Assembly (NCBI RefSeq): GCF_024213555.1
Contig: NZ_JANAVO010000009.1
Span: forward strand, 62,001 to 126,000
Length of the DNA stretch: 64,000 bases
Source of the DNA: Allokutzneria sp. A3M-2-11 16
GTDB lineage: Bacteria > Actinomycetota > Actinomycetes > Mycobacteriales > Pseudonocardiaceae
Direction: 5' to 3'
Part shown: in pieces, positions 1 to 64,000 of the stretch
Numbering within the stretch: position 1 is the stretch's first letter
Layout: every line of letters starts with the position of its first letter
Notes under the pieces: generated by a model
The model's database searches: none
What the model was told of the DNA's origin: nothing
What the model saw: only the letters and a program-made list of their open reading frames with translations
Made by a program: the position numbers and the translations under genes

Positions 1-474
1 GTGGAGCTTCTCGCGGAGCTGCGGCACCTGTCGAAGCGGGAACGCCGCGAGCGCGCCGACGAGGCCATCGAACTGGTGGGGCTCTCCGACTTCGCCGGGC
101 ACCGGCCGGGCCAGCTCTCCGGCGGGATGCGGATGCGGGTGTCGCTGGCCCGCTCGCTCACGGTGGATCCGGAGCTGTTCCTCTTCGACGAGCCTTTCGG
201 CGCGCTCGACGAGATCACCCGGCAGCGCCTTGGCGACGAGCTGTTGCGGCTGTTCAGGCTCCGCGGTTTCGCCGGGCTGATGGTGACGCACTCGGTGACC
301 GAGGCGGTCTACCTCTCCACCCGCGTGCTCGTGCTCTCCGACCGCCCCGGGCGGGTGATCGGCGACTTCGCGGTGCCCTTCGGCCATCCCCGGTCCCCGG
401 AACTGCGCTTCGAGGACGACTTCACCCACCTCGCCGGGAAGATCTCGGCCTGCCTGCGCGGAGGTGCCGGGTGA
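1..474 (+). CDS. ABC transporter ATP-binding protein, nitrate/sulfonate/taurine type (5' truncated)
   Basis: C-terminal 157 residues of an ABC ATPase that would energise uptake through the permease encoded next. Visible are the ABC signature (LSGGMRMRVSLARSL), the Walker B block (LFLFDEPFGALDE) and the switch-region histidine (VTHSVTEAV). The Walker A motif is missing because the gene starts before the window, so the GTG at base 1 is not the true start. The DEPFGALD block and the SsuB/TauB-like C-terminus place it in the NitT/TauT group. Its TGA overlaps the permease GTG by 4 nt. The substrate cannot be told from sequence. Confidence 0.9.
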   Translation: MELLAELRHLSKRERRERADEAIELVGLSDFAGHRPGQLSGGMRMRVSLARSLTVDPELFLFDEPFGALDEITRQRLGDELLRLFRLRGFAGLMVTHSVTEAVYLSTRVLVLSDRPGRVIGDFAVPFGHPRSPELRFEDDFTHLAGKISACLRGGAG

Positions 475-1262
475 TCCGCCGCTTCGCCCCGCCGGTGCTG
501 GTCCTGCTCGCCGCGACCGGGCTCTGGTACGCCGCGAGCCTGCTGCTGCTCAGCGAGGAGGAGCGGTTCCTGATGCCGCTGCCGCACGACGTGCTGGCGA
601 TCGGCTTCGGCGATCCGGACAACCTGGCCGAGCTGCTCACCGCGCTCGCGCTCTCCGCCCAGGTGGCCATGAGCGGGCTGGTCATCGCCTTCGTGGTCGG
701 GGTGGGGCTCGCGGTGGCGATGAGCCAGGCCAAGTGGGTCGAGCGCTCGCTCTACCCGTACGCGGTGCTGCTCCAGACGATCCCGGTCCTGGCCCTGGTG
801 CCGCTGTTCGGCTTCTGGTTCGGCTTCGGCTTCGGCAGCAGGGTGCTGGTGTGCGTGCTGATCGCGCTGTTCCCGCTGATCGCGAACACGCTGTTCGGGC
901 TGCGCTCGGTGAACAGCGCGCAGCTGGACCTGTTCGCGCTGCACGGCGCCGGGCGGTGGACGCGGCTGTGGAAGCTCCAGTTCCCCGCAGCGCTCCCGGC
1001 GATCTTCACCGGGCTGCGGATCTCCGCTGGGCTGTCGGTGATCGGCGCGGTCGTCGGTGACTTCTTCTTCAAACAGGGCGAGCCCGGCATCGGCATCCTC
1101 ATCGACCTCTACCGCTCGCGGTTGCAGTCGGAGCAGATGTTCGCCGCGGTGCTGCTGGCCTCGGCGCTGGGCATCGCCGTGTTCTGGTTCTTCGGATTTC
1201 TGGCAAGACGAGTGGTGGGGTCGTGGCACGAGTCGGTGCGCGATCCCGCGGCGGTCTCGTGA
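471..1262 (+). CDS. ABC transporter permease, SsuC/TauC-like
   Basis: A 263-residue inner-membrane permease with about six hydrophobic segments. The cytoplasmic coupling region lies near residues 160-175 (ALHGAGRWTRLWKLQFPAAL), matching the EAA-loop pattern of BPD_transp_1 permeases. The GTG start overlaps the ATPase stop (GTGA), and its TGA overlaps the next reading frame, so the transporter genes are translationally coupled. It should form the channel for the lipoprotein-captured substrate. Family assignment is firm; substrate is unknown. Confidence 0.9.
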   Translation: MIRRFAPPVLVLLAATGLWYAASLLLLSEEERFLMPLPHDVLAIGFGDPDNLAELLTALALSAQVAMSGLVIAFVVGVGLAVAMSQAKWVERSLYPYAVLLQTIPVLALVPLFGFWFGFGFGSRVLVCVLIALFPLIANTLFGLRSVNSAQLDLFALHGAGRWTRLWKLQFPAALPAIFTGLRISAGLSVIGAVVGDFFFKQGEPGIGILIDLYRSRLQSEQMFAAVLLASALGIAVFWFFGFLARRVVGSWHESVRDPAAVS

Positions 1263-1282
1263 CCGCGAACGTGAGGAGTCGG

Positions 1283-2446
1283 ATGTACAGGGGCACAACG
1301 CTGAGGCTGGCAGCGGGCGGGTTCGTGGCCGCGCTGGCGCTCTCGGCCTGCGGCGGCACGCCGGACAAAGCGCCCGCGCAGCTGTCCTCGGCAACGGGCG
1401 ACCAGGTGCTCAAGGGCGTCTGCCCGGAGACCGTCGTGCTCCAGACCGACTGGATCCCCGAGGCCGAGCACGGCGCGAGCTACCAGCTGCTGGGCCCGAA
1501 CCCGACCGTCGACGCCGACCGCAAGCGGGTGACCGGGCGCCTGGTCACCGGCGGCGCCGACACCGGGGTGAAGCTGGAGATCCGCGCGGGCGGTCCGGCG
1601 ATCGGCTTCCAGACCGCGACCTCGCTGATGTACCAGGACCCGGCGATCACCCTCGGGCAGATCAACACCGACGAGGCCGTGATGCTGTCCGGGACCCAGC
1701 CGACGACCGCGGTGGTGGCCCCGCTGGACATCGGCCCGCACATGATCATGTGGGACCCGCGGAAGCACCCCACCTGGAACACCATCGCCGACATCGGGCG
1801 CTCCGACGCCAAGGTGCTCTACTACTCCTCGGCGACGCTGATGGACTACCTGACAGGCTCGGGCATCCTCAAGCCGAGCCAGGTCGACGGCAGCTACGAC
1901 GGTTCCCCCGCCGCGTTCGTCGCGGCGGGCGGCGCGGTCGCCCAGCAGGGCTTCGCCACGATGGAGCCCTTCCTCTACGAGAAGCAGCTCGCGCAGTGGC
2001 GCAAGCCGGTGAAGTTCCAGCTGCTGCACGAGGCGGGCTTCCCGCTCTACCCCGAGGCGCTGTCCATCCGCTCCAACCGCAAGGCCGAGCTGGCGCCCTG
2101 CCTGAAGAAGCTGGTGCCGATGATCCAGCGGGCGCAGGTCGACTACCTGCGCGCGCCGGAGCCGGTGAACAAGCTCATCGTCGAACTGGACCGCAAGTAC
2201 CGCGTCGGCGTCTCCTACACCGCCGAGCAGGCGGCGTTCAGCACCGAGCAGCAGCAGAAGCTGAAGATCGTCGGCAACGGGCCCAACGCCACCCTCGGCG
2301 ACTTCCAGGCCGACCGGGTCAAGCGGATCATCGACGTGGTCTCGCCGATCGCGGCCGCTCAGCGCAAGCCCATGCGGCAGAACCTGACCGTCGAGGACAT
2401 CGCGACCAACGAGTTCATCGACCCGGCCATCGGCCTGACCCCGTGA
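1283..2446 (+). CDS. ABC transporter substrate-binding lipoprotein
   Basis: A 387-residue periplasmic-binding-type protein tethered as a lipoprotein: signal peptide with lipobox LSAC, lipidated Cys at residue 23. The rest resembles NMT1/TauA-like binding proteins. ATG 1283 is chosen because GAGGAG lies 5-7 nt upstream; an in-frame GTG at 1259 overlapping the permease stop would only add 8 residues. It ends in a GTGA overlap with the oxidase gene, tying solute capture to an oxidation step. The ligand is not predictable, though the coupling suggests a compound oxidised by the flavoenzyme. Confidence 0.82.
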   Translation: MYRGTTLRLAAGGFVAALALSACGGTPDKAPAQLSSATGDQVLKGVCPETVVLQTDWIPEAEHGASYQLLGPNPTVDADRKRVTGRLVTGGADTGVKLEIRAGGPAIGFQTATSLMYQDPAITLGQINTDEAVMLSGTQPTTAVVAPLDIGPHMIMWDPRKHPTWNTIADIGRSDAKVLYYSSATLMDYLTGSGILKPSQVDGSYDGSPAAFVAAGGAVAQQGFATMEPFLYEKQLAQWRKPVKFQLLHEAGFPLYPEALSIRSNRKAELAPCLKKLVPMIQRAQVDYLRAPEPVNKLIVELDRKYRVGVSYTAEQAAFSTEQQQKLKIVGNGPNATLGDFQADRVKRIIDVVSPIAAAQRKPMRQNLTVEDIATNEFIDPAIGLTP

Positions 2447-3762
2447 GCGCGGCCGTGACCGATCTCGCGGCGCTCATCGGGGACCTGGAGGACCTCTTAG
2501 GCCCGGAGGCGGTGTCGGTGGACCCGACCGCGCGCCGCGTCGCCTCCACCGACTGGGCGCACATGTCCCCGATCCTGTCCGCCAAGCTGCCCGCGGGGCT
2601 CGCCGACGTGGTGGCCTACCCGGGCACCCCCGAGCAGATCGCGGGCACCGTGCGGCTGGCGCACCGGCACCGCGTCCCGGTGACCCCGCGCGGCCAGGGC
2701 ACCGGCAACTACGGGCAGGGCATCCCGCTGCGCGACGGGCTGGTGGTCGACACCAGCCGCTGCGCGCGCGTCCTGGACATCGGCCCCGGCTGGATCCGGG
2801 CCGAGGCCGGGGTGTCGCTGGCCGCGATCGAGGCGGCGGCGCGGCGCGAGGGCCAGGAGATCGCGATCATGCCGTCCACCGTGGGCAGCGCCATCGCGGG
2901 GTTCATCGCGGGCGGCTCCGGCGGGACCGGCTCGATCGAGAACGGGTTCACCTGGGACGAGTACGTGCACAGCATGGACATCGCCCCGTGCACCGACGAG
3001 GGTTCGCTGATCACTGTCGACAGTGGACAGTGCGCCCCGCACATCCACGCCTACGGGGTGACCGGCGTGATCGCGACCGCGACGGTGACCCTGGTGCCGA
3101 AGCGGGACTGGATCGGGCTCTTCGCCTCCTTCGCCGAGGAGGAGGCCGCTCTCGCCGCGGCCCACGAGCTGCTGCGGCTCGACCCGGCGCCGCGCATCCT
3201 CTCCGTGGACGAGCCCGGGGTGCTGGAGACCTACCCGAAGGACAAGGCCATCCCGGCGGGGCGGTTCAGCGTCCGCGCCGTCATCGACCGGTCGAGCACC
3301 ACGTCGGCGAGCCGGACCGTGACCTGCCACGGCGGCACCGTCGAGGCGGTGCGGGACAAGGGCGCGGCGTACCTGGCTTCCTTGTCCTTCAACCACGTCA
3401 CGCACCGCGCCCGCAAAGCCCGTCCGGAGCTGTGCCACCTCCAGGTGCACGGCGAGGCGCTCACCACGCGCCCGGACGAAGTGCGCGCCGTGCTGCCGGA
3501 AACCCTGCTGCACCTTGATGGTTTCCGCGTCGACCGCACCGCCGGTGTGGACGGCCGTGGGCTCGTGGGCATGCTGCTGTGCCGTTTCGACGGCGCGGAC
3601 GCGCTCTACGCGGGCATCGAGGGCCTGAACGCGGTCGGTGTCGAGGTGCACGACCCGCACACGTGGTTGCTGCACAACGACAATCTCAACGAGATCCGCG
3701 AGGCGGCCCAGCGCTTCGACCCCGAGGGCCTGCTCAACCCGGGGAAGCTGCCGCCGAGCTGA
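2443..3762 (+). CDS. FAD-linked oxidase (glycolate-oxidase/D-lactate dehydrogenase type)
   Basis: A 439-residue flavoprotein of the FAD_binding_4 / FAD-oxidase_C family. The N-terminal half has the PCMH-type FAD fold, including the TPRGQGTGNYGQG segment near residues 83-95 and a glycine-rich stretch (IAGGSGGTGS) near 153-162. The C-terminus closes with RFDPEGLLNPGKL, typical of GlcD-like enzymes. GTG 2443 overlaps the binding-protein stop; GTG 2455 is an alternative. It is the fourth gene of the importer operon and probably oxidises the imported hydroxy-acid-like substrate; the specific substrate is inference. Confidence 0.82.
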   Translation: MSAAVTDLAALIGDLEDLLGPEAVSVDPTARRVASTDWAHMSPILSAKLPAGLADVVAYPGTPEQIAGTVRLAHRHRVPVTPRGQGTGNYGQGIPLRDGLVVDTSRCARVLDIGPGWIRAEAGVSLAAIEAAARREGQEIAIMPSTVGSAIAGFIAGGSGGTGSIENGFTWDEYVHSMDIAPCTDEGSLITVDSGQCAPHIHAYGVTGVIATATVTLVPKRDWIGLFASFAEEEAALAAAHELLRLDPAPRILSVDEPGVLETYPKDKAIPAGRFSVRAVIDRSSTTSASRTVTCHGGTVEAVRDKGAAYLASLSFNHVTHRARKARPELCHLQVHGEALTTRPDEVRAVLPETLLHLDGFRVDRTAGVDGRGLVGMLLCRFDGADALYAGIEGLNAVGVEVHDPHTWLLHNDNLNEIREAAQRFDPEGLLNPGKLPPS

Positions 3763-3790
3763 GGCAGAGAGTCCGGATCGCCGACCGGGG

Positions 3791-4435
3791 CTAGTCGGCG
3801 ATCCGGACCTGGTCCCGCCCCTGCCGCTTGGCGGCCAGCAGCGCCGAGTCGGCGCGCAGCAGCAGGTCCCGCAGGTCGCCCTCGTGCTCGCCGGTGGTGG
3901 CGAGGCCGATCGAGGCGCTGTGCCGTCCGATGGCGGTTCCGTTGACCCCCAAGGGGATCAGCACGCTCAGCCCGCGCACGGCGGCACCGACGCGCTCGGC
4001 GACCGCCACCGCCTCGTGGAGCGAGGTGTCGGGCATCAGCACCGCGAACTCGTCGCCGCCGAGCCTGCTCACCACATCGCCCGCGCGCGTGCTCTCCACC
4101 AGCACCTTGCCCATCGCGGTCAGCACCGCGTCCCCGGCCAGGTGCCCGTGCAAGTCGTTGACCTGCTTGAAGTGGTCGAAGTCGATCACCAGCAGCGCCG
4201 CGCCCCTGCCGCGCTCGGCGGAACCGGCCAGCGCGCGCGGCGCCTGCTCGTCCCAGCCCCAGCGGTCCAGCAGCCCGGTCAGCTTGTCGGTCGCCCAGAA
4301 CCCCACCGGCTGCCCGCACGCGTGGCAGCGCGGCTTGGCGTGGGTTGTCCCGTTGCCGTTCCGGCTCGCCCCGGTCACGCCGAGTTCATCGCCACAAACG
4401 GTGGTCGCTCCCACGTTCTGCTGCTGCCGGTGCAT
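3791..4435 (-). CDS. GGDEF-domain diguanylate cyclase
   Basis: A 214-residue soluble protein predicted to make cyclic di-GMP from two GTP. The catalytic motif is intact (SRLGGDEFAVLMP), and an RAGD inhibitory I-site lies five residues before it, so product feedback is likely. A short N-terminal stretch has one CxxC pair (CHACG), perhaps half of a zinc site. There is no PAS or membrane segment, so it lacks an obvious sensor. The ATG at 4435 is 14 nt from an AGGAGG; an in-frame CTG at 4444 sits 5 nt from it and could be the real start. Monocistronic, convergent with the oxidase gene. Confidence 0.85.
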   Translation of the reverse strand: MHRQQQNVGATTVCGDELGVTGASRNGNGTTHAKPRCHACGQPVGFWATDKLTGLLDRWGWDEQAPRALAGSAERGRGAALLVIDFDHFKQVNDLHGHLAGDAVLTAMGKVLVESTRAGDVVSRLGGDEFAVLMPDTSLHEAVAVAERVGAAVRGLSVLIPLGVNGTAIGRHSASIGLATTGEHEGDLRDLLLRADSALLAAKRQGRDQVRIAD

Positions 4436-4682
4436 GTGATCCAGGTTCGCCTCCTGAAGGACCGGGGAATACCCCCCGCTTCCGCACCCCCTTTACCCCG
4501 CTCCCCTCGGCGCTGACCTGCCCTTTCACCCCGGCCAGCGCTCGCTTTACCCCGCCTTCCCCCACCCCGTCCTCCCATCCGGAACCCGCGGGTAGCGGAG
4601 AACGGACGGAAATCGCCGGGTAACTGACCGTAGTCGATTTGCGTTCTGCAACTCTCACACGGCGACCGCGGCGTCAGGGCGG

Positions 4683-5378
4683 TCAGCGGCCGGTGAGGTT
4701 GAGGTACTGGTCGAGCCGGGTCGCCGCGGTGAGCATCGCGAGCCCGCGAGCGGTCAGTTTTCCTTGCCATTCCCGCAAAGCGCGGGTCAGCGCCTCGGTG
4801 CCTCCGGCCGACCGGATCTGTTGGACCACAGTGGACACACGGTCCAGCGGATAGCCCCCGCGCCTGAGGAGGTGGGCGAGCTCGGCGTCGCGGACGTCGT
4901 CGGCGCGGAAGACGCGGTACCCGGTGGCGGGATCGCGCGCGGGGGTGAGGATGCCGACGTCCTCCCAGTTGCGCACCGTCGCCGGGGTCACGCCGAGCCG
5001 GTGCGCGAGTTCGCCGATGGTTCGGACACCGGAGCGACTGGGGGAGACCTCGGCCACCTCCGAGACGGCTTTCCGCACGGCGGCAAGGGTTTCGCGGTCG
5101 CGGAGCAGCTGTCCGTGACCGCGGTCGATGATCGTCAGTGCCTGGTCGATCTCGTCGGAGTGGACGGCGTTCATGATCTGCCCGCTCGCCGAGTGGCCGT
5201 AGGCCGGGACCAGCGCGAGGAAAGCGCGCAGCGCCGCCGCGTGCACCTCGGTGTAGACGCGGTAGCCGCTCGGGGTTCGCGCGGCGGCCGGGATGAAGCC
5301 GTCGCGCTCGTAGTTGCGGACCGCCTGGGTCGAGATGTGGTGCTCACGCGCGAGGTCGGTCGGCCGTAGGGTTATCAC
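4683..5378 (-). CDS. double-MerR-domain regulator (TioE-like)
   Basis: A 231-residue protein with two MerR-type winged helices in tandem: one at residues ~4-72 (STQAVRNYERDGFIPAA, SGYRVY) and one at ~117-185 (TPATVRNWEDVGILTPA, TGYRVF). Ordinary MerR proteins carry one DNA-binding domain and dimerise. This layout is known from the TioE group of actinomycete regulators. It is divergent from the erythromycin-esterase-like gene with an 81-bp gap holding a dyad, so it likely controls that gene and itself. No cysteine-rich metal-binding loop is seen. Confidence 0.85.
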   Translation of the reverse strand: MITLRPTDLAREHHISTQAVRNYERDGFIPAAARTPSGYRVYTEVHAAALRAFLALVPAYGHSASGQIMNAVHSDEIDQALTIIDRGHGQLLRDRETLAAVRKAVSEVAEVSPSRSGVRTIGELAHRLGVTPATVRNWEDVGILTPARDPATGYRVFRADDVRDAELAHLLRRGGYPLDRVSTVVQQIRSAGGTEALTRALREWQGKLTARGLAMLTAATRLDQYLNLTGR

Positions 5379-5418
5379 TGGTTTGAGACTTTACCTCAGC
5401 ACAGCGAGAGTCATCCAA

Positions 5419-5441
5419 TGAAAGTCTTCCTCGAACTTTCA
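5419..5441. promoter_or_regulatory. dyad between double-MerR regulator and esterase gene
   Basis: Perfect 7-bp inverted repeat TGAAAGT (5419-5425) and ACTTTCA (5435-5441) with a 9-bp spacer, lying just before the ATG at 5460. It is a candidate operator for the divergently encoded double-MerR protein. Confidence 0.45.
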
Positions 5442-5459
5442 ACGATACGCTTGAGCCTC

Positions 5460-6545
5460 ATGAGTCAGGACATCAGCGCCTTCGTGCCCGCGTCGTGTGA
5501 GCTGCTGGGCTTGGGCGAGCCCACCCACCAGGAACCAGCGTTCGCGCGGCTGCGCAACGAGCTCTTCCCGCGGCTGGTCGAGCACGGCTTCCGGTCGTTC
5601 GCCATGGAGACCGACCGGGTGGCCGCGCTCGCCGTGAACGACTTCGTCCGGGAGGGCGCGGGAACGCTCGACTCGGTGATGCGCGAGGGCTTCTCCCACG
5701 ACTTCGGCGAGCTGGACGGCAACAGGCGCCTGGTCGCCTGGATGCGCGAGTACAACGAGAACCGGCCTGTGGAGGAACGCCTGTCGTTCCACGGCTTCGA
5801 TGCTCCGATGGAGACCATGAGCGCGCCCAGCCCGCGCTGCTACCTCGAACACGCCCGCGATCACCTGAAGCTCGACCTGGACTTCGCGGGCCTGTTCGGC
5901 GAGGACGAACGGTGGAGCCGCACGGAAGCGGTCATGGACCCGGCCATGTCGGTCGGCGCCACCGCGGAGGCCGGGAAACTGCGGGTGATCGCCGACGACA
6001 TGCTCATCACGCTCTACGCGCGCGCACCGGAGATGGCGCGCGACGAGTGGATCAAGGTCAAGACGCACCTCTCCGCCGGACTCGACCTGCTGCGCTACCA
6101 CAAGCAGTGCGCGCGGCGACTGGACCGGGCCGAGCGGTACCCACTCCTGGCGGCCACGCGGGACGCGCTCATGGCGCAGAACCTCCTTGACATCCGAAGC
6201 ATCGAGGCCGGACGCGGCCCGACGCTGGTCTTCTCGCACAACCTCCACCTCAAGCGGAGCCTGGGGACCTGGCTCTCGGCGGGCGCCATCGTGGATTCCT
6301 TGCTGGGCAAGCGATACAGCGTGATCGTCGGCAGCCTGGGCAGCAGCGGGACCATCGAACTCCCGGAGCCGGAGGCGGGCACCTACGAAAGCCTTCTGCA
6401 GAGCCGATTTCCCACCTGGGGTCTGACGACGGAGGTCGCTTCAGGACGCAAGCGCGCCGCCATCGACCCGATGAAGGGCTACTTCCCGATCGACCAGGCG
6501 CTCCTCGACGGCGCTGACGCGGTGCTGCACATCAACACCGCCTGA
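5460..6545 (+). CDS. erythromycin esterase family protein
   Basis: A 361-residue cytosolic hydrolase-like protein of the EreA/EreB family, members of which open macrolide lactones; others have unknown substrates. The family's early signatures are present: GLGEPTHQEP with the conserved Glu and His, then AMETD and HGFDAP; a FSHNLHLKRS segment near residues 274-283 supplies the later conserved His. ATG 5460 is preferred over the upstream ATG 5418, since the dyad at 5419-5441 would otherwise be coding. Its product may detoxify an external or self-made lactone; that is inference. Confidence 0.85.
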   Translation: MSQDISAFVPASCELLGLGEPTHQEPAFARLRNELFPRLVEHGFRSFAMETDRVAALAVNDFVREGAGTLDSVMREGFSHDFGELDGNRRLVAWMREYNENRPVEERLSFHGFDAPMETMSAPSPRCYLEHARDHLKLDLDFAGLFGEDERWSRTEAVMDPAMSVGATAEAGKLRVIADDMLITLYARAPEMARDEWIKVKTHLSAGLDLLRYHKQCARRLDRAERYPLLAATRDALMAQNLLDIRSIEAGRGPTLVFSHNLHLKRSLGTWLSAGAIVDSLLGKRYSVIVGSLGSSGTIELPEPEAGTYESLLQSRFPTWGLTTEVASGRKRAAIDPMKGYFPIDQALLDGADAVLHINTA

Positions 6546-6551
6546 CCGGGT

Positions 6552-7013
6552 TCAGCGCGAGTAGAAACCGGACTCCAGCAACGAGTTCATCTCCCCGCGC
6601 AACTCCCCCAGGAACTCCTCGAACCGCTTGAGCTCGGCCGGGGAGAAGCGCCCGGCCGCCGCGGCGAACCGCTCACTGAACGGCCCGAAGAACTCCCGCG
6701 CGGGTGCCTCGATGGTCTTCGCGCTCCGCACCGTCACCTTGCGCCGATCGGTCTCCTCGCGCGTGCGCACGACGTGCCCGAGCTTTTCCAGGCGGTTCAA
6801 CAGGTTCGCCGTGGCGCCCGTGGTCAGCGACAGGCGCTGGCTGAGCGCGGTCGGCGACAGCGGCGCGCCCTTGTCCTCGGCGTAGAGGATCTCCACGAGG
6901 GCCGCCGCGTCGGTGGCGTGCAGGCCGAGCCAGGCGGCGAACCGGTTGGTGAGCTCGGTGTAGATCGCACCGAACGTCCGCAGCCCGTCCAGGATCCCCT
7001 CGGCCTCGTCCAT
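6552..7013 (-). CDS. MarR family transcriptional regulator
   Basis: A 153-residue MarR-type dimeric repressor. The wHTH spans residues ~50-105: recognition helix in TTGATANLLNRLEKLG, wing in TREETDRRKVTV. The start is backed by GGGGAG 6 nt upstream. It is divergent from the P450 gene, and the space between them holds a perfect 12-bp inverted repeat, so it probably represses the P450 and itself until a small aromatic or lipophilic ligand binds. Its 3' end faces the esterase gene with 6 nt between. Confidence 0.9.
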   Translation of the reverse strand: MDEAEGILDGLRTFGAIYTELTNRFAAWLGLHATDAAALVEILYAEDKGAPLSPTALSQRLSLTTGATANLLNRLEKLGHVVRTREETDRRKVTVRSAKTIEAPAREFFGPFSERFAAAAGRFSPAELKRFEEFLGELRGEMNSLLESGFYSR

Positions 7014-7049
7014 GCCCGTCTCCCCGTCGTTGACATCGCGCCCGAAGGG

Positions 7050-7076
7050 GAAGTAGCTTCATGGTGAAGCTACTTC
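7050..7076. promoter_or_regulatory. MarR operator candidate
   Basis: Perfect palindrome: GAAGTAGCTTCA (7050-7061), spacer TGG, TGAAGCTACTTC (7065-7076). It sits 37 bp upstream of the MarR start and 22 bp upstream of the P450 start, where a bound dimer would block both promoters. Confidence 0.75.
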
Positions 7077-7097
7077 ATCGCGAAGACAGGAGTCTAC

Positions 7098-8135
7098 ATG
7101 TACTCCGGGCCGGACCCGTTCGCCGTCATCCCCCGCGGCCTCACCGAACCCGACCCCGCCCGCGCCGCCCTCCGCGCCGCCGGACCGATCGTCGAGGTCG
7201 CGGCGCCCGAGGGCGGATCGGTGTGGATCGTGACCGAGGAGGAGCTGGCCAGGACCGTCTTCACCCACCCCGACCTCGCCAAGGACACCGCCCTCGCCCC
7301 GCCCGGCTGGATCGGGCTGGAGCCGACCGCGGCCGAGCAGCCCGCGCTGACCACGACCGACGGCCCGGAGCACACGGCGCTGCGGCGCGCGCACGCCCCG
7401 CTGATCAACGCCCGGCACGTCCGCGAGCACTCCGACCGCGTGCACGAGATCGCCCGCGACCTGCTCGGCCGCTGCGAAGGCGTCGTGGACCTGATGGCGG
7501 GCTTCACGGTCCGCTACCCGCTCACCGTGGTGCTGGACCTGCTCGGCATCCCGCTCGACCACGTCGACGAGGCCGCCGACGCGTGCCTCGCGATACTCGA
7601 CCCGCGACAGCAGGGCGCGGCACTCTGCAGGCTCGTCGAGATCGCCAGGACCAGCCGCGTCGCGCCCCCGGACGACGAGTACTACCACCTGTTCTCGCTG
7701 ATCTTCGCCGGTCAGATCACCACCGACACGGCACTGGGCTTCCTGATCGCCCGGGTCCTCGGCGACCCCACCGAGGACCCGGTGCGCGAGACCCTGCGGG
7801 AGCACCCGCCTGCGCCGTTCTCGCTGTGGCGCTTCGCCACCGCCGAGGTGGAGCTGGCCGGGACCCGGCTGCCCGTCGGAGCTCCGGTGCTGGTGGACAT
7901 CCAGGGCGTGAACGCCCGGCCCGGACCGGAGCTCACGTTCGGCGCCGGGCCGCACTTCTGCATCGGGGCGCAGCTCGCCCAGCTCGAACTGCGGGCGGTG
8001 CTCTCGGTGCTGCGGACCGACTTCCCGCACGCGCGGCTCGCCGTCCCGTACTCCGAGCTGCGCCAGGTCGGCCTCGGCGGCATCCAAGGCAGCCGGTTGA
8101 CCGCCCTACCGGTCGACTTCGGGAAGGCCGCCTAA
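7098..8135 (+). CDS. short cytochrome P450
   Basis: A 345-residue P450, about 50 residues below the usual ~400 for bacterial P450s. The heme loop is intact (FGAGPHFCIGAQLA, proximal Cys288) and the K-helix ETLR is present. The I-helix reads AGQITTD, lacking the acidic residue before the conserved Thr. The meander between the K-helix region and heme loop is cut: VLVDIQGVN is followed within ~6 residues by the heme motif, where ~20 more are normal. AGGAG precedes the ATG. Under MarR control; no ferredoxin gene adjoins. A reduced or repurposed monooxygenase is possible. Confidence 0.85.
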   Translation: MYSGPDPFAVIPRGLTEPDPARAALRAAGPIVEVAAPEGGSVWIVTEEELARTVFTHPDLAKDTALAPPGWIGLEPTAAEQPALTTTDGPEHTALRRAHAPLINARHVREHSDRVHEIARDLLGRCEGVVDLMAGFTVRYPLTVVLDLLGIPLDHVDEAADACLAILDPRQQGAALCRLVEIARTSRVAPPDDEYYHLFSLIFAGQITTDTALGFLIARVLGDPTEDPVRETLREHPPAPFSLWRFATAEVELAGTRLPVGAPVLVDIQGVNARPGPELTFGAGPHFCIGAQLAQLELRAVLSVLRTDFPHARLAVPYSELRQVGLGGIQGSRLTALPVDFGKAA

Positions 8136-8158
8136 CCCTTGTCCCGCAAACCCGCCCG

Positions 8159-8302
8159 CACTCCGCCCACCAAGTAAACTCAGCCCATGCACCCCACCCG
8201 CCCGCACACCCCAACCCCCGCGGGCGCCGTCTAGAGAACCCCGTTTCGTACTCATAACGGGAAAAAGAGCGCTCCAAAAACCCGTTTTGAGTACGAAACG
8301 GG
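8159..8302. repeat. dispersed palindromic repeat, copy 1
   Basis: 63-bp palindrome at 8240-8302 (CCCGTTTCGTACTC ... GAGCGCTC at 8267-8274 ... GAGTACGAAACGGG), plus a conserved GC-rich flank at ~8159-8239 containing CCAAGTAAACTCAGCCCATG. The flank is on the left, so this copy is inverted relative to the other three. It lies between the P450 and FHA genes. Small reading frames through it look spurious. Confidence 0.85.
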
Positions 8303-8382
8303 ATTTTGGGCTGCCCAGCTGATGTTTCGGGGGAGGGGTGTGCGGGGTGTCGCGGTCGTGGGTGATCGCTTGCGTACGTGGG

Positions 8383-9204
8383 TTAGAAGTCGTCGCCGTC
8401 GAGCACGGCCAGGTCCGGCGGCACGAGCGTGGTGGACAGCATCAACTCGCGCAGCAGGTTGTCGTTGAGCGAGTTGCCGACCGGCTCGCCGACCTCCTCG
8501 CGGGTGAGGCCGGGCACGCCGCCCCTGGACAGGCGGGTGCGGACGGCGACGACCAGGTGCTCGACGCGCTTGGCGGTCCAGCCGTCGTCCGGTTTCAGCT
8601 CCGCGAGCTGGTCGGCGGCCTGCCGCCAGGCCAGCGGCTGCGGGCGCGCCTCGTGCAGCAGGTAGCGCTGCCCCAGCACGACCAGGGCCAGTCGCTCGGC
8701 CTGGCTCAACCGCCAGGTCTTAGGCGGCTGGGTGACGTCGCGGTGCCGGGACACCGGGCGCTGCCCGTCCGCCCCGACCACGTAGATCTCCAGCAGGTGC
8801 TCGCGGCCGCTGGACCCTCGGACGAACAGCGGGGTGTAGCCCTCGCCGAGCGGGATCGGCTCCTCGCCCCGGAACAGCATCCGGGAACCGGGCAGCCGGA
8901 TCGGCAGCTTGCCGGTGGTGACCACCTGCCACAGCTTTCCGCCGTACACCAGTTCCCCGTGCACCCGGCTGACCTTGGTGTCGTCCCCGCCGACGCAGAC
9001 GTGCACATCCTCGCGGTTGCGGCCGAAGAGGACCTTGCGCTCGTCCTTCGGCCGCACCGAGACGCCGCCGAGCGTGGCCAGGGCGTAGAGCGTGCCCGGC
9101 GGTGCCGCGGAGGACACGCCGAAGGCGAGGCTGTCGTGCGCGGAGGACAGTTTGCGGACGTCGTCGTCCTTGTCCGGTTCCACTTCTGCGGGTACCTCCG
9201 TCAT
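8383..9204 (-). CDS. FHA-domain protein
   Basis: A 273-residue cytosolic protein with a forkhead-associated phosphothreonine-binding domain at ~residues 38-110: GR (61-62), SRxH (79-82) and following beta strands. The C-terminal ~100 residues are helical (WRLSQAERLALVVLGQRYL) and resemble the helical module of actinobacterial FHA proteins acting beside kinases. Its ATG overlaps the kinase stop (ATGA), so it is translated after the kinase and probably reads or presents a phosphorylated target of that kinase. Confidence 0.85.
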   Translation of the reverse strand: MTEVPAEVEPDKDDDVRKLSSAHDSLAFGVSSAAPPGTLYALATLGGVSVRPKDERKVLFGRNREDVHVCVGGDDTKVSRVHGELVYGGKLWQVVTTGKLPIRLPGSRMLFRGEEPIPLGEGYTPLFVRGSSGREHLLEIYVVGADGQRPVSRHRDVTQPPKTWRLSQAERLALVVLGQRYLLHEARPQPLAWRQAADQLAELKPDDGWTAKRVEHLVVAVRTRLSRGGVPGLTREEVGEPVGNSLNDNLLRELMLSTTLVPPDLAVLDGDDF

Positions 9205-10970
9205 CGTCTCGCCGCGAGGACCGGCACGAGCGCCTTGGCCAGGTCGGCCGCGACACCGCAGTGCCGCTCGGCGGTCTCGCCTCCCCCGCCCACGGCGATC
9301 ACCACGGTCTCGGCCTTCGTCTTTCCGGTTGGCAGGGAGTAGGTGTGGTCGACGACGCGCACGTCGCAGCCCGCGTCGTCGCCCGTGCCGCCCGGCTCGG
9401 TGTAGGTGGCGAAGCCGCCGACCAAGGCGAACCGGCCGTCACGCTGCTCGTTGAACGAGTTGTTGCCCCGGTCGAAGTACAGCTCCACGCCCATGTTCCT
9501 GGTCCTGCTCCGCCAGGTGCAGTCCCAGTTCCCGAAACCGGCCTTGCGCACCGCCGGGTCCACGCCGGGGACCCGCGCGAGCGCGTCCCCCGGCAGCAGC
9601 AGGCAGGCGTCCAGGCGCGCCAGCGACCGGGCCGGGAAGGGCGCGTTCCGGCGCGGCAGCGGGGCCTGTCCGGCGAGGGTGGCCACGTGGCGGGCGGCCT
9701 CGTCGGCCATGACGCAGAGATCGGGCGGCACGCGGCCGTCTCCGTCGTGGTCGGCTTCCACGACGACACCGACGTTGTCCGGCAGCACCACCGTCCGGTC
9801 ACAGACCTTGCTCTCGTTGCGCCCCTGGACCACGGTGATCGGCCCGATCTGCTCCGCGGGACCGGGCGGTGCGCCCAGCAGCGGCTTGAGCTCCACCGAC
9901 AGGTCGACGTAGCTGTTCCCCTCGCCGCGGACGAGCACGTCGCAGCGGGGGAACCCGGAGTACGCCACGTCCAGGTCGGCTGTGCCGAACCGCCGGATCG
10001 CGTCGAGGTCGAACAGCGCGCACGGGTCGGCGGTGGTCTGGTCACCCGCACCGAGCGCGGGCGCCTTGGACCAGAGGACCGGCACGGTCACCGCCGCCGC
10101 GAGCACGACGATCGCGATCAGCGCCCAGCGCTTCCACGCGGCGGGCCCGGTGCGGCGCTCGTCGACGACGTCCTGGAGCAGGCGGCGCGCGGTCCTGGCG
10201 TCGGGCCGGGCCGCCGGATCACGCCGCATCAGCTCCACGAGCACGGGCGAGAGCGGCCCGGCGTTGTCCGCGAGCGGGATCGGGGCCGTGGCCACCCGGC
10301 GCAGCAGCGCGAGCGGGTTCTCCGCGTCCCCGAAGGGCGGGCGGCCCTCCACCGCGGTGAACAGGGTCGCGCCCAGGGAGAAGACGTCGGAGGCGGCCGT
10401 GGGCTCCTCGCCGTTGGCGACCTCGGGGGCGAGGAAGGCGGGCGTGCCGCCGACGAGGCCGGTGTGTGTCCAGGTCGTCTCGGTGCCGAGCGCCCGGGAG
10501 ATGCCGAAGTCGGTCAGCTTGGCCACGTCGTCGGCGGCGACGAGGACGTTGCTGGGTTTGACGTCGCGGTGCACCACGCCCTTGGCGTGCACCGCGGCCA
10601 GCGCGTCCGCGATCTGCACGCCGAGCCGCGCGACCCGGGCCGGGGGCATCGCGCCCTCGGCGTGGACCAGGGTGCCGAGGCTGCTCGACGGCACGTACTC
10701 CATGACGAGCCACCACTCGTCGCCGTCCTGGACCTCGCCGAGGAAGGTGACGATGCTGGGGTGGTCGAGCTGGGCCGCGATCGCCGCCTCGCGGCGCAGC
10801 AGGCGGCGGGTCCGGTCCTCGGTGGTCGCCTGCTTCAGCGCGACCTCGCGGCCCTCCTGCTCGTCGGTGGCGCGCCAGACCATGCCCATGCCGCCCGCGC
10901 CGATCGGCTCGTCGAGCCGGTACCGGCCGGCAATGAGCGTCCCCGAACGCACCGGTGTCTCCCCCATCAC
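9201..10970 (-). CDS. membrane Ser/Thr protein kinase, PknB-like catalytic domain
   Basis: A 589-residue receptor-type kinase. Catalytic domain ~16-270: glycine loop GAGGMGMV, Lys46, HRDVKPSN with Asp136, DFG 154-156 and APE 181-183, all intact. A membrane segment at ~281-299 is followed by a ~290-residue exported region rich in paired cysteines; there are no PASTA repeats, so its signal differs from PknB's. Start GTG 10970 or ATG 10967. It is coupled to the FHA gene by 4 nt. The exported part resembles DUF3558-like domains only loosely. Confidence 0.92.
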   Translation of the reverse strand: MMGETPVRSGTLIAGRYRLDEPIGAGGMGMVWRATDEQEGREVALKQATTEDRTRRLLRREAAIAAQLDHPSIVTFLGEVQDGDEWWLVMEYVPSSSLGTLVHAEGAMPPARVARLGVQIADALAAVHAKGVVHRDVKPSNVLVAADDVAKLTDFGISRALGTETTWTHTGLVGGTPAFLAPEVANGEEPTAASDVFSLGATLFTAVEGRPPFGDAENPLALLRRVATAPIPLADNAGPLSPVLVELMRRDPAARPDARTARRLLQDVVDERRTGPAAWKRWALIAIVVLAAAVTVPVLWSKAPALGAGDQTTADPCALFDLDAIRRFGTADLDVAYSGFPRCDVLVRGEGNSYVDLSVELKPLLGAPPGPAEQIGPITVVQGRNESKVCDRTVVLPDNVGVVVEADHDGDGRVPPDLCVMADEAARHVATLAGQAPLPRRNAPFPARSLARLDACLLLPGDALARVPGVDPAVRKAGFGNWDCTWRSRTRNMGVELYFDRGNNSFNEQRDGRFALVGGFATYTEPGGTGDDAGCDVRVVDHTYSLPTGKTKAETVVIAVGGGGETAERHCGVAADLAKALVPVLAARR

Positions 10971-11035
10971 GCGCTGTGCCAGGCACCGTACTGCATCTCG
11001 GGAGCCCTCCCGGCGCTCGTCTCTACCTTGCCGTC

Positions 11036-12046
11036 ATGACCACCTGGAGCCGCCCGGCGGCCCTGCTCGCGGCGTCGCTGGTAGCGACAGCCCTGGCCGT
11101 TCCGGCGATCGCCGCGCCCGTGGACCCAACCACGGACATCACCGTTGGCACACCGCAGGAACTCGCCAAAGCCCTGGCAAACGCCAAACCCGGCGCCACG
11201 ATCACGCTCGCTCCCGGCGCCTACGAGGGCGAGTTCGTGATCACCGCCGCCGGTAGCGCGGCCGCGCCGATCACGCTCACCGGACCGAGGGAAGCCGTGC
11301 TGTCCAACGGGGGCGGCTACGGGTTGCACCTCAACGGCGCGGCGCACTGGAGGCTCAACGGTTTCTCGGTGCGGCGCTCGGCGAAGGGCGTCGTGCTGGA
11401 CCGCTCGCACCACGTCGTGCTCGACGGCCTCCATCTGTCCACAGTGGACGAAGAGGCGGTGCACTTCCGGACCTCCAGCTCCGACAACGTGATCCGGCGC
11501 TCGACGATCCGGGACACCGGCCGCGGGAAACCGCAGTTCGGTGAGGGGATCTACTTCGGCTCGGCCAAGAGCAACTGGAAGAAGTTCGGTGAGAACGGCG
11601 GCAAGGGGCCCGACCGCAGCGACCGCAACCAGGCGCTGGAGAACACCATCGGCCCCGGTGTCACCGCCGAGCACGTGGACGTCAAGGAGGGCACTGCGGG
11701 CGGGGTCATCCGCGGGAACTCCTTCGACGGGCACGGGATCAGCGGTCAGAACTACGCCGACTCCTGGGTGGACGTGAAGGGCGACGGCTACCTGGTCGAG
11801 GGCAACCGCGGCACCTTCGACGGCTCGGGCGCGCTGGTGGACGGCTACCAGACGCACACCGTCGTCGACGGGACCGGCTGCGGCACCGTCTTCCGCGCCA
11901 ACGACTCCGATCTCGGCGGGGCCAAGGGGTGGGCCATCAACGTGACCAACCAGAACAAGTGCGCGAAACCCGCCGTCGTGCACTCCGACAACAAGGTCCG
12001 CAACGCCGGTCGCGGCCTCACCAACATCGAGGTCGGCGCGCCCTGA
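11036..12046 (+). CDS. secreted right-handed beta-helix protein
   Basis: A 336-residue exported protein with a signal peptide ending near residue 24 (VPAIAAPVD). The rest shows short repeating beta-coil patterns (ITLTGPREAVLSNG, NVIRRSTIRDTG, VIRGNSF) of parallel beta-helix proteins such as pectate lyases and polysaccharide-active enzymes. A catalytic triad cannot be assigned. Two cysteines near residues 282 and 302 may form a disulphide. Divergent from the kinase with 65 bp between; a strong hairpin follows the stop. Confidence 0.75.
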   Translation: MTTWSRPAALLAASLVATALAVPAIAAPVDPTTDITVGTPQELAKALANAKPGATITLAPGAYEGEFVITAAGSAAAPITLTGPREAVLSNGGGYGLHLNGAAHWRLNGFSVRRSAKGVVLDRSHHVVLDGLHLSTVDEEAVHFRTSSSDNVIRRSTIRDTGRGKPQFGEGIYFGSAKSNWKKFGENGGKGPDRSDRNQALENTIGPGVTAEHVDVKEGTAGGVIRGNSFDGHGISGQNYADSWVDVKGDGYLVEGNRGTFDGSGALVDGYQTHTVVDGTGCGTVFRANDSDLGGAKGWAINVTNQNKCAKPAVVHSDNKVRNAGRGLTNIEVGAP

Positions 12047-12053
12047 TGCCGCT

Positions 12054-12088
12054 GGGGCTGGGCGGTTTCCGGGGGTCCGCCCAGCCCC
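12054..12088 (+). terminator. hairpin after beta-helix gene
   Basis: Perfect 12-bp stem GGGGCTGGGCGG (12054-12065) with CCGCCCAGCCCC (12077-12088), 11-nt loop, starting 8 nt after the stop codon. It lies between convergent genes and could serve both. No clear T-run. Confidence 0.6.
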
Positions 12089-12111
12089 GGCTCCCAGGTC
12101 AGGACGCCTGA

Positions 12112-13014
12112 TCAGCCCAGGGCGGCCAGCGCGCGGTCCAGCGCTTCGCCGGTCTGCGCCGCGGCCGCGCGCTTCCTCGGCACGGCCTCCACGAGCATGA
12201 TCGCGTAGAGGTAGACCTGGTACAGCGCGATGCGGGCGCGGGTGGTGTCGTCGAAGACCAGCACTCCCCCGGCCTGGCGGTAGCCGGTCAGGAACGCCTC
12301 GTCCTGTTCGATGTCGCCGAACAGCGCCAGCGAGGCCATGTCCGCCAGCGGGTCGCCCCAGAACGAGCGCTCGCCGTCGATCAGCGCACTGATGTGCAGG
12401 GTCCCCCGGGGCGCGTCGAGCATGATGTTGCCCGGCCACAGGTCGAAGTGCACCAGCGCGGGGGTGACCACGTCGTCGAGCAGCGGTGCCGCGGCCGTGA
12501 CCCGGGACCGGATCTCCGGCAGCTGCACGCCGAAACGCGCCGCGTCGGCCAGCACCGCGTCGACCATCCCGAGGAACGCCTCCCGCCAGGTGCTCGCCAG
12601 CCCGCGCTGCGAGTAGCCGAACCGCCGCCCGGTCAGCCGGTGCAGGTCGGCGACCACCCGGCCGAGCTCGGCGCGCAGCCGGGCCTGGTCCGCCTCGGCC
12701 AGCTCCGCGCGCAGGCTGTGCCAGGTCTGGCCGGGGACCTCCTCCATGAGCAGGTAGCCCTCGTCGCCGCGGATCACCCTGGGCACCGGGACGCCGCCGG
12801 TCTCGGCGACGCGGAGGAACAGCTCCTCGGTGGCCAGCAGGGCGATCTCGTAGTCCAGCCGCGGCTGGTTCGGGGACGGCTCGACCTTGAGCACCTGCCG
12901 CGCCCCGTCGACCATCTCCAACCGGTAGAGCGTGTTGTAGAAGCCGTCGGTCAGCTGTTCCTGGAAGGCCACGTCGGCGGGGGCGATGCCCGCCAGGGCC
13001 AGCGGCGCCGTCAT
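12112..13014 (-). CDS. phosphotransferase family protein (APH fold)
   Basis: A 300-residue protein with the aminoglycoside-phosphotransferase / choline-kinase fold. The catalytic loop VHFDLWPGNIML corresponds to HxDxxxxN, and the DFG-equivalent is ALIDGERSFWGDP; an N-lobe Lys is seen in RQVLKVEP. Such proteins phosphorylate small molecules, sometimes antibiotics, or fructosamines. Nothing decides which here. The ATG at 13014 fits the domain start; open sequence upstream runs antisense to the EF-hand gene and is not coding. Confidence 0.82.
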   Translation of the reverse strand: MTAPLALAGIAPADVAFQEQLTDGFYNTLYRLEMVDGARQVLKVEPSPNQPRLDYEIALLATEELFLRVAETGGVPVPRVIRGDEGYLLMEEVPGQTWHSLRAELAEADQARLRAELGRVVADLHRLTGRRFGYSQRGLASTWREAFLGMVDAVLADAARFGVQLPEIRSRVTAAAPLLDDVVTPALVHFDLWPGNIMLDAPRGTLHISALIDGERSFWGDPLADMASLALFGDIEQDEAFLTGYRQAGGVLVFDDTTRARIALYQVYLYAIMLVEAVPRKRAAAAQTGEALDRALAALG

Positions 13015-13138
13015 GGCGGCCAGCCTAGACGAGATGCCCGACCACCGAGCGTGACCGGCGATGCCACCCGTCCGGCCAGTTGCCTGTGCCACGGCGCGGG
13101 CGCACCCTCGACAGCTCCGGCAGCAGAGAGGATCACGC

Positions 13139-13669
13139 ATGGCCAGCGACCTGCAACGACGCAAGATCGCCCGGGTGTTCTCCGCCATGGACGCCGACTC
13201 CGACGGACTCCTCACCGAAGCGGACTTCCGCGCGCTCACCGACCGCTGGACCGCGCTGCGCGGCGCCGAGCCCGGCAGCGACGCGCACGCGCTGCTCACC
13301 GCAGTGATGATGGGCTGGTGGGCGACGCTGCTCGCGGCGGCCGACCCGGAGGGCGAGACCGTGACGCTGGCGGACGTGCTGGCCGTCGCCGTGCGGCTGT
13401 CGTCGATGCGCGAGGCCGTGGCGGGTACCGCGAACGCGATGTTCGACGCCGTGGACCGGGACGGCGACGGCGAGGTCTCCGCCGCCGAGTACGGCGAGAT
13501 GATCACGGGCTGGACCGGCTCGCACGCGGACACCTCGGAGATCTTCGCGCTGCTGGACTCCGACGGGGACGGACGGCTCTCCCGCGCGGAGTTCGCCGAT
13601 CTGTGGTTCGAGTTCTGGGCGGGCGACGACAACGACGCGCGGGGCAACCTCGTCTTCGGCCGCTACTGA
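13139..13669 (+). CDS. calerythrin-like EF-hand calcium-binding protein
   Basis: A 176-residue cytosolic protein with three clear EF-hand loops: DADSDGLLTEAD (18-29), DRDGDGEVSAAE, and DSDGDGRLSRAE near the C-terminus. A degenerate loop lies around residues 62-75. Length and layout match calerythrin of Saccharopolyspora erythraea, a calcium buffer/sensor. AGAGGA precedes the ATG. It is convergent with the following TetR gene, separated by the inverted-repeat element with a terminator hairpin. Confidence 0.88.
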   Translation: MASDLQRRKIARVFSAMDADSDGLLTEADFRALTDRWTALRGAEPGSDAHALLTAVMMGWWATLLAAADPEGETVTLADVLAVAVRLSSMREAVAGTANAMFDAVDRDGDGEVSAAEYGEMITGWTGSHADTSEIFALLDSDGDGRLSRAEFADLWFEFWAGDDNDARGNLVFGRY

Positions 13670-13686
13670 TCACTCCGCCTCGGGTT

Positions 13687-13808
13687 GGGGCGTCTTCAAG
13701 TACCCCGGACCCCCTCCCCACCGGTCTTTAACCGCCCCCAACCCCGCAGAGGGTTGGGGGCGGTTTTCGGTGATCGTTTGGGGGGTTCGTAGGACTTGAA
13801 GACGCCCC
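13687..13808. repeat. ~120-bp inverted-repeat element, copy A
   Basis: Perfect 15-bp terminal inverted repeats GGGGCGTCTTCAAGT (13687-13701) and ACTTGAAGACGCCCC (13794-13808) around an internal G/C hairpin. It fills the gap between two convergent genes. A related element lies at 19714-19832. No gene inside. Confidence 0.75.
13731..13764. terminator. bidirectional terminator hairpin inside copy A
   Basis: Perfect 14-bp stem ACCGCCCCCAACCC (13731-13744) / GGGTTGGGGGCGGT (13751-13764), 6-nt loop CGCAGA, followed on the plus strand by TTT. It separates the EF-hand and TetR genes. Confidence 0.7.
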
Positions 13809-13820
13809 GACTACGGCGGA

Positions 13821-14615
13821 TCAGGCGATTCGGGCTCGGCGGACCGCGACCTCGATGCCGTCGAGCACGGTGGCCAGCCCTGATCGGAAGGTCTCGCGCG
13901 CCTCCTGTTCGAGGTACGGCACGGTCTCGTCCTCCAGCTGGAAGGCCCGCTCGGACTCCATCTTCGTCAGCGCCGGGTAGCGCTCGCCGAAGTCCGGCGC
14001 GAGCTCCTGGAGCAGGGCCGACCGGGTCAGCCACCACTCGTCGTCGGAGACGCCGGTCTCGGCCTGCGCCGCGCGGGCCTCCGCGACCAGCCGCACCGCG
14101 CCGCGGACGTAGGTGGTCAGCGTGCCGATGAGGCGCCGCACCTCCTTCGCGGGCAGTTCCAGGCGGGCGAGGATCACCGCGAGCGTCTCCACGGACTGGA
14201 ACTCGTTGGGGCCCAGCACCGAACGCGCCTGGGACACCTGGAGCAGCCACGGGTGCCGGAGGTGGAAGTCCCAGGTGTCCCACGCCCACGCGGTCACCGC
14301 GGCGCGCCACTCCCGGTGGCCGGAGTAGTCGGTCGGCAGCTCGCCGAGCGTGCGGTCGTACATGAGGTCGACCAGCTCGTTCTTGTTCGCCACGTAGGTG
14401 TAGAGCGCCATGGCGGTGCGACCGAGGCGCTCGCCGACCGCGCGCATCGACAGGCCCGGCATGCCGTCAGCGTCGGCGATCGCGATCCCCGCCTCGACGA
14501 TCATCTCGACCGAAAGCGCTGGTCGCGGGCCTGGGCGCGAGTGGTCCCCGGCGCCGGAGCGCCACAGCAGCCCCATCGAGCGGCGGGCGTCGCCCTGCGC
14601 CGCGTACACCACCAT
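13821..14615 (-). CDS. TetR/AcrR family regulator with TetR_C-type domain
   Basis: A 264-residue regulator. An N-terminal tail of ~35 residues precedes the HTH (LSMRAVGERLGRTAMALYTYVANKNELVDLMYD, about residues 56-88), followed by a long ligand-binding domain with the tryptophan-rich pattern of the tetracycline-repressor C-terminal family. AAGGAG lies 7 nt before the ATG. It is divergent from the UvrA-like gene with 72 bp between, so it is the likely repressor of that gene, possibly relieved by a DNA-binding drug. Confidence 0.88.
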   Translation of the reverse strand: MVVYAAQGDARRSMGLLWRSGAGDHSRPGPRPALSVEMIVEAGIAIADADGMPGLSMRAVGERLGRTAMALYTYVANKNELVDLMYDRTLGELPTDYSGHREWRAAVTAWAWDTWDFHLRHPWLLQVSQARSVLGPNEFQSVETLAVILARLELPAKEVRRLIGTLTTYVRGAVRLVAEARAAQAETGVSDDEWWLTRSALLQELAPDFGERYPALTKMESERAFQLEDETVPYLEQEARETFRSGLATVLDGIEVAVRRARIA

Positions 14616-14687
14616 TTGCAAACTCCTTACACCATAAAGTAGCCTCAGTTTACACCCTAAGGAAATCTCTGCCGAGAGGAGCCTGTC

Positions 14688-16952
<2,265 letters not shown>

Positions 16953-16995
16953 TAGGTGGCTTGAAATGCTCCGGTAAAGCCGTTATCCAGGCGAT

Positions 16996-19713
16996 GTGAC
17001 CCTGGAATTGGGGATACTCGGCGATCTCCACGTGCGCGCCGACGGGGAGCCGGTCGACACCGGCTCCCCCCGGCAGCGCTGCGTGCTGGCCGCGCTGCTG
17101 GTGGACGCCAACCGGGTCATCCCCCAGGACCAGCTGGTCACGCGCGTCTGGGGGGCCGGTCCGCCCGCCGGGGTGCGCTCGACGCTGCACACCTACGTCT
17201 CCCGGTTGCGCGGGGTGCTCGCGCCCACCGGTGAGGCCACCCTGACCCGCCAGCCCGGCGGCTACACGCTGAGCACCGACCTGGCCAACATCGACCTGCA
17301 CGAGTTCCGCGCCCGCGCGGCGAAAGCCCGCAGGAAGGCCGATCCGGCGGGCCGCGCCGTGCTGCTGCGGCACGCGCTGGAGCTGTGGCGGGGCGACGCG
17401 CTCGCCGGCTTCGACACGGAGTGGGCGGACGCGGTGCGGGTGACGCTGCACAAGGAGCGGCTGGCCGCGCAGGTGGAGCGGATCGACGCGCTGCTGGAGT
17501 GCGGGCGGCACGCGGAGCTGATCGCCGAGCTGACCGAGCTGACCGTGGAACACCCGCTCGACGAGCGCCTGTGCGAGCAGCTGATGCTGGCGCTCTACCG
17601 CAACGACCGCCGCGCGGACGCGCTCCAGGAGTACGAGCGGATCCACCGCGGTCTCGCCGTGCAGCTGGGCACCGATCCCGGTTCGCGGCTGCGCGAGCTG
17701 CACGCCCGGATCCTCGCCTCCGCCCCCGAGCTCGCCGCCCACTCCCCCGGCGCGGTGCCGAGGGCGGCGGTCCCGCACCAGCTCCCGTCCGCGCCGGGCA
17801 CGTTCACCGGGCGCCGCGCCGAACTGACCACATTGGACAGAGGCACGCTGACGGTGATCAGCGGTGCGGGCGGGACCGGCAAGACCTCGCTGGCGCTGCA
17901 CTGGGCGCACCTGGACCCGAACCGGTTCCCCGACGGCCAGCTCTACGTGGACCTGCGGGGTTTCGACCCCGACCACGAGCCGGTCCGGCCGGACGTGGCG
18001 CTGCGCGGGTTCCTCGACGCGCTCGGCGTCCCGCCCGACACGCTGCCGGAGGAGTTCACCGACCGCGTCGCGCTCTACCGGGACCTGCTCGCCGACCGGA
18101 ACGCGTTGGTGGTGCTGGACAACGCGCACAACGTCGAGCAGATCGACCGGCTGCTGCCCGGGGACGGCGAGTGCACCGTCGTGGTGACCAGCCGCGACCG
18201 GATGAGCGGGCTGCCCGGCGCACGGTTGCTCACCCTCGACGCCCTCGACCCCGGCGACGCCAGGGAGCTGCTGGCCTCGCGGCTGGGCGAGGACCGGCTG
18301 GCCGCCGAGCCCGAGGCGGCCGACGAGCTGATCGCGCTCTGCGCCGGGCTGCCGCTGGCGCTGGGCGTCGTCGCCGCGCGGGTGGCCACCTCCCCGTGGC
18401 TCGGCCTCGCGGAGCTGGCCAGGAGCCTGCGCAAGGACCGGTCCCGGCTGGACGGGCTGCGGATCGGCGACAGCCGGGTGGACCTGCGCGCGGTGTTCTC
18501 CTGGTCGCTGCGCGGGCTCTCCGCCGCGGCGACCGAACTGTTCGGGCTGCTCGGCCTCGTCCCTGGCCGGGAGATCGGCAGGAGCGCCGTCGCCGCGCTC
18601 ACCGGCTCGGACACGGCGGCGCTCGACGAGCTGGAGAACGCCAACCTGGTCACCAGGTCCACTTCGGACAGATACCGGATGCACGATCTGATCCGCTTGT
18701 ACGCCAAGGAGATCGTCACCGGTTCGCCCGAGGACGCGTTGCGTCGCTGGGTCGACTTCCACGCCCACTCCGCCTACGCGGTCGAGCGGACGCTGTTCCC
18801 GCGCCGGGCGCCGATCACGATGGAGCCGCCCGTGCCCGGTTGCGTCCCGGCCGCCTTCGACGACATCGAGTCGGCGATGGAGTGGATGGACACCGAGCAC
18901 CAGAACGCCGCCGCCGCCCAAACCCTCGCGGCGGAGTTCTTGTGGCACAACAGGGTCTGGCAGATCGCCCGCGCGATGGACACCTACTTCTGGCGCCGCG
19001 GCCTGCAGTCCGAACGGATCGCGCTGTGGTCGGCGGGCCTGCGCTCGGCGGAGGCCGTCGGCGACGTGGACGCGCGGGTGCTGTGCCTGCGCTCGGCCTC
19101 CGACGCCTACGCCCGGATCGACGAGCACGACACCGCGCTGCGCCTCGTCGAGCAGGCACTGGAGCTCGCCGAGGAGCCGGAGGTGGTGGCGCACATCCAC
19201 TACAGCCTGGTCTCGACGTGCGACCGGCACGGTGACCACGAGCGCGGGCTGGCCCACGCCGAGGCTGCTTTGCTTGTGTACCAAGGACTCGGCAAGCCCG
19301 CGCTGCACGCGCAGGGGCACATCGCGGTGGGCTGGTGCCTGATCAAGTTAGGTGGCAGGCACGAGGAGGCGCGGTGGCACTGCGAGGAGGCTCTGGCGCT
19401 CTACCGAGCGCACGGGGACCGCGGTGGCGAGGCGGGCGCGCTCGAAGGGCTCGGCATGCTCGCCTACGACGCCCACCGGTACGCGGAGGCGCTGACCTAC
19501 TTCCAGCAGGCGCGGAACCTGTCGGTGCGGTTGGGGAACCTCTACGTGGAGGCCGATGTCCTGGAGCACATCGGCGAGACCTACACCGCGCTCGGTCGGC
19601 ATCGCGAGGCCAAGGACGCGTGGGAGCGCGCTGTGGAGTCCTTCACCGCGCAGAACCGCGGCCGCGAGGCACAACGCGTCCTCTCCCTGCTGCACCACCC
19701 CGTCACCCTGTGA
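16996..19713 (+). CDS. AfsR/SARP family regulator (OmpR-like HTH, BTAD, NB-ARC, TPR)
   Basis: A 905-residue pathway-type activator. OmpR-like winged helix at ~1-90 (RQRCVLAALLVDANR, VRSTLHTYVSRLRGVL), bacterial transcriptional activation domain at ~95-250 ending QLGTDPGSRLREL, NB-ARC ATPase with P-loop GAGGTGKTSL near residue 293, and TPR repeats over the last ~260 residues. Such proteins are often phosphorylated by Ser/Thr kinases and switch on secondary metabolism. GTG 16996 opens the conserved LGILGDL stretch. No pathway genes directly follow, so its target is open. Confidence 0.92.
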   Translation: MTLELGILGDLHVRADGEPVDTGSPRQRCVLAALLVDANRVIPQDQLVTRVWGAGPPAGVRSTLHTYVSRLRGVLAPTGEATLTRQPGGYTLSTDLANIDLHEFRARAAKARRKADPAGRAVLLRHALELWRGDALAGFDTEWADAVRVTLHKERLAAQVERIDALLECGRHAELIAELTELTVEHPLDERLCEQLMLALYRNDRRADALQEYERIHRGLAVQLGTDPGSRLRELHARILASAPELAAHSPGAVPRAAVPHQLPSAPGTFTGRRAELTTLDRGTLTVISGAGGTGKTSLALHWAHLDPNRFPDGQLYVDLRGFDPDHEPVRPDVALRGFLDALGVPPDTLPEEFTDRVALYRDLLADRNALVVLDNAHNVEQIDRLLPGDGECTVVVTSRDRMSGLPGARLLTLDALDPGDARELLASRLGEDRLAAEPEAADELIALCAGLPLALGVVAARVATSPWLGLAELARSLRKDRSRLDGLRIGDSRVDLRAVFSWSLRGLSAAATELFGLLGLVPGREIGRSAVAALTGSDTAALDELENANLVTRSTSDRYRMHDLIRLYAKEIVTGSPEDALRRWVDFHAHSAYAVERTLFPRRAPITMEPPVPGCVPAAFDDIESAMEWMDTEHQNAAAAQTLAAEFLWHNRVWQIARAMDTYFWRRGLQSERIALWSAGLRSAEAVGDVDARVLCLRSASDAYARIDEHDTALRLVEQALELAEEPEVVAHIHYSLVSTCDRHGDHERGLAHAEAALLVYQGLGKPALHAQGHIAVGWCLIKLGGRHEEARWHCEEALALYRAHGDRGGEAGALEGLGMLAYDAHRYAEALTYFQQARNLSVRLGNLYVEADVLEHIGETYTALGRHREAKDAWERAVESFTAQNRGREAQRVLSLLHHPVTL

Positions 19714-19832
19714 GTCTTCAAGTACCCCCAACCCCTTCTCCCACGACCAATAACCGCACCCAACCTCGACGGTGCCGGGGGGTTGGGGGCGGTTGAAGAC
19801 GGGTGGGGCGGGGGTGCGCGGTACTTGAAGAC
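19714..19832. repeat. ~120-bp inverted-repeat element, copy B
   Basis: Terminal inverted repeats GTCTTCAAGTACC (19714-19726) and GGTACTTGAAGAC (19820-19832), starting one base after the SARP stop. Inside lies an imperfect stem ACCGCACCCAACC / GGTTGGGGGCGGT. Like copy A it separates convergent genes and may terminate both. Confidence 0.72.
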
Positions 19833-19859
19833 GGGGGAACCCGGCTGGGAGGGGGCGGG

Positions 19860-20795
19860 TTAGCGGACCAGGTGGCGCTGGACGTCTTCGGCGACCTGGG
19901 CGCGGTCCATGGCGTACTTGCGCAGGATGTTCTTGAGGTGGGTCTTCACGGTGTTCGCGCTGATGCCGAGTTCCTGGGCCAGGCGCTGGTTGTTGAGGCC
20001 GTCCGCGACGAGCAGCGCGACCCGCTGTTCCGCCGGGGTGAGCGCGAGGAAGCGCTGTTCCGGGCCGTCGTCGGCGCGCAACGACATCTCCGCCAGCTCC
20101 GACTGGATCTCCGCGCACGAGGTGACGACCTGTTGCAGGTGTGCGGCCGCCAGGGTCATCTCACCGCCGACGAGCACGTCCTCCGCGGTGCGGCGCAGCG
20201 AGGCCACCCGCGACGCCAGGTACTCCACGACGGGATCGCGTGTCGACGACGACGCGAGGCCGGGGGTCTCGCCGGGGAGTAATCGCAGCGCTTCCAGGTC
20301 TTCCTGATGCCGCGCGAGCACCCGTGCGACGAGCCCGGCCAGCCACTCGAAGGCGTGCACGGCGTCGTCATCGAAGGCGTCGGGCACAGAGCAGTACATC
20401 GACAGCATGCCGAACAACCGGCGTCCGCCCGTGCGGTCCCGCCGGAACAGCGGCACGGTGACCACGTCGACGGCATCGCCCTCCGCGCGCAACGCGGCGC
20501 CGTTGTCGTAGGAGACCCGGTAGGTCTGCTTGTGCCGGACGACCCACGCCACCTGTCCGTTCGGCGGGTACGCGCGGGACACCGGGTCCTCGTGGCCGTA
20601 GACGAAGCGAATCCGGTTCGTCCCGTGCAGCAGGCCGACGTGGAACGCGTCCACGCGCGCGATCCGCTCCGCCACCGAGCGCACGTACTCGTAGAGGCCG
20701 TACCGGTCATAAGCGAACCGCGCTGTGATCGTGTGGTGGGCCTCGTGCAGCACGGCAGCGGTCTCCGAACTGACTCTCAGTGGCAACTGTGACAC
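19860..20795 (-). CDS. GAF-like LuxR-family regulator
   Basis: A 311-residue regulator. Residues ~15-175 look like a GAF sensory domain (AYPPNGQVAWVVRHKQTYRV); the C-terminal ~65 residues form a LuxR/FixJ HTH (LTPAEQRVALLVADGL, LGISANTVKTHLKNILRKY). There is no receiver domain or kinase neighbour. GTG 20795 with GGGAGG 4 nt upstream fixes the start. It may respond to a small ligand or redox state; targets are unknown. Confidence 0.85.
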   Translation of the reverse strand: MSQLPLRVSSETAAVLHEAHHTITARFAYDRYGLYEYVRSVAERIARVDAFHVGLLHGTNRIRFVYGHEDPVSRAYPPNGQVAWVVRHKQTYRVSYDNGAALRAEGDAVDVVTVPLFRRDRTGGRRLFGMLSMYCSVPDAFDDDAVHAFEWLAGLVARVLARHQEDLEALRLLPGETPGLASSSTRDPVVEYLASRVASLRRTAEDVLVGGEMTLAAAHLQQVVTSCAEIQSELAEMSLRADDGPEQRFLALTPAEQRVALLVADGLNNQRLAQELGISANTVKTHLKNILRKYAMDRAQVAEDVQRHLVR

Positions 20796-20833
20796 TGGGC
20801 CTCCCGTGCGATCGCGGAGCGCGATGGTCCAGC

Positions 20834-21262
20834 CTACGACCCCTGGCCCGCACCCGAGCGCCGACGCTGGCTCACCCGGTAGTAGCTGTACCCCAGCAGG
20901 CCGAAGAGGATGACGCCGGAGATGATCAGGCTCGACCCGGTGGCCCAGCCGGGCAGCGGCAGCCACGGGAACAACCGCAGGCCCCAGACCACGCCGAGGC
21001 CGATCAGCCCCAGCCCGGCCAGCACCGACCCGGCCACGTTCAGCGGCGAGGACACCGCCGCCTCCATGCCCTTCATCGCCCGGTCCCGCACCGGGTCCAC
21101 GTACTTCTCCAGCGAGGGGAACTCGGCGGCCAGGGTGACCAGTCCGGCCAGCACCAGCAGCAGGCCCGGCCCCGGCAGCACCAGCAGGACGATGCCGACC
21201 AGCACCAGCGCCCCACCCAGCAACATGATCAACACGCGCTTCAGCTGCTTGCTCGCCGCCAC
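20834..21262 (-). CDS. PGPGW-type small membrane protein
   Basis: A 142-residue protein with two N-terminal hydrophobic stretches joined by LVLPGPGLLLVLAG, the hallmark of the PGPGW/TIGR02611 family, and a C-terminal pair of hydrophobic segments ending in a basic tail (YRVSQRRRS). GTG 21262 is preferred because GAGGAGG lies 5 nt upstream; an in-frame start at 21292 would add 10 residues. Function of the family is unknown. Confidence 0.78.
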   Translation of the reverse strand: MAASKQLKRVLIMLLGGALVLVGIVLLVLPGPGLLLVLAGLVTLAAEFPSLEKYVDPVRDRAMKGMEAAVSSPLNVAGSVLAGLGLIGLGVVWGLRLFPWLPLPGWATGSSLIISGVILFGLLGYSYYRVSQRRRSGAGQGS

Positions 21263-21348
21263 CGGGTCCTCCTCGTGTCCTTGTTGCCGCACACGCTAGG
21301 CCAGCCGGGTGCCCGCGCGCACCGAACACGCCGCCGAGCACCGCCTTT

Positions 21349-21485
21349 CCCGTTTCGTACTCCTAGCGGGAAAGAGAGCGCTCCCAAATCCCGTTATGAG
21401 TACGAAACGGGATTGGTTTGGACCACTGGGGCCGATCGAGGGGGGTTCGGGCGGGAAGTGCGCACGGACGGAGTGTATCCGGGGG
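21349..21485. repeat. dispersed palindromic repeat, copy 2
   Basis: 63-bp palindrome 21349-21411 with central GAGCGCTC (21376-21383) and the shared outer arms, plus a more diverged right flank to ~21485 (GACCACTGGGG ... GAGTGTATCC). It lies upstream of the recombinase-like gene. Confidence 0.8.
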
Positions 21486-21508
21486 GCGGTGGGGCGGGCC
21501 TGGTGTCA

Positions 21509-21578
21509 GGGGGCCGGGTTGTCGGGGGCCGGGTTGTCGGGAGGCCGGTTGTCGGGGGTTTGTCAGGGCCGGGTTGTC
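21509..21578. repeat. GC-rich tandem repeat upstream of recombinase-like gene
   Basis: Two perfect tandem 15-bp units GGGGGCCGGGTTGTC (21509-21523, 21524-21538), then degenerate units at 21539-21553, 21554-21564 and 21565-21578, each ending in TTGTC. They end 24 bp before the recombinase-like ATG; they could be protein-binding sites or polymerase slippage. Confidence 0.7.
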
Positions 21579-21602
21579 AGGGGGTGGTGTCACCATCGCG
21601 GC

Positions 21603-22544
21603 ATGGACAAGGCAAGGACGGCACCGATCATGACCAGCGCGGCTGTGTCGCGGCTGGTGAGCGCCTGGCTGGCGACCATTCCGTCGGAGCACACGCGGGC
21701 CCGCTACCGCCGCGACCTCGGCCGCCTCGCGGGCTGGCTGCTGGGCCACCGCGGCCGCGGCCTGCTCGCCACCCGCGCCGAGGACGTGATCGCGTACGCG
21801 CACACCCTGACCGGGCACCGCCACGACCTCGACCACCGCGCGCACCCGTTGCGGCGGCACAACACCATCGCCACCAAGGCGACCGCGTGGAGCTCCTTCT
21901 TCACCCACTGCGTGCGGACCGGGCTGCTCGAAGCCAACCCCGTCCAGCAGGCCCGCGCGCTCGATCCGGCGGCGGCCTACTCACCACACCCGCGCAATCC
22001 CGCCCAGGGCGCCGACGCCGACGCGTTGCGGGCGCTGGTCACCGAGGCGCACCGCGATCCGTGGCTCGGCGGCAGCCTCGGTGCCGCGCTGACCGGCCTG
22101 CTCGTGGTCACCCAGTGGCGGCCGGAGCGCATCACCACGCGCACGCTGGCCGATCTCTCGCGGCGCGGCATGCACGACGGTGAGCACTGGCTGCCGTTAC
22201 CCGCGGCGGTGGTCGGCTATCTCGACGCGTGGCGCGCCGAGCGACCGGATGTCGTTGGGCCGCATGTGTTCTACGAGCGCTCGGGGTTGCGGCGGATCTC
22301 CGCGATCGACCTGATGCGGCTGGTGCTGCGCAGCGCGCAGCGGGCCGGGCTCGGCGACGCGCTCACCGCCACCCAGGCGGCCCGCGCCGCCGCGGAGCTC
22401 TCCGCGCGCGGAGAATCCGTGGAGCTGCCCTCGCTCGCGGAACTGCGCCGGTCGGCACCGGCCCCGGAACAGCTCGCGCTGCCGGACGACCCGCGCGAGC
22501 ACGACCCCGTGCAGCCCGCGCTGCTCCCGTTGCCCGAGGGGTGA
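21603..22544 (+). CDS. degenerate tyrosine recombinase-like protein
   Basis: A 313-residue protein. Residues ~10-125 match the SAM-like core-binding domain of phage integrases (TRARYRRDLGRLAGWL, NTIATKATAWSSFFTHCVRTGLLEANPV pattern). In the catalytic half only the first Arg context is recognisable (VVTQWRPERITT); the HxxR box and the terminal Tyr are absent, replaced by an alanine-rich stretch. It is probably unable to recombine DNA and may survive as a DNA-binding protein or relic. Start ATG 21603; ATG 21630 is an alternative. Confidence 0.6.
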   Translation: MDKARTAPIMTSAAVSRLVSAWLATIPSEHTRARYRRDLGRLAGWLLGHRGRGLLATRAEDVIAYAHTLTGHRHDLDHRAHPLRRHNTIATKATAWSSFFTHCVRTGLLEANPVQQARALDPAAAYSPHPRNPAQGADADALRALVTEAHRDPWLGGSLGAALTGLLVVTQWRPERITTRTLADLSRRGMHDGEHWLPLPAAVVGYLDAWRAERPDVVGPHVFYERSGLRRISAIDLMRLVLRSAQRAGLGDALTATQAARAAAELSARGESVELPSLAELRRSAPAPEQLALPDDPREHDPVQPALLPLPEG

Positions 22545-23153
22545 TCAGCCACCGAGCAGGCGGGCGATCGCCCGGCGCGCCCGGTCCCCGGCCTTGTTGT
22601 CGCGGTCCAGCCGCAGCGAGTGGTTGAGGCTGAGCAGCACGCCGTACAGCTCGAACATCAGCTGGTCGGCGTCGGTGTCCGCGGGCAGTTCGCCGACACT
22701 CGTCGCGAGCCTGATCTGGATCATCAGGTCGCGTCGCCACACCGCGACCATCCCGGCGATGGCGTCACGCACGGGCCCCTCGCGGTCGTCGAACTCCGCG
22801 ACCGCGGCGGTGAAGAAGCAGCCGCCGGGGAACACGCCGCGCTCCAGGTAGGACACCCACGCGGAGCAGAGGGCGCGCAGCCGGGGCAGGCCGGACTCGA
22901 CGCCGGTGACCCGGCCGGGCACCTCCTGGCCGAAGATCCCGGCGGCGGTGTCGATCACCGCGAGCTGGAGGACCTCCTTCGAGCCGAAGTGGCCGAGCAG
23001 TCCGGACTTGCTCATGCCCAGATCGGCCGCGAGCCTGCCGATGGTCAGGCCCTCAAGGCCCTCGACCGAGGCCACCTCCACCCCCCGGTCGAGGATCACC
23101 GAGCGGGTGTGCCGGGCTTCGGTCGCCGATCTCCGCGGACTCACGCCGCTCAC
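22545..23153 (-). CDS. TetR/AcrR family regulator
   Basis: A 202-residue regulator with HTH LTIGRLAADLGMSKSGLLGHFGSKEVLQ near residues 35-62 and a TetR_C_16-like ligand domain. GTG 23153 is preferred since GGAGG lies 8 nt before it; in-frame GTGs at 23171 and 23144 are alternatives. It is divergent from the FabH-like gene across 56 bp holding a perfect dyad, so it very likely represses the FabH-PlsC pair and itself, possibly sensing acyl-CoA or a lipid. Confidence 0.88.
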   Translation of the reverse strand: MSGVSPRRSATEARHTRSVILDRGVEVASVEGLEGLTIGRLAADLGMSKSGLLGHFGSKEVLQLAVIDTAAGIFGQEVPGRVTGVESGLPRLRALCSAWVSYLERGVFPGGCFFTAAVAEFDDREGPVRDAIAGMVAVWRRDLMIQIRLATSVGELPADTDADQLMFELYGVLLSLNHSLRLDRDNKAGDRARRAIARLLGG

Positions 23154-23173
23154 TCTAGCCACCTCCGCCACAT

Positions 23174-23199
23174 TTAGCGTCCGACCGATCGGACGCTAA
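23174..23199. promoter_or_regulatory. TetR operator candidate for the fabH-like/plsC-like pair
   Basis: Perfect inverted repeat TTAGCGTCCGA (23174-23184), spacer CCGA, TCGGACGCTAA (23189-23199). The left half carries a direct CCGA repeat with the spacer. It lies 10 bp before the FabH-like ATG. Confidence 0.75.
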
Positions 23200-23209
23200 G
23201 CTGCCGCGC

Positions 23210-24151
23210 ATGCCCGTTCCCCGCGTCACCGCGCTCGGCCACCACCAGCCGGACCGCGTCCTGACCAACGACGACCTGACCGTCCTCGTCGACACCACCG
23301 ACGAGTGGATCCGCAAGCGCACCGGCATCGTGACCAGGCACATCGCCCGCGAGGAGTCGGTGACCGACCTCGCCGCGCGCGCCGCCGCGAAGGCGCTGGC
23401 CCAGTCCGGCCTCGCCCCGGGGGAGATCGGCATGGTGGTGGTCGCGACCTGCTCCGCAGTCGACCGCTGCCCGTCCATCGCCGCCCAGGTCGCCGGGCGG
23501 CTGGACGTCCCCGCCGCCGCCGTCTTCGACGTCAACAACGGCTGCGCGGGCTTCAGCACCGCGCTGGCCACGGCCGACCACGCGATCCGCGCGGGGGCCG
23601 CCCGCGCGGCGCTGGTCATCGGCGCGGAGAAGATGTCCGACATCACCGACTGGACCGACCGGTCGACGTGCGTGCTGCTCGGGGACGGCGCGGGCGCGGC
23701 GGTGATCACCGGCTCCGACGGCCCGGATGGCATCGGCCCGGTCGTCTGGGGCTCCGACCCGACGCGGGGGCACGCGGTGCGGATCGGCGGTGACTGGCGC
23801 CCGTTCTTCCGCCAGGAGGGGCGCGAGGTCTTCCGCTGGGCGACCACCGAGCTCGTCTCCGCGGCACGGCGGACGTGCGAGCGCGCCGGGGTCTCGCCCG
23901 CCGACCTCGGCGCCGTGGTCACCCACCAGGCGAACCTGCGGATCATCGACGCGCTCGTCGACAAGCTCGGCATCATCGACGCCGTCGTCGCGCGCGACGT
24001 CGTCGGCTCCGGCAACACCTCGGCCGCCTCGATCCCGCTCGCGCTGTCCAAGCTCGTGGAGTCGGGCGAGGTGCCCTCCGGTTCGCCCGTGCTGCTGTTC
24101 TCCTTCGGCGGCGGCCTGTCCTGGGCCGGTCAGGTGATGGTGTGCCCGTGA
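23210..24151 (+). CDS. 3-oxoacyl-ACP synthase III (FabH-like)
   Basis: A 313-residue ketosynthase III. The Cys-His-Asn triad is intact: Cys112 (NNGCAGF), His239 (THQANLRI) and Asn269 (GSGNTSAASIP). It would condense acyl-CoA with malonyl-ACP to start a fatty or polyketide chain, or transfer acyl groups as other KASIII enzymes do. Its stop overlaps the acyltransferase GTG, so product and acceptor step are made together. No ACP gene is nearby, so it probably uses a central ACP. Confidence 0.9.
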   Translation: MPVPRVTALGHHQPDRVLTNDDLTVLVDTTDEWIRKRTGIVTRHIAREESVTDLAARAAAKALAQSGLAPGEIGMVVVATCSAVDRCPSIAAQVAGRLDVPAAAVFDVNNGCAGFSTALATADHAIRAGAARAALVIGAEKMSDITDWTDRSTCVLLGDGAGAAVITGSDGPDGIGPVVWGSDPTRGHAVRIGGDWRPFFRQEGREVFRWATTELVSAARRTCERAGVSPADLGAVVTHQANLRIIDALVDKLGIIDAVVARDVVGSGNTSAASIPLALSKLVESGEVPSGSPVLLFSFGGGLSWAGQVMVCP

Positions 24152-24780
24152 GGACGATCTCGCTCCTGTTCCGGCTGGTCTACCGCCCGCGCGTGCTCGG
24201 AACCGAGAACGTGCCGAGTACCGGCCCGCTCGTCATCGCCGCCAACCACCTGTCCTTTGTGGACAGTGTGGTGATCGCGCTGGTGGCGCCGCGCCGCGTG
24301 GTCTTCCTGGCGAAGGCCGAGTACTTCACCGGCAAGGGCCTGCGCGGGCGGCTGGTGCGCCGCCTGTTCCGCGCGCTCGGGGCGGTCCCGGTCGAGCGCG
24401 GCACCTACCACTCGGCGCGGGCGTCCCTGGAGACCTCGCGGCGGATCATCGCCGAAGGCAACGCTTTCGCCATCTACCCGGAGGGCACGCGCTCCCTCGA
24501 CGGCAGGCTCTACCGGGGCCGCGCCGGGGTCGCCTGGCTGGCGCTGTCCACCGGCGCGCCCGTGGTCCCGGTGGGGCTCCGAGGCACCGAACGGCTCCAG
24601 CCGGTCGGCGCCCGCCTCCCCCGCCCGCACCGGGTGACCGTCCACTTCGGACAGCCGCTGGACTTCTCCGGCCGGGAGAACACCGCGCGCGAGCGGAGGA
24701 GGACCACCGACGAGGTCATGAGCGCGATCCGCGCCCTCACCGGCCAGGAACGCGTCACCGAGTACAACGCCGCCGCCTGA
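24148..24780 (+). CDS. 1-acylglycerol-3-phosphate acyltransferase family protein (PlsC-like)
   Basis: A 210-residue acyltransferase. The NHxxxxD motif (ANHLSFVD), the FAKAEYF-type second block and the EGTRS motif are all present, in order. It should acylate a glycerolipid or another hydroxyl acceptor at the membrane face. GTG 24148 overlaps the FabH-like stop (GTGA), so it is coupled to it and under the same TetR dyad. A dedicated lipid or lipid-tail pathway is plausible. Confidence 0.88.
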   Translation: MRTISLLFRLVYRPRVLGTENVPSTGPLVIAANHLSFVDSVVIALVAPRRVVFLAKAEYFTGKGLRGRLVRRLFRALGAVPVERGTYHSARASLETSRRIIAEGNAFAIYPEGTRSLDGRLYRGRAGVAWLALSTGAPVVPVGLRGTERLQPVGARLPRPHRVTVHFGQPLDFSGRENTARERRRTTDEVMSAIRALTGQERVTEYNAAA

Positions 24781-24790
24781 TCGGAGGAAA

Positions 24791-25783
24791 TCAGTCGCCC
24801 GTTGCCCGCGCCGACAATATCGGAGCACATTCGGCCATATCGAATGCCTTTCCACCCAACAATGCCGTGCCGAGTGCGGTGAGGGAATGCAGCACCGTGT
24901 TCCGGTAACGCAACGTATTGATCAGACCGGCCTGCCGCAGAACTCCCGTGTGCTGGCTGACCCTGGCATTGGAGATGCCCAGCCGCTGGGCCAGCTCGGT
25001 GGCGGTCCTGCTCTCCGTCAGCTCCTGGAGCACCAGGGAGCGGGTCCGCCCGACCAGCGCGCCGAGCGCCTCCTCCTCGCCGGTGTCCCCGCCCCACAGC
25101 GAGGCGGCCGCCGTGGCGTCTCGCACGGCGGGGAAGACCAGCATCGGCGAGCCCGACCCGCACTCGGAGCCCGCCAGCACGGCGACCCGGTCGTGCAGGA
25201 ACACCGATGGCACCAACGCCAGGCCCTGGCCGTCCAGCCGGACCTCCTCGCAGCCCTCGGCCCTGGTCTCCAGCACTGGCGAGGACCAGCGCAGATGCGG
25301 GTGCAGCGTGCCCAGCAGCCGGTCGCTGCCCCCGGCCGCGGCGATCCGGCCGCGGGCGTCGCGCTCGGCGTCGAGGAACAGCCGCATGCGGTTCCAGTGC
25401 GGCTCCACCACGAGCCGGGCGAACGTCCGCACCACCGACGCGGCCTCGGCGGCGGACACCCCGCCGACCCGGGTCGGCGCTGTCCCCCCGCCAGACGGGT
25501 TGATCAGCCACAACAGGTCCGGGATCGGCCGGACGGCGTCGACCAGCGCGCACACCTGGCCCCAACGCGGGCCGAGCGCGGCGACCACCTTCTGGCCCCA
25601 CGCGCCGAACCGGTCGCCACGCTTGGACCGGCTCAGCGCGTCCAGCGCGAAGACCGCCTCCGCGGTCGGCCCGAGCGTGGCCAGGATGCGCACCCTGGCG
25701 ATGTCCTGGACACCGAAGCGGATCCGCTGCGGCTCCGTCGACGAAGCGGCCGACGCTGCCGACGCTGCGGCCGGGGCGCTCAC
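24791..25783 (-). CDS. ArsR-type winged-helix regulator with large N-terminal domain
   Basis: A 330-residue regulator. Residues ~1-235 are an unassigned helical/beta region; the C-terminal ~85 residues hold an ArsR-like wHTH (LTESRTATELAQRLGISNARVSQHTGVLRQAGLINTLRYRN pattern). This layout (sensor first, HTH last) is frequent in actinomycetes. GTG 25783 overlaps the stop of the beta-lactamase-like gene (GTGA), so both proteins are made together and may act as one sensing unit. It runs toward the PlsC-like gene, 10 bp apart. Confidence 0.8.
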   Translation of the reverse strand: MSAPAAASAASAASSTEPQRIRFGVQDIARVRILATLGPTAEAVFALDALSRSKRGDRFGAWGQKVVAALGPRWGQVCALVDAVRPIPDLLWLINPSGGGTAPTRVGGVSAAEAASVVRTFARLVVEPHWNRMRLFLDAERDARGRIAAAGGSDRLLGTLHPHLRWSSPVLETRAEGCEEVRLDGQGLALVPSVFLHDRVAVLAGSECGSGSPMLVFPAVRDATAAASLWGGDTGEEEALGALVGRTRSLVLQELTESRTATELAQRLGISNARVSQHTGVLRQAGLINTLRYRNTVLHSLTALGTALLGGKAFDMAECAPILSARATGD

Positions 25784-27081
25784 GCTCCCACCGACATCCG
25801 GTGCGGGGCGGTCGCCACCCGCCGGGCGAGCCTGCCGCTGATCTGCACGGACTCCACCTGACCGCGCGCGTCGCGGAGGAAGCGCCCGTAGTTCGTGCCG
25901 CGCTCGGCGTCGAGGTGGCGCACGGTGAAGACCCCGTCGGCGTGCAGCAGCAGGGTGACCGCGAACCCGGTGCCGTCCTCGACGAGCAGGTCGCCGGTGT
26001 GCACCTCGCGGACCCGGAACCGGGTGGCGCCGTTGACGTAGTCGCCGGTGTAAGGCGTCGGATCGGGGGTGAGCCCGTCGCATGGTGGCGGTTGCTCGTC
26101 CTCCCGCACGGCGAAGCCCTGTCCGGCCAGCTCGGTGAGCAGGTCGGCCCACAGCGCCGTACCGCTGCTGCCGTTGGTGGTGAGCGCGATCGCGTCGCCG
26201 GTCAGCGGGTCGTAGCGGACCGAGCAGGTGGAACCCGCCAGCGTCCCGTCGTGTCCGGCCAGGCGTCCCCGCGGCCCGTCGTAGAGCGCGCAGCCCAGGC
26301 CCCACGCGCTTGCCAGGCCGAACGGGACCGGTTCGACGGGCTCGCGGAGCAGCTCGCAGACCTCCGGCTCCAGCACCTCCGCCGGTCCGGCGCCCGCCTG
26401 CGACCGCGCCAGCGCGATCAGGTCGGCGGCCGTCCCGGCCAGCCCGGCCGCGGGCGCCAAGCTCGCCGCGAGCTGGGGCCGCGCCGGGGTGGCCCGGCCG
26501 GAGCAGACCAGGTGCGGCACGGCCAGCCGAGGGTCGTCCAGCCGGGTCAGGCCGAGCCCGAGCGGTTCGGCGAGGAACGCCCGCACGGCCTCCCACCAGC
26601 TCAGCCCCGTCGCCATCTCGATCAGCCTGCCGACCAGGACGTAGCCGGTGCTGGAGTAGGAGAAGACCGACCCGGGCACCGCGAGGCACTCGGCGTCGCC
26701 GATGGCCTCCACGTAGCGGCGCAGCGACTCGTCGCGGGGGTCCAGCGGTTCGTGGTCGGCGACCAGCCCGCTCACGTGCCCGAGGAGGTGGCGCAGCGTG
26801 ATGCGGCGAAGACCGCCCATCGGGCTGCCGGTCAGGTCCGGCAGGTAACCCGCGACGGGCAGGTCCAGCAGCAGATCGCCGTCGCCGACCAGCTGCATCG
26901 CGACTGTGGCGGTCACCGTCTTGGTCACCGCTCCGAAGGCGAACGGGGTGTCCTCGTGCACGCCCGCTCCCGCGGTCGCGTGCAGGGTGGCACCGTCGCG
27001 GTGCACCGCGAGCTGGGCACCGGGAACGCCGTGCACGGCGGCCAGCGCCCGGAGCATTTCGGAAAGGTAAATCGGTTCCAT
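25780..27081 (-). CDS. beta-lactamase-like protein lacking the catalytic serine
   Basis: A 433-residue member of the class C beta-lactamase / penicillin-binding-like fold, with a C-terminal beta domain (YTGDYVNGATRFRV, residues ~345-430). The SxxK motif reads AVTK: Ala51 (codon GCG) replaces the nucleophile, Lys54 stays. The YxN motif is YSS. The third motif is HDGT. It has no signal peptide. So it is probably a binding pseudoenzyme. It is coupled to the ArsR-type regulator by 4 nt. ATG 27081 is chosen over an upstream start at 27132 on domain fit and an upstream G-rich site. Confidence 0.8.
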   Translation of the reverse strand: MEPIYLSEMLRALAAVHGVPGAQLAVHRDGATLHATAGAGVHEDTPFAFGAVTKTVTATVAMQLVGDGDLLLDLPVAGYLPDLTGSPMGGLRRITLRHLLGHVSGLVADHEPLDPRDESLRRYVEAIGDAECLAVPGSVFSYSSTGYVLVGRLIEMATGLSWWEAVRAFLAEPLGLGLTRLDDPRLAVPHLVCSGRATPARPQLAASLAPAAGLAGTAADLIALARSQAGAGPAEVLEPEVCELLREPVEPVPFGLASAWGLGCALYDGPRGRLAGHDGTLAGSTCSVRYDPLTGDAIALTTNGSSGTALWADLLTELAGQGFAVREDEQPPPCDGLTPDPTPYTGDYVNGATRFRVREVHTGDLLVEDGTGFAVTLLLHADGVFTVRHLDAERGTNYGRFLRDARGQVESVQISGRLARRVATAPHRMSVGA

Positions 27082-27481
27082 GGAATCGCCCCCATTCCGG
27101 CGGCTGACGCCCGCCTTTTCCTTGCGCGGCAAACTGCTTGCACGGGACTTTGATTAGCGGAAACCTGGTGCCTGCTCGCGCGTCGCCGGTCAGAGTGCAC
27201 CGAAGAAATGTCGACCGGCAGCGTCCGAACGGAGTAATCCCCGCGGTGGACAATGACACAAGCGATAAACAAGCGACTTATGGTCAATGGTTTCTGGGAA
27301 TGCGCCTGAGAAATTCGAAGCCGCATTGACCCCTCGGGCCGGGGCGGGCGTGGTCCGCCACGTGCGCGCTCGTGGTTCGACGTGGCGGGTGCGGCCGGTG
27401 CCGATCACTGCGTTCGAGTGAGTTCCCGCAAGGGATCTGATCCCCGGTTGACACCCCCGGACCGGCGGCCCGGGCAAAGAA
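27082..27481. other. 400-bp intergenic region without a supported gene
   Basis: Upstream region of the beta-lactamase-like gene, with lower GC than its neighbours. It contains a direct repeat CAAGCGA-N4-CAAGCGA near 27258-27276 and, on the minus strand, a possible -35 TTGACC at 27287-27282. No reading frame has coding character, and no RNA structure is convincing. Confidence 0.5.
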
Positions 27482-28081
27482 TCAAATGCCGATTCCGCCG
27501 CGATCGGCGGCCAGCCCGCGCAGTATCCGCTCGGTCGTCCGCCTGCACAGCGCCCGGAACTCCGCCTCGGACATGCCCATCCGGCCGCCGAGGTAGAGCT
27601 GCACCAGGCCCTGGGAGTGGGAGGTGACGGTGACGGTGACCTCCAGCGGGTCGTCCTCGCGCAGCAGGCCCTCCGCCATGGCCCGGCGCACCAGCTCCAG
27701 CAGCGGAGTGAACGTCGGCGAGGCCCCGGAGGCGAAGTCGTCCGGGAACCGCCGCGCCCCTTCCCTGCGGTCGGTGAGCAGGAAGGTGTAGAGGTTCGGC
27801 ATGCCCAGCGCGAAGTCCAGGAAGTCGTCGAGCAGCCCGAACATCCGCGACAGCAGGTCGGTGTGCGGGCGCTGCCCCCAGCCCCGCGCGACCTCGGCGA
27901 TGGCGGCGTCGGCGACCGCGCGCAGCAACGCCTCCCGGTTCGGGTAGTGCCGGTAGGTGGCCATCGGCGTGATCCCCGCGGCCGCGGCGACGCGACGCAT
28001 GGTCACCGCTTCGGCGCCCTCGTCCACGAGGATCGCGCGGGCGGCGTTCTCGATCCGGCGCACCGTGGGCAGCTCACTCAC
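27482..28081 (-). CDS. TetR/AcrR family regulator
   Basis: A 199-residue regulator with HTH VTMRRVAAAAGITPMATYRHYPNREALL near residues 26-53 and a WHG/TetR_C-like ligand domain. GTG 28081 (followed by SELPTVRR) is taken as start because translation upstream is unlike protein. It lies downstream of the NmrA-like gene on the same strand with 135 bp between, so it may be separately expressed. Its target is not evident. Confidence 0.85.
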   Translation of the reverse strand: MSELPTVRRIENAARAILVDEGAEAVTMRRVAAAAGITPMATYRHYPNREALLRAVADAAIAEVARGWGQRPHTDLLSRMFGLLDDFLDFALGMPNLYTFLLTDRREGARRFPDDFASGASPTFTPLLELVRRAMAEGLLREDDPLEVTVTVTSHSQGLVQLYLGGRMGMSEAEFRALCRRTTERILRGLAADRGGIGI

Positions 28082-28216
28082 GCGTACACCGTAGACCGGC
28101 CGCGCCCCGGTGACGCGGTCCACCCCGCCCGCCGCTTGACCTCCACGGCGAGGGGGAAGACTCGTCAAACGCCTGCTGCGCAAGCGAAAATCCTTGCCAG
28201 CAAACGAAAAGAAGCC

Positions 28217-29023
28217 CTAGCCCGGAAAGTCGGCCTGGGCCGCGTAGGCGCGGAAGGGCTTGGGGGCGCGGCCGGTCACCCCGCGGACGACGTCGGTGGG
28301 CGTGTCGTCGCCCCGGGCCCGCAGCGCCGCGAAGCCGGGCAGGTCGGCCAGCGCCTGCTCGCGCGGCACGCCGAAGCCGGTCATCGCGGCGACGTAGTCC
28401 TCATCCTCCCCGCGGAAGCGGATCTCCCGGCCGGTCGCCGCGCCGATCAGCGCGAGCGCCTCGGGGAAGGACAGCGCCTCCGGGCCGGTCACGTCGTAGC
28501 TCTTCCCGGCGTGACCGTCGTGGAGCAGCGCGGTGGCCGCGACCGCCGCGATGTCGTCGGCGTCCACGAACGCCTGCCGCAGGTCACCGACCGGCACCGC
28601 CAGCTCCCCCGCCGCGATCGCCCCGGCGAAGACGCCCTCGTCGAAGTTCTGGTTGAACCAGTCGGGCCGCACGATGGTCCACTCCGCGCCGGACTCGCGG
28701 ACGGTGCGCTCGGCGGCCATCAGCCGCTCGTCGCCCATGACCTCGATCGCCATGCTGGACAACAACACCAGCCGCCGCACACCGCCGTCGACGGCGCACC
28801 GGACGAACTCCGGGTCCACGGGCAGCTCGTGCGGGGCCATCAGGTACATCGCGCCCGCGCCTGCGACCGCGGGCTCCCACGTGTCCTGGTCGGCCCAGTC
28901 GAACCGCACCTCCCCAGAGCGCGAGGCCGCCCGCACCGGCCGTCCCGCCTCGCGCAGCAGCGCCGCCACCCTCCGCCCCGTCGACCCGGTCGCACCGAGC
29001 ACAAGAGTCTCTTTCTCGCTCAT
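28217..29023 (-). CDS. NAD(P)-binding NmrA-like protein
   Basis: A 268-residue atypical short-chain dehydrogenase fold: GATGSTGR at residues 10-17 binds the dinucleotide, and LLSSMAIEVMG matches the NmrA/SDR_a5 core. The YxxxK pair of classical SDRs is absent, so it may be a redox sensor or quinone/NAD(P)-dependent enzyme rather than a typical dehydrogenase. Divergent from the MFS gene, with operators in the gap. Confidence 0.85.
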   Translation of the reverse strand: MSEKETLVLGATGSTGRRVAALLREAGRPVRAASRSGEVRFDWADQDTWEPAVAGAGAMYLMAPHELPVDPEFVRCAVDGGVRRLVLLSSMAIEVMGDERLMAAERTVRESGAEWTIVRPDWFNQNFDEGVFAGAIAAGELAVPVGDLRQAFVDADDIAAVAATALLHDGHAGKSYDVTGPEALSFPEALALIGAATGREIRFRGEDEDYVAAMTGFGVPREQALADLPGFAALRARGDDTPTDVVRGVTGRAPKPFRAYAAQADFPG

Positions 29024-29088
29024 GGCCCCGACTGAAGCACGACCCCCTGACAGTGACGATGCGCACCGGTCGACGGCTTGAGCCTCGA

Positions 29089-29125
29089 GGTGAACAAGCG
29101 TTTACTGGGTGAACAGTTGTTCACC
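29089..29125. promoter_or_regulatory. operator pair upstream of MFS-TetR operon
   Basis: Perfect palindrome GGTGAACA-GT-TGTTCACC (29108-29125) preceded by a second half-match GGTGAACA (29089-29096) followed by GTTTAC, one helical-turn pair (19 bp) away. It ends 14 bp before the MFS start, overlapping the likely transcript start; the TetR encoded downstream is the obvious ligand. Confidence 0.7.
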
Positions 29126-29139
29126 TCCGGAGGAGGCCC

Positions 29140-30549
29140 ATGCCGACCGCCCGCCGTCCGCGCCTGATCCTGACCGCGCTCGCCTCCTGCGGAGTGCTCA
29201 TGGCGGTGACGCAGACGATCGTCATCCCCCTGCTCCCCAGGCTGCCCGCGCTCACCGGTGGCACGCCGACCGATGTGAGCTGGCTGCTCACCGTGACGCT
29301 GCTGACGGGTGCGGTCTTCACGCCGCTCCTCGGTCGCGCCGGGGACATGTACGGCAAACGACGTGTGCTGCTGCTGGCGCTGGGGTCCATGACCATCGGC
29401 TCGGTGCTGTGCGCGGTCAGCTCCAGCCTCACGGTGCTCATCGTGGGGCGCGGCTTACAAGGCACCGCGCTCGCGGTGGTGCCGCTCGGGGTCAGCATGC
29501 TGCGCGACGAACTGCCACGGGAGCGCGTGGTCGCGGCGATCGCCATGATGAGCGCGACGCTCGGAATCGGTGCGGCGTTCGGGATTCCCTTGGCCACTCT
29601 GGTCGTAGAGCACGCTGACTGGCACACGCTGTTCTGGCTCTGCGTCGTGCTCGGCGTGGTGGCTCTGACCGCCGTTGTGCTCGTTGTCCCGGAGTCACCA
29701 ATACGCACCAACGGCCGCTTCGACCTCGTGGGCGCGTTGGGGCTGAGCGCGTTCCTGGGGTGCTTGTTGGTCCCGGTGTCCAAGGGCAGCGCGTGGGGAT
29801 GGGGATCGCCCACGACCCTCGGGTTCCTCGCCGCGGCGGTGCTCATCCTGCCGTTGTGGACAGTCCACCAGCTGCGCGCGAGAACGCCCATGGTTGACCT
29901 CAGGGTCTCCGCGCGCCCCGCGGTGCTGTTCACCAACCTCGCCGCGTTGCTGGTCGGTTTCTCCTTCTACGCCAACACACTTGCCACGGCCCAGCTCGTG
30001 CAGGAACCGGTCTCCACCGGCTACGGCCTCGGCGCGTCGATCGTGGTGAGCGGACTGTGCCTGTTGCCGAGCGGCTTCGCGATGATGCTGCTGTCGCCGG
30101 TCTCCGCGCGCGTGTCCGCGGCGCGCGGCCCCCGTTTCACCCTCTTGGTCGCCACGGGCGTGATGGCCACCGGCTACGCGGTCCGGCTGTTCACCAGCGA
30201 GAGCCTGATCGCGATCGTCATCGGCGCGACGGTGGTGGCCGCCGGGACGGCGATGGCGTACTCGGCCCTGCCCGCGCTGATCATGCATGCTGTCCCGGTG
30301 ACGGAGACCGCCGCCGCCAATGGGCTCAACACACTCATGCGCTCCATCGGTCAGGCCATGTGCAGCGCCGTGGTGGCCACCGTGCTCGCGTCCTTGGTGA
30401 CGGTCCACGGTCCCACGCTGAGCGCCTACCTCACGGTGTTCGTGGTCGCGGGGGCGAGCGCACTGGTGGCGCTCGGGCTCACACTGCTGATCCCGGCTCC
30501 GCGCCCGGCGCAGGTGGAGGACCGCGTACTGGTGGGTGCTGCGGCATGA
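29140..30549 (+). CDS. MFS transporter, DHA2 (14-TM) drug-export type
   Basis: A 469-residue multidrug-type exporter with about 14 hydrophobic segments. The loop 2-3 motif A is clear (GRAGDMYGKRRVL), and motif C-like glycines occur in TM5. GGAGGAGG precedes the ATG. Its stop overlaps the TetR start (ATGA), forming a self-regulated efflux operon whose operator lies just upstream. Substrates are unknown. Confidence 0.9.
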   Translation: MPTARRPRLILTALASCGVLMAVTQTIVIPLLPRLPALTGGTPTDVSWLLTVTLLTGAVFTPLLGRAGDMYGKRRVLLLALGSMTIGSVLCAVSSSLTVLIVGRGLQGTALAVVPLGVSMLRDELPRERVVAAIAMMSATLGIGAAFGIPLATLVVEHADWHTLFWLCVVLGVVALTAVVLVVPESPIRTNGRFDLVGALGLSAFLGCLLVPVSKGSAWGWGSPTTLGFLAAAVLILPLWTVHQLRARTPMVDLRVSARPAVLFTNLAALLVGFSFYANTLATAQLVQEPVSTGYGLGASIVVSGLCLLPSGFAMMLLSPVSARVSAARGPRFTLLVATGVMATGYAVRLFTSESLIAIVIGATVVAAGTAMAYSALPALIMHAVPVTETAAANGLNTLMRSIGQAMCSAVVATVLASLVTVHGPTLSAYLTVFVVAGASALVALGLTLLIPAPRPAQVEDRVLVGAAA

Positions 30550-31088
30550 CGGACAGCGGTCGCCAAGCCATTCTGCTCGCCGCGCGCCGTGCGTTCGCGC
30601 GTCACCCCTACGCGGCCGTGACGCTGCGGGGCATCGCCGCCGACGCCGGTGTGAGCGCGTCGCTGATCGTGAAGCACTTCGGTGGCAAGGAGTCCCTGTT
30701 CGACGAGGTCGCCGACTTCACCGGTGCGGCGGCCGCGTTGCTGGACGCGCCGAACGAAGAGCTAGGGCGGTGCGCCGTGCGCGCGCTCGTCCAGTACCGC
30801 CAGGAGAACAACGCGGACTTGTTGCTGCGCGTGGTGTTCGCGGTGGGCAGCGGCGACGAACGAGCCATGTTGCGCGAACGCTTCCGCACGCAGGTCGTAC
30901 GCCAGGTCGCCGCCCGGCTCACCGGTGAGGACGTGCCGTTGCGCGCGGAGCTGTTCGTCGCACAGCTGATCGGGCTCGGCGCGGCGCTCGCCATCGACCG
31001 TGAAGGACCCGCCGCGACCGCCGACGCCGAGCGGATCGCCGATCTCTACGCGCCCGCGCTCCAGTCGCTGGTCAGCCCGAGCGGGTGA
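30546..31088 (+). CDS. TetR/AcrR family regulator of the MFS operon
   Basis: A 180-residue regulator with HTH VTLRGIAADAGVSASLIVKHFGGKESLFDE near residues 26-55. It is coupled to the exporter gene by ATGA and is likely to bind the GGTGAACA/TGTTCACC sites at 29089-29125, an autoregulated efflux switch. Its 3' end overlaps the convergent TetR gene by 17 bp. Confidence 0.87.
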   Translation: MTDSGRQAILLAARRAFARHPYAAVTLRGIAADAGVSASLIVKHFGGKESLFDEVADFTGAAAALLDAPNEELGRCAVRALVQYRQENNADLLLRVVFAVGSGDERAMLRERFRTQVVRQVAARLTGEDVPLRAELFVAQLIGLGAALAIDREGPAATADAERIADLYAPALQSLVSPSG

Positions 31089-31722
31089 GGAGCCCGACCA
31101 GCTGGTTGCACAGGCCCTCGCGCAGGGCAAAGACGAAGTGCTCCGGCGAGGTCGGCGAGCCCATCTCCGCCAGCACCTGCGCCACCGCCTCGGTCGGCCG
31201 CGCGTAGGGCCACAGCCCGGCGACGATCACGAACACCGCGCCCGCGAAGTGCGCGGTCCCGGTCTCCCCCAGCGCCGGGAAATGCCGCCGCACCATGGCG
31301 GCCAGCCGGTCGGCGTTACGAGAGGCGTTGCGCTTGAACACGCGCGCGTACTCCACGGTGATGTTGCGTTCGAGCACCCCGGCCATCGAGCTGATCAGCT
31401 CGCACAGCAGCGCGTGCCGCGCGAGCGAGAGCGCGACCGCCGTCGCCACCGCTTCGGGGTGCGGCTTCTCCCGCTCCAGCACCGGTTCCAGCTCGTCCAG
31501 CCACGTGATCCACAGGCGGTCGAGGAGCTCCAGGAAGACCGCTTCCCGACTGTCGAAGTAGCGCAGCACGTTCGACTTCGCCAGCCCGACCCGGTCGCTC
31601 AGCTCGCGCAGGCTGATCTCGGCCAGCGGGCGCTCGGCGAGCATCTCCGCCGCCGTGTCCAGAATCGCTTCGCGCCGCTGTTTCACCTGCTCAGGGCGTC
31701 TCGCGCGCTGGAAGTCGACCAC
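31072..31722 (-). CDS. TetR/AcrR family regulator
   Basis: A 216-residue regulator, HTH ISLRELSDRVGLAKSNVLRYFDSREAVFLE near residues 36-65. GTG 31722 abuts a GGAG with no spacing, so the start may be used on a short or leaderless transcript. It is divergent from the serine hydrolase across 64 bp that hold two tandem dyads; it probably represses that gene and itself. Confidence 0.87.
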   Translation of the reverse strand: MVDFQRARRPEQVKQRREAILDTAAEMLAERPLAEISLRELSDRVGLAKSNVLRYFDSREAVFLELLDRLWITWLDELEPVLEREKPHPEAVATAVALSLARHALLCELISSMAGVLERNITVEYARVFKRNASRNADRLAAMVRRHFPALGETGTAHFAGAVFVIVAGLWPYARPTEAVAQVLAEMGSPTSPEHFVFALREGLCNQLVGLLTRSG

Positions 31723-31736
31723 CTCCGAAGGGTATC

Positions 31737-31770
31737 AGACCGCCGGTCTCTTGATAACAGACCAGTGGTC
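31737..31770. promoter_or_regulatory. two tandem dyads between TetR and serine hydrolase
   Basis: AGACCGCCGGTCT (31737-31749) and GACCAGTGGTC (31760-31770), both within the repeated frame CAGACC-N3-GGTC. They are two binding sites about two helical turns apart, suited to a pair of TetR dimers. Confidence 0.65.
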
Positions 31771-31786
31771 CGATAACCTCGGAGGC

Positions 31787-32929
31787 GTGACGACGCGTGT
31801 GAATGGATCAGTTGCCCATGGCTACGAGAACGTGCGTGAGGCATTCGCGGCCGCACAGGCGCACGATGAGGGCCAGGCACAGCTCGCCGTCTACCGGCAC
31901 GGTGAACTCGTCGTGGATCTGTGGACCGGCGAGGAGAACCGGATCGGCATCCTCATGTCGTGCACCAAGGGCATCGTCGCGACGTGCGCGCAGATGCTGG
32001 TCGAACGGGGACTGCTTGACGTGGACGAGCCCGTCACGCGCTACTGGCCGGAGTTCACGGCCAAGGCGGTCACCGTGCGACACCTGCTCACGCACACCGC
32101 GGGCCTACCGTCCTTCCCGAAGGAGTCGGGGCTCGTCGCGGCCGACGCGTTGGACTGGGAAACGTGCATCAAGGCGTTGGGCGCGGCCATGCCTGCGTGG
32201 GAACCCGGCAGTGCCTGCGCCTACCATGCGATGTCCTACGGCTACCTCGTCGGTGAAGTCGTGCGACGCGTCGCAGGCCGCTCCGTGGGCGAGTTCTTCC
32301 GCACGGAGGTGGGCGAACCGCTCGAACTGGACCTGTGGATCGGCCTGCCCGAAGAGCAGGAGCATCGCGTGGTCCCGCAGTTCTCCACCGCGCCGGACCT
32401 CGAAATCCCCTCTTTGAAGCTCAGCACTCGGGCCGTGCGCTCCCTTATAAGGGGATACGCGTTCGCCGGGGAGTGCGTGCCGCTGCTGAACACCCGCGAG
32501 GGCCGCGCGGCCGAGATCCCCTCGATGAACGCCGTAGGCGACGCGCACTCGCTCGCGCGCATGTACGCGGCCACCATCGGTGAGGTCGACGGAGTGCGCC
32601 TGCTGAGCGAGGAGTCTGCGCGGCGGGCGCGGACCCCACAGACGGACTCGCTGTCCGCGCCCGCGCCGCTCAACCTGATGCGCATGCCGTTCCCGCAGCG
32701 GTTCGGGCTCGGTTATGAGCTGGCCCGGCCCGGTGAGCCGATGCTGGGCAGCACCTCTTTCGGCCACTCCGGCGCGGGCGGTCGGCTCGCCTTCGCCGAT
32801 CCGGAGAGCGGGCATGCGGTGGGCTACACGTGCTCCAACATGACGTGGAACCCGATGGCGGGCGCGGACCCCCGGTGGCTGCCGTGGACCGCCGCGCTCA
32901 CGCAGGTCAGAACTCCAGAGAATCTATAG
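31787..32929 (+). CDS. serine hydrolase, beta-lactamase-fold esterase
   Basis: A 380-residue cytosolic protein of the class C beta-lactamase/EstB family. The nucleophile motif is SCTK (LMSCTKGIVAT), the second is YHAMSYG, and a GHSGAGG block ends the active site, so in contrast to the 25780 protein the catalytic set is complete. There is no signal peptide; esterase or amidase activity on small molecules is most likely. GTG 31787 is only 1 nt from GGAGG, so GTG 31799 is a fair alternative. Likely under the divergent TetR. Confidence 0.85.
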   Translation: MTTRVNGSVAHGYENVREAFAAAQAHDEGQAQLAVYRHGELVVDLWTGEENRIGILMSCTKGIVATCAQMLVERGLLDVDEPVTRYWPEFTAKAVTVRHLLTHTAGLPSFPKESGLVAADALDWETCIKALGAAMPAWEPGSACAYHAMSYGYLVGEVVRRVAGRSVGEFFRTEVGEPLELDLWIGLPEEQEHRVVPQFSTAPDLEIPSLKLSTRAVRSLIRGYAFAGECVPLLNTREGRAAEIPSMNAVGDAHSLARMYAATIGEVDGVRLLSEESARRARTPQTDSLSAPAPLNLMRMPFPQRFGLGYELARPGEPMLGSTSFGHSGAGGRLAFADPESGHAVGYTCSNMTWNPMAGADPRWLPWTAALTQVRTPENL

Positions 32930-32984
32930 GTCGACCGCGAATCCTGACTCCGACCTGATCCCTGATCAGGGAACGGAGAAGGAA

Positions 32985-34592
32985 ATGAACCCTGCGATCA
33001 CCAAAACCTTGGTGGGGGCCGTCGTGACGACGGTCCTCACCCTTTTCGCGCCACCAGCGAACGGGGAACCTTTACGGGACCTCGTCGAACTGTGGCCGCA
33101 CGACGTCGCCAAGATGGCGTCGTTGCCCTGTGTCGCCGGCGGTCCCAGTGCGAGGGACACCGAGACCGCCCGCGACCTGAACCCGCGCCTGTCCACCAAG
33201 ATGCGGGGGCATTTGAACGCCTACAACATGTCCTGCGCCCGTGCGGTGGTCCAGACGGTGGTGGACCGCGGTTACAACGAAAAGGCCGCCGCCATCGCCA
33301 TTTCCACGATCATCGTGGAGACGAGCATGGCCAACCTCGACCACGGCGACCGCGACTCGGTCGGGCTCTACCAGCAGCGGGCTTCCTGGGGGAGCTTCCC
33401 CCAACGGACCGATCCGGTGTGGGCGACGAGCAAGTTCCTCGCCGTCATGGACGACTTCTACCCCAACGAGTCGTGGAACACCGCATCGATCGGCGACGTC
33501 GCCGCCGATGTCCAGCGGCCTGCGGCGCAGTACCGGCACCGCTACGCGGTCGAGGCGAACGACGCCGTGATCATCGCCGGAGCCCTGTTCGCGCGTCCGC
33601 TCCCGCCGTCTGCGACGGTGAAGGTCGCTCGGCATGTCGCTGACATCGATGGTGATGGGAAGCCGGATGTGTTGGGGCTCAACACCGGTAGTCGGGAGAG
33701 TTTGTGGTTTGTGCCGAACACCAGTACTCCGGGGAGTTTGTCGCGGGGGCTGAGTGTGCATGTCAGTGATGGGTGGCAGGGGGTGTTTGAGCATCATCTG
33801 GCTGATTGGGATGGTGACGGGAAGCTCGACATCCTGGGCCGGTCGGGGGATGACCTGTTGGTGTGGCTGAACACCAGCATCCCGGGGAAGCCGTCGTTTG
33901 GGCGGTTTGTGCACCTGAGCGCGGGGTGGAATGCGTTGGAGCGGTTGGTGTTCGCGGACTTCACCGGGGACGGGTTCGTCGATGTCGGGGGCTGGAACAC
34001 CGGCAGTCGTGACCAGTTCTGGGTGGTGCCGAACAACTCCCGTCCGGGGGTCCCGGGTCGGGGGCCGAGTATCCATGTCAGCAACGGCTGGCACACCATC
34101 GACACCTACCTGGTGGCCGATTACGACGGTGACGGGAAGGCCGATCTGCTGGGTCGGGGCGGGGATGACCTGGTCGCCTGGCGCAACACCGGTAGTGGTG
34201 GTCGTCCGTCGTTCGCGCCGTTGTCGCGTCTGGGGTCGGGGTGGAACGCCATCGGTGTCCTGGTAGTGGCGGATTTCACCGGGGACGGCAAACCCGATAT
34301 CGGCGGGTTCGACCGGGCCACGGGTCACCATTTCTGGGTCACCCCCAACACCAGCACACCAGGGAACCTCACCCGCGGCGGGAGCTATCACGTCTCCGAC
34401 GGGTGGTCGAACGTCTCCGGGCACCTGTTGGGTGATTGGGACGGGGACGGCAAGACCGACATCCTCGGCCGCGCCGGAGACGCCCTGCTCGCGTGGCGCA
34501 ACACCAGCGCCGACGGGCGGACCAGCCTCGCCCCGTACACCCACTTCGGTACCGGGTGGGCCACGCTTGGCACATTCCTGACCAAGCACTGA
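32985..34592 (+). CDS. secreted protein with lysozyme-like N-domain and six VCBS/FG-GAP repeats
   Basis: A 535-residue exported protein with a signal peptide over ~27 residues. Residues ~35-205 resemble the small actinobacterial domain with VGLYQQRASWG and WATSKFL motifs seen in cell-wall hydrolase-like proteins. Then come six ~55-residue repeats, each with a calcium-binding-like loop (DIDGDGKPDVLG, DWDGDGKLDILG, DFTGDGFVDVGG and so on), probably a small beta-propeller. AGAAGG precedes the ATG. Codon choice in the repeats (many T/G-ending codons, 33630-34330) differs from the N-domain. A cell-surface or wall role is likely. Confidence 0.78.
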   Translation: MNPAITKTLVGAVVTTVLTLFAPPANGEPLRDLVELWPHDVAKMASLPCVAGGPSARDTETARDLNPRLSTKMRGHLNAYNMSCARAVVQTVVDRGYNEKAAAIAISTIIVETSMANLDHGDRDSVGLYQQRASWGSFPQRTDPVWATSKFLAVMDDFYPNESWNTASIGDVAADVQRPAAQYRHRYAVEANDAVIIAGALFARPLPPSATVKVARHVADIDGDGKPDVLGLNTGSRESLWFVPNTSTPGSLSRGLSVHVSDGWQGVFEHHLADWDGDGKLDILGRSGDDLLVWLNTSIPGKPSFGRFVHLSAGWNALERLVFADFTGDGFVDVGGWNTGSRDQFWVVPNNSRPGVPGRGPSIHVSNGWHTIDTYLVADYDGDGKADLLGRGGDDLVAWRNTGSGGRPSFAPLSRLGSGWNAIGVLVVADFTGDGKPDIGGFDRATGHHFWVTPNTSTPGNLTRGGSYHVSDGWSNVSGHLLGDWDGDGKTDILGRAGDALLAWRNTSADGRTSLAPYTHFGTGWATLGTFLTKH

Positions 34593-34600
34593 CGGTGAAG

Positions 34601-34629
34601 CCCTCTGAGCGCGATCCGCGCTCAGAGGG
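34601..34629 (+). terminator. hairpin after the repeat protein gene
   Basis: Perfect 12-bp stem CCCTCTGAGCGC (34601-34612) / GCGCTCAGAGGG (34618-34629) with a 5-nt loop GATCC, 9 nt after the stop. No T-run follows. Confidence 0.65.
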
Positions 34630-34688
34630 TCCCGTGAGGGTGGTCTCGCCGGTTTTCGGGGGCGCGGCCGATCCGCGCCCCGCACGAT

Positions 34689-35528
34689 GTGCAGGTGAAG
34701 ATCGTTTTGTGGACCGGGCTCGTCGTGCTGGTGCTGGGGACGGCCGTTCCCGCGCGGGCGGCCGAACAGCTGGAGTACGTGGCGCTGGGTGACTCGGCGG
34801 CGGCCGGGCCGTGGATCCCGCTCCAGGTCGACGCGGCGTGCAGGCGGTCCGACCACAACTACCCCGCGATCGCGGCGAAGACCCTCGGCGCGCGGTTGAC
34901 CGACGTCACCTGTTCCGGCGCGGTCACGGCCGATCTGACCAGTCCGAGCAAGAACGCCCCCGCTCCGCAGCTGGACGCGCTCTCGGCGACGACCGGGCTC
35001 GTGTCGGTGACGATCGGGGCGAACGACTCCGGGCTCTTCGACCGGGCGCTGTCGTGCGTCAACGCGTTGCCGGAGCCGGTCGGGGTGTCGTGCTCGGACC
35101 GGATCAGGGCGGGCGGCACCGACCCGATCGCCGCCTCGGTCGACGCGTGGGGGCCGGTGTTCGGCGCCGCGCTCGACGAGATCCGGCGCCGGGCGCCCAA
35201 GGCCAAGGTCCTGGTGACCGGCTACGGGACCTACCTCCGGCCCGGCGGTTGCCATCCCGTCCAGCCGGTGTGGGCGCGCGATGCCGACTACCTGCAAAGC
35301 ACCATGGACAGGATCAGCTCCACGGCGCGGGAGCTGGCGGGCGCCCGCGGCATGCGCTTCGTGGACTTCGCCGCGGTGTCGGTCGGGCACGACATCTGCG
35401 CCGCGCCGTGGGACCGGTACCTCGAAGGTCTGATCCCGGTGAACGTCGCGGCCCCGTTGCACCCCAACGCCAAGGGCATGGCCGCCTTCGCCGCGGCCGT
35501 CGCCACCGCGGCGGCGGCAAATCGGTAG
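34689..35528 (+). CDS. secreted SGNH/GDSL hydrolase
   Basis: A 279-residue exported lipase/esterase. A signal peptide ends near PARAAEQ. Block I GDSAAAG gives the nucleophile Ser36; block III is GANDSG; the C-terminal HPNAKG supplies the His. Six cysteines suggest disulphides, as in Streptomyces SGNH lipases. GTG 34689 or GTG 34695 may be the start; neither has a clear ribosome site. Probable role: extracellular ester hydrolysis. Confidence 0.88.
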   Translation: MQVKIVLWTGLVVLVLGTAVPARAAEQLEYVALGDSAAAGPWIPLQVDAACRRSDHNYPAIAAKTLGARLTDVTCSGAVTADLTSPSKNAPAPQLDALSATTGLVSVTIGANDSGLFDRALSCVNALPEPVGVSCSDRIRAGGTDPIAASVDAWGPVFGAALDEIRRRAPKAKVLVTGYGTYLRPGGCHPVQPVWARDADYLQSTMDRISSTARELAGARGMRFVDFAAVSVGHDICAAPWDRYLEGLIPVNVAAPLHPNAKGMAAFAAAVATAAAANR

Positions 35529-35560
35529 TGCCACCCCGCGCCTGACCCAGCGTCCTTTTT

Positions 35561-35702
35561 CCGTTTCGTACTCTTGCCGGGATTTGGGAGCGCTCTCTTC
35601 CCCGTTATGAGTACGAAACGGGAGATCTCTAGGTTGCGGCCGCCTCACGTTGGGTCTGGGGGCGGGTGGGACGCATGGGCAGAGTGTACGTGGTGTGCGG
35701 GG
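35561..35702. repeat. dispersed palindromic repeat, copy 3
   Basis: Palindrome 35561-35622 (left arm lacks its first C) with GAGCGCTC at 35588-35595, then the conserved flank to 35702 containing GGGCGGGTGGGACGCATGGG and ending next to the stop of the convergent hydrolase gene. It separates two convergent genes. Confidence 0.83.
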
Positions 35703-36506
35703 CTAGTGCAGGCGGTCCTTGAGGAAGGCGAGGATCTCGTCGCGCGCCTGCACAGTGGGATGTCCTTGCGCATCAACGAGATGTGCGGTGACGACGCTGT
35801 GCGGAGTGCCGACGACCTCGCGGGCGAACGGGGGCGGATTGGTGTTCCCGGCGCTGTCCGGGAGGACGCGGCCGTCGAACGCATCACCGAGAAGTGCTTG
35901 GTAGGCGGCGAAGCGCTGCCCGGTGCACCAGCGGTCGTTTTCGAAGCGGTAAGCGAGAACCTTCAGGCCGTCGCGCGCGATGCGGTCACGGACCGCGCGC
36001 GCGTCCTCGTCGCTGATCTCAAGCCCGGCGGGGTCGTCCAACGGCAGTGACGGGTGGTTGACCACCGGAGCGATGACGGCGGGCTCCAACGTCATGGTGA
36101 GGGCGAAGTTTCCGGTGAAGCACAGCCCGATGGCGCCGACTCCCGGACCGCCGCATTCCTTGTGCGCCAAGCGTGCGAGACCCCGCAGCCACGCCGTGAC
36201 GGGGCTCGTGCCGCCTCCGGCGAACGCGCGGAACTCAGCGCTGACGCACGCGCGCTTGGCGATCTCCATGCCGCCGTCCGCCGTGGGGTAGGCGCCGTCG
36301 ACGCCGAAGAGCGAGGGGACGTGGACGGTGAAGCCCGCGTCGCGCACCCACCGCGCCAGCCGAAGGACATCGGGGCTGATGCCGGGCATCTCCGGCATCA
36401 GCACCACGGCCGGTCCGGAGCCCGCCACGTACACCGTCTTCACCACTCCGTCCACGTCCACGGCCCGATGGCTGAAGTCGGTGATCGGGTCGTCAAGGTT
36501 TCTCAT
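35703..36506 (-). CDS. dienelactone hydrolase family protein
   Basis: A 267-residue alpha/beta hydrolase. The catalytic Cys129 sits in GLCFTGNF; Glu39 in MPEMPG matches the family's activating Glu; the C-terminal His is in GHPTV. The start at ATG 36506 fits the domain; an upstream in-frame start would run into the divergent gene's leader. Divergent from the GlxA-type regulator, which may have controlled it before the frameshift. Confidence 0.85.
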   Translation of the reverse strand: MRNLDDPITDFSHRAVDVDGVVKTVYVAGSGPAVVLMPEMPGISPDVLRLARWVRDAGFTVHVPSLFGVDGAYPTADGGMEIAKRACVSAEFRAFAGGGTSPVTAWLRGLARLAHKECGGPGVGAIGLCFTGNFALTMTLEPAVIAPVVNHPSLPLDDPAGLEISDEDARAVRDRIARDGLKVLAYRFENDRWCTGQRFAAYQALLGDAFDGRVLPDSAGNTNPPPFAREVVGTPHSVVTAHLVDAQGHPTVQARDEILAFLKDRLH

Positions 36507-36579
36507 GCCGACAGCGTGGTCCGCGATGCGCGCGCGAGCCATGGGCGGGATCGCCGTATAGCAGGGTAATCTCGCCAAC

Positions 36580-37565
36580 GTGGGTGCACTGCGCGTAGGT
36601 GTCCTGGCCTATCCGGGCTGTTTCGCGTCCGAGGTGTTCGGCGTTCCCGACCTGTTGACGATCGCCGGGCACGTCGCGGGTCCGGACCACGCCGGCTACG
36701 AGGTGGCGATCGTGTCTCCGCGGCGCCGCGTCATCGCCTCGGGCGGTGTGGCGCTGGCAGTCTCCGCGCTGCGCGACGTGGATGTCCTTGTGGTGCCAGG
36801 GTTTGAGGTGGTGCCGGGCATCGACGTGGACGCGAGGCTCGCGGCGCTCTCCCCCGAGGTCGCGGCGATCCGCGCGCACGCGGCCACGGGCAACGCGGTC
36901 GTCTCGATCTGCGTCGGCGCGTTCCTGCTCGCTGCGGCCGGGCTCCTGCACCAGCGGCGTGCGACGACGGCGTGGCTGTTCGCCGATGAGTTGGCTCAAC
37001 GCTGTCCGGACACCGATGTGCGGGCCGAGCACCTGGTCGTCACCGACACCGGTGTGACGACGACGGCGGCGCTCAGTGCCATGTACGACTTCGCGCTCCA
37101 ACTGATCCACGAACACAGCGGCGCCGGCGTGGCTCGGACGACTGCCCGCATCGCGCTCCTCGACGACGCGCGATCGTCCCAGACGCCCTACGTCGACGCG
37201 CGGCTGCTTCCTCAGCCTGGCAACGAGTTCTCCCGCAGGGTCATGCGGCAGCTCGACCAGAACTAGCCTCGCGCTACGACCTCGGTGCACTCGCGGAGAC
37301 CTTCGCGGTCAGCACGCGGACGTTGCTGCGGCGCTTCGCCGACGAGACGGGGCAAAGCCCGCTCGAGTACCTTCAGGCAGCACGCATCCGGCGCGCACGC
37401 CACCTCTTGGAGACGACGGATCGCACGGTCGCGGGCATCGCCGCCGCGGTCGGTTACCGGGACGCCGGGACCTTCGCCGCGCTCTTCGCGAAGCACACGG
37501 GACGGCGCCCGAGCCACTACCGCGCGACGTTCCGGCGCTCGTCGGCGGTGGCCAGCCAGAAGTAG
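36580..37565 (+). pseudogene. GlxA-family regulator (DJ-1/PfpI + AraC HTH) split by a frameshift
   Basis: Residues 1-228 (to TAG 37264-37266) form a DJ-1/PfpI-like domain with the nucleophile-elbow Cys in VSICVGAF and ending SRRVMRQLDQN. The AraC-type HTH then continues in another frame (37266-37565): SRYDLGALAETFAVSTRTLL, then RRARHLLETTD and VGYRDAGTFAALF. Adding one base after the AAC codon at ~37263 joins them as one ~328-residue protein, the normal size. So the gene is broken by one base, or the sequence has an error. It may have sensed a small metabolite and controlled the divergent hydrolase gene. Confidence 0.8.
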
Positions 37566-37930
37566 ACCGGTGGCAGGACCAGCTCGATCGCGGTCAACGG
37601 GACCTGGAACCAGTGCGGCTGGCCGTGGACGAGCATCGACAGGACCCGGCCGACCCCGCCGAGGAGCATGATCCCGGCGAGCCAGCGCACGGCCTTCGAC
37701 GGGATCGGCGACTGCCGGACCGCCCAGATCCAGGCGAGCCCGTAGCCGAGGAAAATGGCGTTGTAGAAGCGTTCCCGACTGTCCACAGTGGCCCCGGCGG
37801 CGGCCTCGCCCGGCACCGAGTCGATCCCGAGCGCGAGGTGGTAGACCCCGATCGCCACGCACGCGAGGCCCATGGCCCACGACAGCCACCTGAGGAGCTT
37901 GACCACTCGACCCACCGCCTTAGTTGACAT
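37517..37930 (-). CDS. DUF4345-like membrane protein
   Basis: A 137-residue protein with about four hydrophobic segments (LSWAMGLACVAIGVYHLALG, AIFLGYGLAWIWAV, WLAGIMLLGGVGRVLSML, LTAIELVLPPVYFWLA), matching DUF4345. The ATG at 37930 lies inside the left arm of the 53-bp palindrome, so bound regulator would sit on the start codon; an alternative GTG at 37963 is in the right arm. Its 3' end overlaps the AraC-like frame by 49 bp on the other strand. Divergent TetR probably represses it. Confidence 0.72.
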   Translation of the reverse strand: MSTKAVGRVVKLLRWLSWAMGLACVAIGVYHLALGIDSVPGEAAAGATVDSRERFYNAIFLGYGLAWIWAVRQSPIPSKAVRWLAGIMLLGGVGRVLSMLVHGQPHWFQVPLTAIELVLPPVYFWLATADERRNVAR

Positions 37931-37973
37931 GTGTCTACTAACAGTGACGCCACTAGTAGACACATGTCAACTA
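37921..37973. promoter_or_regulatory. nested TetR operator palindrome
   Basis: Perfect 20-bp arms TAGTTGACATGTGTCTACTA (37921-37940) and its complement (37954-37973) with a 13-bp spacer. Each arm holds an inner dyad GACA-TG-TGTC, giving two sites. It covers the DUF4345 start codon and ends 11 bp before the TetR GTG at 37984. Confidence 0.78.
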
Positions 37974-37983
37974 CAGTGCGGGT

Positions 37984-38571
37984 GTGACCACACGCCGCAG
38001 GCTCGACCCGGCCGAGCGCCGCGCCGAACTGCTCGACGTCGGCGCGAAGCTGTTCGCGGCGCAGCCCTACGAGGACGTCCTCATGGAGGACATCGCCGGG
38101 GCCGCCGGGATCTCGCGCGCGCTGCTGTACCGCTACTTCCCGAACAAGCGCGACCTGTTCGCCGCGATCTACCAGCAGGCCGCCGACCGGTTGCTGGCGG
38201 CGTCGGAGTTCGACCCCGACCTCCCCCTCACCGCTCAGGTCACGGCCGCCCTCGACGCGCACATCGAGTACTTCGCCGCCAACCGGCACTCCGTCCTCGC
38301 CGCGAACCGGGTGCTCGCGGGCGACCTGGTCATCCAGGCGATCATCGACGACGAGCTGGCCACGTTGCGGCAACGCGTACTCGACGTCGCGGGCTTCGAC
38401 GACTCGGCAAGGGAGGTCGTGTCAGCCGTGCTGACGAGCTGGCTGGTGTTCGTTCGCACGCTGTGCGTGGACTGGCTGGCCAACCAGGCTTACTCGCGCG
38501 AGGAGCTGCGCGATGTCTGCCTCGGCGCGCTGTGGGGCGCATTGCAGCCGATCTCGCGCACGGGGCAGTGA
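37984..38571 (+). CDS. TetR/AcrR family regulator
   Basis: A 195-residue regulator with HTH VLMEDIAGAAGISRALLYRYFPNKRDLFAA near residues 32-61. GTG 37984 lies 11 bp after the 53-bp palindrome, so autoregulation and control of the divergent DUF4345 gene are likely. Its last 82 bp overlap the 3' end of the convergent MerR gene. Confidence 0.87.
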   Translation: MTTRRRLDPAERRAELLDVGAKLFAAQPYEDVLMEDIAGAAGISRALLYRYFPNKRDLFAAIYQQAADRLLAASEFDPDLPLTAQVTAALDAHIEYFAANRHSVLAANRVLAGDLVIQAIIDDELATLRQRVLDVAGFDDSAREVVSAVLTSWLVFVRTLCVDWLANQAYSREELRDVCLGALWGALQPISRTGQ

Positions 38572-39317
38572 AGTTCGACGACTCGGTCCCCCAACGGGAT
38601 CTGGCGGTAGCGGCCGTAGGACTCCAGGCCGCGATCGCCCAGCGCGACGTCGACGGTGAGCCACGGATCGCTGGTGTCCTCTTCGGACCGCGTGTGCGTG
38701 ACGATCGCTCCTCGAGGCTCGCCGGGCAGCTCCACCAGCTCCAGCCCGGGTCCGGGGCGGGCTTCAGGAGCGAGCCGGACGCCGACCACCACCTCGATCT
38801 TGGAGCCGTCCGGGCGCCCGTAGAAGGTGCGGATCGTGGGCCCGGCCGCGGTCAGCCGGGACTCCAGGTGGTCGATCATCGCGCTGATCTCGCTGGTGTC
38901 GTTGACCTCGGCGCTCAGCCCGGCCAGGCGTAGCGCGGGCAACGGCCCCAAGCACAGCGTGTCGTCGGTCATGGCCTGTCCTTCCTCGATGGCCCGGAGC
39001 CGCCGCCGCACCTCGGCGAGCCTGCGCGAGTCCGCCTCGATCCGCGCCTCGAGCTCTTCCTGGCGCAGGCGCAACATCGCGGTCAGCCGCTCGGCTCCGA
39101 CCTGGTCGTCCAGGGCGGCGCGGCACTGGTCCAGGGTGAAACCCAGCCGCTTCAGCGCGACGAGGCTGTTCACCCGGCCGACCTGCGACGCCGAGTACCA
39201 GCGGTAGGCCGTCGCGGGGTCGACCCGCTCCGGGACCACCAGTCCGAGGGCGTCGTAGTGGCGCAGCATCCGGACCGAGACCCCGGTGCGGTCGGCGAGT
39301 TCTCCGATGCTCAACAT
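38490..39317 (-). CDS. MerR family regulator with GyrI-like effector domain
   Basis: A 275-residue activator of the BmrR/TipA-like type: N-terminal MerR HTH (SIGELADRTGVSVRMLRHYD, residues 3-22, with YRWYSASQ), coiled coil at ~80-110, and a C-terminal GyrI-like ligand-binding domain. The last ~25 residues (after VVELHCPVREIG) look non-conserved and lie antisense to the TetR gene, as if the original stop was lost. A dyad lies just upstream. Confidence 0.85.
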   Translation of the reverse strand: MLSIGELADRTGVSVRMLRHYDALGLVVPERVDPATAYRWYSASQVGRVNSLVALKRLGFTLDQCRAALDDQVGAERLTAMLRLRQEELEARIEADSRRLAEVRRRLRAIEEGQAMTDDTLCLGPLPALRLAGLSAEVNDTSEISAMIDHLESRLTAAGPTIRTFYGRPDGSKIEVVVGVRLAPEARPGPGLELVELPGEPRGAIVTHTRSEEDTSDPWLTVDVALGDRGLESYGRYRQIPLGDRVVELHCPVREIGCNAPHSAPRQTSRSSSRE

Positions 39318-39337
39318 GACGATCAGACCTCAGCCCA

Positions 39338-39350
39338 TGACACGGTGTCA
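39338..39350. promoter_or_regulatory. MerR operator candidate
   Basis: TGACACGGTGTCA palindrome. On the minus strand it lies inside a 19-nt spacer after TTGACT (39357-39352), the arrangement of MerR-activated promoters; the -10 (TGAGGT) is weak. The lipoprotein gene diverges on the other side. Confidence 0.5.
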
Positions 39351-39386
39351 GAGTCAAACATCGTGCGGGGCACTACGGTACGGCGC

Positions 39387-40073
39387 ATGGCGAAGCCGCA
39401 CGATCACCTGGCCGCGCTCGCACTCGTGCTGCTGGCGGCGACGGGGTGCACGACGACCATCCCGGGCCAGGCGGCTCCGGCTCCGACCCCGACGATCCGG
39501 CCGTCCGCGCTGCTCCCGGTCGTCGCGGGGTGGACGGCGGTGATCTCGGAGGGCCACGGTCTCGCCTACGACGTGCCACCCGGCTGGAAGGTCCTCGCCA
39601 CCGAGACGGCCATCGGCTTCCAGAACGAGGACAGCGGCGACCTGGTCGCCGCGCGAGCGGTCGCGACGTACCGCGAGGGCCACTGTGTCGACGCGAACGG
39701 CAAGGCCGACGGCATGCGCGGCATGGTCGGCCTGTCCAAGCTGGACCCGGGGCCCCTGGTCTCCGAGGCCACGAACTCCGCCAAGCGCTGGGCCGAGCTC
39801 GCGTTCCGGGCTTCGGGGCAGGCGCCCGCCGTCACGGTGGACGCGCCGGTCACCTTCACCGCCAACGACCTGGAGCTGACGCAGGCGACGGCGCGCGCGA
39901 CCGTTCCCCAGCCGAACTCGTGCACTCCCGCGAAGGGCGACATCCGGACCGTCGTGGTGCGCACCGGCCGGATCGCGGCGACCTTGGTGATCTCCACCGA
40001 CCGCGGTGTTGCCGACGAGGTCCCCGAATCGCAGTTGCACCACATCGTCACGAGCCTGAGGTCGATCCGATGA
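39387..40073 (+). CDS. predicted lipoprotein
   Basis: A 228-residue exported lipoprotein with lipobox AATGC and lipidated Cys21. A Pro/Thr-rich linker (GQAAPAPTPTIRPS) leads into a beta-rich domain (AYDVPPGWKV, VTFTANDLELTQATARAT) found in many unassigned actinobacterial lipoproteins. Its stop overlaps the penicillin-acylase start (ATGA), so it is part of a three-gene operon. Function unknown. Confidence 0.8.
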   Translation: MAKPHDHLAALALVLLAATGCTTTIPGQAAPAPTPTIRPSALLPVVAGWTAVISEGHGLAYDVPPGWKVLATETAIGFQNEDSGDLVAARAVATYREGHCVDANGKADGMRGMVGLSKLDPGPLVSEATNSAKRWAELAFRASGQAPAVTVDAPVTFTANDLELTQATARATVPQPNSCTPAKGDIRTVVVRTGRIAATLVISTDRGVADEVPESQLHHIVTSLRSIR

Positions 40074-42217
40074 GCCGCGAGATCCACTCCGATCACCTGG
40101 TCTCGCTGCACCGCGGCGAGCGCGGCGTGATCACCGTGAAGGCCGACGGCGAGCTGGGGATCTACCGGGGGCTGGGCATCGCGCACGCCACCGACCGGGC
40201 GCTCCAGATGCTCATGACGCGCATCCTCGCCCGCGGGCGGTGCGCGGAGCTGCTCGACCCGAAGCTGGTCGACGTGGACCTGTTCTTCCGCAAGATGAAC
40301 TGGCACAGCGACCTGAAGCGGGAGACCGCCGGGCTGAGCGCGGACGCGCGGGACCGGCTCGACGCCTACGTGGTCGGCGTGAACCTGGTGCTGTCCCGGT
40401 CGGTGCCGTGGGAGCTGCGCGTCCTCGGGTACCGGCCGGAGCCGTGGACGATCGAGGACATCGTGCTCGTCTCGCGGATGATCGGCTACGTCACCCTGGC
40501 CCAGTCGCAGGGCGAGCTGGAGCGCTGGATCGTCGAGTGCGTGCACGCCGGTGTCGGCGCCGAGCACCTGGAGGCCCTGTTCCCGGGGCAGCTGGCCGGG
40601 CTCGACCCGGAGCTGCTGAAGAAGACGCGGCTCACCGACCGGCTCGTGCCCGACGCCGTGCGGACGCTCGCCTCGCACACGCGGCTGATGTCCTCCAACA
40701 ACTGGGTGGTGGCGGGGCGGCGCACCCGGTCCGGGCAGCCGCTGCTGGCCAACGACCCGCATCTGGAGATCAACCGGCTGCCCGCCGTGTGGTACGAGGT
40801 CGTCGTCGAGACCCCCGAGCGCTACGCGGTCAGCGCGACGATTCCCGGGCTGTGCGGGCTGCTTCTGGCCCGTACCAACGATCTGGCGTGGGGCGCCACG
40901 TACAGCTTCGCCGACGCCACTGACTCTTGGGTGGAGCGCGTCAAGGACGGCAGCGTGCTCCGCGAGAAGCAGTGGGCTCCGTTGCGCCAGCGCGTCGAAG
41001 TGGTGCGGCGCAAAGGAAAAGAGCCCCTCACAGTCACGTTCTGGGACACCGATAACCACGGCGTGCTCGACGGTGCCCCGGAGGACGGTGAGTACCAGCT
41101 GGCCACGCGGTGGGCGGGCGCGCACGGCGGCGCGCGGTCCATCGAGGCGATGTTCGCACTGTGGAACGCGAAAACCGTCGCGGAGGGGATGCGGCACCTC
41201 GGCGATCTCGAAGTGTCGTTCAACTTCGTCCTCGCCGACTCCTCGGGCGGCATCGGCTACCAGATGTCCGGCCGAATTCCCGTCCGCCGTCCCGGCCTGA
41301 GCGGCTTGATTCCCTTGCCGGGGTGGGATTCCCGCAACGACTGGCAGGGCTTCCACGCGTCGGCGGACCTGCCTCGGGTGGAGAACCCGGAGAGCGGCTT
41401 CATCGTCACCGCCAACGACGACCTCAACCACCTGGGCGTGGTCTCCCCCATCAACGCGCCCATGGCCTCCTACCGCGCGGACCGGATCAGCGAGCTGCTG
41501 GGCACGGCCGACCAGCTCGACGCAGAGGACATGAAGCGCATCCAGCACGACGTGTACTCCAAGCAGGCACAGCGTTTCGTGGAGATCGCGCGGCCGTTCC
41601 TGCCCGACACGGCGGACGGCCGGGCGATCGGTGACTGGAACTTCGAGTACGACGCCCGTTCCGAAGGCGCCGAAGCCTTCGAGCGGTTCTACGCGAAGCT
41701 CGTCGAGCTGGTGTTCGGTCCCGTCCTCGGCGCTGAGACGGTCGACTTCCTCCTTGCGCAGACCGGAATCCTCACCGACTTCTACGCGAACTTCGACCGC
41801 GTCCTGCTCTCCGAGCGCTCGCCCTGGTTCGGCGGGAAGACCCGGGAAGAGGTGTTCGCGGCGGCGGCCTCCGCGGCGCTGACCGGAAGGCCAGTGCCGT
41901 GGGGCCAGCGGCGCGGCGTTGTACTGAGCCACATGCTGTTCGGTGGAAAACTGCCGCGACTGGCCGGGTTCGACCGCGGCCCGGTCACCCTGGTCGGTGG
42001 GCGCGCCACCCCGCACCAGGGGCAGATCTACCGCTCCGCCGGGCGGTTGACGACGTTCGCCCCGTCGTATCGGATGGTGACCGACTTCGCGGTGCCCGGC
42101 TGGGAGAGCTGCCTCGCGGGCGGCCCCTCTGATCGGCGCTTCTCGCGGTGGTACTACTCGGAGATGAACGACTGGATTCACGGGCGGTACAAGCGAATCG
42201 GGCCGATTCGGCCATGA
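40070..42217 (+). CDS. penicillin acylase family Ntn-hydrolase
   Basis: A 715-residue amidase. The autoprocessing site is SSNNW, with Ser209 as likely nucleophile after cleavage; the HxxI-type and ND sites (VTANDDLN) follow. Members cleave beta-lactam side chains, acyl-homoserine lactones or other amides. There is no signal peptide at the N-terminus, unlike many family members, although both flanking genes encode exported proteins. It is coupled on both sides by ATGA overlaps. The true substrate is unknown; a quorum-quenching or lipopeptide role is possible. Confidence 0.88.
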   Translation: MSREIHSDHLVSLHRGERGVITVKADGELGIYRGLGIAHATDRALQMLMTRILARGRCAELLDPKLVDVDLFFRKMNWHSDLKRETAGLSADARDRLDAYVVGVNLVLSRSVPWELRVLGYRPEPWTIEDIVLVSRMIGYVTLAQSQGELERWIVECVHAGVGAEHLEALFPGQLAGLDPELLKKTRLTDRLVPDAVRTLASHTRLMSSNNWVVAGRRTRSGQPLLANDPHLEINRLPAVWYEVVVETPERYAVSATIPGLCGLLLARTNDLAWGATYSFADATDSWVERVKDGSVLREKQWAPLRQRVEVVRRKGKEPLTVTFWDTDNHGVLDGAPEDGEYQLATRWAGAHGGARSIEAMFALWNAKTVAEGMRHLGDLEVSFNFVLADSSGGIGYQMSGRIPVRRPGLSGLIPLPGWDSRNDWQGFHASADLPRVENPESGFIVTANDDLNHLGVVSPINAPMASYRADRISELLGTADQLDAEDMKRIQHDVYSKQAQRFVEIARPFLPDTADGRAIGDWNFEYDARSEGAEAFERFYAKLVELVFGPVLGAETVDFLLAQTGILTDFYANFDRVLLSERSPWFGGKTREEVFAAAASAALTGRPVPWGQRRGVVLSHMLFGGKLPRLAGFDRGPVTLVGGRATPHQGQIYRSAGRLTTFAPSYRMVTDFAVPGWESCLAGGPSDRRFSRWYYSEMNDWIHGRYKRIGPIRP

Positions 42218-43305
42218 TGCGACGTACAGCTCTCGTTGTCGCGGCACTTCTGGGTTCGTCTGTTTCAGCGGCGGCACACGAACGCGGCCCGGCGCGGTTG
42301 CTCGGTGAACACCTGGTGCCCGCGGGCGTCCAGGTCTCCGGGACGACAGTCGGCGGGCTGTCGGGAATCGACCGCGATCCCCGCACCGGCCAGTACGTGT
42401 TGATCAGCGATGACCGCTCCGAACACGGACCCGCGCGTTTCTACACTGCGAACATCGACGCTCAGGGCGTTCGCCTCATCGCGGCACATCCTCTGCGCCG
42501 CATGGATGGACAGACCTATCCGGCGCGCTGCGAGCACGCGTGCGACGACCTGGGGCCGGTCAATCCCGAAGCGATCCGGTTCGATCCCCGTTCCGGGGCC
42601 ATCACGTGGGCCCAGGAAGGCGTGCACCCGCTCAATCCCTCGATCCGGCGTGCTCGCCCCGACGGCGGCTACCTCGACCAGCTTCCCCTGCCGGAGAACG
42701 AGCGCTTCAGCTCCACGCCGGGCATCGGTCCGCGCGGCAACCAGACCCTGGAGTCCTTGAGCTACACGATGGGCGGTGCCCTGATCGCCAGCGCGCTCGA
42801 AGGTCCGCTCGGGCAGGACGGCGCGGTCCCCACGCCGACGCAGGGCGCGTTGACCCGGATGACCCTGCAAACCCGTGGTGGCCACGTTCTGGCCCAGTAC
42901 GCCTATGCGCTCGATCCGCTCTTCGCCACCCCCACCGGCCCGCCCGGCCGGATCGGCGGACTCACCGGCGTCGCCGAGATCCTCGCCGTCTCCGCCACTC
43001 GTTTCCTTGTGCTGCAACGGTCCTACGCGACCGGTCACGGTTACGACATCCGCGTCTACGAAATCGACACCCTGGGCGCGACCGACGTCAAGGACATTCC
43101 CGCGCTCGCCGGGCACGCGGTGCGGCCCGTGCGCAAGAAGCTCCTCGTCGACCTCCGTGGTTTGGCCGCGCTCGACAACTTCGAGGGCATGACGTGGGGT
43201 CCGCGCCTGTCCGCCGGCGAGCGGAGCCTGTTGTTGGTCAGCGACAACAACTTCAGCGCCACTGAGCCAAGTCGCGTCATCGCGCTCGCGCTTCCACCTC
43301 GCTGA
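42214..43305 (+). CDS. secreted phytase-like esterase family protein
   Basis: A 363-residue exported beta-propeller-type protein of the esterase-like-activity-of-phytase family: signal peptide over ~20 residues, then GGLSGIDRDPRTG, EAIRFDP and NFEGMTWG, the family's marks. Its ATG-ATG start overlaps the acylase stop. It may hydrolyse phosphate or carboxyl esters outside the cell. Last gene of the operon. Confidence 0.85.
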   Translation: MMRRTALVVAALLGSSVSAAAHERGPARLLGEHLVPAGVQVSGTTVGGLSGIDRDPRTGQYVLISDDRSEHGPARFYTANIDAQGVRLIAAHPLRRMDGQTYPARCEHACDDLGPVNPEAIRFDPRSGAITWAQEGVHPLNPSIRRARPDGGYLDQLPLPENERFSSTPGIGPRGNQTLESLSYTMGGALIASALEGPLGQDGAVPTPTQGALTRMTLQTRGGHVLAQYAYALDPLFATPTGPPGRIGGLTGVAEILAVSATRFLVLQRSYATGHGYDIRVYEIDTLGATDVKDIPALAGHAVRPVRKKLLVDLRGLAALDNFEGMTWGPRLSAGERSLLLVSDNNFSATEPSRVIALALPPR

Positions 43306-43387
43306 GCGGCTGGTGCCTGGCTTGCGGATTCGCTTGGGGCGCCTGGGAATTCACGCTTTAAAGCCATGATCGACTATTTGTTTGCGA

Positions 43388-43393
43388 TAGAAT
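43388..43393 (+). promoter_or_regulatory. -10 box for a leaderless HNH gene transcript
   Basis: TAGAAT, one base from the TATAAT consensus, ends 6 nt before ATG 43400, so transcription would begin at or near the A of the start codon. The surrounding stretch is unusually AT-rich for the window. No good -35. Confidence 0.4.
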
Positions 43394-43399
43394 GTGGTT

Positions 43400-44494
43400 A
43401 TGCCCCTTGGGAAATATCTTGATGGGGTCGAGGATGCCGCTCTCGCCTCCGCGTGCCGGAAGTACATGGATCAGGTCCCGGAATGGGATTACCAGTACAT
43501 GGGTTCAGAGGTCGGTCCCCGGTTGGCGATGTCGCGTCGGAAAGCCGATCGGATGCTGTCGCGCGGCTTCGAGTTGACTGAGCGTCCGGCTGTCTTGCAG
43601 GCGATGGCCGAAGGCCGGATCGACGAAGGGAAGGCCCTACTGATCCTGGACCAGATCAGCGTCCTCTCCGAGATCCACAAGGCGATCGTCGAGGAGGATC
43701 TGCTGGCGTACGCGCAGACCCGCACCTACACCTCGGTGCGGCGGCACGCCCAGACGATGATCCACAAGCTGGACCCCGACGCCGCCCTGCGTCGCCACAA
43801 GAAGGCCACCAAGGAACGCGTGGTGGAGAAACGTGACCTTGACGATGGCATGTCCTCGCTCCGGTTCGTGGTGCCCGCGTTGGAGGGTGTGTTGATCTAT
43901 GACCGGATCGACAGGATCGCCCGCGCTCTGCCCAAGGATGACCGGACCCTGGACCAGAAGCGCGCCGACGTCGCGATGGATGTGTTGCTGGGCAAGGACA
44001 CCGGCGCTCCCCAAGGCGAAGTACGGGTCTACCTCACGATGCCCGTCACGAGTGTCATCGGCATGAACGATGACCCGGCGATGCTGCATGGGTACGGGCC
44101 GCTCCCGGCGGAGGTCGCGCGGGATGTCGTCGCTGGTGGGATCTGGAAGCGCATCCTGACTGACCCGGTGACGGGGATGGCGGAGGAGGTCAGTGATGTG
44201 TACCGGCCGACCGCGAAGCAGCGGGAACTCATCGCGGCCCGGTTCCCCAGGTGCACGGCCATCGGGTGTCAGCAGCCCGCGCACCGTTGCGACTTGGACC
44301 ATTGCTGCCGCTACGACGGGACCAACACGACGGTGAAGAACCTCCGGCCGAAGTGTCGTCATCACCACCGCATGAAGCACGAGTCGACCTGGCGCTGCGA
44401 GAACCTGCCGGACGGACGGCACATGTGGACCACGCCCAGCGGGGACGTCTACGAAACCGAACTGGAACCCATCGCCGAACCCGCACCGTTCTGA
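43400..44494 (+). CDS. DUF222/13E12-type HNH endonuclease
   Basis: A 364-residue protein. DUF222-like helical region at ~15-260, then an HNH nuclease domain near 285-330 with CDLDHCCRYDG, NLRPKCRHHHRMKH. These are multicopy in actinobacteria and behave like mobile accessory genes. No ribosome site precedes the ATG, and a TAGAAT box ends 6 nt upstream, so the mRNA is probably leaderless. It ends 72 bp before copy 4 of the palindromic repeat. Confidence 0.88.
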   Translation: MPLGKYLDGVEDAALASACRKYMDQVPEWDYQYMGSEVGPRLAMSRRKADRMLSRGFELTERPAVLQAMAEGRIDEGKALLILDQISVLSEIHKAIVEEDLLAYAQTRTYTSVRRHAQTMIHKLDPDAALRRHKKATKERVVEKRDLDDGMSSLRFVVPALEGVLIYDRIDRIARALPKDDRTLDQKRADVAMDVLLGKDTGAPQGEVRVYLTMPVTSVIGMNDDPAMLHGYGPLPAEVARDVVAGGIWKRILTDPVTGMAEEVSDVYRPTAKQRELIAARFPRCTAIGCQQPAHRCDLDHCCRYDGTNTTVKNLRPKCRHHHRMKHESTWRCENLPDGRHMWTTPSGDVYETELEPIAEPAPF

Positions 44495-44566
44495 CCAGGC
44501 TGTGTCGTGCGCGTGGTCAGTAGCGATCGTGACACCCACGGAACATCAGCAGCGCAGCCCAAAGCG

Positions 44567-44722
44567 CCCGTTTCGTACTCTTGTCGGGATTTTGGAGCGC
44601 TCTTTTTCCCGTTATGAGTACGAAACGGGGTTCTCTAGACCACGCGCGCCGGGGATGGGGTGGACGGGCGGGTGGAGTGCATGGGCTGAGTTTACTTGGT
44701 GTGCGGAGTGTTCGGAGGACTA
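44567..44722. repeat. dispersed palindromic repeat, copy 4
   Basis: 63-bp palindrome 44567-44629 plus the conserved right flank to ~44722 (TCTCTAGACCAC ... GGGCTGAGTTTACTTGG). It is the reverse complement of copy 1's arrangement, with which it shares the longest similarity. It ends 9 bp before the stop of the small secreted peptide gene. Confidence 0.85.
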
Positions 44723-44730
44723 GATCGTGC

Positions 44731-44982
44731 CTAGCAGGGATTGTGCGTGGTTTTGAAGAACTGGCCACTGAGGTAGTGGGCGTTGTACGTGCGACTGCCC
44801 GGCCCCGAACCGGTGAAGATCATGTGGAATGCCATCTGGCGGGACTGGTCGTTGATGACCCCGGTGCCGCCGCAGTAGGACTCGATCGTCAGCTGTGCGG
44901 CGGGAACGGGTGCTGCCCCTGCGGCGCCGGGCGCGACCAGCGCACCGAGTACCGCGACCCCGGCGACGATGACGTGCTTCAT
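44731..44982 (-). CDS. small secreted peptide, unknown function
   Basis: An 83-residue exported peptide: signal sequence (HVIVAGVAVLGALVAPGAAG) cleaved near AGA-APVPAA, leaving ~60 residues with two cysteines (YCGG and C-terminal NPC). GGGGGAGA lies just before the ATG at 44982, a strong ribosome site. I recognise no family. The mature part is rich in small and aromatic residues and could be an extracellular inhibitor or adhesin-like peptide; no partner gene is adjacent. Confidence 0.65.
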   Translation of the reverse strand: MKHVIVAGVAVLGALVAPGAAGAAPVPAAQLTIESYCGGTGVINDQSRQMAFHMIFTGSGPGSRTYNAHYLSGQFFKTTHNPC

Positions 44983-45004
44983 GTTCTCCCCCTTGGAACT
45001 CCGA

Positions 45005-45270
45005 AGGGCTCGAACGTAGGACGGCGCGGGCGATGTCGTGTGGCGTGCCGACGCGGCCGCGCGGGATGGGCTTCGCTTGTGCCACAAGGTGTTGTTCCAC
45101 CGTTCTGCCCGCCCGGGCGGCGCTCACCGCCGTCATCCGCCCTTCCAGACCGGCCTTCGCGGCGACGTGGTTGGCCCGGTTGTCATCACCGAGCGAGGAA
45201 GCTTCCCCGCAGGTGAGTGGCCACGACCGCGTCCCAGTCCGACAACGGCATGTCCAGAACCGTGTTGTCC
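45005..45270 (-). pseudogene. short-chain dehydrogenase/reductase remnant
   Basis: On the minus strand one frame reads NTVLDMPLSDWDAVVATHLR followed by GSFLAR and a stop: the conserved helix before the SDR active site. In another frame follow NHVAAKAGLEG (relic of the YxxxK helix with Tyr lost) and KPIPRGRVGTPHDIARAV, the SDR C-terminal part. The span between is deleted. The fragments are in the expected order, so an SDR gene was lost by deletion and frameshift. Confidence 0.6.
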
Positions 45271-45290
45271 CCGAATAGGGAGATAAATGA

Positions 45291-45319
45291 TTGACGCGCC
45301 CGGAACCGTGGGCCAAGAT
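45291..45319 (+). promoter_or_regulatory. promoter of the leader-peptide element
   Basis: TTGACG (45291-45296), 17-nt spacer, CAAGAT (45314-45319), one of the best sigma-70-type promoters in the window. It is followed after 30 nt by a ribosome site and the 27-residue reading frame. Confidence 0.6.
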
Positions 45320-45349
45320 GAAATCAACGAACCGAACCGAGGAGCGGAC

Positions 45350-45433
45350 ATGACTGGCATGCGGGAGCGAGGGCAGCGCGACTGGCGACCGTCCGCGCTC
45401 TGGCCTCTGACCTGCGCCTACTCCCCACCATGA
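45350..45433 (+). CDS. 27-residue leader peptide candidate
   Basis: ATG 45350 with GAGGAG 5 nt upstream begins MTGMRERGQRDWRPSALW and ends in PP-stop at 45431-45433. It has two Trp codons and an Arg-Glu-Arg near the N-terminus, similar in layout to peptides that stall ribosomes. Its stop codon is inside the first hairpin (45429-45448) and a terminator follows. It is too short to be recognised by homology here. What it regulates is unclear, since only tRNA-type genes lie within 300 bp. Confidence 0.5.
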   Translation: MTGMRERGQRDWRPSALWPLTCAYSPP

Positions 45434-45448
45434 CCTGACCTGGTCATG
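45429..45448 (+). other. hairpin over the leader stop codon
   Basis: Stem CATGACC (45429-45435) / GGTCATG (45442-45448) with a 6-nt loop, covering the leader's stop codon. A ribosome stalled upstream or at the stop would alter it, as in attenuators. Confidence 0.5.
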
Positions 45449-45455
45449 ACACGGG

Positions 45456-45493
45456 AGCCGCCCATCGGGAAACCGATCCGGGCGGCTTTCTCT
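45456..45493 (+). terminator. intrinsic terminator after leader peptide
   Basis: Stem AGCCGCCC (45456-45463) with GGGCGGCT (45480-45487), extended by ATCGG/CCGAT around a GAAA loop and followed by TTTCTCT. It is the clearest Rho-independent terminator in the window. Confidence 0.75.
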
Positions 45494-45521
45494 ATTGAGC
45501 ACGCCCGGAATTCCTTTTCCT

Positions 45522-45591
45522 GCCGATGAGCTTTCGGAAGCGGAGCGGCCTCCAAAGCCGTTTCCCGGGGGTTCGAATCCCTCCATCGGTG
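45522..45591 (+). tRNA. tRNA-Trp-like (CCA anticodon), atypical D arm
   Basis: 70-nt cloverleaf: 7-bp acceptor GCCGATG/CATCGGT, anticodon stem GCGGC/GCCGT with loop CTCCAAA (CCA at 45552-45554), T stem GGGGG/CCCTC with TTCGAAT, discriminator G. The D arm is abnormal: U8 is missing, and the stem GCTT/AAGC closes a 4-nt loop TCGG. It may be a degenerate or specialised tRNA rather than a working one. Confidence 0.55.
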
Positions 45592-45595
45592 CTCT

Positions 45596-45669
45596 ACCCC
45601 CGTAGCTCAGCTGGACAGAGCGCCGCGCTACGAACGCGGAGGTCCCAGGTTCGAGTCCTGGCGGGGGTG
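45596..45669 (+). tRNA. tRNA-Arg (ACG)
   Basis: Canonical 74-nt cloverleaf: acceptor ACCCCCG/CGGGGGT, U8-A9, D stem GCTC/GAGC, anticodon stem CCGCG/CGCGG with loop CTACGAA (ACG), T stem CCAGG/CCTGG with TTCGAGT, discriminator G. CCA is not encoded. It reads CGN arginine codons after A34 deamination. Confidence 0.93.
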
Positions 45670-45706
45670 CTGGGCCGGAGCGCGCCTCGGGCGCTCCAGG
45701 CCCTCC

Positions 45707-45779
45707 CGGGTGCGAGGGGCATGGCGACCCCACCTGATTTGGGATCAGGAGTCACCGCGTTCGACTCGCGGGCATCCGA
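45707..45779 (+). tRNA. tRNA-Pro-like (TGG)
   Basis: 73-nt cloverleaf: acceptor CGGGTGC/GCATCCG (one G-T pair), positions 8-9 GA instead of the usual TA, D stem GGGG/CCCC with loop CATGGCGA, anticodon stem CCTGA/TCAGG with loop TTTGGGA (TGG), T stem CCGCG/CGCGG with TTCGACT, discriminator A as expected for proline. The missing U8 is unusual; it may be an extra or degenerate copy. Confidence 0.7.
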
Positions 45780-45894
45780 CTGCACACCCGTCCCACCAGC
45801 GCCGACGTGATCTTGAACGGCGTTGTCAGGGGTCGCCCGTACTGTCACCGGCGTTCCACCGACAAGGCGTGGAAGCCGGTGCACGGGAGATGGT

Positions 45895-46392
45895 GTGTTG
45901 TCAGAACATCGGGAGAGGTCGAGCACGGCGCGGGTCATCCCGCCCGCACGACCGCGCAAGCTCGCGAAGGTCCCGTTCGTCGAGCTGGCCGACGGGCGCC
46001 TGCAAGGCGTGGTGTCCAGCGGCTCGGACGTCGAACGCGTCTACGTCTCGTCGGTCGCGGCGGGCAACTACGAGTTCGCGTGCAGTACCAACAACAATCG
46101 CCCCTGCGGCGGAGCGTACGGCGCGTTCTGCAAGCACATCCGGTCGCTGATCAGCGAAGCGGTGGTGCAGTACGGCGCCGAGCGCGTCGGGCGTTACCTG
46201 AAAGTCGACGGCGAGGACGCGCAGAGCATCACCGCCGCGATGGACCTGACGAGCCCTGCGCAGGGCGGAAACACGGCGGCGGCACCGGTCTTCAGCCGGT
46301 TCCTGCACCACCTCGCCTACCTCGAACTCGCCCCGACAACGGCGCCGCTGCCGGAAATGCAGTGGTTCCCGCCGACCAGGGCGGTGGTGTGA
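45895..46392 (+). CDS. small SWIM-like zinc-finger protein of the MoxR-vWA operon
   Basis: A 165-residue protein. Near residues 65-85 it has C-x7-C-x7-C-K-H (CSTNNNRPCGGAYGAFCKH), a variant of the SWIM zinc finger ending in CxH. SWIM domains bind DNA or protein partners. GTG 45895 follows GGGAGA by 4 nt. Its stop shares one base with the next ATG (TGATG), so it opens a five-gene coupled operon. Alternative in-frame starts upstream (45823) would overlap nothing but look uncoded. Confidence 0.7.
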   Translation: MLSEHRERSSTARVIPPARPRKLAKVPFVELADGRLQGVVSSGSDVERVYVSSVAAGNYEFACSTNNNRPCGGAYGAFCKHIRSLISEAVVQYGAERVGRYLKVDGEDAQSITAAMDLTSPAQGGNTAAAPVFSRFLHHLAYLELAPTTAPLPEMQWFPPTRAVV

Positions 46393-47759
46393 TGCGCGCC
46401 GACCTGCTCGTTGAAACCGTTGCGGGACTTGACGAAGCCCTCGGTGTGGTCGATGCGTTCGACCGGGCGCTCGTCGCCGGGCTCCTCCGTCCCCAAGCCG
46501 ACGGCCTGTTCGAACTCGCGGACGCCGTCGCGGGCACACCGCTGGCCGCGCGGGTCGCCGAGGCCGCTGAGAAAGCCGCCGCCGGAGCCGCGGGTGAGGA
46601 GCACTTCGTCGCGCTGGCCGCCGCCCGCACCGCGCTGCTCGGCTCCGTGCACGACGCGCTGGTGCTCCGCGTCGAGGAAGCGACCGGGAGGGCTCGCGGC
46701 GAGGAGCCGCCCCAGGTCGTCGGTGACCGGTCGGCGGTGAATCTGCTTGCCGCGGCACGATCCTGGCTCGCCGACCTGGCGCGGTCGGGGTGGCGGGGCA
46801 TCGACCACGACGTGGTCTCCGGAGCGGACCAGGTGATCTCCGCGATGCTGAAGGAGCCCGGATTACGCCGTCTGGCAACGCTTCTCGACGGTTTCGTGGC
46901 CGAACTCGCGGCGTCCTGCCCCGGCGCGTCCCTGGACCGCGTGCCGGAGCGCCGCTGGGCGGACCTGTGGTCGCGCGCGATGCTGCTGACGCAGCCGGGT
47001 GCCGCAGACGTGTCGCCGACCGCGACGGCCACGGGGCGCCTGCTGCCGCTCGGCGTCGACGTGCACGAACACCCCACCGCCGCGCAGGCCCAGGTCCACG
47101 CGGTGTTCGAGCCCGAGGACGGGAGCACGCCCCGGCTGGTGCGGGCGAGCGTCTCGGTACCCAAGCCGGACACGATCCTCGGGGCGGGCATCTGGCAGCT
47201 GCTCCGCCCGCACATGTCGCTGCTGGCGGCGATCAGCGAGGGGCGCTCGATGACGCTGACCCAGATGCCGATCACCGCGGAGGGCGACCTCATCTGGAAC
47301 GACGAGCAGGCGCGCCAGGGCGAGCCCGCGGACGCCTTCACCACCGCCAGGGTCGCACTGCCCACGGCGACGACTCCGGTCACGGCCGCACTCGACCGGC
47401 ACCCGGCGCGCATCGCCGTGCCCGTCTTCCTCGAAGGCTATTCGTCCACAAAGGACACATTCACGCTGGCCGGTCAGAACCTGGCCGTGGACACCGATCG
47501 CGTGCCGGTCGCCGGACCGCTCACCCCGGAGGCGGTGGCGGCGTCGAGCGCCTGCATCGGCCTGCTCCGCTGGGACGCCGGGGTGTTCAGCGTCCAGCCG
47601 CTCGCCGTCGAGACCACCGTGCGGAAGAAGGCGGTCGCCGTCCACGCCGGCGCGTGGGCCGGGGGCACGACCGACAAAGCCGGTGCCAAGGCGGAGAAAG
47701 CCGCCACCGACGCCGCGGCCCTGCTGCGCGAGCGGGCCGGAAGGTTGCTGCGGAGATGA
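46392..47759 (+). CDS. unknown 455-residue protein of the MoxR-vWA operon
   Basis: No family recognised. The N-terminal ~190 residues are helical and alanine-rich (AARVAEAAEKAAAGAAGEEH, LAAARSWLADLARSGWRG); the middle and C-terminal parts have beta-rich segments (RLLPLGVDVHEHP, LVRASVSVPKPDTILG) and an Ala/Lys tail. It has no membrane segment or catalytic motif that I can name. Coupled to both neighbours (TGATG, ATGA), so it probably works in the same complex as the vWA protein and ATPase, perhaps as substrate adaptor. Confidence 0.75.
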   Translation: MRADLLVETVAGLDEALGVVDAFDRALVAGLLRPQADGLFELADAVAGTPLAARVAEAAEKAAAGAAGEEHFVALAAARTALLGSVHDALVLRVEEATGRARGEEPPQVVGDRSAVNLLAAARSWLADLARSGWRGIDHDVVSGADQVISAMLKEPGLRRLATLLDGFVAELAASCPGASLDRVPERRWADLWSRAMLLTQPGAADVSPTATATGRLLPLGVDVHEHPTAAQAQVHAVFEPEDGSTPRLVRASVSVPKPDTILGAGIWQLLRPHMSLLAAISEGRSMTLTQMPITAEGDLIWNDEQARQGEPADAFTTARVALPTATTPVTAALDRHPARIAVPVFLEGYSSTKDTFTLAGQNLAVDTDRVPVAGPLTPEAVAASSACIGLLRWDAGVFSVQPLAVETTVRKKAVAVHAGAWAGGTTDKAGAKAEKAATDAAALLRERAGRLLRR

Positions 47760-49057
47760 CCCATCACGACAACCGCCGCCAGGTCCTGTACTGGCGGCTG
47801 CTGGCCCGGCTCTTCGACCACGAGGAACAGGCGGCGCTGGAGTCGTCGAGCCTCGCCGTCGTCGAGGACATCGGGCTGCCGTCCACCCTGCTGGACCCGC
47901 AGGTGTCGGTGGACTCGGTGGTGCAGCGGCACCCCGAACTGGCCGCCGAGCTCGACGACCTGATGACCCCGGACCCCGACGAGAACCGGGACCGCGCAAC
48001 GGAAGTACGCCGCGCCGCGCTGGTGTCGAAGGTGCTGCTGAACGTCTTCACCGCCGGTTCCGGCTCGGTCACGGCGGGGCAGCTGGCGCGCTGGCAGGCC
48101 GACGCGGGCTGGCTGGAGCGCGCGCTCGGCCACGAGCCGGGGGACCTGCGCGCCGGTCGCGGCTCCTCCCCCGGGCTGGACCTCGGTTCCCTGGAGGCCG
48201 ACCTCGTCAAGCGCATGCGGCTGCGCGAGGTGCTGGCCGACCCCTCGCTCGCCGCGCAGCTCACCCCGAGCATGTCGCTGATCGAACAACTGTTGCGGGA
48301 CAAGGACAATCTCTCCGGTGTGGCGCTGACCAACGCCAAGAACCTGATCCGCCGCTTCGTCGACGAGGTCGCCGAGGTGCTGCGCACGCAGGTGGCGAAG
48401 GCGAGCGTGGGCGAACTGGACCGCTCCGTCCCGCCCAAGCGCGTGTTCCGCAACCTCGACCTCGACCGCACGATCTGGAAGAACCTCACCAACTGGAGCC
48501 CGGAGGAGGAGCGGCTCTACGTCGACCGCCTCTACTACCGGCACACCTCCCGCAAGACCACGCCGCAGCGGCTGATCGTGGTCGTCGACCAGTCGGGTTC
48601 GATGGTCGACTCGATGGTGAACTGCACCATCCTGGCATCGATCTTCGCCGGGCTGCCCAGGGTGGACGTGCACCTGATCGCCTACGACACCCGGGCGCTG
48701 GACCTCACGCCGTGGGTGCGCGATCCGTTCGAGACCCTGTTGCGCACCAACCTCGGCGGCGGCAACGACGGCCCGGTCGCCATGGCCATGGCACGCCCGA
48801 AGATCACCGAGCCGCGGAACACCGTGATGGTGTGGATCTCGGACTTCTACGAGTTCGACCGCTCGCAGCCGCTGTTCGAGGGCATCGAGGCGGTGCACCG
48901 CTCCGGGGTCAAGTTCATCCCGGTCGGCTCGGTGACCAGCTCCGGCCGCCAGGAGGTCAACCCCTGGTTCCGGGAGCGGTTCAAGGCCCTGGGCACCCCG
49001 GTGATCTCCGGCCAGATCGACAAGCTCGTCCACGAACTCAAGACGTTGCTCACCTGA
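47756..49057 (+). CDS. vWA-domain protein
   Basis: A 433-residue cytosolic protein. The N-terminal ~265 residues are helical; a von Willebrand A domain spans ~270-433 with an intact MIDAS: DQSGS at residues 278-282, a Thr in LRTNLGGGND, and Asp in WISDF. vWA proteins beside MoxR ATPases serve as metal-dependent adaptors or inserters (as ViaA with RavA). Coupled by ATGA to the unknown gene upstream and followed by the ATPase 11 nt later. Confidence 0.9.
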   Translation: MTHHDNRRQVLYWRLLARLFDHEEQAALESSSLAVVEDIGLPSTLLDPQVSVDSVVQRHPELAAELDDLMTPDPDENRDRATEVRRAALVSKVLLNVFTAGSGSVTAGQLARWQADAGWLERALGHEPGDLRAGRGSSPGLDLGSLEADLVKRMRLREVLADPSLAAQLTPSMSLIEQLLRDKDNLSGVALTNAKNLIRRFVDEVAEVLRTQVAKASVGELDRSVPPKRVFRNLDLDRTIWKNLTNWSPEEERLYVDRLYYRHTSRKTTPQRLIVVVDQSGSMVDSMVNCTILASIFAGLPRVDVHLIAYDTRALDLTPWVRDPFETLLRTNLGGGNDGPVAMAMARPKITEPRNTVMVWISDFYEFDRSQPLFEGIEAVHRSGVKFIPVGSVTSSGRQEVNPWFRERFKALGTPVISGQIDKLVHELKTLLT

Positions 49058-49068
49058 GAAAGGCCGAC

Positions 49069-50196
49069 ATGTCCGACCTGTTGCGCGCCCCCGCCGAGCT
49101 CAAGTACGCCGAGGAGCTGGACTGGCTGGAGTCCATCGACGACAACCCCAAGCCGTTCGCCTGGCGGCTGTCCCCGAAGATGGTGCGGCTGTTCGTCCTG
49201 GGCTCGGAGCGCTCCGACGGCCTCGACCGGGAGATCCCGCAGAAGTGGTTCGGCGACCGGAGTTTCGTCGAGCGCTCCATCGTCACGCTGGCCTCCGACC
49301 GCGGCCTGCTGCTCATCGGTGACCCGGGGACCGGCAAGAGCTGGCTGGCCGAGCTGCTGGCCGCGGCGATCTCCCGCAACTCCACGCTGGTCGTGCAGGG
49401 CACCGCGGGCACCACCGAGGACCACATCAAGTACTCGTGGAACGTGTCCATGGTGATCGCCAAGGGCCAGTCGCGGGAGTCGATGATCCCGTCGCCGATC
49501 ATGACCGCGATGGAGACCGGGACGATCGGCCGGTTCGAGGAGCTGACCCGCTCCACCTCCGACGTGCAGGACGCGCTGATCTCCATCCTGTCCGAGAAGT
49601 ACATCTCCGTGCCGGAGCTGGACAGTGACAACCCGGACAGGGACAACATCGTCTTCGCCAAGCCCGGCTTCTCCGTGATCGCCACGGCGAACAGCCGCGA
49701 CCGCGGGGTCAACGACCTGTCCTCCGCGCTGAAGCGGCGCTTCAACTTCGTCCGCGTCCCGGTGGTGACGAACAAGAAGGCCGAGGCGGAGATCGTCCGC
49801 TTCCGCACCGAGGAACTGCTGCGCCGCCACCAGATCGAGCTGGACGTGCCGCCGACGCTGCTGGACGTGCTGTTGCGCAGCTTCGGCGATCTGCGCGCCT
49901 CGGCGGCCGCTGCGGGCAGCGACGACGAGAAGCTGGAGTCCGCGCTGTCCACCGCCGAACAGATCGGTGTGCTGGAGGACGCGATCCTGCACGGGGACTT
50001 CTTCGGTGATCGCACGCTGACCGCCCGCGCGCTCGCGTCCTCGCTCGTCGGCTCGCTGGCCCGGCGCGAACCGGAGGACCTGGCGATCCTCAACAAGTAC
50101 CTGCACGGCGTGGTCGAGCCGCGCAGCAAGGAGGAGGGCGGGGCCTGGCCGGAGTTCCTGGACGGCGGGCGCGACGCGATCGCCACCCTGTCATGA
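49069..50196 (+). CDS. MoxR-type AAA+ ATPase
   Basis: A 375-residue AAA+ protein. Walker A is GDPGTGKS (84-91), sensor-1 is VIATANSRDRG, and an Arg finger-like LKRRFNFV follows. The Walker B position reads GTIGRFEEL, with Glu-Glu in place of the usual Asp-Glu, a subfamily feature. It likely forms a hexamer that remodels a partner via the vWA protein. GAGAAAGG precedes the ATG; its stop overlaps the next gene (ATGA). Confidence 0.9.
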   Translation: MSDLLRAPAELKYAEELDWLESIDDNPKPFAWRLSPKMVRLFVLGSERSDGLDREIPQKWFGDRSFVERSIVTLASDRGLLLIGDPGTGKSWLAELLAAAISRNSTLVVQGTAGTTEDHIKYSWNVSMVIAKGQSRESMIPSPIMTAMETGTIGRFEELTRSTSDVQDALISILSEKYISVPELDSDNPDRDNIVFAKPGFSVIATANSRDRGVNDLSSALKRRFNFVRVPVVTNKKAEAEIVRFRTEELLRRHQIELDVPPTLLDVLLRSFGDLRASAAAAGSDDEKLESALSTAEQIGVLEDAILHGDFFGDRTLTARALASSLVGSLARREPEDLAILNKYLHGVVEPRSKEEGGAWPEFLDGGRDAIATLS

Positions 50197-52904
50197 GTTT
50201 CGACGCGCTGCGCGCCCAGCTGCGGGAGGCCGCGGCGGCGCTCGCCGACGGGCCCGACGCGCTGGAGGGCATCCTCCTGGGCATCGTGGACGACGTCGAC
50301 CACGCCGAGCGGGAGCCGCTGGAGATCTTCCCGGTCTGCCACCACTCCCCCGCCTCGGCCGTGGCGATGGCGCGGCGGCTGCGGCAGAAGCAGCCGAAGG
50401 TCGTCTACCTGGAGCTGTGCGAGGACATGGCTCCGCTGTTGACCGAACTGCGCAACTGCCGTCTTCCCGTTGCGGTGCAGGCGTTCGCGACCGAGGTCGA
50501 CGGGTTCCCGGCCGAGTGGGCGCCGCTGTCGGTGGTCGCGCCGATCACCGAGGCGTCGGCCGAGTACCAGGCGATCGCGTACGCGCTGGACACTCCCGGC
50601 GTCGAACTGGTCCTCGTCGACCGGTCCTCCGACCACGTGTTCCAGTGGGACGGACCCAAGCAGAACCCTGTTGACGCAGAAGAAGAATCGGCACTGCACG
50701 GCGACGCGGTCGGGGTGGAGATCGGCGACCTGCGGCCGCGGTTCGCCGAGCTGGAGGAGCACCTGCTGCACCACGGCCGCGTGCGGCACTGGTCGGAGTG
50801 GTGGCACCAGTACGTCGAGCTGCCGCTCGGCGACAGCGACCACGACACCTACCGGCAGGTGATGCTGTTGATCGGCAGCCTGTTCCGGCGGCTCGCCCCG
50901 GGAGACCCGCGGCGCGTGCGGATGGATGAGGACCGCGAGCGCTACATGTGGACCCGGATGCGTGAACACCTTGCCGCGCAAGGGATTGACGCCACCGACG
51001 CGCTCTACGTCTGTGGCGCGTTCCACGCGGTCAGCCGGGTCGCGGAGTTCGGCGTTCGCGGCAGCGACACCTTCGAGATCAGCCCGCGGAGCGCGAGCAC
51101 GTGGCAGTACGGCCTGATCCCGTCCAGCCACGCGGCGATCGAGGCGCAGTTCGGGCTCGCCTCCGGCTCGGTGTCGATCGCCGCGACGGAGTGGGCGAAG
51201 AACGTCAAGCGCACGCGCGTCCAACCGTTCCGGCTCGCCGGGCAGGCAGGGGCGAAGAAACCCCCGAAGCTGCCCGCGCCCGCACCGGCGACCGAGCCGG
51301 GCGACAAGCTCTCCGGCTTCCTGCGACGGCCCCCGGTCCTCGACCGGCTGGACGAGGCCGAGTTGCTGGGCTGGTCGGTGGAGATCGTGCGGGCCGCGCG
51401 GCGCAACGGCTACCTCGCCTCCACCGCCGACGCGATCGCGGTCTACGAGACCTCGATCCTGCTGGCCGGGATGCGTGACCGGGCGAAGCCGACGCCGTAC
51501 GACTTCCAGGACGCGGCGATCACCTGCATCGAGAAGGACGGCGTCCCCGGCCGCCGCGACGTCGGCCGCATCGTGGAGATCATGATGGGCGGCGACCGGA
51601 TCGGCCGGGTCGGCTACGACGCGCTGCCGCCGCTGGCCCGCGACGTGCACGACCGGCTCGCGCCGCTGAACCTCAAGCTCGACCAGCGCGGGGTGCGGCG
51701 GGCACTGCTGGACATCACCGCCGAGCCGGAGCTGAAGGCGTGCTCCGACGTGCTGTGGGTGCTGCGGTACCTGATGCCGCACGGCGCGGCGCGGCCGATC
51801 ATGGGCGAACGGCGGCTCGGTGAACGGCCGATCCAGGAGTCGTGGGACCTGGCGCTCGGCACTCACCAACGGGCGCTGATCGAGCTCGGCTACGAGGGCG
51901 TCAGCATCGAACAGGTGCTGGAGCAACGACTCCGCCGCACCGCGTACGACCCGCAGGCGACCGCCGCGACCGTTCTGAAGGCGGTCGAGGACGCGACGCT
52001 GTACCTGCGCGGTCAACGCCTCGCCGACGAGCTGGGCACGCGGGCCCTGGAAGTGCTCTCCACCGAACGCAGCGTCGACGGCGCCCCGGAGGTGCTGCGG
52101 CGGGCGCGGCGGTTGCTCGCGTACTACCGGACGAACGAACCCGTTCTGCCCCAATGGATCGAGTCCTTCGTCAAGGCCGGTTACGCGCACTACTGCACGC
52201 TGCTGCCGACCGCGTTCGCCGACGAGGACGCGACCGTGCACCAGGTGGCGGCGATGCTCGGCTTCCTGTTCAGCATGGAGAATTTGGCGCTGTCACTGGG
52301 ATGCGATCGCACGCAGCTGGAGTTGGCGTTCGCGCAGTCGCACCCTCGGGAGCCGCAGAAGGTGGCGCTTTTGTGGGGCGCGCAGGTGCACCTCGGCACG
52401 CTTTCCCGTGCGGAGCTGCGGGCGCGGTGTGCCGAGCTGCTCGGCAATCCGTTGGTGTTGCCCGCGTATCCGCGCTACCTCAGCGGCTTCGTGCACGCGC
52501 TGGAGGCGGTTCCGGGACTGGCCGACTTCGTCGTGGAGGCGGTGTCCACCGCGTTCCGGACGCTGCCCGACCCGGTGCTGCTGCCCTGGCTGCCGACGCT
52601 GATCAGCACGCTGCGCTCCGGTGGTGACGAGCTGGCCCCGCTGCTCATCCGGGAGGCCGGGCGGATCTTTCCCGGACGGCTCGCGGCGCTGGACGAGTGG
52701 GTGCCGCCGTGGCTGGCGCAGCCCGCCCCCCTGGTGAACCGGTCCGCGCGCCGGTCCGCGCAGCGCGCCACGCTGCTCGCCGCCCACCCCGCGACCTGCG
52801 ACGCGGTGGCGAGCCTGCTCGGGCTGGCCGGAACACCGACGGGCGCCGAGCTGGTCGGCCGTCATCCGGAGACGGCCGTCGCAGTGGAGGCGTTGCTGGG
52901 CTAA
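50193..52904 (+). CDS. DUF5682-like large protein
   Basis: A 903-residue protein. The N-terminal part (FPVCHHSPASAVAMARRL, residues ~46-63, then PKVVYLELCED) fits the DUF5682 family, often found beside MoxR-vWA genes; I see some resemblance to TraB/ChaN-type hydrolase folds with conserved His and Glu. The remaining ~550 residues are long helical repeats with no named domain. It is the last gene of the coupled operon and convergent with the next, overlapping its 3' end by 4 bp. Confidence 0.7.
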   Translation: MSFDALRAQLREAAAALADGPDALEGILLGIVDDVDHAEREPLEIFPVCHHSPASAVAMARRLRQKQPKVVYLELCEDMAPLLTELRNCRLPVAVQAFATEVDGFPAEWAPLSVVAPITEASAEYQAIAYALDTPGVELVLVDRSSDHVFQWDGPKQNPVDAEEESALHGDAVGVEIGDLRPRFAELEEHLLHHGRVRHWSEWWHQYVELPLGDSDHDTYRQVMLLIGSLFRRLAPGDPRRVRMDEDRERYMWTRMREHLAAQGIDATDALYVCGAFHAVSRVAEFGVRGSDTFEISPRSASTWQYGLIPSSHAAIEAQFGLASGSVSIAATEWAKNVKRTRVQPFRLAGQAGAKKPPKLPAPAPATEPGDKLSGFLRRPPVLDRLDEAELLGWSVEIVRAARRNGYLASTADAIAVYETSILLAGMRDRAKPTPYDFQDAAITCIEKDGVPGRRDVGRIVEIMMGGDRIGRVGYDALPPLARDVHDRLAPLNLKLDQRGVRRALLDITAEPELKACSDVLWVLRYLMPHGAARPIMGERRLGERPIQESWDLALGTHQRALIELGYEGVSIEQVLEQRLRRTAYDPQATAATVLKAVEDATLYLRGQRLADELGTRALEVLSTERSVDGAPEVLRRARRLLAYYRTNEPVLPQWIESFVKAGYAHYCTLLPTAFADEDATVHQVAAMLGFLFSMENLALSLGCDRTQLELAFAQSHPREPQKVALLWGAQVHLGTLSRAELRARCAELLGNPLVLPAYPRYLSGFVHALEAVPGLADFVVEAVSTAFRTLPDPVLLPWLPTLISTLRSGGDELAPLLIREAGRIFPGRLAALDEWVPPWLAQPAPLVNRSARRSAQRATLLAAHPATCDAVASLLGLAGTPTGAELVGRHPETAVAVEALLG

Positions 52905-53566
52905 CGGCTGATCTGGTCGTGGGCGTCGGCCAGCTCGTCCGCCCACGGGCTGTCGCAGTCGCGCTCGAACGCCGCCAACAACCGGTCCCGAGTGGACTCG
53001 CGGCACAACCACGCGGCGAGCGCTTCGTTCTGCCGACGAGCGCGGAAGGCGAAGTCGTTGACCAGCGAGGCGAGCTGCCGATCCGCCGCGACCCCGCCCG
53101 TGGCGTCCCAGGCGGTGAGGAACCGCTCGATGCCTTCGCCGGTGTGCGCGACAGCGTCCAGAAAGTCCGCCGCGCCGCCGAAAACGCCTGTCCGCGAAGG
53201 GAAATCGCTCAGCAGCGCGAGCCACACCGCGTCGAGGTACTGATCGACGGCCTGCTGCTCGGCCGGGGGCCAGGTGCGCCATTCCTCGTGCGCGAGCTTG
53301 CCCAGCACGATGCCCGGATCGAGGTCGTCCGCCTCGACCAAGGACCGGAACAGCACCGGCAGCAGGCTCTTCACGTCGTCCCGGTCACCGACGGTGTTGC
53401 CGAGCCGGATCGACAGCGAGAAGAGGTCGTGCTCGTCGACCGGCGTCTCGCCCGCGCAATGCGGGCACCCGTCGAGCACCGCGCGCCGCGGGTACGACGC
53501 GAAGGCGTGGCCGACGCGCTCCAGGGCTGCCGCGAGATCCTTCCGCACCTGCCCAGTTTCACACAT
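52901..53566 (-). CDS. unknown protein with CPHC metal-binding pair
   Basis: A 221-residue cytosolic, mostly helical protein. An N-terminal CPHCAGE pair suggests a zinc or iron site. I do not recognise a family. It is convergent with the DUF5682-like gene (4-bp overlap) and divergent from the MFS gene. The start is uncertain: ATG 53566 or GTG 53548, neither with a clear ribosome site. Confidence 0.6.
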   Translation of the reverse strand: MCETGQVRKDLAAALERVGHAFASYPRRAVLDGCPHCAGETPVDEHDLFSLSIRLGNTVGDRDDVKSLLPVLFRSLVEADDLDPGIVLGKLAHEEWRTWPPAEQQAVDQYLDAVWLALLSDFPSRTGVFGGAADFLDAVAHTGEGIERFLTAWDATGGVAADRQLASLVNDFAFRARRQNEALAAWLCRESTRDRLLAAFERDCDSPWADELADAHDQISR

Positions 53567-53639
53567 CCGCGCCAGTGGATCGCCGGTGTGCGCGTGCGCC
53601 GTTCGCCGCGTTGTCACGAACACGGTGCGCGGCAACACT

Positions 53640-54860
53640 ATGGGGGTGATCAGCCGCTACCGGGAACTCGCCGGGATACCGCATCTTCGGGCGCTGCTGG
53701 GCTGGTCGGTCCTTGGCCGCCTGCACATGACGGGTGTCTCGATCGCGATCACGTTCCTCACGGTGGAGTGGACCGGCTCCTACTTCAGCGCGGGGCTCGT
53801 GGTCGGCGCGGTCACTCTCGGGCAGGGCATCGCGGGACCGTTGCGCGGCCGGGCCGCCGACCGCGGATCGGCGTCAAGACTGCTTGTGCTGAGCGGGATT
53901 CCGCACACCGCGGGACTGCTCGCGCTCGCGGCCTTGCCCGGGACCTGGTGGCCGATCGCGCCGGTCATCGCGGTGGTGACGGGCCTGTTCATGCCACCGG
54001 TCGGCCAGATCGCGCGGGCGGTGTGCACCAGGGCGGTGGATCGCGACAAGCGCGACGCGGTGTTCTCGGTCGAGGCCATCTTCCAGGAGTTCTCCTACCT
54101 GGTCGGGCCCTCGCTGATGGCGATCACCGCCGCGGTGGGCGGTGGGCGGGTCGCCTTGGTGCTCGGTGCGGCGATCTCGGCGGTCGGCGTGTCCGGGTTC
54201 GCCTGGGCCGTGCACCGGTCCGGCCACGGCCTGCCCGCCCAGGAGTCCGCGCAGGCCAGCCACCGCGCGAAGACCTCGATCCTGCGCAGCCCGGGAGTGG
54301 TGCCGCTGCTCGGAAACGCCACGGTCATGCTCGGCGCGTTCACGGTCACCGACGTCGCGATCATCAGCTGGGCCGGTGAACGCGGCACTCCCGCGCTGGC
54401 CGGGGTGATGGTGACGGTGCTGGGGATCGGCTCGTTGGTCGGTGGCCTGACGGCGGGCGCGCTCAAGGGGGAGCCGAGCCTGGCCCGCCGCGCCGGGCTG
54501 TTCACCGCGGGCATGATCGGCATCGCGCTCGTCATGCCGCCGTTGCTGGACCCGTCGCCGTGGTTGCTCGGCGGGTTGCTGGCGATCACCGGGCTGGCCG
54601 TGGCGCCGGCCATCGCGACCGGGAACGCCTGGCTCGGTGACCTGGTGCCGGAGGGCAGGCTGGCCGAGGCGTTCGGCTGGCAGGCCACGGCGGCCACCGC
54701 GGCGGGAGCACTCGCGTCGCCGCTGTCCGGATACCTGCTCGACCTGTCCGGTCCGGCCGTCGCGGTCGGGGCCGGCAGTGCCCTTTCCGCGCTGGGCGTG
54801 CTCCTGGCGATCCGGGTCGGCCGTGCCAGGGAAGTTCGACCGTCCGCTGTCGTGAGTTGA
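53640..54860 (+). CDS. MFS transporter
   Basis: A 406-residue exporter-like membrane protein with about 12 hydrophobic segments and the cytoplasmic loop LRGRAADRGSASRLL as a variant motif A. The ATG at 53640 or GTG 53646 may start it. It converges on the terminal PKS gene with 1 bp between, so it could export the polyketide; that is inferred from position alone. Confidence 0.82.
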   Translation: MGVISRYRELAGIPHLRALLGWSVLGRLHMTGVSIAITFLTVEWTGSYFSAGLVVGAVTLGQGIAGPLRGRAADRGSASRLLVLSGIPHTAGLLALAALPGTWWPIAPVIAVVTGLFMPPVGQIARAVCTRAVDRDKRDAVFSVEAIFQEFSYLVGPSLMAITAAVGGGRVALVLGAAISAVGVSGFAWAVHRSGHGLPAQESAQASHRAKTSILRSPGVVPLLGNATVMLGAFTVTDVAIISWAGERGTPALAGVMVTVLGIGSLVGGLTAGALKGEPSLARRAGLFTAGMIGIALVMPPLLDPSPWLLGGLLAITGLAVAPAIATGNAWLGDLVPEGRLAEAFGWQATAATAAGALASPLSGYLLDLSGPAVAVGAGSALSALGVLLAIRVGRAREVRPSAVVS

Positions 54861-54861
54861 A

Positions 54862-57492
54862 CTAGACGGCAGGATCACGCAGCCAGAAACGCGCGCGCTG
54901 GAAGGGATACGTCGGCAGATCGACCCGACGCGCGCCGGTCCCGTCGAAGAACGCGGGCCAGTCGATGGCGACACCGTTGTTGTGCAGCAACGCAATCGCG
55001 AGAGTCGCCGAGTGCACCTCGGCGCAGTCCTCACGCAGGACCGGGACGAACGTGGCGTTCACGGTCACGCTGTCCGCGGCGGCCCGGGACAGCACATCGC
55101 CGTGTCCGATGTGGACGAACTTCGTGACACCTTCCGCTTCCAGAGCCTGAACGCCGTCGGCGAACAGGACCGTGTCCCGAAGCTGTCGCACCCAGTACGC
55201 CGGCGACATGAGCTGCGCCGCCGTCGCCATCTCACCGGTGACGGCCGAGACGATCTGCGTTGTCGGCTCGGCATAGGAAACGCTGCGAGCGACCGCGCCG
55301 AACTCCGCCAGCATCCCGTCGACCATCACCGAGTGGAAGGCGTGGGTGACCCGGAGCGGCTCCGTTTTCCGTCCCAGAGCGGCGAAGTGCTCGGCGACGC
55401 GTCGCGTGGCGGCGTCATCGCCGGCGATCACCACCGCGTCGGGGCCGTTGATCGCGGCGATGCCGACGCCATCGGCGAGCTGCGCGACGACCTCGGACTC
55501 GGTGGCCTGGACGGTGATCATCACGCCGTTGCGGGGCAACGCCCGCGCCAGGTTCTCGCGGGCGAGGACGAGCTTCGCCGCGTCTTCCAACGACCAGACA
55601 CCCGCCACGTGCGCGGCGGCCAGTTCTCCCTTCGAGTGGCCGAGCAGGAAGTCCGGCCGCACACCCCAGGACTCCAGCAGCCGGTACAGCGCGACCTCGA
55701 CCGCGAACCCGGTGTCCTCCGGCAGGTGCGCGCGGACCTCGGTGAAGGCCGAGGCGAAGACCGGGAACGTCGCACAGAGTTCGCGCCCCACGGTCGAACT
55801 CGTCTGCCCGCTGATCAGGAACGCAAGCGCGCCTTGGGTTATCTCGTCGCGCACGACATCCGCACCGGTTTCGCCCGCCGCGAGGAGCTGGAGCCCGGCG
55901 CGCACCTGATCGCGGTTCGAGGCGACGACCACGGCGCGATGCCTCAGCGAAGCACGCGTTGTCGCTAGCGAGAACGCGAGGTCGGCCGGGTCGCTCTCCG
56001 TCAGCGACGCCAGCTTCGTCGCCTGTGCGCGCAGCGCGTCCTCGGTCTGACCGGACAACACGTACGGCAGCACCCGGTCCGCGCCGCCGGCCGCAAGGGC
56101 TCGGCGATCCCCGGGCTCGGCCCCTTCAAGGATCACGTGGGCGTTGGTTCCGCTGACCGCGAAGGCCGAAACGGCAGCGCGGCGCGGCTTTCCCGTATCC
56201 GGCCAGGCGATCGGCTCGGTCAGCACCGAGACCGCACCGGAGGACCAGTCGACCAGCTCGGAAGGAGCCGTGGCGTGCAGCGTCTTCGGCAGCACGCCGT
56301 ACCGCATGGCCTGCACAGTCTTGATCACGCCCGCCACGCCCGCCGCCGCCTGGGTGTGACTGATGTTGGACTTCACCGAACCAAGCCACAGCGGTGCCGA
56401 ACGGTCCTGCCCGTAGGTCGCCAGCAACGCCTGCGCCTCAATGGAATCGCCGAGCACCGTGCCGGTACCGTGCGCTTCGACCACGTCGATGTCTGATGTG
56501 GACAGTCCAGCGCTGGTCAATGCCTGCCGGATCAACCGCTGTTGCGACGGCCCGTTCGGTGCGAAAAGGGAACTGCTCGCGCCATCGTGGTTCACCGCGC
56601 TGCCGCGGATCACCGCGAGCACCTCGTGCCCGTTACGCCGTGCGTCGGACAGTCGCTCCAGCAGCACCATGCCGGCACCTTCGCCCCAGCCCATGCCATC
56701 GGCGGAGGCGGAGAACGCCTTGCACCGGCCGTCCGTGGCCAGCCCGCGCTGCCGGGAGGACTCGACGAACGGGCCCGGCGTGGCCATCACCGTGACCCCG
56801 CCCGCCAACGCGAGCGGGCACTCACCGGAGCGCAGCGCGCGCATGGCGAGGTGGATCGCGACAAGCGAGGAGGCGCACGCCGCGTCGATGGAAGCCACGG
56901 GTCCCTTCAGGCCGAAGGTGTACGCGACGCGGCCGGAGGCGACGCTTCCGGTGCTCGCGGCGCCGAGCATGCCCTCGAACCCCTCCGGTGCCCGCGAGAG
57001 CCTTGAGGCGTAGTCGTTGTAGAAGATCCCGGTGAACACGCCGATCTCGCTGCCCTTCAACGACATCGGGTCGAGGCCGGCGCGCTCGAAGACCTCCCAG
57101 GTGACCTCCAGCAGCAACCGTTGCTGCGGGTCGATCGCCTGCGCCTCGTGCGGGGGGATGCCGAAGGGCGCCGGGTCGAAGTCCGCGGCGTCGTGCAGGA
57201 ACCCGCCGTGCCGCACGTAGGAAGTGCCCCGGTGGTCGGGATCCGGGTGGTACAGCGACTCCACGTCCCAGTCCCGGTCGGCCGGGAACTCCGAGATCGC
57301 GTCGGTGCCGTCGGCGACCAGGCGCCACAGGTCCTCCGGGGACCGGACGCCGCCGGGGTAGCGGCAACCCATGCCGACGATCGCGATCGGCTCGAAGTCC
57401 CGCTGCCGCGCGTCGTCCAGGCGGCGCCGGGTCTCGCGCAGCTCCGCGGTCAGCCGCTTCAGATAGTCGAGGTACTGCTCTTCGGTCGCCAC
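54862..57492 (-). CDS. type I polyketide synthase, KS-AT protein without ACP
   Basis: An 876-residue modular PKS protein: N-terminal coiled-coil docking helix (1-32), KS (~34-460), AT (~560-860). The KS has Cys in DAACASS, HGTGT and SNISHTQ, so the catalytic Cys-His-His set is kept. The AT has GHSKG and HAFH (malonyl type), but the GQGSQ oxyanion motif is GQTSS and ~20 residues before FAVEVALY are missing relative to the upstream module. The protein ends after the post-AT linker: no KR, ACP or thioesterase. GTG start. It follows the upstream PKS gene by 15 nt. Confidence 0.9.
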
Positions 57493-57507
57493 GTGCGCCC
57501 CAATTCC

Positions 57508-60500
57508 TCACTGCCCGAGCTCATCGTCGATGAGGGCGAAGATGTCTTCCGCGGTCGCCGCGGTCAGGTCCTGGTCGGACTCGTCGGTGCCGGTCGGCGC
57601 TGTCCGTTCGTTCCACAGGGAGAACAGCCTGCGCATCCCGGCGTCGATGCCTTCGCGCTCGGCCGGACCGACCGCCGAGAGCACCTTGGTGAGCCGGGAG
57701 ATCGCGTCAGCGACCGACACCCCGGCTGGGGTAGCGGCCGGGGTCAGCTCGGCGCCCAGGTACGCGGCCAGCTCGGCGGGTGTCGGGTGGTCGAAGGTCA
57801 GCGACGACGGCAGGCGAAGGCCGGTGGCGGCGCGGAGAGCGTTGCGCAGCTCGACGCTCGTCAGCGAGTCCAGGCCCATCTCCGAGAAACCCTTGCCGGC
57901 GTCCACCGCCGCCGCGGAGGGGTGCCCGAGCACGATCGCCGTCTGGGCGCGGACAAGCTCGACGAGGTGGCGTTCCCGGGCGCTCCCGGCCATCCCTGCC
58001 AGGCGTTGCCGCAACGCCGAACCCTGGTCCTCGTCGGTGTTGCTGCGCGCCATGCGCCGGTTCGGCGTGCGGACCAGCCCACGCAGCAGCGGCGGTACCG
58101 GGCCGTTCGAACGCATTCCGGCCAGGTCCATCTTGATCGGAACGGCGATCGTGGCATCGGAGGCGCGCGCGGCGTCGAACAGCTCCATCCCCTCGTTCTC
58201 GGTCAACGCGCCGAAGCCACTCCGGCTCATCCTGTCCTTGTGGGACTGGTCGAGCCCTGCCGTCATGCCTTCCGCCCAGCGGCCCCATGCCTGCGACTGC
58301 GCCACGAGTCCGCGCGCGCGGCGGTGTTCGGCCAACGCGTTCAGGAAGGCGTTGGCCGCCGCGTAGCTCCCCTGGCCCGCGTTGCCGAACAGGCCCGCCG
58401 CGGAGGAGAACAGCACGAACATCCCCAGGTCGAGGTCCTTGGTCAGCTCGTGCAGGTGCCAGGCGGCGTCGACCTTGGGCCGCAGGACCTTCGCCAGCCG
58501 TTCCGGGGTGAGCGAACCGATCAGGCCGTCGTCGAGAACGCCCGCGGCATGCACGACACCGGTGATCGCGTGCCCGGCAAGGGCTTTGGCGAGGTCCTCG
58601 CGATCGGCCACATCGCATGCCGTGATCGTCACGCTCGCGCCCAGCTCGGCGAGCTCGGCCGCTTCCGCTGCCGCGGGCCCACGACGGCTGAGCAGCAACA
58701 GGTTGCGCACGCCGTGCGCGGATACCAGGTGCTTCGCGAGCCGGACGCCCAGCCAGCCGGTGCCGCCCGTGATCACCACGGTGCCGTCCGGGTTCAGCGG
58801 CGCGGTGTCCTCATGGCGCGGTGTCGGCTCCGCGGCGAGGCGTGGTGCGAAGGGCTCACCGTCGCGAATGATCACCTCTGGCTCACCGGAACCGAGCACA
58901 GCACCGAGCACAGCGCCGAGCACATCGAGGTCGCCATCGGCGTTGTGGCTGTGTACAAGCACGAATCGGCCAGGAGCCTCCGACTGTGCCGATCGCACCA
59001 GGCCCCGCACCGCCGCACCGACGAGGTCCTCGCCGGTTGTGAGCACGACCAGCTTCGAGTTCTCCCGCATCAGCCAATCCTGAAGAACGGCAAGCACTCT
59101 GGCCGTCTCCCGATGCGTCGCGGCCACCACCTCGCCGTCGCTCACCGCGTCGACCGGCAGCACCACCACCGGAGGCGCTTCGGCTGAGACGTCGTCGTGG
59201 TGCACCCACGGCACGGGCGTGCCCGCGGGGATCGGCGACCAACTCAGCCGGAACAGCGACTCCGTTCGCCGCACGGCCAGCTGCTCGGCCGAAACCGCCC
59301 GCATGGCAAGCGAATCCACCGAGATCACCACAGCGCCGTCGTCGTCGACCGCGACGAGGCTCATGGCGCCGGTGCCGACCGGCGTCAGCCGCGCCCGCAG
59401 TTTTCGCGCGCCGGTGGCGTACAGCGCCACCCCGTTCCACTCGAACGGGATCGCGCCCTGCCGCTCGGCGCCCAGGAACATGCCGTGCAAAGCCGCGTCC
59501 AGCAAGGCCGGGTGGATCCCGAAGCCCTCCCCCTCCGGCAACACCAGCTCGGTGAAGATCTCCTCGTCACGGCGCCAAGCCGCCACGAGACCTCGGAAAG
59601 CCGGGCCGTAGTCGAATCCGGAGTCCGCCAGGTCTTCATACAACCCTTCCACCGCAACGGGTGCGGCGCCCGTCGGCGGCCACTGCGCCAGGTCGGCGAC
59701 CGGGGCCGGACGAGCCGGGGCGAGCACACCGGCGCCGTGCTGGGTCCACGGCTCCGAGCCGCCTCGCGAGTGGATCGACACCGAACGGCGCCCGTCCTCC
59801 CCCGGGCCACCGACCGTGAGCTGCACGGCCACCGAGCCCTTCTCGGGCAGCACCATCGGCGTGTGCAGCACGAGTTCCTCGACGACACCGCATCCGACCT
59901 CGTCACCGGCCCGGATCGCCAACTCCGCGAGTCCGGCGCCGGGCATCAGGACCGCGCCCATGATCACGTGGTCGGCCAGCCAGGAGTGCGTGGCCAGCGA
60001 AATCCGCCCGGTGAACAGGAAACCGTCGCTGTCCGCCAGGGGCACGCCCGCGCGCAGCAACGGGTGTTCGAGGACTCCCGGACCGAAGTCGGCGCCCGCA
60101 CGGGCGGTCAACCAGTAGTGGCTGCGCTCGAAGGCGTAGGTGGGCAGGTCGGTTCTGCGCGCCCCGGCGAGCATCGGGGTCCAGTCGACGGAACCGTCGT
60201 GGACGTGCAGCTCCGCCAAGGCGTTCGCGAAGGTCTGCGCGTCTTCGCGGTCCTTGCGCAGGGTGGCGGTGAGCAGGGCCGGTTCGGCGACGCAGTCCGC
60301 GACGGCCGCCGTGAGCGCACCGTCCGGCCCCGCTTCGACGAACTTGGTGACACCGGCGGCTTCCAGGGTGCCGACCGCCCGCGCGAAGCGTACCGGCTCG
60401 CGTACCTGCCGCACCCAATGGTCCGCGGAGGACAGTTCGGCGAAGGTGGCGGCCGTCCCGGTCAGGGTGGACACGATCGGGATGGTCGGAGCCGATGCGG

Positions 60501-63500
60501 CGACCCCGCCGACGAACTCCCCGAACTCCGCGAGCATGTCGTCCATGAGCACCGAGTGGAAGGCGTGCGAGACGCTGAGCCGCTTGGTTCCGCGGCCCCT
60601 CTCCCGGAAGTGCTCGGCGATCCGCACGGCCGCGGCCTCGTCCCCCGAGACCACCACCGAGGCCGGGCCGTTGACCGCGCCGATGCCCACGCGCGCGGTG
60701 AGGTGCGGCAGGACCTCGTCCTCGCTCGCCTGGACCACGATCATCGCGCCGCCGGTGGGCAGCTCCTGCATCAACCGGGCCCGGGCCGACACCACGCGGG
60801 CCGCGTCCGGCAGCGACCACAGCCCCGCGACGTGCGCGGCGGCCAGCTCGCCGATGGAGTGCCCGGCCACGAAATCCGGTCGTACACCGAAGGATTCGAG
60901 GAGCCGGTACAGCGCGACCTCGACGGCGAAGAGCGCGGGCTGGGCGTTGCCGGTCTGGTTCAGCGCGTCGGCGTCGACGCCGAAGACGATCTCGCGGGTG
61001 CCCGGCAGGTGCGCGCAGACCTCGTCGAAGGCGCTCGCGAACACCGGATGCGCCTCGTATAGCCCGCGTCCCATGGCCAGGCGCTGCGATCCCTGGCCGG
61101 TGAACAGCACGGCGAGCCGACCATCGCCCGCCTGCCCGCGCACAACTCCCGGGGCGGCGTCACCGGCCGCGAGCGCGCGAACCCCAGCGAGCGGATCGGC
61201 GCCCAGGACGACCGCGCGGTGGTCGAACAACGCGCGCCCGGTGGCCAGCGAGTACCCGACGTCGGCGAGGCGCACCGCCGCATCACCGTCCACAAAGGAC
61301 AGAAGCTTCCGCGCCTGTTCCCGCAACGCGTTCGCGGTCCTGCCCGAGAGCACCCAGGGCACCGCGTCGACCTCGCTCTCCGGCACCGCGTCCTGGGCCG
61401 GAGCCTGCTCGATGATCACGTGGGCGTTGGTGCCGGAGATGCCGAAGGAGGAGACACCGGCGCGGCGCGGGCGGCCCGTCTCCGGCCAGCCCACGGCCTC
61501 GGTCAACAGCGAGACCGCGCCGGTGGACCAGTCGACCTGCGGGGACGGCTCGGTGATGTGCAGGCTCTTCGGCAGCACGCCGTGCCGCATGGCCTGCACC
61601 ATCTTGATCACGCCCGCCACCCCGGACGCGGCCTGGGTGTGGCCGATGTTGGACTTCACCGAGCCCAGCCACAACGGCGTCGAACGATCCTGTCCGTAGG
61701 TCGCCAGCAACGCCTGCGCCTCGATCGGGTCGCCCAGCCTCGTCCCGGTGCCGTGCGCCTCGACGGCGTCGACCTCCCGCGGGATGAGCCGCGCGCTCGC
61801 CAGCGCCTGCTTGATCACTCGTTGCTGCGACGGGCCGTTCGGGGCGGTCAGGCCGCTCGACGCGCCGTCCTGGTTCACCGCGCTGCCACGAAGGACGGCG
61901 AGGACCGGGTGACCGTTGCGCTCGGCGTCGGAAAGGCGTTCCAGCACCAGCATTCCGGCCCCCTCCCCCCACGCCGTGCCGTCCGCCGTCGCGGAGAACG
62001 CCTTGCAGTGGCCGTCCGGGGCCAGCCCGCGCTGCCTGCTGAACACGACGAACGAGTGCGGGTTGGACATGACCGTGACGCCACCCGCCAGCGCGAGCGA
62101 ACACTCACCCGTCAGCAGCGACCGCGCGGCGAGGTGCAGTGCCACCAACGACGACGAGCAGGCGGTGTCGACGGAGATCGCGGGCCCTTCCAAGCCGAAC
62201 GTGTAGGACACCCGGCCGGAGAGAACGCTGCTGGAGGTGCCCGTGGCGAGGAAGCCCTCGACGTCCGTGGGGGCACCGGCCGGACCCGAGGAGTAGTCGC
62301 TGTAGGAGACCCCGGCGAACACACCGGTCGAGCTGCCGCGCAACGAGGCCGGGTCGATCCCGGCCCGCTCCATCGCCTCCCAGCAGACCTCCAGCAGCAC
62401 CCGCTGCTGCGGGTCCATGGCCAGCGCTTCCCGTGGCGAGATGCCGAAGAAGCCGGCGTCGAACTCCCCGGCGTCGTGCAGGAAACCGCCCGCGCTGACG
62501 TAGGAGGTGCCCGGCCGGTCCGGATCGGGGTGGAACAACGACTCCAGGTCCCAGCCGCGATCGGCCGGGAACCCCGAGATCGCGTGCTCGCCCGCGGTGA
62601 CCAGGCGCCACAGGTCCTCCGGCGAGCCGACCCCGCCGGGGTACCGGCAGCTCATCGCCACGATCGCGATCGGCTCGTCCGCGGGCCGCGGGTCACCGGC
62701 GGGCTCCGGCGGCCGCGGATCGGCCGAGCCGTCGAGCAGTTCCGCACGGAGGTAACCGACCAGCGCGATCGGTGTGGGGTAGTCGAACAGCAGCGTCGAC
62801 GGCAGGCGCAGCCCTGTCGCGGTGCTCAGGCGGTTGCGCAGCTCGACCGCCGTCAACGAGTCGAACCCGATGTCCAGGAAGCCCCGGTCGGCCGTCACGT
62901 TCGCCGGCGTGAGGTGCCCGAGCACGACGGAGACGTGCGTCCGCACCAGGTCCAGCAGCGACCGGTCCTGCTCGGGCCCGGCCAGCGCGGAAAGTTCTCG
63001 GCTGAGCGAGAGGCCCTGGACCTCGGCGTCCCGGGCGGTAGGACGAGCGGTGGGCCGGGCGGGGCGGGCCAGTCCGTGCAGCAACGGGGAAAGCGCGCGC
63101 AGCCGCGGGATGTCCAGCTTGACCGGGACGGCCACGGCCTCGCCCACGGCGTGTGCCAGATCGAAAAGCTCGGTCCCCTCCTCGGCGGTGAGCACGGCGA
63201 CCCCGGACTCGCTCGTCCTGGCCAGATCGGCTTCGGTCAGCGCGCTGCCCATGCCTTCGGCCCACAGCCCCCAGGCCAGCGACTGACCGACGAGACCGCG
63301 CGCGCGGCGATGCTGCGCGAGTGCGTCCAGAAAGCCGTTCGCCGCGGCGTAGTTGGCCTGGCCGGGGCTCCCGAGCAACCCGGCCGCCGAGGAGAACAGC
63401 ACGAACAGTGACAGGTCGAAGCCTTCGGTCAGCTCGTGCAGGTGCCACGCGGCGTCGATCTTCGGCCGGAGCACCCGATCGACCCGTTCCGGGGTCAATG

Positions 63501-64000
63501 CGGTGATCACCCCGTCGTCGAGCACACCGGCGGCGTGGACCACCCCCGTCAGCGGATGCTCGGCGGGAATCGCCCGCAGCACAGCGGAAAGCTCCGCCCG
63601 ATCGGCGGCGTCACAGGCGAGGACGGTGGCACTGGCGCCGAGTTCGGCGAGTTCCGCGACAAGCTCGGCCGTGCCCGGTGCTCCGGGCCCGCGCCGACTG
63701 GTCAGCAGCAGGTTCCGCACACCGCGCCCAGCGACCAGGTGCTTCGCGACGATGCTCCCCAGTCCTCCGGTGCCACCGGTGACCAACACGGTCCCCGCCG
63801 GGTCCAGCGGCTTGTCGATGGTGAGCACGACCTTGCCGATGTGCTTGGCCTGGCTGACAAAACGGAAGGCCTCGGGGGCGCTGCGCACCTCCCACGTGGT
63901 GATGGGCAACGGTCGCAGGACGCCTTGTTCGAACAGCTCGACCAGCTCGGCCCACATGCCCGCGACGCGGTCCTGAGCGGCTTCCACCAGGTCGAAAGCC
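57508..64000 (-). CDS. modular type I polyketide synthase (5' end outside window)
   Basis: Partial, reading off the window edge; at least 2,160 residues. Domain order: ER C-terminus, KR, ACP, then KS (Cys in DTACSSS), AT (GHSIG, HAFH, malonyl type), DH (HxxxGxxxxP in [16 protein letters not shown], and DAALHG), KR and ACP, ending in a C-terminal docking helix. Both KRs show TGGTGxLG and LDD, so B-type. The first module, with ER and KR (and presumably an upstream DH), would give a saturated unit; the second, with DH and KR, a trans-type double bond. The docking tail ([12 protein letters not shown]) pairs with the next protein. Confidence 0.93.

Follow-up and report, generated by a model that had tools for sequence, protein, structure and literature searches.

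What does a leader peptide followed by a terminator control when the genes directly behind it encode tRNAs? The question is raised by an element in the Allokutzneria window (the whole stretch of DNA analysed, 64,000 nucleotides long), which a first-pass annotation had read as a classic attenuator with no obvious regulated gene, adding that it might perhaps act on the tRNAs. From the arrangement of the sequence and its recurrence in related genomes, we consider it very probable that the element is a leader-peptide attenuator through which an accessory tRNA array is controlled in response to how well the cell is supplied with the tRNAs encoded by that array. The most likely targets of regulation are the tRNAs themselves, and by its anatomy the mechanism would be classical attenuation directed at tRNA genes.

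A leader frame and two overlapping hairpins

A promoter, a ribosome site, a 27-residue frame with two Trp codons, a hairpin over its stop codon and a terminator all lie where the first-pass annotation had placed them (Table 1), as does the tRNA-Trp with a CCA anticodon, which starts 28 nt beyond position 45493. Two features had been missed. The outer helix of the hairpin over the stop codon, here called P1, overlaps the 5' arm of the terminator, and tRNA-Arg and tRNA-Pro complete the array; the Trp, Arg and Pro codons of the leader match all three tRNAs. Besides its fixed Pro-Pro end, this leader contains two Trp (residues 12 and 18), four Arg and two Pro. Using a promoter consensus derived from these same loci, a TTGACG/CATGAT-like pair (at least 9 of 12 bases) was found upstream of 37 of 51 leaders, each representing one cluster of peptides, compared to a mean of 2.8 and a maximum of 8 in 20 shuffles.

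Table 1. Features of the element and its tRNA array, in window coordinates.
Feature	Position	Strand	Basis and remarks
Promoter: TTGACG (45291-45296), 17-base spacer, CAAGAT (45314-45319)	45291..45319	+	read directly
Ribosome binding site AGGAG	45340..45344	+	read directly; script pick, 5 matching bases
Leader peptide frame MTGMRERGQRDWRPSALWPLTCAYSPP, 27 residues, ATG at 45350	45350..45433	+	read directly
P1, proposed antiterminator	45421..45457	+	fold; pairing and both-sided changes in 48 sequences
P1 outer helix CTCCC/GGGAG	45421-45425 with 45453-45457	+	overlaps terminator 5' arm
P1 inner helix CATGACC/GGTCATG	45429-45435 with 45442-45448	+	5' arm contains stop codon TGA, 45431-45433
Intrinsic terminator AGCCGCCC ... 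GGGCGGCT, hairpin 45456-45487 plus T-rich tail	45456..45496	+	sequence, pairing, fold
tRNA-Trp (cca)	45522..45592	+	ARAGORN, Rfam; 53% identity to housekeeping tRNA of same anticodon
tRNA-Arg (acg)	45596..45670	+	ARAGORN, Rfam; 67% identity to housekeeping tRNA of same anticodon
tRNA-Pro (tgg)	45707..45780	+	ARAGORN alone, below Rfam gathering score; 59% identity to housekeeping tRNA of same anticodon

P1 consists of an outer helix, in general GGCTCCC with GGGAGCC, and an inner helix that contains the stop codon. Its pairs are formed in 91.9% of cells across 48 sequences, and those of the terminator in 97.4%. Both-sided changes occur in 31 cells of P1 (shuffle mean 12.5, at most 14 in slid controls) and in 17 cells of the terminator (4.1 in shuffles, at most 5 in slid controls). 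Counted by pair, three P1 pairs carry a both-sided change, a number reached in 32 of 500 shuffles, and two terminator pairs do so, a count within the range of the slid controls (up to 4). In the window as in the other sequences, P1 and the terminator share bases, the 3' arm of the former running into the 5' end of the latter, and so the two hairpins can never be complete together.

In 44 folded leaders, median energies are -23.1 kcal/mol for P1, -24.9 kcal/mol for the terminator and -14.5 kcal/mol for a terminator deprived of its GAGCC, and the whole-state energies of the P1 and terminator states differ by a median of 0.25 kcal/mol (n = 44). Overlap, pairing and energies together describe an intrinsic terminator and an antiterminator that exclude each other. 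Without a ribosome, the P1 state is the lower in 20 of these leaders and the terminator state in 24; the window belongs to the latter group, by a margin of 2.4 kcal/mol. In leaders of that group, P1 could prevail only by being the first to fold. A ribosome placed on the stop codon leaves the terminator as the sole state in the energy model.

We propose that the ribosome would translate a short leader whose codons inventory the array (Trp, Arg and Pro in the window). When the listed aminoacyl-tRNAs are plentiful, it would reach the stop codon in the 5' arm of P1 and hold P1 open, upon which the terminator would close and no array tRNAs would be made. When one of the listed tRNAs runs short, or when translation stops or does not occur at all, the ribosome would stay at least seven codons upstream; P1 would fold first and seize the GAGCC required at the base of the terminator, allowing RNA polymerase to read through into the tRNA genes. 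Once expressed and charged, the new tRNAs would allow the leader to be translated again, completing a feedback loop. This suggests that Amycolatopsis-related soil bacteria make spare tRNAs when the cell lacks exactly those tRNAs, with divergent copies presumably standing in for the depleted ones. The attenuator idea of the first-pass annotation is well supported, given that its parts are present, that P1 and the terminator overlap and that the frame is kept (see below).

The same two hairpins could be read with the opposite logic, such that good translation of the leader switches the array on and stalling switches it off, and the slightly greater stability of the terminator without a ribosome in 24 of the 44 leaders would agree with this. 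We regard such a scheme as very unlikely, since a ribosome at the stop codon covers the 5' arm of P1 and only the terminator remains, and since the listed codons break off six codons before the stop, which fits a scheme in which a stalled ribosome has to spare P1.

Recurrence ahead of tRNA genes

Attenuation acting on the tRNAs is supported by where the element recurs. A DNA search with the whole element matched all 60 related genomes somewhere, mostly through the tRNA-Arg part alone; in several, leader matches adjoin tRNA genes, and a second copy of the element is found in the window's own genome, ahead of seven tRNAs. A pattern of the two hairpin parts alone, scanned through a public genome collection, occurs in 37 places, 35 of which carry titles of genera that we take to be Pseudonocardiaceae. 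A same-strand tRNA lies within 400 nt in 35 of the 37; the two exceptions are L076, which has a leader and no called tRNA, and L085, which has no leader frame and is probably a chance match. The covariance model R1, built from 48 sequences, has matches with E <= 0.01 in 75 of 200 genomes from the family, some of them weak. Of 122 R1 matches listed, we fetched 120 (G090:C9:275293 and G146:C5:166513 were omitted, and further weak matches were left aside), and 105 of these have a tRNA on the same strand within 500 nt, with about 15 lacking a called tRNA. Homologous leader-terminator pairs before tRNA genes, a search that the first-pass annotation had proposed, are thus found at 35 of 37 pattern places and 105 of 120 model matches. 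With the tRNA array as so recurrent a neighbour, the statement that no regulated gene was obvious no longer holds, and the accompanying guess at the tRNAs gains good support.

The first-pass annotation had also made its reading depend on conservation of the 27-residue frame. A predicted frame with a ribosome site that ends in the hairpin is kept in 111 of the 120 R1 matches, but the sequence of the peptide itself is not conserved. Because of this, we rejected a nascent-chain stalling peptide, of which Arg-Glu-Arg near the N-terminus had been thought reminiscent: the peptides diverge widely (130 unique sequences in 51 clusters), there is no conserved arrest sequence among them, and only their content and the end encoded by P1 are kept.

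The first tRNA starts at a median of 28 nt past the end of the R1 model (n = 105), which leaves little space for a separate promoter, and in the upper quartile the distance is 86 nt or more. At those more distant loci a promoter would fit, and TTGACA-like sequences can be seen by inspection past the terminator at some loci, as one would expect if leader and terminator were a separate small gene and the tRNAs had promoters of their own, the shared neighbourhood and matching content having been inherited together by chance or otherwise. However, the gap in the window equals the short median, and a separate gene leaves the isotype match and its positional onset, both described below, unaccounted for. 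We therefore hold this explanation to be highly improbable and retain control of the array by the leader.

Fourteen R1 loci without a called tRNA were searched with Rfam at E <= 0.5, which gave tRNA matches in three (L197, L222 and L244). At L222 and L244, both in genome G186, group II intron matches lie downstream, near the tRNA matches, and these loci look as though an intron had inserted into the tRNA array. At L160, L170 and L172, leaders with P1 and terminator have no tRNA nearby, and none by Rfam at E <= 0.5; they could precede divergent tRNAs or serve another target.

Besides tRNAs, Rfam recognized no known RNA family at the site of the element. A T-box riboswitch was rejected, as Rfam at its gathering score gives four matches in the window and no T-box among them. 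T-box riboswitches resemble the proposed element in sensing tRNA charging and in acting on termination or translation; they bind uncharged tRNA directly, whereas the window element would use a translated leader. We also set aside an origin of the window element from phages or plasmids, since no viral contig contained the exact hairpin pattern and blastn of the element against plasmid and phage collections gave no match, searches that leave room for weaker similarity.

Confinement of the element to one family was an idea that we dropped. In a 296-genome sample of the class, R1 matches outside the family are weak (19 loci in 18 genomes), yet long tRNA arrays follow three of these 19 loci. DNA searches around two of the three led to further loci in families labelled f31 and f15, and two other actinobacterial families have related designs. 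The f15 leaders end mostly in Gly-Trp-Arg-Arg or similar, and in three loci that were folded, the last bases of the leader can pair with the 5' arm of the terminator before its 3' arm is made.

Leader codons and the tRNAs of the array

The window's own genome contains five arrays preceded by leaders, with 15 tRNAs in total: MTGMRERGQRDWRPSALWPLTCAYSPP precedes Trp, Arg and Pro; MDMRKRGTGRQYVPAVVVDVCPSYDISRLSQQERLPAMT precedes Tyr, Ser, Ile, Ser, Val, Val and Met; MVGMQRIDLLCCRPGSPP precedes Cys; MTKMRKRSGSPVA precedes Lys; and MNTTQLLSLQLLLPAASST precedes Leu, Leu and Gln. Leader MTQSRTQELLLLLLLLSCADSPP in another genome precedes Leu and Leu, and leader MPNVIDTAVFPEPERACSPP, again in another genome, precedes Asp, Pro, Glu and Val. 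The own-genome arrays on C21 and C26 stood outside the main match tests and were read afterwards, one match having been too weak for the fetched list and one leader having been missed by the frame picker.

For the main tests, 174 places were handled, and the 153 with both a frame and an array that begins within 500 nt yielded the 130 unique peptides and 51 clusters, places fetched twice under different names being removed as duplicates by peptide. Frames were picked blind to the array, and the start and the last three residues were excluded from content counts. In the 51 cluster representatives, the share of residues that belong to the leader's own array is 0.340, vs 0.208 +- 0.011 with swapped arrays (z 11.7, p 1/5001); of the array isotypes, 93.5% are present in their own leader vs 69.6% after swapping. 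In these representatives, z lies between -1.3 and 1.6 for the two shifted frames (+1, +2) and for the reverse strand; when all 130 peptides are used, related ones included, z is 18.5 in the true frame and 3.1 in one reverse frame. Since the idea of a match arose from loci that we had viewed, a held-out set was formed from 29 clusters unlike those leaders, and it gives 0.289 vs 0.169 (p 1e-4), with p 0.02 in frame +1 and p 0.37 in frame +2. Swapping arrays inside single genomes (95 loci, 34 genomes) gives 0.381 vs 0.230 (p 2e-4), which rules out genome-specific composition as the cause of the match.

Finer contrasts point the same way. Within groups of similar leaders, those that have a given tRNA contain more of its codons in 37 contrasts and fewer in four, with four ties. 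Synonymous codon choice tracks the anticodon as well (p 1e-4, for unique peptides and for representatives): TTG and TTA make up 9 of 27 Leu codons before arrays with caa only, 2 of 190 before arrays that read CTN only, and 0 of 12 before arrays with both kinds of anticodon. The leaders are accordingly rich, in the true frame, in codons for the amino acids served by the genes behind them, as attenuators are. Asn is nearly unenriched (0.020 vs 0.018). Roughly two thirds of the residues in leaders fall outside the leader's own array, a part of which may be explained by missed tRNAs. We regard this sequence-based evidence for matching between leaders and arrays as strong.

The match also bears on a broader explanation, in which the element is a general translation-stress attenuator: any arrest of the leader, by antibiotic or starvation, would induce the array, and the content of the leader would be incidental. 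The anatomy would indeed react to any arrest upstream of P1, and an array of Anabaena is induced by translation-targeting antibiotics (PMC10272220). That leader content tracks the isotypes of the array in the true frame only, and does so within genomes and within groups of similar leaders, makes this explanation unlikely in our view and favors a leader that senses the tRNAs it lists.

Where in the leader the matching codons lie is informative as well. In unique peptides, the match ratio is 1.1 for codons 1-6 counted back from the stop and about twofold for codons 7-12. Matching is absent from the last six codons partly because P1 pairing fixes about the last four; codons 5 and 6, which lie outside P1, show at most a small excess, matching in 31 and 30 of 130 peptides vs 23.5 and 27.2 expected. 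A ribosome waiting six codons or fewer from the stop would cover P1, and so only earlier codons can act; an onset of matching seven codons before the stop is what the ribosome footprint predicts. With the exception of the fixed Pro-Pro end, the Trp, Arg and Pro codons of the window leader lie at least nine codons before the stop.

Natural contrasts are found among close relatives. The same-genus orthologue L034 is syntenic with the window (90.7% identity over 8 kb downstream); in its array tRNA-Arg and tRNA-Pro are called and tRNA-Trp is not, and its leader, MTSTPKRPTQRRRPVAVVVTRACSPP, has no Trp codon. In another group of leaders, four that precede Arg alone contain RRRR, and two that precede Arg and Cys contain RRCC.

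In f15, leader and array match in 19 leaders at 0.419 vs 0.379 (p 8e-4) and in 11 distinct types at 0.449 vs 0.378 (p 7e-4), a match that is weaker than in the first family and in which many leaders are related to one another. The test took 19 of 29 loci, with the frame of L292 taken from an earlier reading and the second frame offered used for L306. Eight omitted loci lacked a called tRNA or a frame; the other omissions were L294, whose frame lies beyond the picker's range, and L308, which has one tRNA in the joined array. With L294 and L308 added, the 21 leaders give 0.411 vs 0.370 (p 3.5e-4).

Accessory tRNAs and known systems

Outside the arrays, the window's genome has 50 tRNAs (ARAGORN), Trp(cca), Arg(acg) and Pro(tgg) included, which form its housekeeping set. 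The arrays are clusters of extra tRNA genes alongside this complete set, like the supernumerary array of Anabaena, and the 14 of their tRNAs that were compared share 45-86% identity with the housekeeping tRNAs that carry the same anticodon. The window tRNA-Trp is unusual, with an Rfam score of 35.5 bits; we treat it as a putative functional tRNA and count it as a weak point of our best explanation.

Measured against the housekeeping loops of one genome, the window's own, the anticodon loop deviates in 331 of 454 distinct array tRNAs from all loci, and 124 of the 331 have A37 in place of G37. A change from G37 to A37 would abolish a usual methylation site. In the window tRNA-Arg(acg), CTACGAA replaces CTACGGA, and 45 of 51 Arg(acg) array tRNAs have this loop; loops are mostly unchanged for anticodons such as cga, ctt, gca and tgg. 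Phage tRNAs have been reported with loop changes predicted to evade tRNA-cutting defences (PMC10264068), which makes the same purpose for array tRNAs a lead and not a result.

In actinobacteria, leader-peptide attenuators have been described for trp, ilvB and the synthetase genes trpS2 and leuS (PMC1262725). Such attenuators of amino acid operons share with our element a short leader in which codons for the sensed amino acid abound, a terminator and antiterminator with sequence in common, and a stop codon that lies close to or inside the hairpins. Their targets are protein-coding genes for supplying or charging amino acids, and what they sense is a single amino acid or a few related ones, whereas here the output would be tRNA genes and the leader enumerates the isotypes, be it one or many, found in its own array. 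The main text of that paper nowhere uses the phrase "tRNA gene".

The trn operon, or L-array, of Anabaena sp. PCC 7120 is likewise a supernumerary array beside a full housekeeping set, and it is induced upon impaired translation (PMC10272220, PMC9938897); for the window array, induction is a prediction. In Anabaena, the repressor protein TrcR acts on the promoter, whereas our proposal is a switch made of RNA that works through a leader peptide; PMC10272220 mentions neither "attenuation" nor "leader peptide". The tRNA array units of mycobacteria, phages and plasmids also comprise clustered, extra and divergent actinobacterial tRNA genes and have been discussed as a possible anti-defence device, and the searched texts of PMC5966550 and PMC12803027 make no mention of a leader, promoter or attenuator for them. 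Among the titles and abstract openings listed in searches of an open-access library, none describes an attenuator or leader peptide placed before tRNA arrays.

If our explanation is true, a feedback loop on tRNA supply would be legible in DNA, in which the product, tRNA, is what the leader codons test. With product and sensed item being the same, why and when bacteria keep and use divergent extra tRNAs becomes directly testable. Such a loop would bear on tRNA depletion in phage defence, its leaders would predict the tRNA content of arrays, including tRNAs overlooked by gene finders, and as a tool it would offer a modular way to report when a chosen aminoacyl-tRNA runs short. A wider proposal, which we put forward tentatively and hold to be somewhat short of probable, is that actinobacteria hold modular, self-regulated sets of spare tRNAs whose leaders spell the isotypes they govern. 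If a listed tRNA were lost, whether to toxins that cut tRNA, to nucleases of phage or of phage defence, or to inhibitors of synthetases, a replacement would be summoned whose altered body and anticodon loop resist the agent. Leader and array would co-evolve, gain or loss of a tRNA rewriting the leader, and the principle would extend to three or more families that differ in hairpin design.

Elsewhere in the window, a 366-residue frame at 43394-44494 seems to resemble the actinobacterial DUF222/HNH repeat proteins, and at 56371-56439 and 61654-61722 Rfam finds matches to ASpks, a family of antisense RNAs whose name comes from polyketide synthase genes.
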